A DNA stretch of 59,321 bases from Candidatus Poribacteria bacterium. Lineage in GTDB: Bacteria > Poribacteria > WGA-4E > WGA-3G. Positions within the stretch are counted from its first letter, which is position 1. Each line of letters starts with the position of its first letter. The stretch covers positions 1 through 59,321 of the forward strand of contig VYCT01000135.1 in assembly GCA_009843785.1 (NCBI GenBank), in the 5' to 3' direction. The position numbers and the translations under genes are program-made. Of this stretch, positions 1-59,321 are shown piece by piece. Below the pieces are notes generated by a model, which ran no database searches, had not been told where the DNA came from, and worked only from the letters and a program-made list of their open reading frames with translations.

Positions 1-479
1 TAAATAAAGTCAGGATATAGGGGACTTTGGCGCGCTTGTGAAATTTGTTTCCCTATTACGAAAGACTAACGTTTTTTTGTGAATAACGTCTTAAGAGCAT
101 AGATTGTTTTTGAGGCGTAGTGGGCATATTTTTTAGTGCCCGATTCGAGGAACTTGATAATGCGAACGCTTGAACGCAATACCATCACAGCACAAATAAC
201 CGGTGTAGGGTGCCTTCAGAATTTTTCTCTCTACGCTTGGGGTTTTTTGACGCGGCTTGCAAGCAGCAGTTTGCTCTTAAAAGGCGTATTTGTGTTTTAT
301 CTGTATCTGTACTTATATTTGTACGGCAACGATAGGTGGTGAAGGTTCGTAGGTAATGCTTCAATTGTATGATTAACGGATGCCAGTATCACCACCCAGC
401 GTTGAAAATAAATTCGATGTTGGGTAATTTTTTTTAACCGAATTAGATTTGGGACAGACAGAGTTTTTCTGGGAGGTAG

Positions 480-1505
480 TTGAAAAGGATGGTAATCGTT
501 ACCAAGACCGATGCAACACAATCAGATATTGATGCTGTTGTAAAACGGATCGAAAGTGTTGGGTTGAAAGCACAAGTCTCAACCGGCGAACGGCACACGG
601 TCATCGGTGTCATAGGAGATAAAACATTGCTTGGTGATATTCCGATAGAGTCAATGTCCGGTGTTGAGCGAACGATGCCGATTACGGCGCCGTTCAAGTT
701 GGCAAGCCGCGAATTTCGGGAAGAACCGACAGTTATCGCAGTGAATGGCACAAAGATTGGTGGAAAGCAGTTGCCTGTTATTGCCGGTCCCTGTGCTGTA
801 GAGAGCACAGAACAAATTGTGACCATTGCCCGATTGGTTGAAAAAGCAGGCGCGAGTTTCATCAGAGGCGGTGCGTTTAAGCCGAGAACGGGGCCTTATA
901 GTTTCCAAGGCTACGGTGAAAGTGCTCTCAAGATGCTAAAGGCGGCGAAAGACGAAACTGGACTCGGTATCGTCACTGAAGTTATGACCCCCCACGAAGT
1001 GGAACTCGTTGGGGAATATACAGATATGTTCCAACTCGGGACCCGGAACATGACGAATTTTTACCTGTTACGTGAGGTCGGGCGCGCGCAGAAACCGGTC
1101 ATCCTCAAGCGCGGGATGTCCGCAACAATCGAAGAATGGCTGCTTGCCGCCGAATATATCCTTGCAGAAGGGAACCCGGATGTTATCCTATGTGAGCGTG
1201 GCATTCGCACATTTGAAACCCATACACGCAACACACTTGACCTGAACGCGGTACCCGTCGTTCACGAATTGAGCCACCTTCCAATCGTCGTTGATCCAAG
1301 CCACGGCACCGGTATCCGAAGCTTGGTGTGTGATATGACGAAAGCATCTGTGGCTGCCGGGGCTGATGGGTTGTTACTTGAAGTACATCACGATCCTGAT
1401 CATTCAATGACGGGAGATGGTGCACAGTCGCTGTTCCCAGATCAATTTGAGACACTCATGCGGGAACTGAAACCGATTGCGATCGCCGTCGGGCGTGAAA
1501 TCTAA
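480..1505 (+). CDS. aroF: 3-deoxy-7-phosphoheptulonate synthase (AroF type with N-terminal regulatory-like domain)
   Basis: 341 aa; motifs [73 protein letters not shown] typical of class I DAHP synthase. Confidence 0.93.
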
Positions 1506-1695
1506 CTTTTTAACGATTGAGTTTTTGCTCATTTTTTGCCGATGGCAAAAAATGGTTTTCGATGAAGTTGGTGGTGTTGGTTATGTGATGTTGTCTGATG
1601 CTTTTGAACCTGGCGGTAACCTTTTGATGGCATCAGGCTTCCCTCGTAACTTGCAAACTTTATCCATCCTTGATTAAAATTCGGAGGAAAGAGCC

Positions 1696-3249
1696 TTGGA
1701 CGATTTTGAAACCAACCAGCAGAAAGTCTATATTTTTGATACAACGCTCCGTGATGCCGAGCAGACGCCCGGTGCTGCTCTGGGTATCCAGGAAAAACTC
1801 GAAATTGCCAAGCATCTCGCCAAATTAAATGTGGATGTCATTGAAGCTGGATTCCCAATTTCGTCACCGGGTGATTTCGACGCTGTCAAACGGATAGCCA
1901 ACGAAGTTGAAGGCCCGGAAATTTGCGCGCTCTCTCGCGTTGTAGAGAAAGACATTACTGCCGCATGGAAAGCGATTGAGGACGCACCGCGCGCCCGTAT
2001 CCATACCTTTGTCGGCACATCGCCGATTCACATGGGCCGCATCACACGGACGACACCGGAAGATACACTCCGAATGGCAACGGATGCCGTCGCTTACGCG
2101 AAAAGCCTCTCTGAAGGACACTCAGATGCGAATGTGGAATTTTCACCGATGGACGCAGGACGCACAGAGTTAGCGTTTCTTTATGAGGTCGTTGAAGCGA
2201 CAATCGCTGCGGGGGCAACTGTCGTTAATATTCCAGAGACCGTCGGCTGGACAGTACCAACAGAGTTCGGGAACCTCATCAAAAGCATCATGGAGAATGT
2301 ACCGAATGTCGACGACGCTATAATTAGCGTCCATTGTCATAACGATCTCGGTTTGGCAGTGGCGAACAGCCTTATCGCGATTGAACAAGGTGCGCGTCAG
2401 GTAGAATGCACAATCAACGGACTCGGAGAACGCGCCGGGAATACCTCGCTTGAAGAGGTCGTCATGGCAATCCGCACCCGGCGTGACTATTTCAAAGAAT
2501 ATTACACCGAGATTAACGCCAAAGAGATCGTCCCAATTAGTCGGCGTGTCAGCCGAACGATGGGTATCTCCGTGCAACCCAACAAAGCGATTGTCGGTGC
2601 GAATGCCTTCGCGCATAGTTCTGGGATTCATCAGGACGGGATCATCAAATCGCGAGTGACGTTTGAAATCATTGACCCGAAAGAAATTGGGTGGAAAGAG
2701 AGTCAACTCATCCTCAGTCCGCGTTCCGGACGCAACGCACTCAGACACCGACTCAGCGAACTCGGCTACGAAGTGGACGCTGAACAGTTAGACAAGGTTT
2801 ATGAAAGATTCTTGAGAGTTGCTGATAAGAAAAAAGCGGTGCAGGATGCTGACCTCGAGGCGATCATGAGCGATGAAATTCGCGCCATCCCTGCTGTCTT
2901 TGAACTTGACTATATCCAAGTCGTCAGTGGAACGAAGATTTCACCGACAACGACAGTCGGTATTAAGACGGAAGACGGGATCGTTGAAAAAGCGTCAACT
3001 GGCGACGGACCCGTTGATGCCGCGTTTAAAGCGATTGGTCAGGTTGTTGACCTCCAACTGAATCTCATTGACTACCAGATCCGGTCCGTAACCGAAGGCG
3101 AAGATGCGATCGGTGAAGTCTCGTTGAAGGTACAAGACAACGGACACATCATCACCGGACACGGTGCCAGTACAGACATCATCGAAGCGAGTGCCCGGGC
3201 ATACATCCACGCTGTTAATAAATTAATCCAGATCCGGTCTGAAGGGTAG
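1696..3249 (+). CDS. leuA: 2-isopropylmalate synthase
   Basis: 517 aa, TTG start with upstream GGAGGAAAG; IFDTTLRDAEQTPGA, EAGFPISSPGDF, HCHNDLGLAVANSL, GLGERAGNTSLEEVVMA, HSSGIHQDG plus C-terminal LeuA dimer domain. Confidence 0.95.
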   Translation: MDDFETNQQKVYIFDTTLRDAEQTPGAALGIQEKLEIAKHLAKLNVDVIEAGFPISSPGDFDAVKRIANEVEGPEICALSRVVEKDITAAWKAIEDAPRARIHTFVGTSPIHMGRITRTTPEDTLRMATDAVAYAKSLSEGHSDANVEFSPMDAGRTELAFLYEVVEATIAAGATVVNIPETVGWTVPTEFGNLIKSIMENVPNVDDAIISVHCHNDLGLAVANSLIAIEQGARQVECTINGLGERAGNTSLEEVVMAIRTRRDYFKEYYTEINAKEIVPISRRVSRTMGISVQPNKAIVGANAFAHSSGIHQDGIIKSRVTFEIIDPKEIGWKESQLILSPRSGRNALRHRLSELGYEVDAEQLDKVYERFLRVADKKKAVQDADLEAIMSDEIRAIPAVFELDYIQVVSGTKISPTTTVGIKTEDGIVEKASTGDGPVDAAFKAIGQVVDLQLNLIDYQIRSVTEGEDAIGEVSLKVQDNGHIITGHGASTDIIEASARAYIHAVNKLIQIRSEG

Positions 3250-3250
3250 G

Positions 3251-3322
3251 GGTTATCGGTTATCGGTTATCAGTTAAAGAGGTATTTTGTAACCGACAAC
3301 CGATAACTGATAACTGACAACC
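3251..3322. repeat. Intergenic dyad repeat (GGTTATCGGTTATCAGTTAAAGAGGT...AACTGATAACTGACAACC)
   Basis: Left-arm GTTATCAGTTA blocks and right-arm inverted copies; same family recurs at 17604, 18650, 28675, 34642, 35549, 37229, 38964. Confidence 0.8.
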
Positions 3323-3329
3323 ATTAAAT

Positions 3330-4817
3330 CTACCAATCCTCAACCAATTGCACCAACAACCGTACGCCGTAGCCGGACGCACCTTCAGGGATATACGTAG
3401 AGCCTTTCATCCCCCACGCAGTGCCAGCGATGTCGAGATGTACCCACGGATAGCCTTCAGCGAACTTCTTGAGAAACGCGCCCCCGGCAATCGTGCCAGC
3501 CGTGCCGTCGCCGATGTTCTGCACATCTGCGACCTTACTTTTGACCGCTTCATCGTAATCGTCCCAGAGCGGCAGTTCCCAAACGCGCTCATGCGTTTTT
3601 TCAGCTGCCGATTTCACTTTCGCCATGAGTTCGGGGTCTGTCCCCAGTGCACCCGCTGCGATATGTCCTAAAGTACCAATCACGGCACCCGTGAGCGTGG
3701 CTAAGTCGATAACACCTTTCGGGTTATACTGCGCTGTCCACCCGAGCGCATCCGCTAACACCAGTCGTCCCTCAGCATCGGTGTTAAGAATCTCAATCGT
3801 TTTGCCGCCGTAAGAGGTGACGACATCGCCCGGCTTAACCGCAGTGCCACTCGGCATATTTTCGGTCGCGGCAACCAAGCCGATGACACGCACGTTCGGT
3901 TTAAGTTGACCGATCGCTTGCATCGCGCCTATTACCGCGGCGGCACCGGACATGTCATGCTTCATCTCATGCATACCGCTTCCACCTTTGATTGAGATTC
4001 CGCCAGTATCAAAGGTAATTCCTTTGCCGACAAGCACAACGGTATCTTGTCCTTCACCGTCAGGCGTGTATTCGAGAATAATAAAGCGTGGCTCTTCAGC
4101 ACTCCCTTGCGCGACGGCAAGAAGTGTACGGAACCCTTTTTTTTCTAAAGTGGCTTTGTCAAAAATTTCACAACCCAGTCCTGTCGCTTCTGCTACCGCT
4201 TCAGCCTTTTCTGCGAGGTGCGTTGGTGTGAGGTAGTTTGCGGGTTGGTTGCTCAGGTCGCGGGCGAGCAGTGTACCGTTGGCGATCACTTCGCCGCGCT
4301 GGACTGCCGCTTCTACTGTCGCCTGACTCTGGACACTTTCAGCTAAGAACGTGACGGATTCGAGTTTTTTCTTTTCGGCTTCATCGTCACTCTCCGTTTT
4401 GTGTTCATCGAACTGATAGAGTGCAAGGAGGCTGGCTTCCGCTGCGGCTTGTATCATTTCAGGCGTGGCTTCAATAGGAATCGGGACAGCAGCGTTTGTT
4501 AAACCCATATCTCGGATCGTTCGCACCGCGTGCCCCGCTGTCTGACGGACTTTTTCAACAGTGAGATCATGATATTCACCCAAACCCACCAGTAGCACGC
4601 GAGGCGCGGTGATCGCGCCGTTTGTGTAGAGCCAACTGGTAGTTTTCAACTTGCCTGTGAAATCACCGAGGTTCATGAGTTCGCGAATGCGTCCACCGAG
4701 TGCCTGATCTATCGTTTGGAGCGGGGCACTATAGAAATCCGGATTCTCCAGCACACCGATGGCAATCACATCGCTCTGTTCTTGGTTAAACCCACCCGTT
4801 TTGACAGTAATATTCAT
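3330..4817 (-). CDS. pepA: Leucyl aminopeptidase (M17)
   Basis: 495 aa; VGKGITFDTGGISIK, NTDAEGRLVLADAL motifs. Confidence 0.95.
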   Translation of the reverse strand: MNITVKTGGFNQEQSDVIAIGVLENPDFYSAPLQTIDQALGGRIRELMNLGDFTGKLKTTSWLYTNGAITAPRVLLVGLGEYHDLTVEKVRQTAGHAVRTIRDMGLTNAAVPIPIEATPEMIQAAAEASLLALYQFDEHKTESDDEAEKKKLESVTFLAESVQSQATVEAAVQRGEVIANGTLLARDLSNQPANYLTPTHLAEKAEAVAEATGLGCEIFDKATLEKKGFRTLLAVAQGSAEEPRFIILEYTPDGEGQDTVVLVGKGITFDTGGISIKGGSGMHEMKHDMSGAAAVIGAMQAIGQLKPNVRVIGLVAATENMPSGTAVKPGDVVTSYGGKTIEILNTDAEGRLVLADALGWTAQYNPKGVIDLATLTGAVIGTLGHIAAGALGTDPELMAKVKSAAEKTHERVWELPLWDDYDEAVKSKVADVQNIGDGTAGTIAGGAFLKKFAEGYPWVHLDIAGTAWGMKGSTYIPEGASGYGVRLLVQLVEDW

Positions 4818-4861
4818 AAATTTTCCTTTCTATTTCAATGTTTTTTGCAAATCATGCAGTA

Positions 4862-5167
4862 TTAAGTTTTTCGCATTCCCGTTAAGACGACTAACGGTTC
4901 ATGACTCGTGACGGTAATGGAGTGATAGGTATTCGCAGGAACATCAACCCGATCGCCACTTTCTATAGACCCGTGTTCATCAGCGACCTTCACATCTGCC
5001 GTGCCAGATAACACACAGACAACTTCATCTTCGGTGTGGATATAATCGAGATAGGCACCACCGGGACGACCCGACCACTCGTAGGCATTGAAGCCTTCGG
5101 TTTCTAATTGTTGCTTTAAGGCATCAGTGTCCGCATGCTGTTCTGACCAACGTGATTTCCAATTCAT
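4862..5167 (-). CDS. Cupin domain protein
   Basis: 101 aa; small beta-barrel pattern EDEVVCVLSGTADVKV...ESGDRVDVPANTYHSITV. Confidence 0.75.
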   Translation of the reverse strand: MNWKSRWSEQHADTDALKQQLETEGFNAYEWSGRPGGAYLDYIHTEDEVVCVLSGTADVKVADEHGSIESGDRVDVPANTYHSITVTSHEPLVVLTGMRKT

Positions 5168-5256
5168 TTTCCAACTCCCAGTACGTCTGTTGCGTTTTGT
5201 GTATCGTCATTTTCGGGTAGCGTCCCCCGACCTTCCATATACACATATTGTCTCCG

Positions 5257-7953
5257 TTAAAGCGGTTCTAACCTCACCGGACAGACCTTCAATTCAGCGG
5301 TATGTGTGATAGGATCATAGCCAGAACCTGTCAATAGGTTAACTGGAACATCTGCGAAACTGAAACTGGCAAAGACAGTGCCACGCGGTGAACGGTTCGT
5401 CGCTTTGACTTTGATGTTGATACTGCCGCGCGCACTACTCATTTTACACCATTCGCCGTCCGTTAATTCCCATTTCTCAAGGTCTGCTGGATTGACTTCC
5501 AGTGATTCTTCCGACAAAAGGTAATCAATCCCCTCTGCCCTACCCGTCTGCGTTCGCGTGTGATAGGATTGCAAGCGTCTCCCTGTTGTGAGCCATACGG
5601 GGAAATCGTCGCTAATTGTCTCGGCTGGGTCTCGGTAATGTACATTTGAAAAAATACCACGACCGTTGACGAACGATTCCTCATGGAGCCGTGGTGTACC
5701 GGGATGTTCCTTGTGGGGCACGGGCCATTGGTATTCACTCTTGTCAATGCGTTCCCAATCTAATCCTGCGTAGATCGGTGAAACCCGGCAGAGTTCATTG
5801 AAAATCGGCTTCGGTGCGTTAAAATCAAACCCTTCAAACCCAAGACGTTGTGCAATCTGACAAATAATCCACCAATCCGGTTTTGCCTCACCTGGTGGCG
5901 GTACTGCGGCGCGCATCCGTTGGACTCGACGTTCCGTATTCGTACATACGCCATCCGTTTCACCCCACGCCGTCGCGGGTAGTACAATATCGGCGAGTTC
6001 TGCAGTCTCGGTGAGAAAGATGTCGATAACGACGAGATGCGCCAATGAACGGAGGGCGTGCTCACAATGCTCGCGATCCGGGTCGGACAGCAACGTGTTT
6101 TCGCCATCAATGAGCATCGCATGGATACTGTCACCACAAAGTTCTAAGGCGGTCACTTTAGTAATACCCTTCTCTAAATCAACGGCTCTGCCATATTCTG
6201 CTTTGAACTTCGCCTGATACGCTGGATCCGTAACGGCTTGGAAACCGGGATAGTTGTTTGGTAGTGCGCCGCTGTCGCCTGCACCTTGAATGTTGTTTTG
6301 CCCACGCATCGGGTTGATACCCGTTCCCTCGCGCCCGACATTTCCCGTCATCAAGGCGAGATTGCAGAGGCTCTGGACATTCTCCACGCCACAGATATGT
6401 TCTGTGATGCCAAGCGTGTAGTAGATGGCACCCTTATCCGCGCCCCCGTACCACATCGCTGCTGTCTCAATGTCCTTCGCAGGGACACCCGTAATCGTTT
6501 CTGCCCATTCCGGTGTCCACTGGCTGATATGTTCAAAGAATTCGTCAAACCCAGTGGTTCGATTTTCGATAAAATCTTCGTTAATTAAACCTTCGCGGGC
6601 GATCACGTGTGCCATGCCGAGGAGCAGTGCTGTGTCCGAACCGACACGGAGCGGTAGGTAGAGATGCGACAACTCCGCCAACCCGATGCGTCTCGGATCC
6701 GCGACGATGAGTTTCGCACCACGGGCGATTGCCTTCTTAAGCCCCGTCGCCGCGACAGGGTGACATTCCGTCATATTTGTACCGATACAGAAAATCACCT
6801 CCGGTTTCTGCATATCGACGAGCGGGTTAGACATCGCGCCACGTCCGATTGTCGCTGCCAGACCGGCAACGGTCGGCGCGTGTCAGGCACGGCTGCAATT
6901 GTCGATGTAGTTAGTGCCGAACCCGACACGGATAAACTTCTGCATCAGATACGCAGCTTCACTCGGTGCGCGCCCAGAAGCGATGCCGTAGATGCTGTGT
7001 CTACCGTGTTCAGCATTGACCTGTCGGAAACCTTCAGCGGCTTTGTCAAGCGCGTCTTCCCATGTAGCTTCATGGAGTTCGCCATCGTCGCCACGGATGA
7101 GTGGGGTTTTCAACCGATCCGAGTGCTGCACGAAGTCGTAAGCGAACTGACCTTTAACACAGAGCGCGCCTTGATTCGCAGGCCCATCCATGGCAGGATG
7201 GATGCCAACGATCTTTTCATTTTTTGTGAGTATATCAACGGAGCATCCTACACCGCAATATGGGCAGATGGTGCGGGTTTTGTCAGGAATAGCATCCGCG
7301 ACTTCATCCGCTGCGCGGAGCGCTTTCTTGTCGGCGAGTGCGCCGGTCGGGCAGGTCTGGATACACTGCCCGCAAAACGTGCAGGCGGAATCCTTGAGAA
7401 GCCCGTCAAACTCCGTTGTAATCTGTGTATGGAAGCCGCGGTTCATGATGTTAATAGCGTGGTCACCCTCTTGTTCAGCACAGACGCGGACGCACCGATA
7501 ACAGGAGATGCAGAGTTCATAATCTCTGAGGATAAATGGATTCTCGTCGGTTTTATTCGTGCCGGATTTTGCCCCTGTCATACAGTTGCCGTTTATTGCG
7601 TACTTATCGCGGAGGTCCGCGAGTTCACCAGCGGCATAACCGCGCAGCGGAGACACATCAACTTCACGATTCTCGCTGATAACCATCTCCAACAGCGTCT
7701 TCCGGTATGCCTCTATTGTATCAGTCGCTGTCCGCACTACCATCCCCGGTGTGGCTTTCGTCGTACAAGATGCCACCGGGTTTCGCGCACCTTCTAACTC
7801 GACGATGCAGAGCCGACAGCCACCGAATGGCTCAAGTCTCGGATCATAGCAGAGCGTTGGAATCTCTTTTTCATGACGTTGTGCAACCTCAAGAATCGTT
7901 TCATTCTCGGAGAAGGTAACTTCAACACCATCAATTTCTATTTTGTGTCTCAT
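5257..7953 (-). CDS. fdhA: Selenocysteine-containing formate dehydrogenase, alpha subunit (single ORF through in-frame UGA at 6883-6885)
   Basis: ORFs 6883..8016 and 5257..6834 are in the same frame, separated by 16 codons. Readthrough gives ...NYIDNCSRA-U-HAPTVAGLAATIGRGAMSNPLVDM..., with UGA at the FDH catalytic Sec/Cys position. N-terminal 2Fe-2S (CYDPRLEPFGGCRLC), 4Fe-4S (CISCYRCVRVC, CTFCGQCIQTC) and TICPYCGVGC motifs. Likely start is ATG at 7953 (MRHKIEIDGVEV), preceding M at 8016 overlaps the upstream gene. Confidence 0.93.
6854..6885 (-). promoter_or_regulatory. bSECIS element immediately 3' of the fdhA UGA
   Basis: UGA-CACGCGCCGACC-GUUGCC-GGUCU-GGCAGC: 6-bp stem with GGUCU apical loop starting 18 nt after UGA, the spacing and loop of E. 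coli fdhF SECIS; outer CGCGCC/GGCGCG can extend it. Confidence 0.85.
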
Positions 7954-8002
7954 CGCGATAAACCTCAAAGCGTCGCGGTCCGGGACCGCCGGACTGAATA
8001 GG

Positions 8003-9070
8003 TTATTCTCCTGCACTAAAATCGATTTGTGGCACCTCTAATGTACCGGCGAGGATTTGCTGTCTCGCTGCCTCAACCTTTTGTTGTACCTCTTCAGGCA
8101 CCCGAGATCTCAGTTCTGGGTTATAGGTCAAAGCGATTGCGCCGTCTGTTGTCATTGTGAAGACATGGAGTTTAGATTCAAACGTCCCCGCCTTGACAGC
8201 CGTTGCGAGTTGTATATAGGCTTTCGGTGTAATCACGGCATTCGCAAGCACTGCCCGAGGAGAGACGGTGCTCTGATCGCGGTTAGCACCAAAAGAATAA
8301 ACAGTTTTGCCGGCATCCTGTGCTAAAACGACGGCTTCAAACACACCGAGTCCAGCCTCATTCGCGTTGTGAAAAATGAAGTCAACGCCTTCCTGAATCT
8401 GTGTGGTAGCGATGTCCTTTGCCTTCGCAATGCTCTCCCAGTCGCCTACATAAGCCCGTTGCAGGACAGCATTCGGGTTGACACTTTTCACACCGCCTTC
8501 AAACGCCATAAACACGCTACTACCCGATGGAAGTTCCTGACCACCGACCATCCCGATCTTATCGGTTTGGGTCATCAGACCGGCTATTATCCCCAACAGA
8601 TAGGTGGCTTGTTCAAGACGGAAAACGATCGGGGCGACATTCTCACGAATAGCGCCACTTGCTCCCGCAGACGTAATGAAGATGATTTCAGGATAATCTT
8701 GCGCGACGGCGATCGCTGCCGCCTGATACTCGTAGCCGTGCCCGAAGATGAGGTGATAGCCCTCCATGGCATAGGCACGAAAGTCTGCTTCCCAGGCATC
8801 GGGGGTTAAACTCTCGACGTAGTCTATTTCGGCACCGAGTTCGGCTTCGATCGCTGTTAAGCCATCGTGTGCCAAGGCGTTCCACCCTTGATCGTTAATA
8901 GAACCCGGTAGGAGCATACCGACTTTGAATGTTCCCGGTTCTGGCGCGTAGATAATTTTGCTGCTATCCTGAACTCTCTCACAACCTAACATGAATCCGA
9001 TTGCCAAAAGCCATAGAAGTACGGCATAGCTTGCCATGCTATATCGTGATTTTCGAGATAGCTGTTTCAC
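8003..9070 (-). CDS. BMP-family (PnrA-like) ABC transporter substrate-binding lipoprotein
   Basis: 355 aa; lipobox LLAIGFMLGC; FKVGMLLPGSINDQGWNALAHDGL, FGHGYEYQ, FMAFEGGVKSVNP typical of BMP/Med family. Confidence 0.9.
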   Translation of the reverse strand: MKQLSRKSRYSMASYAVLLWLLAIGFMLGCERVQDSSKIIYAPEPGTFKVGMLLPGSINDQGWNALAHDGLTAIEAELGAEIDYVESLTPDAWEADFRAYAMEGYHLIFGHGYEYQAAAIAVAQDYPEIIFITSAGASGAIRENVAPIVFRLEQATYLLGIIAGLMTQTDKIGMVGGQELPSGSSVFMAFEGGVKSVNPNAVLQRAYVGDWESIAKAKDIATTQIQEGVDFIFHNANEAGLGVFEAVVLAQDAGKTVYSFGANRDQSTVSPRAVLANAVITPKAYIQLATAVKAGTFESKLHVFTMTTDGAIALTYNPELRSRVPEEVQQKVEAARQQILAGTLEVPQIDFSAGE

Positions 9071-9107
9071 GCGAATATTCCTCCAATAGTTCGGTTACAG
9101 AAGCCCA

Positions 9108-10178
9108 TCAATCTTTGTCGTCTTCCTTTTCAGTGAAATCAATTTGCGGCACCTTCAATTCGCCTGAAAGGATTTTGACTTTCGCATCTTCAACGGCTTT
9201 TTGGACATTTTCTGGCACCTTATCCTTCAACGCAGGACTGTAGGTAAGGGTAATCGCTTCGTCCGTTAACATGTTGAAGGTATAGATCTGTGGTTTAAAC
9301 TTGCCTTCTTTAATGATCTTAGCGATTTGCACAAATGCGTTGGGTGTAATCACCGCGTTTGCAATCACAGTTGGAGATATATCGCTCTTATCACGGTTCG
9401 CACCGAACGTGTATACCATTCTTCCCTCTTTTTCGGCAGTTTCAGATTTATTAAAAATCTCAGCCGCCTCATAGGCACCGAGTCCCGCCGCATCAGCATT
9501 CGGGAAGATAAAATCGACACCTTCGCTAATCTGTGCAAGTGCAAGTTCCTTGCCTTTGCCGATATCTTCCCAATTCCCGACGTATACATAGGACACTTCT
9601 GCTTCAGGGTTCACACTTTTCGCACCGCCTTCAAACGCCATAAACGTGCTATTGACGGATGGAATATTTTGCCCGCCCATGACCCCCAGTTTATTTGTAT
9701 TGGTCATCATACCTGCCATTATCCCTAACAGATAGGCTGCCTGTTCAACGCGAAAGTTGACCGGTGAGATATTATCGGTGATCGTGCCGCCGGAAGACGT
9801 AATGAAAATCGTCTCAGGAAAGTCGGCTGCCACCGCTTTCGCTGGGTCTTGGAACTCATAGCCGTGTCCAAACACCAAGTCGTAACCGTCAAGTGCGTAA
9901 GAACGGAATTGTTCTTCTTGATCCGATGGGGTTCGGGTCTCAGCGTGACTGATCTCCGCGCCGAGTTGTTTTTCAATTGCTTTAAGCCCTTCATACGCCA
10001 ATGCGTTCCAACCCGCGTCACTGATTGAACCCGGTAGAAGCATCGCAACCTTGAATGTCTCGTGTCCTTTCGCGTTGAGATCTATAGTCCTAACGAGTAT
10101 GAATCCGATTGCGAGAAGGCACACGAGTAAAATATAGATGACAACACTGTTTCGTAACTTGTCTGATAACTGTTTCAC
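9108..10178 (-). CDS. BMP-family substrate-binding protein (tandem paralog)
   Basis: 356 aa; close paralog of the adjacent gene (FKVAMLLPGSISDAGWNALAYEGL, FGHGYEFQDP, STFMAFEGGAKSVNP). Confidence 0.9.
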   Translation of the reverse strand: MKQLSDKLRNSVVIYILLVCLLAIGFILVRTIDLNAKGHETFKVAMLLPGSISDAGWNALAYEGLKAIEKQLGAEISHAETRTPSDQEEQFRSYALDGYDLVFGHGYEFQDPAKAVAADFPETIFITSSGGTITDNISPVNFRVEQAAYLLGIMAGMMTNTNKLGVMGGQNIPSVNSTFMAFEGGAKSVNPEAEVSYVYVGNWEDIGKGKELALAQISEGVDFIFPNADAAGLGAYEAAEIFNKSETAEKEGRMVYTFGANRDKSDISPTVIANAVITPNAFVQIAKIIKEGKFKPQIYTFNMLTDEAITLTYSPALKDKVPENVQKAVEDAKVKILSGELKVPQIDFTEKEDDKD

Positions 10179-10212
10179 GTCAGTATTTTCTCCTTCATCA
10201 CTGGAATGTTTG

Positions 10213-10342
10213 CTTTATAGTAAAGCACGAAAACAAATTGACACACCACAATAGCAATCCACATTGCCGGATCGTAGGGGCTGGGTAACCCAGCCCCTAC
10301 GATCAATCGCGCGTCCAAATAATTATGGGCTTTACTATAAAG
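10213..10342. mobile_element. MITE-like element, copy A
   Basis: CTTTATAGTAAAGC (10213-10226) is the inverted copy of GCTTTACTATAAAG (10329-10342); internal palindrome GTAGGGGCTGGGTAACCCAGCCCCTAC; related element at 32819. Confidence 0.75.
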
Positions 10343-10395
10343 TATAGCACGTTCACACGAAAAATGTAAAGCGGGAATTTCATCTTATATTTATC

Positions 10396-10517
10396 AGGAC
10401 TTACGCAGCGTGCTCTTTTGTAGCATAGGAAACCGTTAGCCTGTGTCCCCAAATACCTATGTTTTTTCGACATCTGCCTCTAAAACCGAGTGTTACGGTC
10501 AAAATTGCGTAAGTCCT
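10396..10517. mobile_element. MITE-like element with AGGACTTACGCA terminal inverted repeats
   Basis: AGGACTTACGCA (10396-10407) and TGCGTAAGTCCT (10506-10517), perfect 12-bp TIR; ATTTAT present on both flanks. Confidence 0.72.
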
Positions 10518-10633
10518 ATTTATATTGACTGCTAAGCGATGATGTGATACACTTAACCGAGAGTCGATACCCTATCGCGTCGGGCAGCCAAGCCACAGTT
10601 TAACGTGCTTTAACAGTGGAGAAAAGGGTGTAC

Positions 10634-12259
10634 ATGAAACGTTTTGGAACCGAAGGACGCTTGTATCCTGAAGATCACTACATCGTCCCACGCACAAAAG
10701 AGACTGCCGATTTCATAGACCGCATCAAGCAGGGCAAATATGTCGTCCTTTTTGCGCCGCGCCAGACCGGCAAAACAACCTTCTTTCGATTGGCACTTGA
10801 CGCACTTACAACTGAAGATTTAACATATTTCCCGATTCAACTGAACTTTGAGGAGTATGAAGACGCTACCCTCGCTGATTTTTATGCATGGTTCTATGCG
10901 GACATTCGCAAAGAAATTGAGAAAGTTTTCAAAAAACGTGAAGAGATGCCTTCTGAACCGCTAACGCGATTCTTAGAGAATACAAAGATAATTGATCATG
11001 TTTCAACAAGAATGTTCTTTGAAAAATTGGTGGATTTTCTAAAAAATCAGAAAGTTGTGCTTCTCATTGACGAGTTTGATGCTATTCCCCGGGGTGCTGT
11101 GAAGGGATTCCTGCGTTCGCTACGCCGTATTTATCTCTCTGGTAGGGAGCGATGCCCTCACAGTGTCGGCATTGTCGGAGTCCAGAACATCATTCAACTC
11201 AACTACGACAGGTCCATCTCGCCGTTCAATATTCAGGATGAGTTCCATCTACCCAACTTTACACTTGAACAAGTTACAGAACTGCTTGGACAGTATACGG
11301 AGGCGGTCGGTCAAGGGTTCGCTCCTGAAGTTATGGCATCTATTCATAAGCAGACGGCTGGTCAACCTGTGCTTGTCAATCGGTTGGCACAAATTCTTAC
11401 TGAAGAGATGGATATCCCGAAAACTGAGACGATTGCGATGGAACATTGGACGGTAGCACATACACGACTCCTCCGTGGACGGAATACCAACATTGAACAT
11501 CTGACGGCCAATATCCGCAGGAATCCACGTTTTGAAAGCGTTCTGATGCGGATTATGGCGCGTGATGAAGGCGTAGACTTCAATCTCGACGATGATATTA
11601 TCAGTGAACTCGCTACCTATGGTGTTATTAAAGAGGGTACTGATGGTATGTGTGAGATTCTCAATCCGATTTATCTCTACCGGATTATGAGGGCGTTCAA
11701 GCCACTCGTAAACGGGTTAGAGCAAGAATACTTCCCAGAAGATACCGACGAAGCACTTCATGAGTATCTCACATCTACGGGGCAGATTGAAATGGAGGCG
11801 TTACTGGATAACTTCCGAGATTTCATAGCACGGGCAGGTTTCAGAATTTTGCAGGTGCCGGATACGCCGCAAGAATCGGTAGGACGACACCTCTTACTTG
11901 CCTATCTTGACGAGTTTGTTAGACGTATCGGTGGTGTCATGCACATAGAGGTGCAAACGGGTCGTGGCAGAATGGACATCCTCATCACGCACAATCAGCG
12001 AAAATACATCGTCGAAACAAAGATTTGGCGGGGCGAGAGCCGCTATCAAGCAGGCAAGCAGCAGCTCGCCGCGTATCTCACATTGGAGGGGGCAACGGAA
12101 GGCTACTATGTTGTCTTCGATCATCGCCAAAAACCGGAACCTCGCGTGGAGACTGAGATACTCGAAGGGGTGGCAATCCGGAGCTACGTCATACCTGTGG
12201 TGCAAGAACGCCCTTCAGCTGTTCACCCTACTTCTGAAACTCGCGAATCAGACCAATGA
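10634..12259 (+). CDS. AAA-like ATPase with C-terminal PD-(D/E)XK nuclease domain (paralog 1)
   Basis: Walker A APRQTGKTTFF, Walker B VVLLIDEFDAIP, C-terminal GRGRMDILI...YIVETKIWRG (D-ExK); two paralogs in window. Confidence 0.85.
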   Translation: MKRFGTEGRLYPEDHYIVPRTKETADFIDRIKQGKYVVLFAPRQTGKTTFFRLALDALTTEDLTYFPIQLNFEEYEDATLADFYAWFYADIRKEIEKVFKKREEMPSEPLTRFLENTKIIDHVSTRMFFEKLVDFLKNQKVVLLIDEFDAIPRGAVKGFLRSLRRIYLSGRERCPHSVGIVGVQNIIQLNYDRSISPFNIQDEFHLPNFTLEQVTELLGQYTEAVGQGFAPEVMASIHKQTAGQPVLVNRLAQILTEEMDIPKTETIAMEHWTVAHTRLLRGRNTNIEHLTANIRRNPRFESVLMRIMARDEGVDFNLDDDIISELATYGVIKEGTDGMCEILNPIYLYRIMRAFKPLVNGLEQEYFPEDTDEALHEYLTSTGQIEMEALLDNFRDFIARAGFRILQVPDTPQESVGRHLLLAYLDEFVRRIGGVMHIEVQTGRGRMDILITHNQRKYIVETKIWRGESRYQAGKQQLAAYLTLEGATEGYYVVFDHRQKPEPRVETEILEGVAIRSYVIPVVQERPSAVHPTSETRESDQ

Positions 12260-12378
12260 TTCGTTTCCTACCCTCTACAGAATTTCTGTTGACACGCCCC
12301 GGCAAATAGCGTATACTTTTAGCGTCGTTTGATAGGAAAACAGCGCAGTAATTCAATTGATAACGGAGGCGTACCTGC

Positions 12379-13416
12379 ATGGCGAATTCAACACAGTTAT
12401 CAGCTCAACATCAGTTTGTCTACAAAGAACCCGGACGGTTCGCGGGCTGGCCCGCTAACGGCGGTATCTGGCATTGGGAGGATGAAATCCTTGTCCAATT
12501 CCAGATCGGTGCCCACGATGATAGCGGCGGTGGACACGCCATTTCCCGTGAAGAGCCAAGTCGCCAGATTCTCGCTCGAAGCTTAGATGGCGGTGAAACT
12601 TGGGCGCATGAAGAGATTGAAGTCCGCCCATCGGAGTCCACATCCATAGATTTCGCGCATCCAGATTTCGCGATGCAGTGCAACGGAAGCAGGTTCCGTA
12701 TCTCTTATGATCGTGGTAAAACATGGATCGGCGATTACGATTTACCGGAGGTCCGGAATAAATTAACTTCACGCACCGATTACCTCGTCAACAGCACGGA
12801 CGATTGTCACTTCTTCCTTTCAGCGAAAGAAGAACGCGTGCAAGCAGGTATTCAAGATCGGGCGTTCTGTGCGAGAACCACAAACGGCGGTGAAAGTATT
12901 GAATTCGTCAATTGGATAACGGATAACATTGAAGTCCGTTCCGTGATGCCTTCAACCGTGCGGATATCAGAGACGCATCTGGTGACAGCACTCCGCCGCC
13001 GACACGACACAAAACAAGATGACGGGACTCGGCTGAGTAAAAACTGGATTGAGATTTGCCATTCAACGGACAACGGAACGACATGGGCCTTTCTCAGTAA
13101 AGCCGCGGATACTGACGGTGGGGCTGGGAGGAATGGAAATCCGCCGAGTATGGTTCGCTTGAAGGATGGCAGGCTTTGCGTTACTTACGGTTATCGGTCA
13201 ACGCCTTACGGAATCCGAGCGAAGTTCAGTGAAGATAACGGAAAAAGTTGGGGGAATGAAATCCGCCTACGCGATGATGCCAGAAACTGGGATTTGGGGT
13301 ACACGCGTACAATCCAACGTTCGGATGGAAAACTGGTGACACTCTACTATTACACCACCGCTGCAAATCCTGAACAGCATATTGCCGCTACAATCTGGAC
13401 GGTAGATGCCAAGTAA
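12379..13416 (+). CDS. Sialidase/BNR-repeat family protein
   Basis: 345 aa; Asp-box-like repeats SLDGGETWAHE, SYDRGKTWIGD, STDNGTTWAFL, SEDNGKSWGNE. Confidence 0.85.
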   Translation: MANSTQLSAQHQFVYKEPGRFAGWPANGGIWHWEDEILVQFQIGAHDDSGGGHAISREEPSRQILARSLDGGETWAHEEIEVRPSESTSIDFAHPDFAMQCNGSRFRISYDRGKTWIGDYDLPEVRNKLTSRTDYLVNSTDDCHFFLSAKEERVQAGIQDRAFCARTTNGGESIEFVNWITDNIEVRSVMPSTVRISETHLVTALRRRHDTKQDDGTRLSKNWIEICHSTDNGTTWAFLSKAADTDGGAGRNGNPPSMVRLKDGRLCVTYGYRSTPYGIRAKFSEDNGKSWGNEIRLRDDARNWDLGYTRTIQRSDGKLVTLYYYTTAANPEQHIAATIWTVDAK

Positions 13417-13532
13417 GTAGAGTGCCGGTCCTAAGCAATATTAAGAAATAAATTTTAGGCTTTGAGGAAGTGAAGGAAGGCTGGAAAAATGCCATGTTCG
13501 CTGCCTTGGGCGAATTCGAGGTAGATAACGTT

Positions 13533-13931
13533 ATGAAAATTAGAGTAACCTCCATTTTTGTTCAAGATCAGGAAAGTGCGTTAAAATTTTATACTGAAAA
13601 ATTGGGATTTGTTAAGAAAAGGGACATTCCCTTAGAAAATGGTGACAGATGGCTTACAGTCGTATCAAAAGAAGAACAAGACGGGACTGAACTTTTGTTA
13701 GAACCATTGTCTGATAATCATTTTGGGCCCGCCAAAACGTATCAAGAAGCTTTATTTAATGCAGGGCTTCCCTGTACCCAATTCAGTGTGGAAAACGTTC
13801 AGGAAGAATATGAGCGATTAATCAACCTTGGTGTCGAATTCAGTGTAGAACCTACTGACATAGGAACAACAATTTTTGCTATTTTCAATGATACTTGCGG
13901 AAACAATATTCAGATCGTAGAAATTGAGTGA
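13533..13931 (+). CDS. VOC/glyoxalase-fold protein
   Basis: MKIRVTSIFVQDQESALKFYTEKLGFVKKRDIPLENG...; internal ATG chosen over ORF start. Confidence 0.85.
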   Translation: MKIRVTSIFVQDQESALKFYTEKLGFVKKRDIPLENGDRWLTVVSKEEQDGTELLLEPLSDNHFGPAKTYQEALFNAGLPCTQFSVENVQEEYERLINLGVEFSVEPTDIGTTIFAIFNDTCGNNIQIVEIE

Positions 13932-14053
13932 GGGTCGAAAAATAGGAAGACTGGAAGAAGTGCTTGTGTTCACTACCTTACTGGGGGATGAAAGTGTCTA
14001 TTTATTTTTCGGTTTAGTATAATTAATATTGAAACTTGCTCAAACGAGGAATT

Positions 14054-14908
14054 ATGGAAAACAATTTTGAAGTTAAGGTAAATGCCAAAACGCATCTGGT
14101 TGTTGAAAGCAATACCGGCAGATATTTGGGCGGTGTCGGTGCGAACTTTTATCGTCCGTTTGTCTTTCCATTTTACACACCGGCAGGACAGACCGTCGTT
14201 CAGGAGTTCGCCTTCGATCATCCGTTCCACAACGGCATTTTTGTTGGACAAGGACCGGTTCAAGTCGGCGATAGGGAAGCAGGTTTCTGGGCATCGCCGC
14301 CCCGTCGTTCTTGGACGGATAAAGTCTTTGAGAGATTGGGACGGATGGATACACAAAAGGACATTGACATCACGCCACACACCGATGGTGTCCAATTCGT
14401 TCAGAACGTTGTCTGGCGGGACGAAAACGAAGAACCGTTGATTGACGAAATGCGTACTGTCAATCTTCACGCCCTTGCGGATGCCACTATCTGTGATATG
14501 ACGAGTGAGAAGATCGCCACTTACGGTGCTGCGACGTATCCACAGACGAAGTTCGGGAGCATCGGTATCCGCGTTGAACCGAGACTTCTGCCTGTCATGG
14601 GGGGGATTGTGTTGGGCGACAACGGACGCAGTGGAGGCGTTGAGGTCGTCCACGAAGGCGAATCCGATTTCGTCGCTTACCAGAACATATTGGCAGGGCA
14701 TGGCGCGTTCGGTGTCTTTATGAGTATCCTTAATGAAGGCGTTCGGGGACCGTGGTTCATTCGCGATTACGGGATGGCACTCTATAATCCAACTTGGACA
14801 GGTGCCGTATCAACACCTGAAGGTGAGAGTTGGACAGTTTCGCTTCGGGTTATCGCTTACGATGGAGAATTGACACCCGCGCGCGCGGAAAAGTGGTGCC
14901 TGCTGTAG
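14054..14908 (+). CDS. PmoA-like (DUF6807) family protein
   Basis: YRPFVFPFYTPAGQTVVQEFAFDHPFHNGIFVGQG, AGFWASPPRRSW, HEGESDFVAYQNILAGHGAFGVFMS. Confidence 0.75.
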   Translation: MENNFEVKVNAKTHLVVESNTGRYLGGVGANFYRPFVFPFYTPAGQTVVQEFAFDHPFHNGIFVGQGPVQVGDREAGFWASPPRRSWTDKVFERLGRMDTQKDIDITPHTDGVQFVQNVVWRDENEEPLIDEMRTVNLHALADATICDMTSEKIATYGAATYPQTKFGSIGIRVEPRLLPVMGGIVLGDNGRSGGVEVVHEGESDFVAYQNILAGHGAFGVFMSILNEGVRGPWFIRDYGMALYNPTWTGAVSTPEGESWTVSLRVIAYDGELTPARAEKWCLL

Positions 14909-16525
14909 ATGGAAAAAGAAAACATCCTTGAACTTCGGAATGTTACGAAAACCTTCGGTGATCTTGTCGCCGTTGACAGCGTCGATTTTGCGCTCCAAGC
15001 GGGTGAAATTCACGCGATTTTAGGGGAAAATGGTGCCGGAAAGTCCACACTGATGAATCTTATCTATGGGCTTTACCAGCCATCGGCAGGACGTATCTAT
15101 GTTACAGACCGTGAAGGGTGGCGACGTAGGTTCCGGGCAAAGTCGCCGCGGGATGCAATTGTTAGCGGGATCGGCATGGTGCATCAACATTTTATGTTGA
15201 TCGAAAATCTCTCTGTCGCTGAGAACATCGCATTGAGCCTTGGGCAAGTGCATCCGAACACCACAGGGAACGCATTTAAAACCGGCGATCATAAGAAATG
15301 GTTAGGCAAATTCCTTTTCAAGAAAGAGGAGGCTGCCCAAGTCACACAAGCACTCTCGGAGCAATTCGGTCTCGCGGTTGATCCCACTGCGCTGGTGCGA
15401 ACCCTTTCGGTCGGTTTAAAACAACGCGTGGAAATCCTAAAAGCATTGGCAGTTGATGCTCGGATTCTCATCCTTGACGAACCGACGGCTGTTCTAAGTC
15501 CGCAGGAAGTCGAAGGCTTCTTCACAATTCTCCGAAAACTCCAAGCCGATGGTCGCGCCATCATTTTCATTAGTCACAAAATGAAAGAGGTTTTAAACAT
15601 CAGCGATAGGATTACCGTTTTACGGCGCGGCAAAAAGGTCTATCTCGGTCCGACGGGTGAACTGACTGCCCGGGAACTCGCGCGGGAGATGATCGGCGAA
15701 GAAATCAACGAAGTTGAACGCTCAGGAGACGCGTCCCTCGAAAATGAGACATCAGACAGCGTGCTGCAACTCTCACATCTGACGGTACGTGGCAGTCGTG
15801 ACGAAATCGCGGTTTCAGATGTTTCTATGGCGACCCATCGCGGTGAAATCGTCGGTATCGCTGGCGTTGATGGCAACGGACAGCGCGAACTCGCCGAAGC
15901 GATTATGGGGTTACGGCACAGCGAATCCGGGACAATAAGCATCTTAGGCACCGATCCGAAAGGGACAAAGGCGGTACGACGGCGCGGGGTCGGTTATATC
16001 CCGGAAGATCGACAAACGACGGGTGTTATCGCGTCGTTCTCAGTTACAGAAAACCTTTTGTTGAATGTAACGCACTTGGCAAACACGGCACCACGGTGGA
16101 ATGTCCTCAATCAAAGAAGAAAACGGAACACCACAGAACAACTTATCGCGGATTATGACATCCGTCCGCCTATCGGTAGCATCCCTGCCGGCACACTCTC
16201 TGGGGGCAACCAACAAAAAATTGTCCTCGCCCGAGAAATCTCGCTTCACCCCGATCTACTTATCGCCGTTAATCCGACACGCGGTTTAGATGTCAACGCC
16301 GCTCGCTATGTCCATGAGAATTTGTTGGCACAGCGCAATCAAAGCAAGTCTGTCCTGCTCATTTCAACAGAGTTAGATGAAGTCCTCCTCTTGAGTGACC
16401 GGCTCTTTGTGATGTCGAGGGGTAAGTTGATCGAAGCAACGGCGCAACGCAATGATATTGAAGCACTCGGATTGTTAATGACGGGACAAACCCATAAAGA
16501 TTTTGGTGATAGCCTAAAAACATGA
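14909..16525 (+). CDS. ABC transporter ATP-binding protein, two NBDs (nucleoside/BMP-type)
   Basis: 538 aa; GENGAGKSTLMNLIYGL, LSVGLKQRVEILKAL, GVDGNGQRELAEAIMGL, GYIPEDRQTTGV, LSGGNQQKIVLAREI. Confidence 0.92.
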   Translation: MEKENILELRNVTKTFGDLVAVDSVDFALQAGEIHAILGENGAGKSTLMNLIYGLYQPSAGRIYVTDREGWRRRFRAKSPRDAIVSGIGMVHQHFMLIENLSVAENIALSLGQVHPNTTGNAFKTGDHKKWLGKFLFKKEEAAQVTQALSEQFGLAVDPTALVRTLSVGLKQRVEILKALAVDARILILDEPTAVLSPQEVEGFFTILRKLQADGRAIIFISHKMKEVLNISDRITVLRRGKKVYLGPTGELTARELAREMIGEEINEVERSGDASLENETSDSVLQLSHLTVRGSRDEIAVSDVSMATHRGEIVGIAGVDGNGQRELAEAIMGLRHSESGTISILGTDPKGTKAVRRRGVGYIPEDRQTTGVIASFSVTENLLLNVTHLANTAPRWNVLNQRRKRNTTEQLIADYDIRPPIGSIPAGTLSGGNQQKIVLAREISLHPDLLIAVNPTRGLDVNAARYVHENLLAQRNQSKSVLLISTELDEVLLLSDRLFVMSRGKLIEATAQRNDIEALGLLMTGQTHKDFGDSLKT

Positions 16526-17604
16526 TGCTAAAAGTAGCCAACATATTTAAAAGAATCAACGTTCACTGGGTGGTGACGCCGGTTCTAATTCTCGCGAGTG
16601 CGTTTGTTACAAACGCCATTATAATGCTGCTCTGCGACTACAACCCGTTAGCGGCTTATCAAGCAGCGGTGAGTGGCGCATTTGGGAATAGTCGGAAATT
16701 CGGAGAAACCTTGGTGAAAAGCACGCCGTTTCTGATGACGGGGCTCTCTGTTGCGATGGCGTTTCGGTGTGGGATTTGGAATATCGGTGCTGAAGGACAG
16801 TTCTTGATAGGTGCGTTAGCAGCGACGTGGTTTGGAACGAAACTTGCACCACTTTTCCCTGAAACGCCTTGGATTGCTGTGCCGATATGCCTCGGTATTG
16901 CGACGCTTGCAGGGGGGATATGGGGACTTATCCCCGCAGCGCTCAAGGTGACACGCGGTGTCAACGAAGTTATCAGTACGATCATGTTGAACTACGTCGC
17001 GCTCCATCTGGTGAGTATGATGATAGATGGCGGTCCGTTGCAAGAAGCCGCACAACGCGGGCCGCAGAGTGATCGGATCGCCGAGTGGGTATTTCTACCC
17101 CGGCTTTTCCCACCGCATCGGGTCCACCTCGGCATCGTTATCGCTGTCGTCTTAGCGATTGTCCTGACCTTTATCCTCTTTCGGACAGCGTTTGGGTACC
17201 AACTCCGCGCAGTCGGCGAAGGCGCGGCTGCAGCGGAAGCAGCGGGGATTTCGATTATGCATAACACGCTCCGCGTCTTTTTCATTAGCGGGGCACTCGC
17301 CGGACTCGGCGGCGCGATTGAACTCACCGCACTCACCCGCCGACTTTTTCTCAATTTCTCACCCGGATACGGTTACACAGCGATTGCGGTTGCCCTGTTA
17401 GCGAAGCTAAATCCATTGGTAACGGTTGCTGCTGCCTTGCTATTTGGCGCGCTATCGACCGGTTCATACAGTATGCAGCGAACGGTCGGCATCTCGGACA
17501 AAGTGACATTTGTGATGCAAGCAACAATTCTGCTTTTTGTTATCGGTTATAGTTCTGTGCAGCTGTTCCACAAGCGTACATCTGCACATTCCGAGGGGGA
17601 ATAG
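16522..17604 (+). CDS. ABC transporter permease (nucleoside/BMP-type)
   Basis: 360 aa hydrophobic; NIGAEGQFLIGALAAT, GVNEVISTIMLNYVAL; overlaps the ATPase gene by 4 nt. Confidence 0.9.
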   Translation: MMLKVANIFKRINVHWVVTPVLILASAFVTNAIIMLLCDYNPLAAYQAAVSGAFGNSRKFGETLVKSTPFLMTGLSVAMAFRCGIWNIGAEGQFLIGALAATWFGTKLAPLFPETPWIAVPICLGIATLAGGIWGLIPAALKVTRGVNEVISTIMLNYVALHLVSMMIDGGPLQEAAQRGPQSDRIAEWVFLPRLFPPHRVHLGIVIAVVLAIVLTFILFRTAFGYQLRAVGEGAAAAEAAGISIMHNTLRVFFISGALAGLGGAIELTALTRRLFLNFSPGYGYTAIAVALLAKLNPLVTVAAALLFGALSTGSYSMQRTVGISDKVTFVMQATILLFVIGYSSVQLFHKRTSAHSEGE

Positions 17605-17722
17605 TTATCAGTTATCGGTTTTCGGTTAAGAGGTGAATGTACATCATAAAATTTTTCTCTTAACTGACGACTGATGACCGAAAGATTTTTTGAAAAAAGA
17701 ATCGTACTGACAACTATTAAAA
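17604..17722. repeat. Intergenic dyad repeat with AGATTTTTTGAAAAAAGAATCGTACTGACAACTATT module
   Basis: Same GTTATCAGTTATCGG...CTTAACTGACGACTGATGACC family as at 3251. Confidence 0.75.
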
Positions 17723-17725
17723 AAC

Positions 17726-18649
17726 ATGTTTGAAGAAGTACTTTCGGCGACGATACGCGGGGCAACCCCGCTTTTATTAGCAGCGTTAGGCGAGGTGATC
17801 TCCCAACGCGCAGGTGTGCTGAACATCGGCATCGAAGGCATGATGCTCATCGGCGCGTTTTTTGGGATGGTCGGTTCCTTTTACACGGCGGAATTCGTCA
17901 TGTTCGCGCCGTGGTTCGGGCTGCTGATGGCAGGACTCAGTGGACTTATTGCTGCCGCGCTCTTCGCGTTATGTGCCATCAGGCTCCGTGGTGACCAAGT
18001 GATCATCGGTACAGCGATGACGCTCTTGGCACTCGGGTTGACAGAAGTCATCTATCAACGGCTTTTCGGTGCGACGGGGATCGCTAAAGGCGTGCCGGCG
18101 TTCCAGCAGATCAACATCCCGATGCTCTCCGAAATCCCTGTCTTAGGGCATGCCTTGTTTTCACACAATATCCTCGTTTTCATTGCGTTTCTGCTGGTGC
18201 CGTGCGTCTATTTTTTCCTCTACCACACGCAACTTGGACTCAGGATACGGGCGTGTGGCGAACATCCGAAGGCGATTGCCACCGTCGGTGCTAATGTGCG
18301 CCGCTTGAGAACGCTTTGTCTACTCTTCGCCGGTGCGATGGCGGGTATCGCAGGCGGGTATCTCTCTCTCGCTGATGTTCCCTATTTTACACCGGGGATG
18401 ACAGTCGGGCGCGGATTCATCGCTTTAGCGATCGTTATTTTCGGGAAATGGCATCCTGTGAAGGCGTGTGGTGCTGCGTTGCTCTTCGGACTCGGTTCCG
18501 CACTCGATGCGCGGTTCCAAGCATTGGGCTGGGATATCCCCTACCAGTTGTGGCTGATGTTACCTTATGTGCTCTGCTTAGCGGTACTGGCAGGATTCGT
18601 TGGACGTGCTGAGGCACCCCTCGCCTTAGGAAAACCCTACAGGGAATAG
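17726..18649 (+). CDS. ABC transporter permease (nucleoside/BMP-type)
   Basis: 307 aa; GVLNIGIEGMMLIGAFFGM, RLRGDQVIIGTAMTLLALGL, GVGANVRRLRTL-like features. Confidence 0.9.
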   Translation: MFEEVLSATIRGATPLLLAALGEVISQRAGVLNIGIEGMMLIGAFFGMVGSFYTAEFVMFAPWFGLLMAGLSGLIAAALFALCAIRLRGDQVIIGTAMTLLALGLTEVIYQRLFGATGIAKGVPAFQQINIPMLSEIPVLGHALFSHNILVFIAFLLVPCVYFFLYHTQLGLRIRACGEHPKAIATVGANVRRLRTLCLLFAGAMAGIAGGYLSLADVPYFTPGMTVGRGFIALAIVIFGKWHPVKACGAALLFGLGSALDARFQALGWDIPYQLWLMLPYVLCLAVLAGFVGRAEAPLALGKPYRE

Positions 18650-18803
18650 CCGTCAGCCATCAGCAGCAGTTAAGAGAGGCCTGGGGGTCCCAAGGTTTCT
18701 GGTGGCATCTATAAGTTGATGGAATACCACAACAAACCTCTTTAACTGATAACTGACAACCGAAAGATTTTTTGAAAAAAAATCGTACTGAGAACTATTA
18801 AAA
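18650..18803. repeat. Intergenic dyad repeat
   Basis: AGTTAAGAGAGG...CCTCTTTAACTGATAACTGACAACCGAAAGATTTTTTGAAAAAAAATCGTACTGAGAAC. Confidence 0.7.
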
Positions 18804-21800
18804 AGTACTGCCGAGGCGGACATGTCCTCTTCTTGTATCGGGTGAACTCGGAACGGATACCAGCGGAAATGCATAGTCAAGCCCAAATGTGAACGCCCCA
18901 AAATCCAAATAGAGTCCAGCCCCGACAGCGGACGGCAAACGCGTTAAACTACGCTCAATATCTGCGAGTGAACCCCAGACGTTGCCAGCATCAAAAAAGA
19001 AGGCACCGCGGACCACCGAATAGATTGGGAACCGTAATTCCGTATTAAAAATGAATTGGACATCACCACGGTAGATCCCTGTGATACCTTTGGGACCGAG
19101 GGAGCGCTCGGCGTAGCCTCTGACCGTCGTGCTGCCGCCTGCCCAAAACCGCTCAAAAGAGATGAGTTCCGCGCGGCGGTTTGAGCGCAAGCCTGTAGTA
19201 ACACCGCATCGAACCGCGGTCGCCAATACGAGACTGCCGATGAGTTTTTGGTAATAGCGAGTATCTGTCGTCGTTTTAATAAAGCTGGTTTCGCCTTGCA
19301 AGAATCCACCCGCGTATTCGAGTGTCATCTCGTTGAACATGCCGCCTATCGGATTCAGATAGCGCATACGACGGTCGTAAGTCCAAGAGAAGCGTAGACT
19401 ACTCACGGTTGTGCTGAATGGGTTCTGTTCTTCAGGTAAACGGAGCTCCGGCGGTGCCCCTTGCCCTATCGGTGGCACCGGTTGGTTCAAATCTCTGTAA
19501 CTGTATCGCAAATCCAAATGATGCGATCCGCCTAATTTCCTGCTAAGGATGAAACTGCCTTGGAGGGCGCGAACATTGTCATCTATCTCTAACTTCTTAG
19601 CAGATAACCGTAAGGTGCCCCGCGTCCTGCCAATCAACCACGGTTCTGTGAGTCTTGCATCGACGAGGTAACCCAATTCATCACGCCACCCTAATCTACT
19701 GAGGAAGCGTCCTCGAATGTTCCGTTTAAAAAGGAAGTTGCTATTCGTTAGTTCCAGCGTCCCATTCCAACCTTCTGCGAAACTATAGCCACCGCCATAA
19801 CTATAGGTTCTCGGTTGCTGCTTTTCAACTGTTACTTTAACGTCATAGGTTCTCGGAATAACGTGAGGTGTCTCTCCGTCAGGCGTCTTTACACCATCGT
19901 TCTCTTCTCTCTTTTTCGGTTCGCCGGGTTCTGCTTGAACCCTACCAAAAATCCCTAAGCTGGAGAGGTTTTGCAAGGCACGGCTTAATCTGTCAGATGT
20001 CCAAAGCTCCCCCTCAAGGTGTGCGACTTCCCGTTTGAGAACGTGTGTTTTCACAATGTCCGTATCGCCTTCAAAATAGAATTTACCGAATGTTACCCGC
20101 TCACCCTCAGTCTCGACAGTAAGATTGAGGATACCGTGTTCAAACACCTCAAGATGTGTCGCTTCCTGTTTAAGGGTATAGCGTGGATTGCCCTCAATAT
20201 CTTGGATGCTCCAGCGGGTACTGATATTCGGGGCTATGGAAAGTCCTGTGAGTGTCAGATTGTGCTTTTTAAATTCATCGCGGATTTCTAAAGAGAGGTT
20301 ACCCTCCGAAAGAGATTCCGAAAAATTACCTTCTACTTCAAAAACTGGTGTTTCTGAGATGTATGTGTCATCAACCTGTACGTCAATGTATCCACGTTCA
20401 CGATACGCATTACGGACTGCATCTTGGTAGACAGTTCTTTCAAACACAGCATTCGGTTGTGGTAACTGAAGTTCGCTTTCCAAAGCTTTCAGCAGCGTGG
20501 CAGTATCTATCGCGCGATTACCGCTGATCGTACATCGGTGAATCATCTCTTTTCGATCTTCAACAACTGAGACATGTATTGCGACCTCACCAATGTTTCG
20601 ACCATTTACGGGCTGCTTTTCATCTGTTATCTCAATGACGGCGTTACGATAACCGGCTCTCTCATATAAAATACGAAGGCGATGTTCATCCTTCTCAAGG
20701 TCGTCTTCATAAAAAAAGCGTTTCTGTTCTCGCCGCGATAAGAATCTGGCAATAAGATTCGAGAGTCGCAGACTCCCCAGAAATCCGACTGTCGGTTTCA
20801 CTGTCATTTCTCGCAGTAAGTCCGCGTCCGGAAAAGCGCGGTTCCCTGAAAAAGATACACTCCTAACCTTATAACGGGTCCCAGGATTAATCGTCAGTTG
20901 AACGCTGGCGGCATCCGAAGTTTTCTCTTGCACAGTCGTCCCATGATAACCTTCGTCTTCAAAATAGGTTTTTATCCGTCCTTCCCACAGAGAAGATGCC
21001 CCTGTACTTATCACCTCGGCTATATCTGCTGTGAAGGTATCTTGTTGGGATAAAGAGAATTCACCCGTCCCCAAAAGAAAATTAAACTTGACCTGCTTGC
21101 CCTCCTTGATGTCAAACTGCAACAGACCCGTTTCAGGTGTAAAGGTCGGCACGATGGTGGCAGTCGGATAGTTGTTTTTACGGTAGAGGGCTTCCATCGC
21201 TGCCACATCAGTGTCAACATTAACTTTGTTGTAAACCGGATAGCGGATGCTGAAGCCACAAGCTCCTTTGAGGCTGTTGGTTGAGATAGCGAAATTCCCT
21301 TGAATTTGCAACCTTTTGATCGTTGATGGGGCACCTGGGGTTATCTGATAGGTTAATACGCCATCTTCGGTAAGCACATCGGCAACCGTAACTTGCGCGT
21401 CAAAATAGCCATGGTCCCTGCAAATCCGTTTGATATAGATAATATCTGATTTGGCAATTGCAGGGACATATCTCGCCCCCGGCTTCGATTTTACTGCATT
21501 TTCAATAGCCGACCTGAATTGGCTCGGCGGGATGCCGGTGATAACAACCGCTGTAATGAGATCAAAAGATGTGAGTTGATAGGTTAACGCAACGCCGTTG
21601 CGGTGCTCCTGTGCGTAAACATGGATTTGGGAATATTGCTGTGTCGCGTAGAGTCTCTTAATACTCTGTTGAATCGCGTACGGAGACAATCTGTCCTCAA
21701 CACTTACCGAGCTCTGATTGCTAAGCCTATCGTATTGTTCTGTCGTTTCGGCTACGATTTCTGTATCAATACGGTACTCGATTTTGTCTATGCGCGTCGT

Positions 21801-21956
21801 CCCAAATCCGTGGGGCATCGCGAATTTTTCTGCACTTATATCCCCTGACGTTTCCGTGGGTGCGTTCGCACCTACAGATTGGACAAAAAAACAGCAGAAC
21901 ATCAAGCTAAGACAAATCACGCTCTCTATGAATGTGTTGTAATTTGCAGAGCCCAT
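18798..21956 (-). CDS. BamA/TamA-family outer-membrane assembly protein (multiple POTRA + beta-barrel)
   Basis: 1052 aa; POTRA-like segments (VRSVSFSGNRAFPDADLLREM; HRCTISGNRAIDTATLLKALE), C-terminal ERFWAGGSTTVRGYAERSLGP and barrel end GHVRLGSTF. Confidence 0.9.
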   Translation of the reverse strand: MGSANYNTFIESVICLSLMFCCFFVQSVGANAPTETSGDISAEKFAMPHGFGTTRIDKIEYRIDTEIVAETTEQYDRLSNQSSVSVEDRLSPYAIQQSIKRLYATQQYSQIHVYAQEHRNGVALTYQLTSFDLITAVVITGIPPSQFRSAIENAVKSKPGARYVPAIAKSDIIYIKRICRDHGYFDAQVTVADVLTEDGVLTYQITPGAPSTIKRLQIQGNFAISTNSLKGACGFSIRYPVYNKVNVDTDVAAMEALYRKNNYPTATIVPTFTPETGLLQFDIKEGKQVKFNFLLGTGEFSLSQQDTFTADIAEVISTGASSLWEGRIKTYFEDEGYHGTTVQEKTSDAASVQLTINPGTRYKVRSVSFSGNRAFPDADLLREMTVKPTVGFLGSLRLSNLIARFLSRREQKRFFYEDDLEKDEHRLRILYERAGYRNAVIEITDEKQPVNGRNIGEVAIHVSVVEDRKEMIHRCTISGNRAIDTATLLKALESELQLPQPNAVFERTVYQDAVRNAYRERGYIDVQVDDTYISETPVFEVEGNFSESLSEGNLSLEIRDEFKKHNLTLTGLSIAPNISTRWSIQDIEGNPRYTLKQEATHLEVFEHGILNLTVETEGERVTFGKFYFEGDTDIVKTHVLKREVAHLEGELWTSDRLSRALQNLSSLGIFGRVQAEPGEPKKREENDGVKTPDGETPHVIPRTYDVKVTVEKQQPRTYSYGGGYSFAEGWNGTLELTNSNFLFKRNIRGRFLSRLGWRDELGYLVDARLTEPWLIGRTRGTLRLSAKKLEIDDNVRALQGSFILSRKLGGSHHLDLRYSYRDLNQPVPPIGQGAPPELRLPEEQNPFSTTVSSLRFSWTYDRRMRYLNPIGGMFNEMTLEYAGGFLQGETSFIKTTTDTRYYQKLIGSLVLATAVRCGVTTGLRSNRRAELISFERFWAGGSTTVRGYAERSLGPKGITGIYRGDVQFIFNTELRFPIYSVVRGAFFFDAGNVWGSLADIERSLTRLPSAVGAGLYLDFGAFTFGLDYAFPLVSVPSSPDTRRGHVRLGSTF

Positions 21957-24900
21957 TAAAAACGCCCCTTTATCTCAAAACCGACCCCATACTCGCCTTT
22001 TTCGTTGTTCTCAATTTTAATGGACATGTTTTTTCTGAGTTGATATTCTGCGCTGACAGACCGTGCGTCTTCATCATGCGGACGGTGAAAATTAAACGTG
22101 AAGCCCCAGAAGGCACGCGAAAATGCAGCGTTGCGGATCAGAAACGTCATAATCTCCTCATGCGAGAGGTTTTCAGGCGCGTTCGGTGCGCTCAGAACAA
22201 ACGCTGGGTTTGTTAAGGTGCCAGTCAGACTCGCGTTAATCTCAAGGTCAACGGTGCTTTGATCTCTCGGCAGGACACCGCGAATACGATCCGGGGTTCG
22301 GAGAAAGATGTTGAGTTCTGGATCAAACTCGCTGGTACTTCCGTTGGTAATTCTTGAGCCTTGAATAAATTCAAAAGTCTGTGGAACAAGTCCAATTCTA
22401 CCACTCAGCACCGAAACAGTTCCATTGAAAACCGGGTTTTGAATCGGACCGATGAGTTTACCGCCGGAACTCGAAATTTCAATGTCTGTCGGGCCCGTGA
22501 TAGATGAGCGCACGTGAAAATTATCGGGGATATCAATATCAACATTTAAACGTAAATCGCGAAGAATGGGGTAATCTAATATAACATCTACCTCGCTGAC
22601 GGAAGTCCTCGCGAACCAATCGACAACTGCCTCCCAGTTTTGTTTATAATACCCTTGACTGATATTCAGATTGCCTGTTAGAGACGGATCCTCAAATCCG
22701 CCGCGTAGGTGTAATTGCGTCGGATTAGAACCGAGTTGAATTTGATACTTTCCGGGCTGTTCAAAAAGCGCGGATGAGATGCTGGTCTGCAAATCCATCG
22801 TCGGCGGGTTTTCCCATACACGTCCATCGGGGGGTGCCGTGACGCTGCCGGTCATCAAAAAAGCACCATCGTTCAACACACCCTCAAGTCGCTCAACGGT
22901 CGCGCCTTGCTCTGATAACGCAATTCTGCCTGTTGTCTCTTTAACATGAATGCCGGCTTCAGGAAGTTCAAACCCTATATCGTCGAAACGCACAGCACCT
23001 TCGACTTGTGGCGTTTCCATCGTCCCATTGAGTACGACATAGACTTGACCCGTCCCTGTCGGAGCTTCCAGACCCGGGACTAAGTAGCGTAGGATGTCAA
23101 GATCATCGACTGTGATATCCAAGATACCGTCCATCTCTGTCTGGACGAGTTCGTGCCAAACCGTTTCTGGAGACCGTTGCAGCGCCATTAAAAACGGCGT
23201 TATCTCAAGGTGATAAGGCATCGTCCACGAAAAAGTAAGGAGATTGCCACCGAACGTCGCTTCAACATACCGTTTTTTTGAGATTTCCCATTGCCCGTTC
23301 TGATACCGAATTCGCCAGCGCAGGTCGATAGGGATGTCATGCAGGTAGAGTTCCGCGGGAGCAGATTTGTGTCGTCGCAAAGTTATCTTCGGATTTTCAC
23401 TGGTGCCACTCATCTGTAAACTTCCCGACAACGCCCCCTTAACTCGGTAGGGCGCGGGCCAAGTATTGGTTAACGCTTCGACATTGAAATTATTAAACCG
23501 CAGTGCCGCGTCAAATTCGCCATTAACTGACCATTGACTTTCAGCATCAATGCTGAGTGTTGTCTTTGCGTCTTCAACTGTGTGGACGTTGCCGATGACA
23601 TCTTCTGGCTTCTCATCTTCAGCGGTAAACGTCTGCTTGACCGGAAAGATATACTGATTTTCAAGGGTAAACGCTTTCGGTAAAGTGATTGTGCCCGCGT
23701 TCAGCAGTATCTGAATAGGACTCGGTTCTTGGAAGTCATAGGGCTGATCGAGTGCCTTAAAGGCGAGACGGACACTGTTAATGGATAGTTCGGCGTTTGC
23801 GACTGCCACAATATCCGCGAGTGAAGGGACCTGTTGTATCTGTGGAAATGGTATCCTTTCGCCTTTCGTCAGAAAACTACCGAAAGGAATTGTTAATTCA
23901 TTGAGCGTCGTACTCAGATGCCCCTCAACTTCTTCCAACACTTCTGGTGGCAGGGCATGCTGAACCGTTGAACCGAGCGGGAATAGTTCAAACTTCAATC
24001 CTTTTAGCGTGAAATTTTTAGGCGTTAATCCATCTAATGCCAATTGCCCCTGCTGAAGCCTACAGTAACCTGTCCCTATATCAAAGTCGAGTTCTTTAAG
24101 ATCCATCGCATCTTCGCGAGCGTCAAGTTTCACCTTCACGTTCCGAATCGGTTCGTGGAAATTCTTTAAATACAGCTGCAACGCCTCAAGCGATACAGTC
24201 CCCGTTATGTGAGGATCGCGGCTTGTGCCTTGTAGGGCTAAATCTATGTCAACAATGCCGTCTCCCTCTGGAAAGAGGAGCTCACTGCCGGGGAAAAAGT
24301 CAAGCGGTAGTTCCGTACCCTGAAAACGCACATCAATCTTTTCATCCGGAAACCGATCCGATAGGTCTATCCCTGCGAATGCCAAATTGAACGGAATGAA
24401 ACCCGTAAGGGTTGACACACCCGCACGGTTCTTTATCTCAATCCCGACGAGTGTTATGCGTTCATCACGGTATTCGACTTTTCCGTTCCATTCCATCTCG
24501 CTGATGTCGCCGTGCCATTGTGTTGTAATCTCCGGTGCCTCAAGAGTTCCTGTGATATTAACATTTGCCGTTGTCACCATTTCAGGCGATTTCAGTGCTA
24601 AGGGGAGATGTACCGTAAGGTTCCCTCGTTCAGATTGGAATTGGAGCGGCGTTATGTTGGTACAATTAATACCATATCCCTGAAAATTCAACGCACTCAC
24701 TTCACCGATTATTGAGACTTCGTTTGGCTGCAGGCTCCCTTTACCGCTGAGTTTCGCATGCCCAGAAACAGTGCCGCGGAAAGGTGGGACTTGTCCTGAC
24801 AACACGGTGGCAACGTCAGCAATCCCCAGTTCGGATACTGACACGTCCATCGCAAACTGATGTGCCGCTGCGTCTTGCGTTGAGAACGCGGCATCTCCTT

Positions 24901-27900
24901 GGAGCGTGTAGCTGCCGTCACCGATCCGTCCGGCTGCCGCTACCGATTGGACATGTAGCACATCTGAATTAAGAGTAGCCGTCGCATGCAGATTTTCCAA
25001 CGTGATCGGGTCTACATTAGCCATGAGGCGAATCGGTTGCTGCGTTTCCGTTCGCGCAGTTACAGCCATAACGGTTTCAGCGAGAGTGCCACTGATGTCT
25101 ATTGAAGCCACTAACACGCCGCCTGTGAGAGCCTCACGTTTAATGCGATTTGCCGAAGCTTTCGCTATTAAGTCGCTAAACGTTGTGACTTCCAATTCAC
25201 GGGCGTTGACGCTGAGTTTTAGCTGCGAATTGTTTATATCTTTAGGGAGAACATTTATCACGCCGCCTATATCTACGGGATTTCCCAAAAGTTTCAAAAC
25301 GGTGTTCTCAAAGCGCATTAAGTCGTCTCGGTATACGATCGCACCGCCTGCATCACTGATGCGAATATCACCCACCTCTGTTTTTAAATCCAATGTCGGA
25401 ATTTCCCAATCCAACGCGATTTCCGGTTGTTCAGACGTGCCGGTTACTGTTGAGGTGTAACGACCGCTCCCAGCTTTTAGCATAGCCGACGGAAGTCCTA
25501 ACGCTGCGCCAAAGGGTGCCAGTACGAAGCCATCAGATTTCGCTTCAAAATCCATCACCTCGCCCTTTGCGTTATAGGTCCCTGTCAGTTCCATAAAAGG
25601 GGATGCGTCTTCTAATGTCCTTAGAGAAAGTGCATCAATCGTCCATTTGTCATCTTTGAGGAACAATCGGATTTGACCGGCATTTGTAAATGGGGTCTTG
25701 TGTCCTTTTGGATTTTCATAGTAAAGTTGGCTGGTGTCAATTTTGATGTCAACGTCGTAAGGGTAAACCCGCTGATCGCTATTTTCCTCATCCGTTGGTG
25801 CAAGGGCTGCGACTGTTCCTCTGATTTCGGCGCGGCCATTAGCAGTCCCCGCGACCGCCTCAAGTGCGGGATGCAAGATACGCAGAATCGGTTTAACTTC
25901 GAGTGCCTCACTCTTGACCTCGAATTCATAAGAATTATCAGGGTCCATACTCACATACCCCTGAATCTGACCGTTAAACCCACTGCCCGTAAAATCAAAA
26001 CGGTCCGGTTCACCCGTAATATCTTTGAGTTCTACGAGTGTGCCGTGCAGGGAAGCGTCACCAAGGGGGTGCTGAGTCTCACCGCCGTTGTCTAAGAAGG
26101 TTATGTCCGAGAAATCCAGTTCAACCTGAAAGTCAGCACTTTCCGGTTTTTTTAGCCTGCCGACGACCCGAACATCAAATTGCCCGCCAAAAGGGAAATC
26201 GGGGATGTTTGCAGCGCTTGCAAGTGCTTGGAAATTCACAGGTGCATCGCTTTCAAGCAACAGATCGTAATCGGCATTCGAGGCTACTGAAACAGTGAGC
26301 GTAACTTTCTGACCGCGGGTGGTGATCTCAAAGTTGGGAAGATCGATGTGGTAATCCTCAATGCGTAACGGCAGCGTTAGCGGATCCAAATGGATACCCC
26401 ACGCCACGCCTTCGGTGACACTGAAATCCGCACTGCCATCAAGGTTCTTGAGCGTTCCATCTAATTTGAGCTCACCGCTAACTTCACCCTCTACCGGATA
26501 ATCCGCACCTAACAATACCCTCGGATAGTGTTGCGCATAAACGGGGGCTGCGACGATGCTAAATTCCGCTGGGAAATCGCCTTCAACATCTACAACACCC
26601 CTAATTGTGGTCCGGCTCTGATATGGTGTCACTATGTCGTCTTTTTTCGTGTTTTTGGTGAGCAGCCCGTTTTCGATGAATACTTGTCCGTCTTGATAAT
26701 CAAGGTTACCTACCAAAGTGCCGATCGGGATGTCATTGAAACTCGCGTTCGGGATTTTCATAGCACCCGCCAAGGTGCCATCCAATGACAACTTCGCGGT
26801 GTATTCTCCTGTTCCACCGAGATCTGCACTGTCAACAATTTTCATCAAATCGTCAAAGTTGATACCTGACATCCGGAGGTCCAAAGTCTCTTGCTCCGCT
26901 AACGGGAAGGGACCCGTGATATCAATCTCGGTTTCATCGAGGTTGCCATCGACTTTCACTTCACCCGCATCAATCGTGCAACTCAGCGTTGAATCCGCAA
27001 GTGCTACCGTATTGAGGACAGTCTCAGTTACTTCTATTTCGCTATTGAGATTGAGTGTTGAGGGGTCTGTGCTACTTCCGTTGAATGTAGCGTTTCCTGA
27101 GAGGTACCCGGTGCTGCCTACAAGGAATTCGGGGAGTTGAACAAACATCGACAGCAGCGGTATGAGTTGGACATCCGTTGCCTCCCACTGTCCTGTATAG
27201 GCAAGCGGGTGCGTTGTCAGTTGCCGAAGCTGCGCGATAACATCACCCTCCGGGCGGTTTGGGAGTCCGATATTTCCACTACCGGTCAAGGTGCCGTCAG
27301 CGATCTGTGCGTTAAAGGTTTTTAGCGTGAGGGTTGGGGTCGGGTGTAAATTGAAATCGGCATCAATTTTTAGGTCTGTCAGTGCAATTTGTCTACCGTG
27401 TTCAGCTTGTGTCACAGAAAGCGTTGGGGTTTCTACAGAAAGTGTAGCGGCGAAGCTGGAATCGAGGTTCCCGTTTGCCGTTATCCTACCTTTTACAATA
27501 CTTTCAAGTTCGGTGCCTTTGCCGAAAAACTGTTCAACATCTGCCAAATCCAATCGCTGTAAATCGAGGTCAATTGACCAATAATTACCGGTTGATCTAT
27601 ACGGAAATTGTCCGAAAGCTACCACTCTTGAGTTGCCAAAGTCTAACCGGAATATATCAAATTTGCTACGCGTCGCTAAAATCTCAAAATCAACTTCAAA
27701 CCTATCAATCGGTGTTTCGGAGCCGTTGAACTTAAAACTGCCAGCCTCGATGCTTAAATCGCCGCTGTGATTCCAGGCATCAAGCGGACCGTTCAGCGTA
27801 AGCGTGATGCCTTGAACACTTATCTCAAGGTCTCTTTGTATATCCGTGTAGTGAATTTTCCCGCGACCCAGTTCAACCTTTCCAATGGCGAAGCCGAATT

Positions 27901-28336
27901 GTGGAGCGTCGGCACTTGATGAATCCTCTCCACTTGAGGCATCCTCTCGCAAAATATTCGACAGATTGAGGGTGCCATCGGGGTCGTGTTTCACATGGAT
28001 TTCCGGCTCAACCACCTTCAGTTCCTTAACCTCGAATTTGCGTGTAAGCAGCCCCAGCCAATTGTATTTGAGTACAACGCTCGTTGTGGAAATTACCGGT
28101 TCGCTGTCTTTGGATATTTTAACGCCACGAATGGTGACATTCCCGAAGATACTGCCTTTTATGTCGTCAATATCTGCCGTGTACCCATTCGCTATCTGAT
28201 TTTCCAGTTCTGACGCAAGCCGTGTTTCTACCCAATTCAGGAAAGTCTCTGAACGAAGAAAGAAAAAAGTCCCGCAGAGTACAAGGATAATAAATATTCC
28301 AAAAAAAATAGATATTCTTTGTATCTTTTTTCGCAT
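21956..28336 (-). CDS. TamB-like translocation and assembly module protein (DUF490/AsmA-like)
   Basis: About 2126 aa, N-terminal TM, repetitive beta-rich body, C-terminal region NPVFNGTVSVLSGRIGLVPQTFEFIQGSRITNG...FLRTPDRIRGVLPRDQ...LSHEEIMTFLI; ATG at 28336 preceded by AGGAAAACAG preferred over TTG at 28363. Confidence 0.9.
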   Translation of the reverse strand: MRKKIQRISIFFGIFIILVLCGTFFFLRSETFLNWVETRLASELENQIANGYTADIDDIKGSIFGNVTIRGVKISKDSEPVISTTSVVLKYNWLGLLTRKFEVKELKVVEPEIHVKHDPDGTLNLSNILREDASSGEDSSSADAPQFGFAIGKVELGRGKIHYTDIQRDLEISVQGITLTLNGPLDAWNHSGDLSIEAGSFKFNGSETPIDRFEVDFEILATRSKFDIFRLDFGNSRVVAFGQFPYRSTGNYWSIDLDLQRLDLADVEQFFGKGTELESIVKGRITANGNLDSSFAATLSVETPTLSVTQAEHGRQIALTDLKIDADFNLHPTPTLTLKTFNAQIADGTLTGSGNIGLPNRPEGDVIAQLRQLTTHPLAYTGQWEATDVQLIPLLSMFVQLPEFLVGSTGYLSGNATFNGSSTDPSTLNLNSEIEVTETVLNTVALADSTLSCTIDAGEVKVDGNLDETEIDITGPFPLAEQETLDLRMSGINFDDLMKIVDSADLGGTGEYTAKLSLDGTLAGAMKIPNASFNDIPIGTLVGNLDYQDGQVFIENGLLTKNTKKDDIVTPYQSRTTIRGVVDVEGDFPAEFSIVAAPVYAQHYPRVLLGADYPVEGEVSGELKLDGTLKNLDGSADFSVTEGVAWGIHLDPLTLPLRIEDYHIDLPNFEITTRGQKVTLTVSVASNADYDLLLESDAPVNFQALASAANIPDFPFGGQFDVRVVGRLKKPESADFQVELDFSDITFLDNGGETQHPLGDASLHGTLVELKDITGEPDRFDFTGSGFNGQIQGYVSMDPDNSYEFEVKSEALEVKPILRILHPALEAVAGTANGRAEIRGTVAALAPTDEENSDQRVYPYDVDIKIDTSQLYYENPKGHKTPFTNAGQIRLFLKDDKWTIDALSLRTLEDASPFMELTGTYNAKGEVMDFEAKSDGFVLAPFGAALGLPSAMLKAGSGRYTSTVTGTSEQPEIALDWEIPTLDLKTEVGDIRISDAGGAIVYRDDLMRFENTVLKLLGNPVDIGGVINVLPKDINNSQLKLSVNARELEVTTFSDLIAKASANRIKREALTGGVLVASIDISGTLAETVMAVTARTETQQPIRLMANVDPITLENLHATATLNSDVLHVQSVAAAGRIGDGSYTLQGDAAFSTQDAAAHQFAMDVSVSELGIADVATVLSGQVPPFRGTVSGHAKLSGKGSLQPNEVSIIGEVSALNFQGYGINCTNITPLQFQSERGNLTVHLPLALKSPEMVTTANVNITGTLEAPEITTQWHGDISEMEWNGKVEYRDERITLVGIEIKNRAGVSTLTGFIPFNLAFAGIDLSDRFPDEKIDVRFQGTELPLDFFPGSELLFPEGDGIVDIDLALQGTSRDPHITGTVSLEALQLYLKNFHEPIRNVKVKLDAREDAMDLKELDFDIGTGYCRLQQGQLALDGLTPKNFTLKGLKFELFPLGSTVQHALPPEVLEEVEGHLSTTLNELTIPFGSFLTKGERIPFPQIQQVPSLADIVAVANAELSINSVRLAFKALDQPYDFQEPSPIQILLNAGTITLPKAFTLENQYIFPVKQTFTAEDEKPEDVIGNVHTVEDAKTTLSIDAESQWSVNGEFDAALRFNNFNVEALTNTWPAPYRVKGALSGSLQMSGTSENPKITLRRHKSAPAELYLHDIPIDLRWRIRYQNGQWEISKKRYVEATFGGNLLTFSWTMPYHLEITPFLMALQRSPETVWHELVQTEMDGILDITVDDLDILRYLVPGLEAPTGTGQVYVVLNGTMETPQVEGAVRFDDIGFELPEAGIHVKETTGRIALSEQGATVERLEGVLNDGAFLMTGSVTAPPDGRVWENPPTMDLQTSISSALFEQPGKYQIQLGSNPTQLHLRGGFEDPSLTGNLNISQGYYKQNWEAVVDWFARTSVSEVDVILDYPILRDLRLNVDIDIPDNFHVRSSITGPTDIEISSSGGKLIGPIQNPVFNGTVSVLSGRIGLVPQTFEFIQGSRITNGSTSEFDPELNIFLRTPDRIRGVLPRDQSTVDLEINASLTGTLTNPAFVLSAPNAPENLSHEEIMTFLIRNAAFSRAFWGFTFNFHRPHDEDARSVSAEYQLRKNMSIKIENNEKGEYGVGFEIKGRF

Positions 28337-28359
28337 GTCTGTTTTCCTATAAGATCGCC

Positions 28360-29337
28360 TCAAGTTTCAAAGGCTTCATGCGCTTCCGCGACGACCTCGG
28401 CAGTCGTTTGCTGGGGTTGAACGCCCTTTTCGGGTGCGCGCGCTTGCGTATCGGGTTCAATCGTGAGCCAAAGCAGATACTCAATATTTCCGATGTCTTT
28501 GTGGATCGGTGAATAGGTCAACCCTCTCACCGTAGCACCAAGTTTATCCGTAACAAAACCACTGAGATTCTCTATTGTCTGGATATGCACCTGTTTGTCA
28601 GCCACAATCCCGCCCTTTTTCACATGAACTTTTCCGGCTTCAAACTGCGGCTTGAGCAGGGCAATAATATTATAGTTGTTGGTTGTCAGTTGTCGGTTAT
28701 CGGTTAAAGAGGACTCTGATTCAGTCAATCCACCTCTTAACTGACAACCGAAAGGTTTTTCGCAGAAAAACCGAACCGATGACTGATAACCATTTTGCTG
28801 TTTCAGAATTTTGATGACACTCGGTAGTACCGTCCGCAGAGAAATAAAAGAGACATCAATCGCAGCGATGGAGATAAAATCATCGCTATTGTGTAGGGGC
28901 GCGGTCACCTCGCCCCTATTTAAAAGTGTTGGGGTTAAATATCGGATATTCGTTTTTTCAATCGACTGAACCTGTGGATGCGTCCGGAGTTTCCAAGCGA
29001 GTTGCCCGTAGCCGACATCAACAGCGTAGACGAATTTTGCGCCGTGCTGGAGGAGGCAGTCTGTGAATCCACCTGTTGACGCGCCTACGTCAAGCGCAAC
29101 CCTATCTTCCACATCTACATCAAAGAGAGATAACGCCTTCTCCAACTTAAACCCACCGCGACTGACATATCTCTGTGGCTCCTGAACAACGATCTTCGCA
29201 TCAGCAGAAACACGCTGCCCAGGCTTAATGCGGGTGTTTCCGTTAACGGTTACAGCACCGGCAAGGATAAGTCGTTTCGCCTGTTCTCGGCTCTCCGCTA
29301 AGCCGTGTTCTACGAGAAATGTATCTATTCGTTGCAT
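28360..29337 (-). CDS. tlyA: TlyA-family rRNA methyltransferase (S4 + FtsJ-like), carrying two in-frame repeat-derived insertions
   Basis: S4 domain RIDTFLVEHGLAESREQAKRLILAGAVTVNG; VALDVGASTGGFTDCLLQHGAKFVYAVDVGYGQLAWKLR; AIDVSFISLRTVLP; LLKPQFEAGKVHVKKGGIV. Confidence 0.92.
   Translation of the reverse strand: MQRIDTFLVEHGLAESREQAKRLILAGAVTVNGNTRIKPGQRVSADAKIVVQEPQRYVSRGGFKLEKALSLFDVDVEDRVALDVGASTGGFTDCLLQHGAKFVYAVDVGYGQLAWKLRTHPQVQSIEKTNIRYLTPTLLNRGEVTAPLHNSDDFISIAAIDVSFISLRTVLPSVIKILKQQNGYQSSVRFFCEKPFGCQLRGGLTESESSLTDNRQLTTNNYNIIALLKPQFEAGKVHVKKGGIVADKQVHIQTIENLSGFVTDKLGATVRGLTYSPIHKDIGNIEYLLWLTIEPDTQARAPEKGVQPQQTTAEVVAEAHEAFET
28675..28792. repeat. Dyad repeat inserted in the tlyA coding sequence
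   Basis: GGTTGTCAGTTGTCGGTTATCGGTTAAAGAGG...CCTCTTAACTGACAACCGAAAGGTTTTTCGCAGAAAAACCG, same family as the intergenic repeats; falls between VIKILKQQ and IIALLKPQFEAG. Confidence 0.85.
28892..28919. repeat. GTAGGGGCG...CGCCCCTA palindrome inside tlyA
   Basis: TAGGGGCGCGGTCACCTCGCCCCTA, encodes NRGEVTAPLH between conserved NIRYLTPTLL and IAAIDVSFISL. Confidence 0.8.
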
Positions 29338-29345
29338 TTTTTTGT

Positions 29346-29438
29346 CCGTAGGGGTTGGGAATGTAATACAAGGAATGGATTCAGTCTATTCGCAGACTGA
29401 ATCCCCCAACCCGTAGGGACGAGGCGACCTCGCCCCTA
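29346..29438. repeat. Nested palindromes between tlyA and dxs
   Basis: GGGGTTGGG...CCCCAACCC enclosing ATTCAGTCTattcgcAGACTGAAT, followed by GTAGGGACGAGGCGACCTCGCCCCTAT. Confidence 0.75.
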
Positions 29439-31289
29439 TACTATCATTTTCTCTGCAGCGCGAACAACAGCGTCGGCATCGCACTCGTAAAGTGCGTGAA
29501 GGTGCTGGACAGCACCATGCTCAATAAATTCGTCGGGAATACCGAGATTGGTAACTTGTACGTTTGCCATACCCGCTGCGGCGAGTGCCTCCAAAACCGC
29601 ACTGCCGAAACCGCCCATTATCACACCGTCTTCAATCGTAATTACTTTGCCGATACGTTCCGCAAGCGGCAGAATCGTTGCAGTATCTAACGGTTTTACA
29701 AATCTCGCGTTGACAACCGCCGTCGAAATTCCGATATTAGTTAATGTTTCTGCGGCTTCAAGTGCCGGATAAACCCGGTTACCAATTGCAATGACAAGCA
29801 CATCTTCACCCGCTCTGAGGATCTCACTTTCACCGATAGGCAATGCCTGGGGTTCCGCTGCGATCTTTACGCCGACTCCAGCCCCTCTCGGATAGCGGAA
29901 CGCAATGGGGCCATCTTCATAGGCGAGCGCAGTTTTTACCATAGATTGTAATTCGTTCTCATCTTTCGGTGCCATGATGACCATGTTCGGGATAGAACGT
30001 AGATATGCGAAATCAAAAACACCGTGATGCGTCGGACCATCTGCCCCGACAAGCCCGCTTCTATCCAACGCAAAGATGACCGGAAGGTTTTGGATGCAGA
30101 CATCGTGTAACACTTGGTCATAACTCCGTTGGAGGAAAGTAGAATAGATAGCCACGACAGGACGCATGCCTTGTGCTGCGAGTCCACCTGCGAACGTAAC
30201 AGCGCACTGCTCTGCCAATCCGATGTCAAAACACCGGCTCGGATACGCGTTCGCAAACTTATCAAGTCCTGTTCCACCCGGCATCGCTGCCGTCACGCCG
30301 ACGACCCGCGCATCGCGCTTCGCTAATTCAACCAGTGTTCGGCTGAAGACCTCTGTGTAGGTTGGGAGCGGCGGTTTCGGTTTGATCGTTTTTCCGGTTT
30401 TCAGGTTAAAAGGACCGCTGACGCTGTAGAACCCGACCGGATCCTCTTCTGCTGGTGCATAGCCGCGTCCCTTTTCGGTTACAACGTGAAGCAAGATAGG
30501 GCCGGACAAACTGCGGATGCCTGTCAACACTGGGATGAGTGCCTCTAAATCGTTGCCATCAAGGGGACCAAAATAACGGAACCCGAACTCCTCAAATAGC
30601 GTCCCTGGTTTCAATGAAGCCTCAATTTTACGCGCGATCTGCTGTGCATCTGCTGGCATTAAGTTCAGCAACTCTTTGACACGGGAGCGGAGGAAGTTAT
30701 ATCGCGGTGAACTCGTGACTTTATGAAAGTGCTTTGAGAACGCCCCGACAGTCGCGGAGATGGACATATTGTTATCATTGAGGATAACGAGCATATCGTT
30801 CTTGAAGTCACCGGCGGTGTTCAACGCTTCAAATGCCATCCCGCCCGTCAAACCGCCATCCCCGATGATAGCGACGACTTTGTAAGTCTCATTAATCAGG
30901 TCGCGGGCAGTCGCGATACCTAACGCAGCAGCGATAGACGTACTCGAATGCCCGGCACCAAAAACGTCATATTCACTCTCGGCTCTGCTGAGAAAACCGC
31001 TGATGCCGTCACTCTGCCTGAGCGTTGGAAACGCATCTCTTCTGCCAGTCAGCAGTTTGTGCGGATACGCCTGATGTCCGATGTCCCAGATGACTTTATC
31101 GCGTGGGGTGTCAAATACTTTATGCAAGGCTATTGCCAATTCAACCGTCCCGAAGTTCGGCGCAAAATGACCCGGATGCTCGGATAAAACGCTGAGTAGA
31201 TAGGCGCGCATCTCCTCCGCCAGGACTTCAAGGTCGCTAATCTCCAATTTTTTTAGATCCGCTGGACTATTAATTTTTTCTAAGAACAT
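29436..31289 (-). CDS. dxs: 1-deoxy-D-xylulose-5-phosphate synthase
   Basis: 617 aa; HFAPNFGTVELAIALHKVFDTPRDKVIWDIGHQAYPHKLLTGR, GDGGLTGGMAFEALN, DRSGLVGADGPTHHGVFD. Confidence 0.96.
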   Translation of the reverse strand: MFLEKINSPADLKKLEISDLEVLAEEMRAYLLSVLSEHPGHFAPNFGTVELAIALHKVFDTPRDKVIWDIGHQAYPHKLLTGRRDAFPTLRQSDGISGFLSRAESEYDVFGAGHSSTSIAAALGIATARDLINETYKVVAIIGDGGLTGGMAFEALNTAGDFKNDMLVILNDNNMSISATVGAFSKHFHKVTSSPRYNFLRSRVKELLNLMPADAQQIARKIEASLKPGTLFEEFGFRYFGPLDGNDLEALIPVLTGIRSLSGPILLHVVTEKGRGYAPAEEDPVGFYSVSGPFNLKTGKTIKPKPPLPTYTEVFSRTLVELAKRDARVVGVTAAMPGGTGLDKFANAYPSRCFDIGLAEQCAVTFAGGLAAQGMRPVVAIYSTFLQRSYDQVLHDVCIQNLPVIFALDRSGLVGADGPTHHGVFDFAYLRSIPNMVIMAPKDENELQSMVKTALAYEDGPIAFRYPRGAGVGVKIAAEPQALPIGESEILRAGEDVLVIAIGNRVYPALEAAETLTNIGISTAVVNARFVKPLDTATILPLAERIGKVITIEDGVIMGGFGSAVLEALAAAGMANVQVTNLGIPDEFIEHGAVQHLHALYECDADAVVRAAEKMIV

Positions 31290-31308
31290 GTTTTTTTATC
31301 ATCCTCTT

Positions 31309-31351
31309 CAGAGGCAAAACTCCATGCTTTAGCTTGGAGATGTAGCCTCTG
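31309..31351. other. Nested hairpin at the 3' end of the IsrB-like gene (candidate element end)
   Basis: CAGAGGC...GCCTCTG enclosing CTCCATGC-TTTA-GCTTGGAG; similar core to the upstream CTCCAGCC-TTTA-GGCTGGAG hairpin. Confidence 0.6.
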
Positions 31352-32354
31352 CTTCTTTGTATCTAAAGTTGATACGCTTCAGAACTTTGAAACTGTCTAA
31401 TTTCTGTTGTGGTCTTTGTTTTCCGGTTGTCATCTGTGTAAGGTTAATCTTACCGTTTTGGTGTCCGCTGATCCAGCAAAGCCCCCACTTCATACTTTTT
31501 ACCAATGTGCCTTTGGTAAATCCAAGGCACCTGGTGCCACCATACCTACTTCTGATACCGCCTTTTTTCGGCACTTCTCTGTGCAGGTTACGCCTTTGTA
31601 TAGGAATAGGTGATATACAAAATATATCAGTGTTATCCACAATCGGATCACCACCAAGCACATGATACGCCAAACACCAACTATCCACACAATGAGCATC
31701 AAAGGATTCAGCCGTCTTATCACTGGACTTCTTGAGTCCAAGATTTTCGCGAACATTCTTTGTTTCGTGTCCAACAAGTCTGGAAAGTTGCCACCGTTTT
31801 TCTATTTCGGAATAGAACCACTGCTTACCCACCTCAAGCGGACTAAACGACTGGTTCCATTTCTTCTGATACTGCTTCGTCCGTGCTTTAATATCTTCCA
31901 CGCATACGTGCGTGATTGGATATAGTCTCGAAAGCCAATCTAATATCCGCATCTTCCAGTCCCATCTTGCACGTGTGCCAGCAGGGATCCGGTGCCTATG
32001 AGACAGATTATGCTTCTTCTGTTTCCTGTTTGGACACTTCCGTGAACGCCTACCTCTCCGCAACTCACGCCTCTTAGCAACTTTCTTTGAAGTATGCGTA
32101 TGCGCATCCGCCTGAATATTCAGATATGTGTCAGCCTTAGATTTTACGGTGAAACCCTCTTTTTTACTGCCAGGATCCACACCAACACATATATCCTGTG
32201 TTTCTCTATCAGACGGTTCCTTGTTAAGACGGATACAATATATGCCGTTGTTCCAATAGGGCGTAGCCTCACCACGTTTGACCAACTTCCTGGCACGTGA
32301 AGCATGCATCGGCATGAGTTGTTGACCATCTTTCGTTTTGACAGGTACAAACAT
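31329..32354 (-). CDS. RRXRR/RuvC-domain RNA-guided nuclease homolog lacking HNH (IsrB-like, IscB superfamily)
   Basis: 341 aa; VPVKTKDGQQLMPMHASRARKLVKRGEAT (PLMP/RRXRR region), RuvC-I VGVDPGSKKEGFTV, Arg-rich bridge KKVAKRRELRRGRRSRKCPNRKQKKHN, RuvC-II VCVEDIKA, RuvC-III DAHCVDSWCLAY; only about 60 aa between RuvC-II and -III with no HNH motif. Confidence 0.82.
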   Translation of the reverse strand: MFVPVKTKDGQQLMPMHASRARKLVKRGEATPYWNNGIYCIRLNKEPSDRETQDICVGVDPGSKKEGFTVKSKADTYLNIQADAHTHTSKKVAKRRELRRGRRSRKCPNRKQKKHNLSHRHRIPAGTRARWDWKMRILDWLSRLYPITHVCVEDIKARTKQYQKKWNQSFSPLEVGKQWFYSEIEKRWQLSRLVGHETKNVRENLGLKKSSDKTAESFDAHCVDSWCLAYHVLGGDPIVDNTDIFCISPIPIQRRNLHREVPKKGGIRSRYGGTRCLGFTKGTLVKSMKWGLCWISGHQNGKINLTQMTTGKQRPQQKLDSFKVLKRINFRYKEAEATSPS

Positions 32355-32590
32355 AAGTTTGTATTCTCCTTTTCAGGGTATATGTTACCCCATCGAGATC
32401 GCAATACCAGCGTTTACATAGGACTTGAGGAGCATCCTAAACACCTCTGCGTGCCACCACAAGATATTACGATGTATTACTCTATTCAGTGTGTTTACAA
32501 TCGCCCAACCTATAGACTCGGCTGCCGTATTGAACAATCTCCAGCCTTTAGGCTGGAGTCACTGAACCTATGGAGTTATAAATTATAAGT
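32355..32590 (-). ncRNA. Candidate omegaRNA region 5' of the IsrB-like gene
   Basis: About 235 nt non-coding on the same strand, directly upstream, with hairpin CTCCAGCC-TTTA-GGCTGGAG (32539-32558); position matches where IscB/IsrB guide RNAs are encoded. Boundaries unknown. Confidence 0.45.
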
Positions 32591-32593
32591 TAT

Positions 32594-32815
32594 ACTAAAG
32601 TTTGGACAATTTTTCCGAAATAGACATGCCGCCCCTACGGGGCTTAGCCGCGTGGGGGGATGGCGTTTCTATAGACATACCGCCCCTACGGGGCTGCGAA
32701 TCGATGTATCCACGTTTATTTTTCTGCGAGTTGCGTTTGTGTAAGGAACTTTGAGAAAAATCAAAAGGGCTTGAAAAGCGGACATAAACCTGATTGAAGT
32801 TGTCCAAACTTTAGT
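32594..32815. mobile_element. MITE-like element with ACTAAAGTTTGGACAA terminal inverted repeats
   Basis: ACTAAAGTTTGGACAA (32594-32609) and TTGTCCAAACTTTAGT (32800-32815), perfect 16-bp TIR; contains two copies of TAGACATRCCGCCCCTACGGGGCT. Confidence 0.78.
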
Positions 32816-32818
32816 AAG

Positions 32819-32943
32819 TTATAGTAAAGCACGAAAATAAGTTGACACTCCATGATAACGTTGCCCCCTCGTAGAGGAAACTGGGTTACCCGGTTTCCCC
32901 TACGAGCAACCGCGTGTCCAAATAATTATGGGCTTTACTATAA
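32819..32943. mobile_element. MITE-like element, copy B
   Basis: TTATAGTAAAGC...GCTTTACTATAA; ends and GTGTCCAAATAATTATGGGCTTTACTATAA shared with 10215-10340, internal palindrome different (GTAGAGGAAACTGGGTTACCCGGTTTCCCCTAC). Confidence 0.75.
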
Positions 32944-33009
32944 GAGGTGGACTTCAAAAGGAACGACTCTCCTCTTAACCAACAACTTATAACCAAAACT
33001 ATTAACTAT

Positions 33010-33198
33010 TTATGGGTTATCTGTTTTAAGAACGTTTTCTACCCGCTGCTCAGCATTTTCGAGCATCTCCCGACACGATGAGACCAAGCCGACACCTTCC
33101 TCAAAGAGTTTCAGAGAATCCTCAAGCGGCAGTTGGTTGCCCGCTTCAAGTTTATCAACGATCTCGGTCAGTTTTGCAAGTTTTTCTTCAAAGGTCAT
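33010..33198 (-). CDS. xseB: Exodeoxyribonuclease VII small subunit
   Basis: 62 aa; MTFEEKLAKLTEIVDKLEAGNQLPLEDSLKLFEEGVGL. Confidence 0.93.
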   Translation of the reverse strand: MTFEEKLAKLTEIVDKLEAGNQLPLEDSLKLFEEGVGLVSSCREMLENAEQRVENVLKTDNP

Positions 33199-33399
33199 AT
33201 TTTATCTCCATTGGAAAATAGTTGTCAGTTACCAGTTTCCGTCGGCAGTCGGTCTCCATCAGCAGTCAGAGGTCAGAAGTTTCTCATACCATTTTGAAAA
33301 AACGGTTCGTAGTAGCGCAATTTATTGCGCTTTGGACATTCGGAACCTTCATTGCGCTTCTAAATCTCTGAAATGCCCATTTATTTTTCAGATTAAGTC

Positions 33400-34635
33400 T
33401 TATCTTTGATGATCTTCGTCCAGAAATTCTTCAACCCGACAAGCGAGATGCCCCTCTACCAGCTGAACCTCGATTCTATCGCCAACAGATACCTGTCCAG
33501 CTGCAGTTAACACCTCACCATCTGTTTTTCGACTGATGCTATACCCCCGTTTCAACGTAGCTAACGGACTCAATGCGTCAAGCCGCTGGGCAAGTGTATG
33601 AAGTCTGTTTTCACTATCAGAAAGGGTACGTCCTACAGCCGATCGACACGCCACATCTAAGGTATCTACTGTTTGGTAAAGTTGGTAGATAGCGTCCTTA
33701 CGCTGCGTCGGTGCAAGTTGCGTCTCCAGTTCTTGAAGTCGTGTTGTGTTGCCATTCAATTGGTTCTGAATTGTTGCGCGCAGCCGCGCATCCAAAGCGT
33801 CTAATTGTGCGAAAAGTTCATCCTGATCTGGTACGATATGTCCCGCATGCGTAGGGGTCGAAGCTCGGTAATCCGCCACAAAATCCGCGATGGTGAAATC
33901 TGTTTCGTGTCCGACTGCAGAAACGACAGGGATTCTCGAATCGAAAATAGCACGTGCGACGCGTTCTTCGTTGAATGCCCAGAGGTCCTCAATGGAGCCA
34001 CCGCCGCGACCGATGATGAGTACATCTATGTCGTCTCGCTGATTCATCGCTTGTAGCGCGAAGGCTATCCCTTGTGCCGCGCCGTCACCTTGGACAAGCG
34101 TCGGATGTAGTAACACCTTAGCTAACGGGTAGCGTTCACGGAGTTGTCGGAGGATGTCCTGTATGGCTGCGCCTGTCTCTGACGTGACAACGCCGATCTG
34201 CCGCGGGTATCTTGGTAACGGCTTTTTGTAGAAGTCATCAAACAATCCTTCGTCTGCAAGGCGTTGCTTCAATTCTTCGTAGGCTCTTTGCAACGCCCCG
34301 ATACCAACCGGTTCCACGTTTCGACCAACAATCTGATATTGCCCCCTCGCGGAGTAGAGACTCAGCTGCCCTTGGACGATTACCTCCTCACCGTCTTTCG
34401 GTAAAAATTTGAGGCGGGTCGCATCACTCCGAAAAATGGCAACCGAGATCTGATGGTTCCCCTCTTTGAGCGTGAAATAGACATGGCCAGCACCGGAGCG
34501 ACTGTAATTGGATACTTCGCCCTGTACCCATACATTCTGAAATTCCGGTTGTTCGTCTATCAGTTGTTTCAGCAGGTTCGTTATTTCACTGACACTACGG
34601 ACAATTTTTGTGGGTATCGAAAATTCTAATTGCAT
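33400..34635 (-). CDS. xseA: Exodeoxyribonuclease VII large subunit
   Basis: 411 aa; SEITNLLKQLIDEQPEFQNVWVQGEVSNYSRSGAGHVYFTLKE, IGRGGGSIEDLWAFNEE, VSAVGHETDFTIADFVADYRASTPTHA. Confidence 0.96.
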   Translation of the reverse strand: MQLEFSIPTKIVRSVSEITNLLKQLIDEQPEFQNVWVQGEVSNYSRSGAGHVYFTLKEGNHQISVAIFRSDATRLKFLPKDGEEVIVQGQLSLYSARGQYQIVGRNVEPVGIGALQRAYEELKQRLADEGLFDDFYKKPLPRYPRQIGVVTSETGAAIQDILRQLRERYPLAKVLLHPTLVQGDGAAQGIAFALQAMNQRDDIDVLIIGRGGGSIEDLWAFNEERVARAIFDSRIPVVSAVGHETDFTIADFVADYRASTPTHAGHIVPDQDELFAQLDALDARLRATIQNQLNGNTTRLQELETQLAPTQRKDAIYQLYQTVDTLDVACRSAVGRTLSDSENRLHTLAQRLDALSPLATLKRGYSISRKTDGEVLTAAGQVSVGDRIEVQLVEGHLACRVEEFLDEDHQR

Positions 34636-34641
34636 ATTAGT

Positions 34642-34750
34642 ACTTAGCCATTGGCTATCAGCGGATTAGCCATCAGCGATCAGTTTTAAGAGGTTTTTGT
34701 TTACTAATCCCTCTTCTTGCTGATGGCTGACAGCCGACAGCCGTCGGCTA
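34642..34750. repeat. Intergenic dyad repeat (GGCTATCAGC.../GCTGATGGCTGACAGCC variant)
   Basis: Inverted arms around TTTTAAGAGG...CCTCTT-like centre. Confidence 0.65.
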
Positions 34751-34751
34751 C

Positions 34752-35528
34752 TCAATATTGCGCTTGCAGCGGCACGATGCTCACGGCTAACCCTGTTTTT
34801 TCGTCTAATTCAATCTCAGCACCGCAAAGTTTCACATTGCCTTTAGCAACGGTGAAGCGCGTCGGCATCATCGTCAAAAACCGTTCAAGTACAAGATCTA
34901 TGCGGGTACCAATCACCGAATCGTAAGGACCCGTCATACCGACATCCGTAATATAAGCCGTGCCTTGTGGCAGGACGCGCGCATCCGCTGTTGGCACATG
35001 TGTGTGCGTCCCAATCACCGCGCCGACGCGACCATCCGCGTGCCAACCCATCGCGATTTTCTCGGAGGTCGCTTCCGCATGAAAGTCGAGAAGGATATAT
35101 GGTGTCACCGCTTTGACTTCAGGTAAAATAGTGTTGAGCGCGTGAAACGGGTTGGTGTATGGACTCATGAAAATCTGTCCGGCAAGGTTGATAACACCGA
35201 GTTGTGTTTGTCCATCTGCGGAGGCAACAATGGTCACACCGCGCCCGGCTACCTCAGTCGGATAGTTCGCGGGCCGTATCAGCTGCGGTGTTGTTTCTAT
35301 AAAACGGAAAATCTCTCTGTTATCCCAGACGTGGTTGCCAGTTGTAATCGCGGAGACACCTGATGCCAAAAGTTGATCAACAATATCAAACGTTAACCCT
35401 TTCCCGCCTGCCGCGTTCTCTCCGTTAGCAACAATGAAATCGTATTTGTCCCGATGCGCTTCCAGAAATTTTGTTGTTGCCGCTCTACCCGGATTTCCGA
35501 CTATATCTCCAATAAACAGTATCTTCAT
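34752..35528 (-). CDS. YmdB/TIGR00282-type metallophosphoesterase
   Basis: 258 aa; MKILFIGDIVGNPGR, VANGENAAGGKGLT, GNHVWDN, DFHAEATSEK, GTHTHVPTADARVLPQGTAYITDVGMTGPYDSVIG. Confidence 0.93.
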   Translation of the reverse strand: MKILFIGDIVGNPGRAATTKFLEAHRDKYDFIVANGENAAGGKGLTFDIVDQLLASGVSAITTGNHVWDNREIFRFIETTPQLIRPANYPTEVAGRGVTIVASADGQTQLGVINLAGQIFMSPYTNPFHALNTILPEVKAVTPYILLDFHAEATSEKIAMGWHADGRVGAVIGTHTHVPTADARVLPQGTAYITDVGMTGPYDSVIGTRIDLVLERFLTMMPTRFTVAKGNVKLCGAEIELDEKTGLAVSIVPLQAQY

Positions 35529-35548
35529 TTTCCCTTTATCACTTTCGT

Positions 35549-35622
35549 ATTGGCTATCAGTTATCAGCCATCGGCTGTCAGTAAGAGGTTGTTGGTTAAA
35601 CTAAACCGCTCTTTACTTATAA
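35549..35622. repeat. Intergenic dyad repeat
   Basis: TATCAGTTATCAGCCATCGGCTGTCAGTAAGAGG... Confidence 0.6.
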
Positions 35623-36158
35623 CAGGTTTCTCTTTCGCTAACTGCTTCTAATTCCGCAAGCGTGAAAACGGATGCGAATGAACATCCGAGTTCCTTAATT
35701 TTTGCTTCACCGCCTGCTTGCCGATCAATGACCGCTACAACATCTTCCACTATATACCCTTCTGCGCGAATCTGTTCAATCGATGTACAGACCTGGCCCG
35801 CCGTCGTAATCACATCTTCTATCACGACAAGTCTGCTATCCGCCTTAACACCGCCCTCTATAAGATTACAGGTGCCATAAGTCTTCGCTTCTTTGCGGAC
35901 GTAAAAGCACGGGATTCCTGTTTGCAGCGAAAGTGCTGTTGCGAGCGGGATGCCGCCTAATTCCAGACCTGCTAAACCATCACAGTCCGACGGGAGCAAT
36001 TTCGCCATCTCTGCGGCGATTGTGGTAAGCAGTGCAGGGTCACTCTCGAATCGGTATTTATCCCAGTAGAAGTTGCTGATATTCCCTGAACGGAGTTTGA
36101 ATTCACCCGTGAGATACGAAGCCTCACGCATCTGTTTTGCGAGTTCTGTTTTTGTCAT
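35613..36158 (-). CDS. pyrE: Orotate phosphoribosyltransferase
   Basis: 181 aa; FKLRSGNISNFYWDKYRF, GLELGGIPLATALS, FYVRKEAKTYGT, VVIEDVITTAGQ. Confidence 0.94.
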   Translation of the reverse strand: MTKTELAKQMREASYLTGEFKLRSGNISNFYWDKYRFESDPALLTTIAAEMAKLLPSDCDGLAGLELGGIPLATALSLQTGIPCFYVRKEAKTYGTCNLIEGGVKADSRLVVIEDVITTAGQVCTSIEQIRAEGYIVEDVVAVIDRQAGGEAKIKELGCSFASVFTLAELEAVSERETCYK

Positions 36159-36180
36159 TGTTAGTTTTCAGTTATAACTA

Positions 36181-37224
36181 TTAAAACACCTCAATGTGTG
36201 CGGCTTCTCCCGCTACGACTTCTCCAATAACAGCGGCTTCCGGACAGTCGGCAGCACGGAGTTCTGCTACCGCCGCATCTGCATTCTCGGCAGAAAGTGA
36301 AAACAGCAAACCGCCAGACGTTTCCGCTTCCATCAGGATATGACGCATCGCTTCGCTATCCGTGTGGAACGTGACTTTGTCGGCAAGGAACGTCATATTC
36401 GCAAGATAGGCTTGCGTGTAAGTATCCTGTGCGACGAGGGCGGGGGCATCTTCAAAGTAAGGCACGGCTTTGCTATCTATCTTAAGGTGGGCATCATTGC
36501 CCGCCGCCATCTCCGACGCGTGTCCTAACAACCCGTATCCTGTGACATCTGTGCAAGCACTTGCACCATACTTCAGCATCACCGTCGATGCAGAAGCATT
36601 GAGCCGAGTCATCGATTCAACGAGTTGCGGTAGCACCGCATCGCTGATCTTATCGAATTTCAAGCCTGTCGTGAGGATACCGATACCGAGGTTTTTGGTT
36701 AAAATGAGGACATCCCCCGGACGCGCCCCGTAATTCTTGACGAATTTCTCTGGATGCACGATACCGGTTACGGAGAGTCCGTACATCAATTCTGGCGCAT
36801 CTACCGTATGCCCACCGACAAGCGCAGCCCCGGCTTCAATCGCTTTTTCAGTGCCACCTCTGACAATATCACCGAGTATTGAGAGCGCTAAGTCGGCTTT
36901 GGGCCAGCAGGTGATATTCAACGCCGTTTTCGGAACGCCGCCCATACTGTAGACATCGCTCAGTGAGTTCGTCGCGGCGATTGCACCGAATGTGTACGGG
37001 TCGTCAACGATGGGTGTGAAATAGTCAACCGTGTTGACGAGTGCGAGGTCGTCAGAGATGCGGTAAATTCCGGCATCGTCAGAGGTTTCCGTCCCAACAA
37101 GGAGGTTCGGGTCGGTGGATTTCGGGATGTTATCTAAAATGTGCGCGAGCTCCCCCGGAGCCAGTTTGGACGCTCACCCAGCGCACTTCACGGTCGCAGT
37201 TAAACGGATCTTCTGTTGTGTCAT
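36181..37224 (-). CDS. selD: Selenide, water dikinase containing selenocysteine (in-frame UGA at codon 17, 37174-37176)
   Basis: Track ORF starts at 36945, but the same frame extends upstream to ATG 37224 through one UGA: [103 protein letters not shown]. UGA aligns with the SelD active-site Cys/Sec (G-C/U-xxK). 348 codons. Confidence 0.94.
37147..37176 (-). promoter_or_regulatory. Candidate bSECIS 3' of the selD UGA
   Basis: UGA-GCGUCCAAACU-GGCUC-CGGGG-GAGCU: short stem, loop with G in the first two positions, about 16 nt after UGA. Confidence 0.6.
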
Positions 37225-37228
37225 AATA

Positions 37229-37265
37229 GAGTTGTCAGTTTTCGGTTGTCAGTTGTCAGTTAAGA
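37229..37265. repeat. Half dyad repeat (GTTGTCAGTTTTCGGTTGTCAGTTGTCAGTTAAGAGG)
   Basis: Left arm only of the intergenic repeat family. Confidence 0.6.
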
Positions 37266-38168
37266 GGTTTCCTGTAGATCCTCCAAAACAGATTTCACGT
37301 ACGCCACGCTCCGTCCATCTTGATGGAACTGGTCCCCATCGCGGATACCCTCGATCGCCAAATAGCCGTCGTAGCCAGCATCCAGCACCGCCGCGATCGC
37401 AAAGCGGTAGTCGATCTCACCATCGGGCAGCGGGGTCTGGACGTAGATAGCCGTCTCTAAATCTGGGATATGTACCCGATAGAGGCTCTTGCAATGCCAA
37501 TAGTTGACATGCGGTGCAACCGCTGTGATTGCGGCTTCGCACGTCTCTTCTGGGATGTCGTAAGTCCAGTAGATATTACCTAAATCCGGATTTATCCCAA
37601 CGTTCGACGCGTCGATTAACGCTAACAGCCGTAGCGTTGACGCACTGTTGTCTGCTATTGAATTTTGATGGATTTCTATGGAGATCTCGACACCCAGATC
37701 CGCGGCGATAACCGCCACTTCACTCACGGCACTCGCAGTGCGCACGTAATCTTCAGCATTCGCTTGACGGCTTGAGCCCTGCGAGACGGATTCGCCACGA
37801 TACGTGCCTTTTCCACCCGGATCGTCCGGAGGTGTGGTGACTGTGGAATTAACAATATCCGCTCCCATCTTCGCCGCGAAGTGGACGGCATCCACCATCC
37901 GTTGTTTGTTCGCTGCAGCGACTTGTGGATCCCTCGCAGCACCACCACCGCCGCGAATCGCAACACATGGCATACCTGCATCTTCGAGTTCTGAACGGAA
38001 TGTTTCGATTTCAGCGTCAGACAGGTTCATTCCAGGAAGTTCAATCCCGTCGAAGCCGATCTTTTTGGCATGTTCCAAAAACCGTTGGCGATCTGCCGGA
38101 TCGGTCGGTAATCCGCCGCCGTTATACGGATACGAGGCACATCGTCTAAAAGCGTATGCAATTTTCAT
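37260..38168 (-). CDS. Sugar phosphate isomerase/epimerase-like TIM-barrel protein
   Basis: 302 aa; GFDGIELPGMNLSDAEIETFRSELEDAGMPCVAI, VEISIEIHQNSIADN, NVGINPDLGNIYW, GYDGYLAIEGI. Confidence 0.85.
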   Translation of the reverse strand: MKIAYAFRRCASYPYNGGGLPTDPADRQRFLEHAKKIGFDGIELPGMNLSDAEIETFRSELEDAGMPCVAIRGGGGAARDPQVAAANKQRMVDAVHFAAKMGADIVNSTVTTPPDDPGGKGTYRGESVSQGSSRQANAEDYVRTASAVSEVAVIAADLGVEISIEIHQNSIADNSASTLRLLALIDASNVGINPDLGNIYWTYDIPEETCEAAITAVAPHVNYWHCKSLYRVHIPDLETAIYVQTPLPDGEIDYRFAIAAVLDAGYDGYLAIEGIRDGDQFHQDGRSVAYVKSVLEDLQETS

Positions 38169-38845
38169 TCAACTGCTCCTTCAAATAAATAGGCTACAGC
38201 CTGCTGGAACTCTTCAAAGAGTTGAGGGTTTATAACCTCAATTGGCGTCTGCTGAGGTGTAATGTCTTGGACATCGGATTCGGTGTTTGCACGACGCTCC
38301 TGTGTAGATAGTTTAGCATACACCCCGCTTTTTTGTAAAGCAGCATCCCGGTCTGCGATCGCGCCCAGAACGCTCCGATAATACCACGCTTGATCTTCGA
38401 CGCCCCCGTGAAACCGATCCCACACTGCATCACCGATGAGATCGTATTCTGAAATGATCGTCCGTAGGTTGTGAAGTTTGTCAGCACACGTCACAACGCA
38501 GACTTCCGGGCTGGCACTTCTTAACGCCTCAATCCGTTCCGTTTTACGGGCACGCCACCGCAACGCTTTGTTCTCTGAACAGCCGTCAACGATATTGGCG
38601 ATAGCAGCGCCAAAACGTTCTCGAATGAATTCCAACGTCAGATCGGTATCCTCGACCGTATCGTGCAAGATACCGGCAATAATTACTGCCTCAGGGCATC
38701 CCGCTTCCATTAAGATGAGTCCGACAGCATAAGGGTGTGTAATGTAAGGCGTATCGGTGCCTTTCCGATACTGACCTTGATGGGCTTCGGCGGCGATCTC
38801 TATCGCTTCTTCGATCTGATTTTTCCCAGTACCATTCTGCGTCAT
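38165..38845 (-). CDS. HD-domain protein similar to SpoT/RelA hydrolase domain
   Basis: 226 aa; AAEAHQGQYRKGTDTPYITHPYAVGLILMEAG, IIAGILHDTVEDTDLT, CADKLHNLRTI; 4-nt overlap with the next gene. Confidence 0.88.
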   Translation of the reverse strand: MTQNGTGKNQIEEAIEIAAEAHQGQYRKGTDTPYITHPYAVGLILMEAGCPEAVIIAGILHDTVEDTDLTLEFIRERFGAAIANIVDGCSENKALRWRARKTERIEALRSASPEVCVVTCADKLHNLRTIISEYDLIGDAVWDRFHGGVEDQAWYYRSVLGAIADRDAALQKSGVYAKLSTQERRANTESDVQDITPQQTPIEVINPQLFEEFQQAVAYLFEGAVE

Positions 38846-38963
38846 ACTTCCACTACAAAAATACAGGTCCTACAGACCAAACCTTGGTAGAAAATTAAAG
38901 ACTTAAACATTCTTAAATGATACACTAATTCCAGTGTAACAGTCAAGATATTTTTGGAATAGT

Positions 38964-39125
38964 ACTCAGTTGTCAGTACGATTTTTCTGCGAAAAATCTT
39001 TCAGTTTTCAGTTTTAGGAGTTTCCAGTTACCAGTTTTCAGAAAAGAGGGTCGTGATTAACAAAATCCCTTCTTAACTGGTCACTGGTTACTGGTCACTG
39101 GTTACTGATACACTGACAACTACTC
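38964..39125. repeat. Intergenic dyad repeat (CAGTTACCAGTTTTCAG.../AACTGGTCACTGGTTACTGG variant)
   Basis: Includes GTACGATTTTTCTGCGAAAAATCTTTCAG module also seen at 17690, 18760 and 28752. Confidence 0.7.
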
Positions 39126-39139
39126 ACAAGGAAAACACT

Positions 39140-40594
39140 ATGACAACAATTGCTATCGGTGGCATCATGCATGAATCCAATACATTTAGTGAGACATCCA
39201 CCGACTTCGCCGCGTTTTCGCAAACCTTTGCTCGAAATCTGGTCAATCTCTGGGGCGAATCCCATCACGAAATGGGTGGGTTTATTCAAGGGGCAACAGA
39301 CTACAACTACACGGCTTACCCTACGCTCATGACTTCGGCAACACCGGCAGGACGCGTAACAGATGACGCTTTTGACCGATTCACCGAGATGTTAATCCAG
39401 CACCTCAAAGCCGCCCCCAAACATGAAGGACTCCTCCTCGCACTCCACGGCGCAATGGTCGTGGAGAGTTATCCCGACGGTGATGGCGAAGTCTTACGCC
39501 GACTCCGAGATGCATTTGGTCGGGATTTCCCGATTGTCGTTACGCTCGACCAGCACGCCAATGTTTCCGAACAGATGGTCGCTGAATCGACTGCACTCGT
39601 GATTTACAAGACAACGCCGCATATCGATCAACGCCAACGCGGACTACAGGCAGCAGAACTCATGATGCGGATACTCGGGGGCGATGTTACGCCGACACAA
39701 GCACTCGCTAAACCGCCGATGCTCCTGAATATCTTGTATCATAACACCAGCGTGCCACCGATGGAGCCTATCCTCACAGCAGCGAAACAACTCGAAGCGC
39801 GTCCAGATGTCCCGGTCGCGAACGTTGCATTGGGGTACCCTTACGCTGATATCCATGAAATCGGTCCCTCCTTTGTCGTCGTCACGGACGATAACCCACA
39901 ACTCGCACAGACGGAAGCCGATCGGTTATCCGATATGTTGTGGAACGTCCACGAACAACTCACACTCGATCTCCCGGATGCTGCAGAGGCAGTCGCGCAA
40001 GCCGTCCAGTCTGAGCAGCACCCTGTTATTCTGGTCGAGATGGGGGACAACATCGGCGGCGGTTCACCGGGGGATAGCACTTTCGTTTTGGCGGAGTTGC
40101 AACGACAAGGCGCATCGGGGTTCGTCGTTGTGCTCTATGACCCTGCCGCTGTGCAAAGTTGTATTCAAGCGGGTGTCGGGGCAGAGGTCGCTTTAGAGGT
40201 CGGCGGGAAAGCGGATAATTTGCACGGTGACCCTGTCGCAATTCAGGGCAAGGTACGTCTGATCCATGACGGACAATTTATTGAGACGCAACCGCGGCAC
40301 GGCGGGCAGCGATACCACAATCAGGGCGTGACGACTGTCGTTGCTGTGGGGGATTCTCTCGTCGTGCTAACAAGTAGACGGCAGACGCCATTTAGTCTCC
40401 AGCAGTTGTTAAGTCTCGGCATCAATCCGACTGAGATGCGGATGATTGTCGTCAAAGCCGCGGTCGCCTACCGTGCTGCCTATGAACCCATCGCAGGACA
40501 GATTATTGAGGTAGACACACCCGGATTGACCGCAGTGAACCCGTTACATTTTGAATATCACAACGTCCGCCGACCACTATTCCCGTTAGATTGA
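39140..40594 (+). CDS. M81-family metallopeptidase (MlrC-like)
   Basis: 484 aa; IGGIMHESNTFSETSTDFAAF, GLLLALHGAMVVESYPDGDGE, TLDQHANVSEQM, GDNIGGGSPGDSTFVLAEL. Confidence 0.92.
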   Translation: MTTIAIGGIMHESNTFSETSTDFAAFSQTFARNLVNLWGESHHEMGGFIQGATDYNYTAYPTLMTSATPAGRVTDDAFDRFTEMLIQHLKAAPKHEGLLLALHGAMVVESYPDGDGEVLRRLRDAFGRDFPIVVTLDQHANVSEQMVAESTALVIYKTTPHIDQRQRGLQAAELMMRILGGDVTPTQALAKPPMLLNILYHNTSVPPMEPILTAAKQLEARPDVPVANVALGYPYADIHEIGPSFVVVTDDNPQLAQTEADRLSDMLWNVHEQLTLDLPDAAEAVAQAVQSEQHPVILVEMGDNIGGGSPGDSTFVLAELQRQGASGFVVVLYDPAAVQSCIQAGVGAEVALEVGGKADNLHGDPVAIQGKVRLIHDGQFIETQPRHGGQRYHNQGVTTVVAVGDSLVVLTSRRQTPFSLQQLLSLGINPTEMRMIVVKAAVAYRAAYEPIAGQIIEVDTPGLTAVNPLHFEYHNVRRPLFPLD

Positions 40595-40792
40595 ACCATT
40601 TGATCTTGTTGGTGATCTGTGGTATAATTCTATTTATCGTAAAACCAACAATTAAACAGACACTTTTCTTTAACAGAGGACGGTTCGTAGGGGGTTTTTG
40701 CTTGGGTGTTTCTTCAAGGTCCCCTCGTCCGTTTTCCAAAATGTGTCTTATTATTTTTAGAGGTCACTATAAATTGATTGATGGAGGGAATT

Positions 40793-41365
40793 ATGGCATC
40801 TGCTGCAGCACAAACTCGCCTAACCCCGGAAGAATATATCACTTTTGAGCGCAAGGCGCCCTTCAAAAACGAGTTTATCAAGGGAGAAATAGTTGCGATG
40901 TCTGGTGCCAGTCGCGCACACAATCGCATTACAGGGGATGTATTTAATGCGATTTCCAACCAATTAGTCGGTACCGAGTGTGAAGCTTTCATCGGCGATA
41001 TGCGCGTCAAGGCTGGCACGACAGCATCTTATTTCTACCCAGATGTAGTTGTTGCCTGTAATGAGCTCCGCTTTGAAGACGATGTTTTCGACACACTCCT
41101 CAACCCGATCATTGTTGTAGAGGTACTTTCACCTTCAACTGAAACCGACGACCAAGGTGAAAAATTCAATCGTTATCGGCAGCTGACATCCTTGCAAGAA
41201 TACATCCTTATTTCACAAGATAAAGTACGCGTTGAACATTATCTCCGCCGAGAAACGGAGTGGATTCCAACAGAATTCCGTGAACTTACAGACGTGCTAC
41301 CGCTTATTTCCATTGACTGCACATTGCCACTGCAAGACATCTATAGACGTGTTACATTGTCATAG
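40793..41365 (+). CDS. Uma2-family (DUF820) endonuclease-like protein
   Basis: RLTPEEYITFERKAPFKNEFIKGEIVAMSGASRAHNRITGDV, YPDVVVAC, PIIVVEVLSPSTETDDQGEKFNRYRQLTSLQEYILI. Confidence 0.9.
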   Translation: MASAAAQTRLTPEEYITFERKAPFKNEFIKGEIVAMSGASRAHNRITGDVFNAISNQLVGTECEAFIGDMRVKAGTTASYFYPDVVVACNELRFEDDVFDTLLNPIIVVEVLSPSTETDDQGEKFNRYRQLTSLQEYILISQDKVRVEHYLRRETEWIPTEFRELTDVLPLISIDCTLPLQDIYRRVTLS

Positions 41366-41366
41366 T

Positions 41367-41390
41367 AGCCCCGCCTAAAGGCAGGGGGCT
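41367..41390. other. Hairpin at 3' end of the TnpB element (candidate RE)
   Basis: AGCCCCGCCTaaAGGCaGGGGGCT imperfect palindrome directly after the Uma2 stop codon. Confidence 0.6.
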
Positions 41391-41406
41391 TGTTAAGAAA
41401 CAAACC

Positions 41407-42621
41407 CTATCGGTCTACCGATAAGTTTCTCGTTTCACAGAGGTTGGTAACCCAACGCTCTCCACGATGGGCGCAAGCCGCCCGTAAGAGTATGTTTATC
41501 GCAGCGTTGTGGTCTCGGTCTAAGGACGTGCCACAAAAACTACAATCAAAAGTGCGTATCGCCAGCGAAAGTTTCTTTGGCGACTTCTGACCGCAACTTG
41601 AGCATGTTTGCGAGGTGTTCTTGGGATTGACTTGGTGGAAATGGAAACCGTCTCTTTCGGCTATGTTTCCAGCCCACTCAAAGAACTTCCCCCAAGACGC
41701 GTCGGATATGCTCTTGCTGAGGTGTTTGTTCTGAACCATGTTGGAAATGCCCAAGTCTTCAGTGACAAGGACGTTATTTTTCTCATGATGGAAAAGTTTG
41801 AAAACCAATTTACCGATAAAGTCTTTGCGTTTGTTAGTCGTCTTTTCGTGGTGCAACGCAGTCGCATGCACGGCTTTCTGCCAACGCTGGCTACCTCTCT
41901 TTCGGCGTGCCATTGTCTGATTGTGCTTGTGCAGCAGTCCTTCTGCTTGACGATACCAGCAGGGGTTATCTTCCTTTTCGCCTTCAGAGGTCGTCAGATA
42001 ATGTGCCGTGCCAACGTCAACTGCAACAGCGTCTGTCGGTTCAACTTTTGGCGTATCGGGTATATCGCAAACGATATGGGCATACCAACCCGACGCTTTC
42101 TTGAGGAGTGTGACTTCCTTCGGATCACCTTGAAGTGGACGGTGCATGCGTATCTTGACTTCACCAAGTTTTGGCACTTTCAAGCGATTATGGCGAAAAT
42201 CCGTTTCTATTATCGGATTTTGCCGGACACGTTTGACGCCACCTGTCTCTTTATCCTTGACTTTGTGTTTTCGCAAGCACCACGTCAGAGAACGCACACG
42301 CGTTTTGTAGCGAGGGTAGCCCTTTTTCTCTGCCCCTTCTTTGCAACGTCTGCGGAACGCATCAAAGGCTTTGTCAACGCGCTTGAGGACAGAAACTTGG
42401 AAATCTTGAGGCACTTCACGGAAGTCGTCATATTTTTCACGCGCTGCCGTCAAAAGAGCCTGTTGCTCACCTTGAGAAACAAAACGTCCTTCTTCCTCGT
42501 AGGCATGCTTACGATTGTTGCGGGCAGAGTTCTGAAGTTCGCAAAGGTGATCTAACCAACTTAATAATGTTGTTTCCTGTGTTTTCGTAGGATACACAGG
42601 GTATTTAAAAGTGAGTTTCAT
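41407..42621 (-). CDS. tnpB: TnpB-family (IS200/IS605 OrfB) RNA-guided nuclease, no TnpA adjacent
   Basis: 404 aa; AVAVDVGTAHYL, VTEDLGISNM, Zn ribbon CSSCGQK...CSFCG, DRDHNAAINI; all three RuvC acidic residues retained. Confidence 0.93.
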   Translation of the reverse strand: MKLTFKYPVYPTKTQETTLLSWLDHLCELQNSARNNRKHAYEEEGRFVSQGEQQALLTAAREKYDDFREVPQDFQVSVLKRVDKAFDAFRRRCKEGAEKKGYPRYKTRVRSLTWCLRKHKVKDKETGGVKRVRQNPIIETDFRHNRLKVPKLGEVKIRMHRPLQGDPKEVTLLKKASGWYAHIVCDIPDTPKVEPTDAVAVDVGTAHYLTTSEGEKEDNPCWYRQAEGLLHKHNQTMARRKRGSQRWQKAVHATALHHEKTTNKRKDFIGKLVFKLFHHEKNNVLVTEDLGISNMVQNKHLSKSISDASWGKFFEWAGNIAERDGFHFHQVNPKNTSQTCSSCGQKSPKKLSLAIRTFDCSFCGTSLDRDHNAAINILLRAACAHRGERWVTNLCETRNLSVDR

Positions 42622-42625
42622 GGTA

Positions 42626-42712
42626 TATCAGGCATCAGGCGTTTATCCCCTACTAAGTCGGAGGCAAGCACATTGCCAAGTGGCAACGCTTAGTATGCTT
42701 GCCAACCTGATA
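42626..42712. other. Three concentric inverted repeats just upstream of tnpB
   Basis: TATCAGG/CCTGATA (42626, 42706), GGCAAGCA/TGCTTGCC (42663, 42696), TTGCCA/TGGCAA (42673, 42681). Confidence 0.65.
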
Positions 42713-42791
42713 CTCTAATTATACTACAATTTGGACGGAATGTCAAAGATATTTTGGCGTTCTGGTCCTTTCTAAGAGGGCGGATTTTCCT

Positions 42792-42810
42792 CCCCCACTA
42801 AAGTAGGGGG
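42792..42810. other. Hairpin at 5' end of the TnpB element (candidate LE)
   Basis: CCCCCACT-AA-AGTaGGGGG, about 20 nt before the next gene. Confidence 0.55.
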
Positions 42811-42830
42811 TTTCCAATCTGTGAACTTTG

Positions 42831-44444
42831 ATGAGAACCTTTGGAACACAAGGCCGCGTGTATCCGAGCCGACACTACGTCGTCCCACGCACCGAGGAGA
42901 AGACAGAATTCATCAAACGCGTCAAAGAAGGACGCTATATTGTCCTTTTCGCACCGCGACAGACTGGCAAGACAACCTTCTTTCGATTGGCACTTGACAC
43001 ACTTGCCACCGAAGAGCCCAGTTACTTCCCAATCCAATTGAATTTTGAGGAGTACGAAGACTATACCGCTTCCGATTTTTACGCTAACCTTTACGAAGAT
43101 ATTCGCGAAGAAATAGAAACCGTTTTTCAGAAGCGAGAAGAAGCTCCCCCCAAAGCACTCATCCAATTTTTAGAAAATACAGCACTAACCGACCACGTTT
43201 CAATGCGAAGGTTCTTTACACATTTCGATAGTTTCCTACCAGACCATAGCGTCATTCTCATCATTGACGAGTTTGACGCTATTCCGCGCGAGGCACTCAA
43301 AGGTTTTCTGCATTCACTCCGCCGTATCTATCTCACCGATGAGAATCGGTGCCCTCACAGCGTGAGTATCATCGGTGTCAAGAGTATTACACAACTCAGT
43401 TATGATCGCTCTGTCTCTCCTTTCAATATCCAAGATGAGTTCAACTTGCCGAATTTCACCTTTGAACAGGTGCGTGAGCTGCTTGGGCAGTATACCGCAG
43501 AGGTTGGTCAGACCTTTGAGGAGGAAGTCATTGCATCTATTCACAGGCAAACTGCAGGGCAACCTGTGCTTGTCAATCACTTCGCCGAGATACTCACAGA
43601 GACCTTGGAGATTCCGAAAACCGAGCCGATTACGATGGCGCATTTTGCAACCGCACACACGCAGCTCCTTGAAGAGGACAGCGTCAACCTTAGGCATCTG
43701 CTGACCAATATCCGCAGAGATAGACGGTTTGAAACACTCCTGATGAAAATTGCTTCTTATGACATCGGGGTACGCTTTACACGCCGCAATGAAATCATGA
43801 ATGAACTTGCGACGTATGGTGTCATTAAAGAAGGAGTTGATGGGATGTGTGAGATTCTCAATCCGATCTATCACTACTGCATCCTACAAGCATTTAAACC
43901 GCTCGTAAATGGGCTTGAGAATGAATATCTCCCCGCAGACAACGTTGCAGGCTTTCAAGATTATCTGGCACCCCATGGAGATATTGACATGGTGACGCTA
44001 CTCAATAACTTCAAGGATTTCATTGCGCGTGCGGGTTTCCGTGTTTTACAAGTGCCAGATACACCCCAAGAGTTTATTGGACAGCACTTACTATTGGCAT
44101 ATCTTGATCAGTTTGTCCAACTTGTTGGTGGTGTAATGTATCTTGAAGTCCAAACAGGACGCGGACGGATGGATCTGCTTATTTACCATAATCGGAAAAA
44201 ATATATCGTTGAAACGAAGATTTGGGAGGGTGATAGGCGTTACCAAGCAGGCAAAAAACAGTTAGCAGCATACCTAAAGTTGGAAGGCACAAGGCAAGGA
44301 TACTATATCGTATTTGATCATCGTCAGGAGCCAGAGCCGCGCGTAGAAACAGAGACGATAGAGGGGATAACGATTCGGAGTTATGTCATTCCTGTCATCC
44401 AAGAACGCCCTTCAGACGAACATCATAGCAGTAGATACAAATAA
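42831..44444 (+). CDS. AAA-like ATPase with C-terminal PD-(D/E)XK nuclease domain (paralog 2)
   Basis: APRQTGKTTFFRLALDTL, VILIIDEFDAIP, GRGRMDLLI...YIVETKIWEG. Confidence 0.85.
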   Translation: MRTFGTQGRVYPSRHYVVPRTEEKTEFIKRVKEGRYIVLFAPRQTGKTTFFRLALDTLATEEPSYFPIQLNFEEYEDYTASDFYANLYEDIREEIETVFQKREEAPPKALIQFLENTALTDHVSMRRFFTHFDSFLPDHSVILIIDEFDAIPREALKGFLHSLRRIYLTDENRCPHSVSIIGVKSITQLSYDRSVSPFNIQDEFNLPNFTFEQVRELLGQYTAEVGQTFEEEVIASIHRQTAGQPVLVNHFAEILTETLEIPKTEPITMAHFATAHTQLLEEDSVNLRHLLTNIRRDRRFETLLMKIASYDIGVRFTRRNEIMNELATYGVIKEGVDGMCEILNPIYHYCILQAFKPLVNGLENEYLPADNVAGFQDYLAPHGDIDMVTLLNNFKDFIARAGFRVLQVPDTPQEFIGQHLLLAYLDQFVQLVGGVMYLEVQTGRGRMDLLIYHNRKKYIVETKIWEGDRRYQAGKKQLAAYLKLEGTRQGYYIVFDHRQEPEPRVETETIEGITIRSYVIPVIQERPSDEHHSSRYK

Positions 44445-44516
44445 TAACTTACAGACATTCCGTTGATTTGCCAACGCCGTTTACAATCAAATAAGATTCA
44501 ATAGGGAGCGAAAACC

Positions 44517-45119
44517 GTGGCATTTAGCGATTTCAAGACAATCTCTGAAGTGCAGGAAAAATTCAGAATCACATACACCGAAGATGATTTTGTCAAAGCT
44601 GAACCATCATCTCCTTCAATCGAATTCCTGCAGGATTTTGAATTTACGCGAGAACATATTAATGTTTTTGCATCCGAAGCAGCACGTTGTGAGGCGATTA
44701 TCTTCCCGGTTCTAAAGGAAAGTTATAAAGCTTATGCCGATCGGTATGCCTTGTGGATAAAGCAATCCATCGCTTACGATGATGTCTTGAATGGGATACC
44801 AGACTACTTTATCTCTACCCGATCTGAATTAGGCAAAACCGTTGTTGGAAGTCCGTTGATACTCCTCGTTGAAGCAAAGAAAAACGACTTTGAGCAGGGG
44901 TGGGGTCAATGTCTGGCGGAGTTAGTCGCTGCCCAAAAGATAAACGATGATGCAGCTTTTCCCGTGTTCGGCATTGTTACTGATGGAACACTGTGGCAAT
45001 TCGGACGGCTTATCGGCGATACCTTCACCCAAAACAGAGCAGACTTTGCCTTAACCAATTTGCCTACACTTTTTGGGGCGGTTGATTCTGTGTTCAAAGC
45101 CGTAGATGATGTAAATTGA
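44517..45119 (+). CDS. Hypothetical protein, possible PD-(D/E)XK restriction-like fold
   Basis: 200 aa, GTG start with upstream GGGAGCG; IPDYFIS...LILLVEAKKNDFEQGWGQCLAELVAAQ resembles D-x(n)-ExK nuclease core. Confidence 0.55.
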   Translation: MAFSDFKTISEVQEKFRITYTEDDFVKAEPSSPSIEFLQDFEFTREHINVFASEAARCEAIIFPVLKESYKAYADRYALWIKQSIAYDDVLNGIPDYFISTRSELGKTVVGSPLILLVEAKKNDFEQGWGQCLAELVAAQKINDDAAFPVFGIVTDGTLWQFGRLIGDTFTQNRADFALTNLPTLFGAVDSVFKAVDDVN

Positions 45120-45400
45120 AAAGCGTATGCGGGGCGGCATCATACGGTTTCCTACCACAATGTGAACTATGATTTCGGGATTATGGATAGCGTTATCGTC
45201 TGAATCGCGGATTCTCGCGGATGACGCTGATTTCGCGGATTTTAAGAGTCTTCTCATTTTGAGAGTCTCCAGTCCCGTAGGGACGGAATGTTTATAGAAA
45301 CAGCGTCATATCCCGACTCTTTAGCCCTGTAAGGGCGGCATGTACAGATGTGTATGAAAGAACAACCAAGCCTCAGCGGGGCAACAAGTATCCGATTTCG

Positions 45401-45811
45401 CTATAACGATGAAATATTTCCGATTTGGGTAGATGAGGTAATTTTCGTAGGCTGCTCCCCCAACACAACAAGACAAGCACGCAACATATTTTCAACCTCT
45501 TGTCGTGTATCCTCACGCAATGGTCCTGAAAGTGCCGCACGATACAGGTTCACCGCTCGACTCGGATCCCCTGCCTTTTCATAACACGATGCCGCACTAA
45601 TTCGATGTATCGCACCCTCCAATTCACGACCGAGGACATCAAGCATCGGCGGAATATACTCTTCATAGTTGGCAGCGGATAACCAAAGCGGTTGCGCCGT
45701 TTCCGTCATACCAACTTCCCACAATGCTTGTGCTTCGGAAAGAATTTTTGATTTCCGGTGCATTGTCGCTTTGAGTGTCTTTGTGTAAGGTTTGGTTTTT
45801 GGGTTAGGCAT
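45401..45811 (-). CDS. Hypothetical protein (helical/TPR-like)
   Basis: 136 aa from ATG 45811 preceded by AAGGAAG; AASCYEKAGDPSRAVNLYRAAL is TPR-like. Confidence 0.55.
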   Translation of the reverse strand: MPNPKTKPYTKTLKATMHRKSKILSEAQALWEVGMTETAQPLWLSAANYEEYIPPMLDVLGRELEGAIHRISAASCYEKAGDPSRAVNLYRAALSGPLREDTRQEVENMLRACLVVLGEQPTKITSSTQIGNISSL

Positions 45812-45857
45812 GTACTTCCTTTTTTTTGATTTTTCTAATCGTCCAACCATCATATTG

Positions 45858-45884
45858 GTAGGCGCGACTTACAACCGCGCCCAC
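45858..45884. repeat. GTAGGCGCG...CGCGCCCAC palindrome
   Basis: GTAGGCGCGACTTACAACCGCGCCCAC, same style as the GTAGGRGCGA palindromes at 28892 and 50783. Confidence 0.65.
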
Positions 45885-45922
45885 CGTGTATTTCAAGGAA
45901 AATTGGAATTATATTTTGGATG

Positions 45923-47404
45923 TTACATATAATAACGGAATGAAGGATGCGGTTTACGGTTTGGCCCCACTTCCGCCATGATGCCACCAACTCTCCGAGA
46001 AAAAAAGAGAGTCACCGGATGGGCACTACTCATGCTTGCTGTATTCCAATTCATACGGGCGAGCCCGAGAATATCTGAGGCAACTTGATGCATGTCAACA
46101 TCATCGTCACTTACAAGTTTTACAGGAGCCGGAATGTGAGGGCCGGGATATGTCCGCCACTCAGGCATATAACCTGTGGTGAATAGATATGTGGTTGTCT
46201 TATTCACTGTGCAGAGAGTGCCTCTTCTCGGTGGATATGATCCATAAGTCAAGAGTCGAAACTGCGTCGGCATAATGTTAATTAATTCGACTATTGGAAT
46301 ATCGCGAAAACCGTGCCGAAATCCTTCTTTTTCTGCTTCGTCAAATCTTGATGTTTTATGAAGTACAACACGTTGTGGATTTCCACCTATACCATCCCGA
46401 TACTCTTGAAGAATTTGGTCAGCAAGTTTAACGGACTGTTCTACAGTAAGATGGACATTACGTTTCTGATTTGCATCCCAAGGAATAGCTTCTCCACGGA
46501 GTGCAAATCCTTCCCCGCGACTCGAAAATGCTTGTGCCAAACTTGAATAGACAAGGTGTTTGCTCGGGGTTCGCAAGTGATGAAAACTGATACCGACAAA
46601 GCAGGTTTCTGGTCCGTCTGCCTTAAACCGCCACGGTATTCCTCCACCTTTATAATAGAGCCCCACGCTCATGTTCCACGCTCGCGTTGCTGGATCTTGA
46701 TTGGTATCTTGATCTTCAAACAAATTACGAGTACCAATCTGAATTGGCATGTGAAATTTCATTGTTCGAGCCTTCAAAGCCCGCCTGAAATCCCGATTCA
46801 GCAGATCATCCTCGTTTTCTTCTATGTCCTGAAACAAAGATAGTTGTCCTTGTTCACGATTAGCTTGTCGTATCTTGATAAGTCTACGCTGCCTTGAAGT
46901 CAGAGATTTTGAGATACTCCAGCATGTTTGAACCACATCATTAGGCAAGCAACATAAGACAATATCGGGACGAATATTCGTGTTATCAGCTAATCTTTCA
47001 ACACCATCTGCATACATATCCAACACCGCTTCAAAGCGTGATTTTGGATCTTTCTTAAGGAAGGCTTCAAGCATACCGTTATTAATTTCTGCTTGCCATT
47101 GCCGGTCAAATATAAGTGAGGTATGGAAAGCCTCGTTAAACCCGGGAAAATCAAGATATTGCGTAGAATCTTTGATGTCGGAGGGAATAGGTGCGCGACA
47201 CTGATCGAGCCATTGTTGTGCTTTCTGTAGCATATCAGCGTTTCCAACGAGTCCAACGCGCATCTCCTTTTTCCGCGTAGCACCGAAACGGAGGTCAAAG
47301 GGGCCTGCCTCCGCAAGCCCTATTTTTGGATCTCTGAAGGTACCCGGCGAACCGAGCTCAATGCTCGGTATTGGTAATTGTGTAAGTGCCATATCAATCA
47401 ACAT
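45923..47404 (-). CDS. Short prokaryotic Argonaute (MID-PIWI), predicted catalytically inactive
   Basis: 493 aa; YYKGGGIPWRFKADGPETCFVGISFHH, SSLAQAFSSRGEGFALRGEAIPWD, RVVLHKTSRFDEAEKEGF, NWNTASMSSAHPVTLFFSRRVGGIMAEV; first catalytic Asp replaced (GIS); 11-nt overlap with upstream APAZ gene. Confidence 0.9.
   Translation of the reverse strand: MLIDMALTQLPIPSIELGSPGTFRDPKIGLAEAGPFDLRFGATRKKEMRVGLVGNADMLQKAQQWLDQCRAPIPSDIKDSTQYLDFPGFNEAFHTSLIFDRQWQAEINNGMLEAFLKKDPKSRFEAVLDMYADGVERLADNTNIRPDIVLCCLPNDVVQTCWSISKSLTSRQRRLIKIRQANREQGQLSLFQDIEENEDDLLNRDFRRALKARTMKFHMPIQIGTRNLFEDQDTNQDPATRAWNMSVGLYYKGGGIPWRFKADGPETCFVGISFHHLRTPSKHLVYSSLAQAFSSRGEGFALRGEAIPWDANQKRNVHLTVEQSVKLADQILQEYRDGIGGNPQRVVLHKTSRFDEAEKEGFRHGFRDIPIVELINIMPTQFRLLTYGSYPPRRGTLCTVNKTTTYLFTTGYMPEWRTYPGPHIPAPVKLVSDDDVDMHQVASDILGLARMNWNTASMSSAHPVTLFFSRRVGGIMAEVGPNRKPHPSFRYYM

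Positions 47405-59321: not shown

What the first reader, a model, noticed from the sequence alone, without database searches (positions are those of the whole stretch)
31309..32590. IsrB-like HNH-less RuvC nuclease with a candidate omegaRNA and matching end hairpins
The 341-aa protein keeps RRXRR/PLMP, bridge helix and all three RuvC motifs but has only about 60 aa between RuvC-II and RuvC-III, so no HNH. Upstream 235 nt is non-coding and structured. The hairpins CTCCAGCC-TTTA-GGCTGGAG (5') and CTCCATGC-TTTA-GCTTGGAG (3') are near copies. Established: IsrB is a nicking OMEGA effector using an omegaRNA encoded next to it.
Basis: partly seen in the sequence, partly recalled or inferred. Interest (0 to 1): 0.7.

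Follow-up and report, generated by a model that had tools for sequence, protein, structure and literature searches.

The report
IsrB mobile element, predicted NTAA TAM
This is a small mobile DNA element in a sponge-associated bacterium that carries an RNA-guided DNA-nicking protein (IsrB) and its guide RNA; such proteins are known, but its many relatives show that two amino acids track the short DNA tag next to the target, and that the elements often land between a gene's ribosome-binding site and its start codon.

Summary
Window 31300-32566 (minus strand) is a 1,267-bp element encoding a 341-aa HNH-less IsrB with PLMP, bridge helix and RuvC D60/E153/D224. It is closest to DtIsrB over its full length and separate from HNH-bearing IscBs. 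The upstream 212 nt is an omegaRNA with strong covariation and two pseudoknots, though Rfam's HEARO model does not match. The hairpins mark the element's ends. The host is Candidatus Poribacteria: 7 copies here, up to 20 per relative.

Going further: relatives with an empty site show precise insertion, without target duplication, inside the dxs ribosome-binding site. Across 120 copies the 4 bases after the right end (predicted TAM) are tracked by two protein columns. An unbiased scan of 340 columns picked exactly the positions reading TAM bases 3 and 4 in the DtIsrB structure: Arg with G3, Gln/Lys with A3 (0 errors); Arg with G4 (1 error). This copy should use NTAA, unlike the six characterised IsrBs (NTG-type). 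Of 95 copies with an (A/G)TG TAM, 59 start an ORF of at least 60 codons there, often with a Shine-Dalgarno in the guide. Activity and TAM are inferred, not assayed.

The parts
31300..32566 (-). whole IsrB element, left end TTCAGTGACTCC, right end ...GAAGAGGATG
   Evidence: Joined flanks align to element-free dxs leaders of relatives; ends conserved across copies
31329..32354 (-). isrB, 341 aa: PLMP, RuvC I-III (D60, E153, D224), bridge helix, TAM-interacting C-terminus, no HNH
   Evidence: Pfam RRXRR 101 bits; DtIsrB E 4.8e-32 full length, profile 5.2e-43
32355..32566 (-). omegaRNA scaffold (212 nt), with two pseudoknots
   Evidence: 62-copy covariation: 56 pairs 94.1% paired, 443 two-sided changes vs 121.5 in shuffles
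32567..32586 (-). expected guide, the host sequence just outside the left end (about 20 nt)
   Evidence: Position by analogy with DtIsrB (20-nt 5' guide, PMC9581776); 13 nt of it occur exactly only here in this genome
32539..32558 (-). left-end hairpin, also the first hairpin of the omegaRNA
   Evidence: Sequence; covarying helix, columns 10-31
31320..31339 (-). right-end hairpin, overlapping the isrB stop codon; inside a longer stem 31309-31315 / 31345-31351
   Evidence: Sequence; same architecture in relatives and at ends of TnpA elements
31296..31299 (-). predicted TAM and insertion target ATAA (TTAT on the other strand)
   Evidence: First four bases of the right flank; residue-TAM association
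31416..31421 (-). codons of K312-Q313, at the position of DtIsrB Arg323 that reads TAM base 3
   Evidence: Alignments; the clade is one residue shorter here, so K312 or Q313
29436..31289 (-). dxs, host gene whose Shine-Dalgarno is split by the insertion; start codon 10 nt beyond the right end
   Evidence: Pfam DXP synthase; element-free leaders in relatives

Best explanation
A non-autonomous IS200/IS605-type element carrying isrB and its omegaRNA. Shown by sequence: precise insertion, conserved hairpin ends, IsrB homology, a covarying omegaRNA, and residue-TAM association. Inferred: a Y1 transposase (TnpA) supplied by other elements moves it as single-stranded DNA to a 4-base target (ATAA in isrB sense, TTAT in TnpA sense). 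The transcript of the left end is an omegaRNA whose 5' guide is the host sequence just outside the element. IsrB with this RNA recognises the rejoined empty site (guide match followed by the TAM that was the right flank) and nicks the non-target strand, which favours recopying the element into a site it has left. The C-terminal TAM-interacting domain reads the TAM: the residue at DtIsrB position 323 reads base 3 (Arg for G, Gln/Lys for A), the one at 326 reads base 4 (Arg for G). This copy is predicted to use NTAA. Most of the family uses ATGA/ATGG/GTGA, and such copies often sit exactly between a gene's Shine-Dalgarno and its start codon, leaving the coding sequence intact and placing the Shine-Dalgarno in the guide.
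For: Full-length match to DtIsrB; invariant RuvC residues; tree against IscBs; omegaRNA covariation with two pseudoknots; empty site; TAM-residue association, best 2 of 340 columns are the two known TAM contacts (contacts from PMC9581776); TnpA elements with the same kind of end and ATAA flank in the same genome; multi-copy and recently mobile.
Against: No expression, nicking or TAM assay. No tnpA inside the element. Rfam HEARO does not match. The residue switches are few on the tree: 3 of 3 supported independent pairs agree for base 3, and 4 agree with 1 undecided for base 4, too few alone for significance. The aligned loop is one residue shorter in the window's clade. AlphaFold was too poor to place these residues.
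Confidence: 0.88

Rival explanations
1. An IscB that recently lost its HNH domain and resembles IsrB only in shape.
For: Poribacteria also have HNH-bearing IscBs, so the source would be at hand.
Against: IsrBs including DtIsrB are separated from those IscBs with 99/97 support, and identity to them is only about 27-35%. DtIsrB matches over the full length, IscBs mostly the N-terminal part.
Confidence: 0.03
2. A domesticated, host-serving form (for example a guided regulator of dxs) rather than a mobile element's maintenance nuclease.
For: It sits directly before dxs, and its guide covers the dxs leader. Inactivated TnpB relatives that act as regulators are known (own knowledge).
Against: RuvC residues intact; the insertion is absent in close relatives; many copies at unrelated places with intact ends; near-identical copies at different sites elsewhere.
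Confidence: 0.04
3. The residue-TAM association is shared ancestry only: clades differ in both by chance, and the right-flank 4-mer reflects TnpA's target, not what IsrB reads.
For: TAM classes are clustered on the tree, and independent switches are few.
Against: The two best of 340 columns are exactly the two known TAM contacts, with 0 and 1 errors against at least 4 for others. All four combinations exist (R with Q/T: ATGA; R with R: ATGG; Q with L/F: ATAA; Q with R: ATAG), and ATAG and ATGG differ within one close clade.
Confidence: 0.1
4. The gene-start pattern is selection alone: ATGA occurs at starts and insertions inside genes are lost, so no targeting preference exists.
For: The null model is crude (short flanks, simple gene calls), and start codons naturally offer ATGA.
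Against: Excess remains against non-coding and gene-start sites: ORF plus Shine-Dalgarno 32/95 vs 105/1490.
Confidence: 0.55

Closest known systems
DtIsrB, Desulfovirgula thermocuniculi IsrB (PDB 8dmb; PMC9581776)
   Same: Domain order, length (about 350 aa), RuvC residues, no HNH, TAM-interacting C-terminus, omegaRNA encoded upstream with 5' guide, two pseudoknots
   Different: Poribacterial clade is far away (long branch); omegaRNA scaffold is shorter (212 nt against about 264 without guide); predicted TAM NTAA here against NTGA/TTGA; Gln/Lys in place of Arg323
CwIsrB, DsIsrB, CsIsrB, K2IsrB, BbIsrB (PMC9581776)
   Same: Characterised IsrBs with omegaRNAs; NTG TAMs, and NTGG for BbIsrB, like the ATGA/GTGA and ATGG classes found here
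   Different: None of the six assayed IsrBs has A at TAM base 3
OrufIscB (PMC13180657)
   Same: An RRXRR-family effector with an NTAAA TAM, so A at base 3 occurs in IscB
   Different: Has HNH and cuts both strands; 492 aa
HEARO RNA (Rfam RF02033)
   Same: Same biological kind (IscB/IsrB omegaRNA); from memory, reported at ATGA/GTGA sites, not checked here
   Different: The Rfam model does not match this RNA or 20 relatives
IS605-like elements with tnpA/tnpB in the same genome (L119)
   Same: Same kind of end hairpin in a longer stem, followed by ATAA in isrB sense
   Different: Carry tnpA and tnpB instead of isrB

Membership tests
IsrB | PLMP/RRXRR N-terminus, bridge helix, split RuvC with catalytic Asp/Glu/Asp | tested here: met
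   Pfam RRXRR; D60, E153, D224 invariant
IsrB | No HNH domain between RuvC-II and RuvC-III | tested here: met
   68 residues from E153 to H221; no Pfam HNH
IsrB | Groups with known IsrB rather than IscB | tested here: met
   only one outside IsrB, on a long branch
IsrB | omegaRNA encoded just upstream, structured, with guide at the 5' end | tested here: met
   Structure by covariation; guide position itself is inferred
IsrB | RNA-guided nicking of the non-target strand next to a 3' TAM | not testable with these tools
   Needs purified RNP; TAM predicted from flanks
IscB | HNH domain present | tested here: not met
   NCBIfam IscB 82.7 bits against cut-off 175
HEARO RNA (RF02033) | Match to the Rfam covariance model | tested here: not met
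   No match in window or 20 relatives
IS200/IS605-type element | Subterminal hairpins, precise insertion without target duplication beside a short fixed target | tested here: met
IS200/IS605-type element | Moved by a Y1 TnpA | tested here: inconclusive
   No tnpA in the element; 7 Y1 TnpA in the genome, L119 and L120 with similar ends; mobilisation in trans not shown

The most novel reading that the evidence does not exclude
In Poribacteria IsrB elements have specialised on gene starts: the guide regularly holds a Shine-Dalgarno next to an ATGA TAM that is the start codon, so the guide's TAM-proximal part partly matches many gene starts, and IsrB nicking spreads the elements, or regulates genes, from start codon to start codon.
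Probability: 0.1. Interest if true: 0.8.

Novelty: new variant of a known kind. Interest (0 to 1): 0.52.

Why it matters
The element itself is a new member of a known family. What is useful is the comparative set: about 130 distinct IsrB copies in one phylum form a natural experiment in TAM recognition, with all four combinations at two TAM bases matched to two residues. It gives a directly testable recoding rule for a very small RNA-guided nickase (Arg to Gln at the 323 position for G3 to A3; Arg at the 326 position for G4) and predicts an NTAA-TAM IsrB, unlike the NTG-type TAMs of the six characterised ones. Insertion between Shine-Dalgarno and start codon, even before dnaN, and into the dxs leader, shows how such elements can multiply with the coding sequence untouched, and raises the question of how the host still translates those genes.

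Tried and rejected
Rfam scans for HEARO at gathering score and at E<=10: no match. AlphaFold with 47 relatives: mean pLDDT 51.9, discarded, no fold search made. Viral contig scan for relatives: none. Recent HNH loss: rejected. My first boundary (right end taken as GATGA inside the flank) was corrected after the empty site showed that G is the element's last base and ATRA the flank. The first gene-start null used all flank sites including coding ones and was replaced by a non-coding/gene-start null. One-mismatch matches of the window's guide elsewhere in the genome are no more frequent than the reversed control pattern. A TnpA query was translated in the wrong frame; the ends were re-searched with blastn. 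Weinberg 2009, Altae-Tran 2021 and Kapitonov 2015 are not in the library.

Full report
Observation. The ORF at 31329-32354 (-) encodes 341 aa. Pfam finds only RRXRR (101 bits, residues 3-164); NCBIfam's IscB model matches the first half, far below its cut-off. The closest solved protein is DtIsrB, E 4.8e-32 over residues 3-336; IscBs match mainly the N-terminal part and much more weakly. A profile of 47 relatives sharpens this: DtIsrB 5.2e-43 over 3-316, best IscB 1.6e-16 over 1-121. D60, E153, H221, D224 and the LMP motif are invariant in these 47. E153 and H221 are 68 residues apart, so HNH is absent.

Host and distribution. The nearest named relatives are Candidatus Poribacteria MAGs. The window's genome holds 7 copies at 62-100% identity. 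Of 60 relatives 37 have matches, up to 20 per genome; of 85 genomes of the phylum 45 do. Identical or near-identical copies at different sites (three in G018, three in G005) imply recent movement.

Element ends. In the three G005 copies the flanks diverge immediately left of GTCAA and right of G|ATGA, only the four bases ATGA being shared. In the window the left end is TTCAGTGACTCC at 32566 and the right flank starts with ATAA at 31299. When the two flanks are joined...AACTCCATAGG|ATAAAAAAACATGTTCTTAG aligns to the dxs leaders of related genomes without the element, for example L129 aacgccataggattaaaaaacATG and L130 gactccataggattaaaaaaatATG. The insertion is therefore precise, without duplication, and cuts the native AGGA of dxs; the element's own end (GAAGAGGATG) supplies a new purine-rich stretch. 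The empty sites in relatives read ATTA, not ATAA, so the pre-insertion base in this strain's ancestor is not known directly.

omegaRNA. From the left end to the start codon, 62 non-redundant copies were aligned. RNAalifold gives 37 pairs, 28 with two-sided changes. With the closing stem and two pseudoknots added, 56 pairs are 94.1% paired, with 443 two-sided changes against 121.5 in shuffles, and a covariation score of 0.421 against 0.168; slid structures fall to 0.05-0.08. I added the closing stem and pseudoknots after looking at the alignment, so their pairing percentage leans towards them, but their two-sided changes (A-U in 36 copies and U-A in 17; G-C in 37 and A-U in 19) do not depend on that. 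Two pseudoknots are also described for IsrB omegaRNAs (PMC9581776). Rfam HEARO is not matched in the window or in 20 relatives, so this RNA is outside that model's reach. The left-end hairpin is also the first hairpin of the RNA.

IsrB, not a reduced IscB. HNH-bearing IscBs exist in the phylum (Pfam HNH in L247, L248, L249, L255) but are only about 27-35% identical. In a careful tree 19 poribacterial IsrBs plus DtIsrB are separated from six IscBs with 99/97 support. Caveat: DtIsrB is the only outside IsrB and sits on a long branch.

TAM code. In DtIsrB Arg323 reads TAM base 3 (G), Gln326 reads base 4 (A), and Q326R also accepts G4 (PMC9581776). I took the four bases right of each copy's right end as its predicted TAM. 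In 120 copies, at the Arg323 column Arg goes with G3 (102 of 102, plus one unread X) and Gln or Lys with A3 (17 of 17); at the Gln326 column Arg goes with G4 (14 of 15) and other residues with A4 (105 of 105). Scanning all 340 columns, these two are the best predictors, with 0 and 1 errors; the next have 4. All four combinations occur, and ATGG and ATAG differ within one close clade. On the tree TAM base 3 changes 5 times and residue 323 changes 5 times; on supported branches 3 of 3 independent pairs agree, and for base 4, 4 agree and 1 does not differ. These counts alone are too few for significance; the weight comes from the unbiased scan hitting the two structurally known contacts. A handful of copies with mutated or misread ends (L023, L029, L062, L072, L178, L215) were left out of the scan. 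The window's clade has KQRPQQ (KHRPQQ in L037), one residue shorter; Lys312 or Gln313 sits at the Arg323 position, and the flank is ATAA. The six assayed IsrBs have NTG-type TAMs (PMC9581776); an IscB with NTAAA is known (PMC13180657).

Gene-start insertion. Of 95 copies whose TAM is (A/G)TGN, 59 start an open frame of at least 60 codons at that codon, against 308 of 1,490 non-coding or gene-start sites in the flanks (p 4e-17); 32 also have a Shine-Dalgarno core in the guide, against 105 of 1,490 (p 6e-13). Shine-Dalgarno cores peak 8-13 nt left of the left end. Pfam supports these as true starts: DnaN residues 1-120 match profile positions 1-120 (L070), RimK_N 1-93 (L106), Epimerase from residue 5 (L096). 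The null is crude (short flanks, simple gene calls; related copies are counted separately), so part of the excess may come from selection against insertions inside genes. From memory, HEARO elements were reported at ATGA/GTGA sites; I could not check that paper.

Transposase. There is no tnpA in the element. The genome has 7 Y1 TnpA genes. An IS605-like element with tnpA and tnpB (L119) has, in opposite orientation, the same kind of end followed by ATAA; L120, L275, L283, L291, L292 and L298 likewise. The end in L120 is 90% identical to that of L015, a near relative of the window's copy. This fits mobilisation in trans with TTAT as the target in TnpA sense, but it is not shown. No matching TnpA for the ATGA class was found among the loci checked.

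Verdict. Ordinary in kind (a new IsrB element), well supported, with a clear and testable TAM code and an NTAA prediction for this copy.

Noticed in passing
window 32594-32815: A 222-bp MITE-like stretch with terminal inverted repeats ACTAAAGTTTGGACAA / TTGTCCAAACTTTAGT directly beside the IsrB element, holding two copies of ATAGACATRCCGCCCCTACGGGGCT.
   Followed up: no
window 36181-37224 (-): selD with an in-frame TGA at codon 17 (MTQQKIRLTATVKCAG-U-ASK), the usual selenocysteine position of SelD; ORF callers see only the last 254 codons.
   Followed up: partly
L070:4054-5157 and L073: In two genomes an IsrB element sits exactly between the Shine-Dalgarno and the start codon of dnaN, an essential gene.
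   Followed up: partly
L103 and L274 (G018:C2): An IsrB element inserted at the start codon of a tnpA gene of another IS200/IS605-type element.
   Followed up: no
L272, L282, L299 (G005): A multi-copy Y1 TnpA element with similar hairpins but ends in GTTAA, probably with a different target.
   Followed up: no
L033:3035-3612: An IsrB copy outside the genus lies next to a run of six tRNA genes.
   Followed up: no
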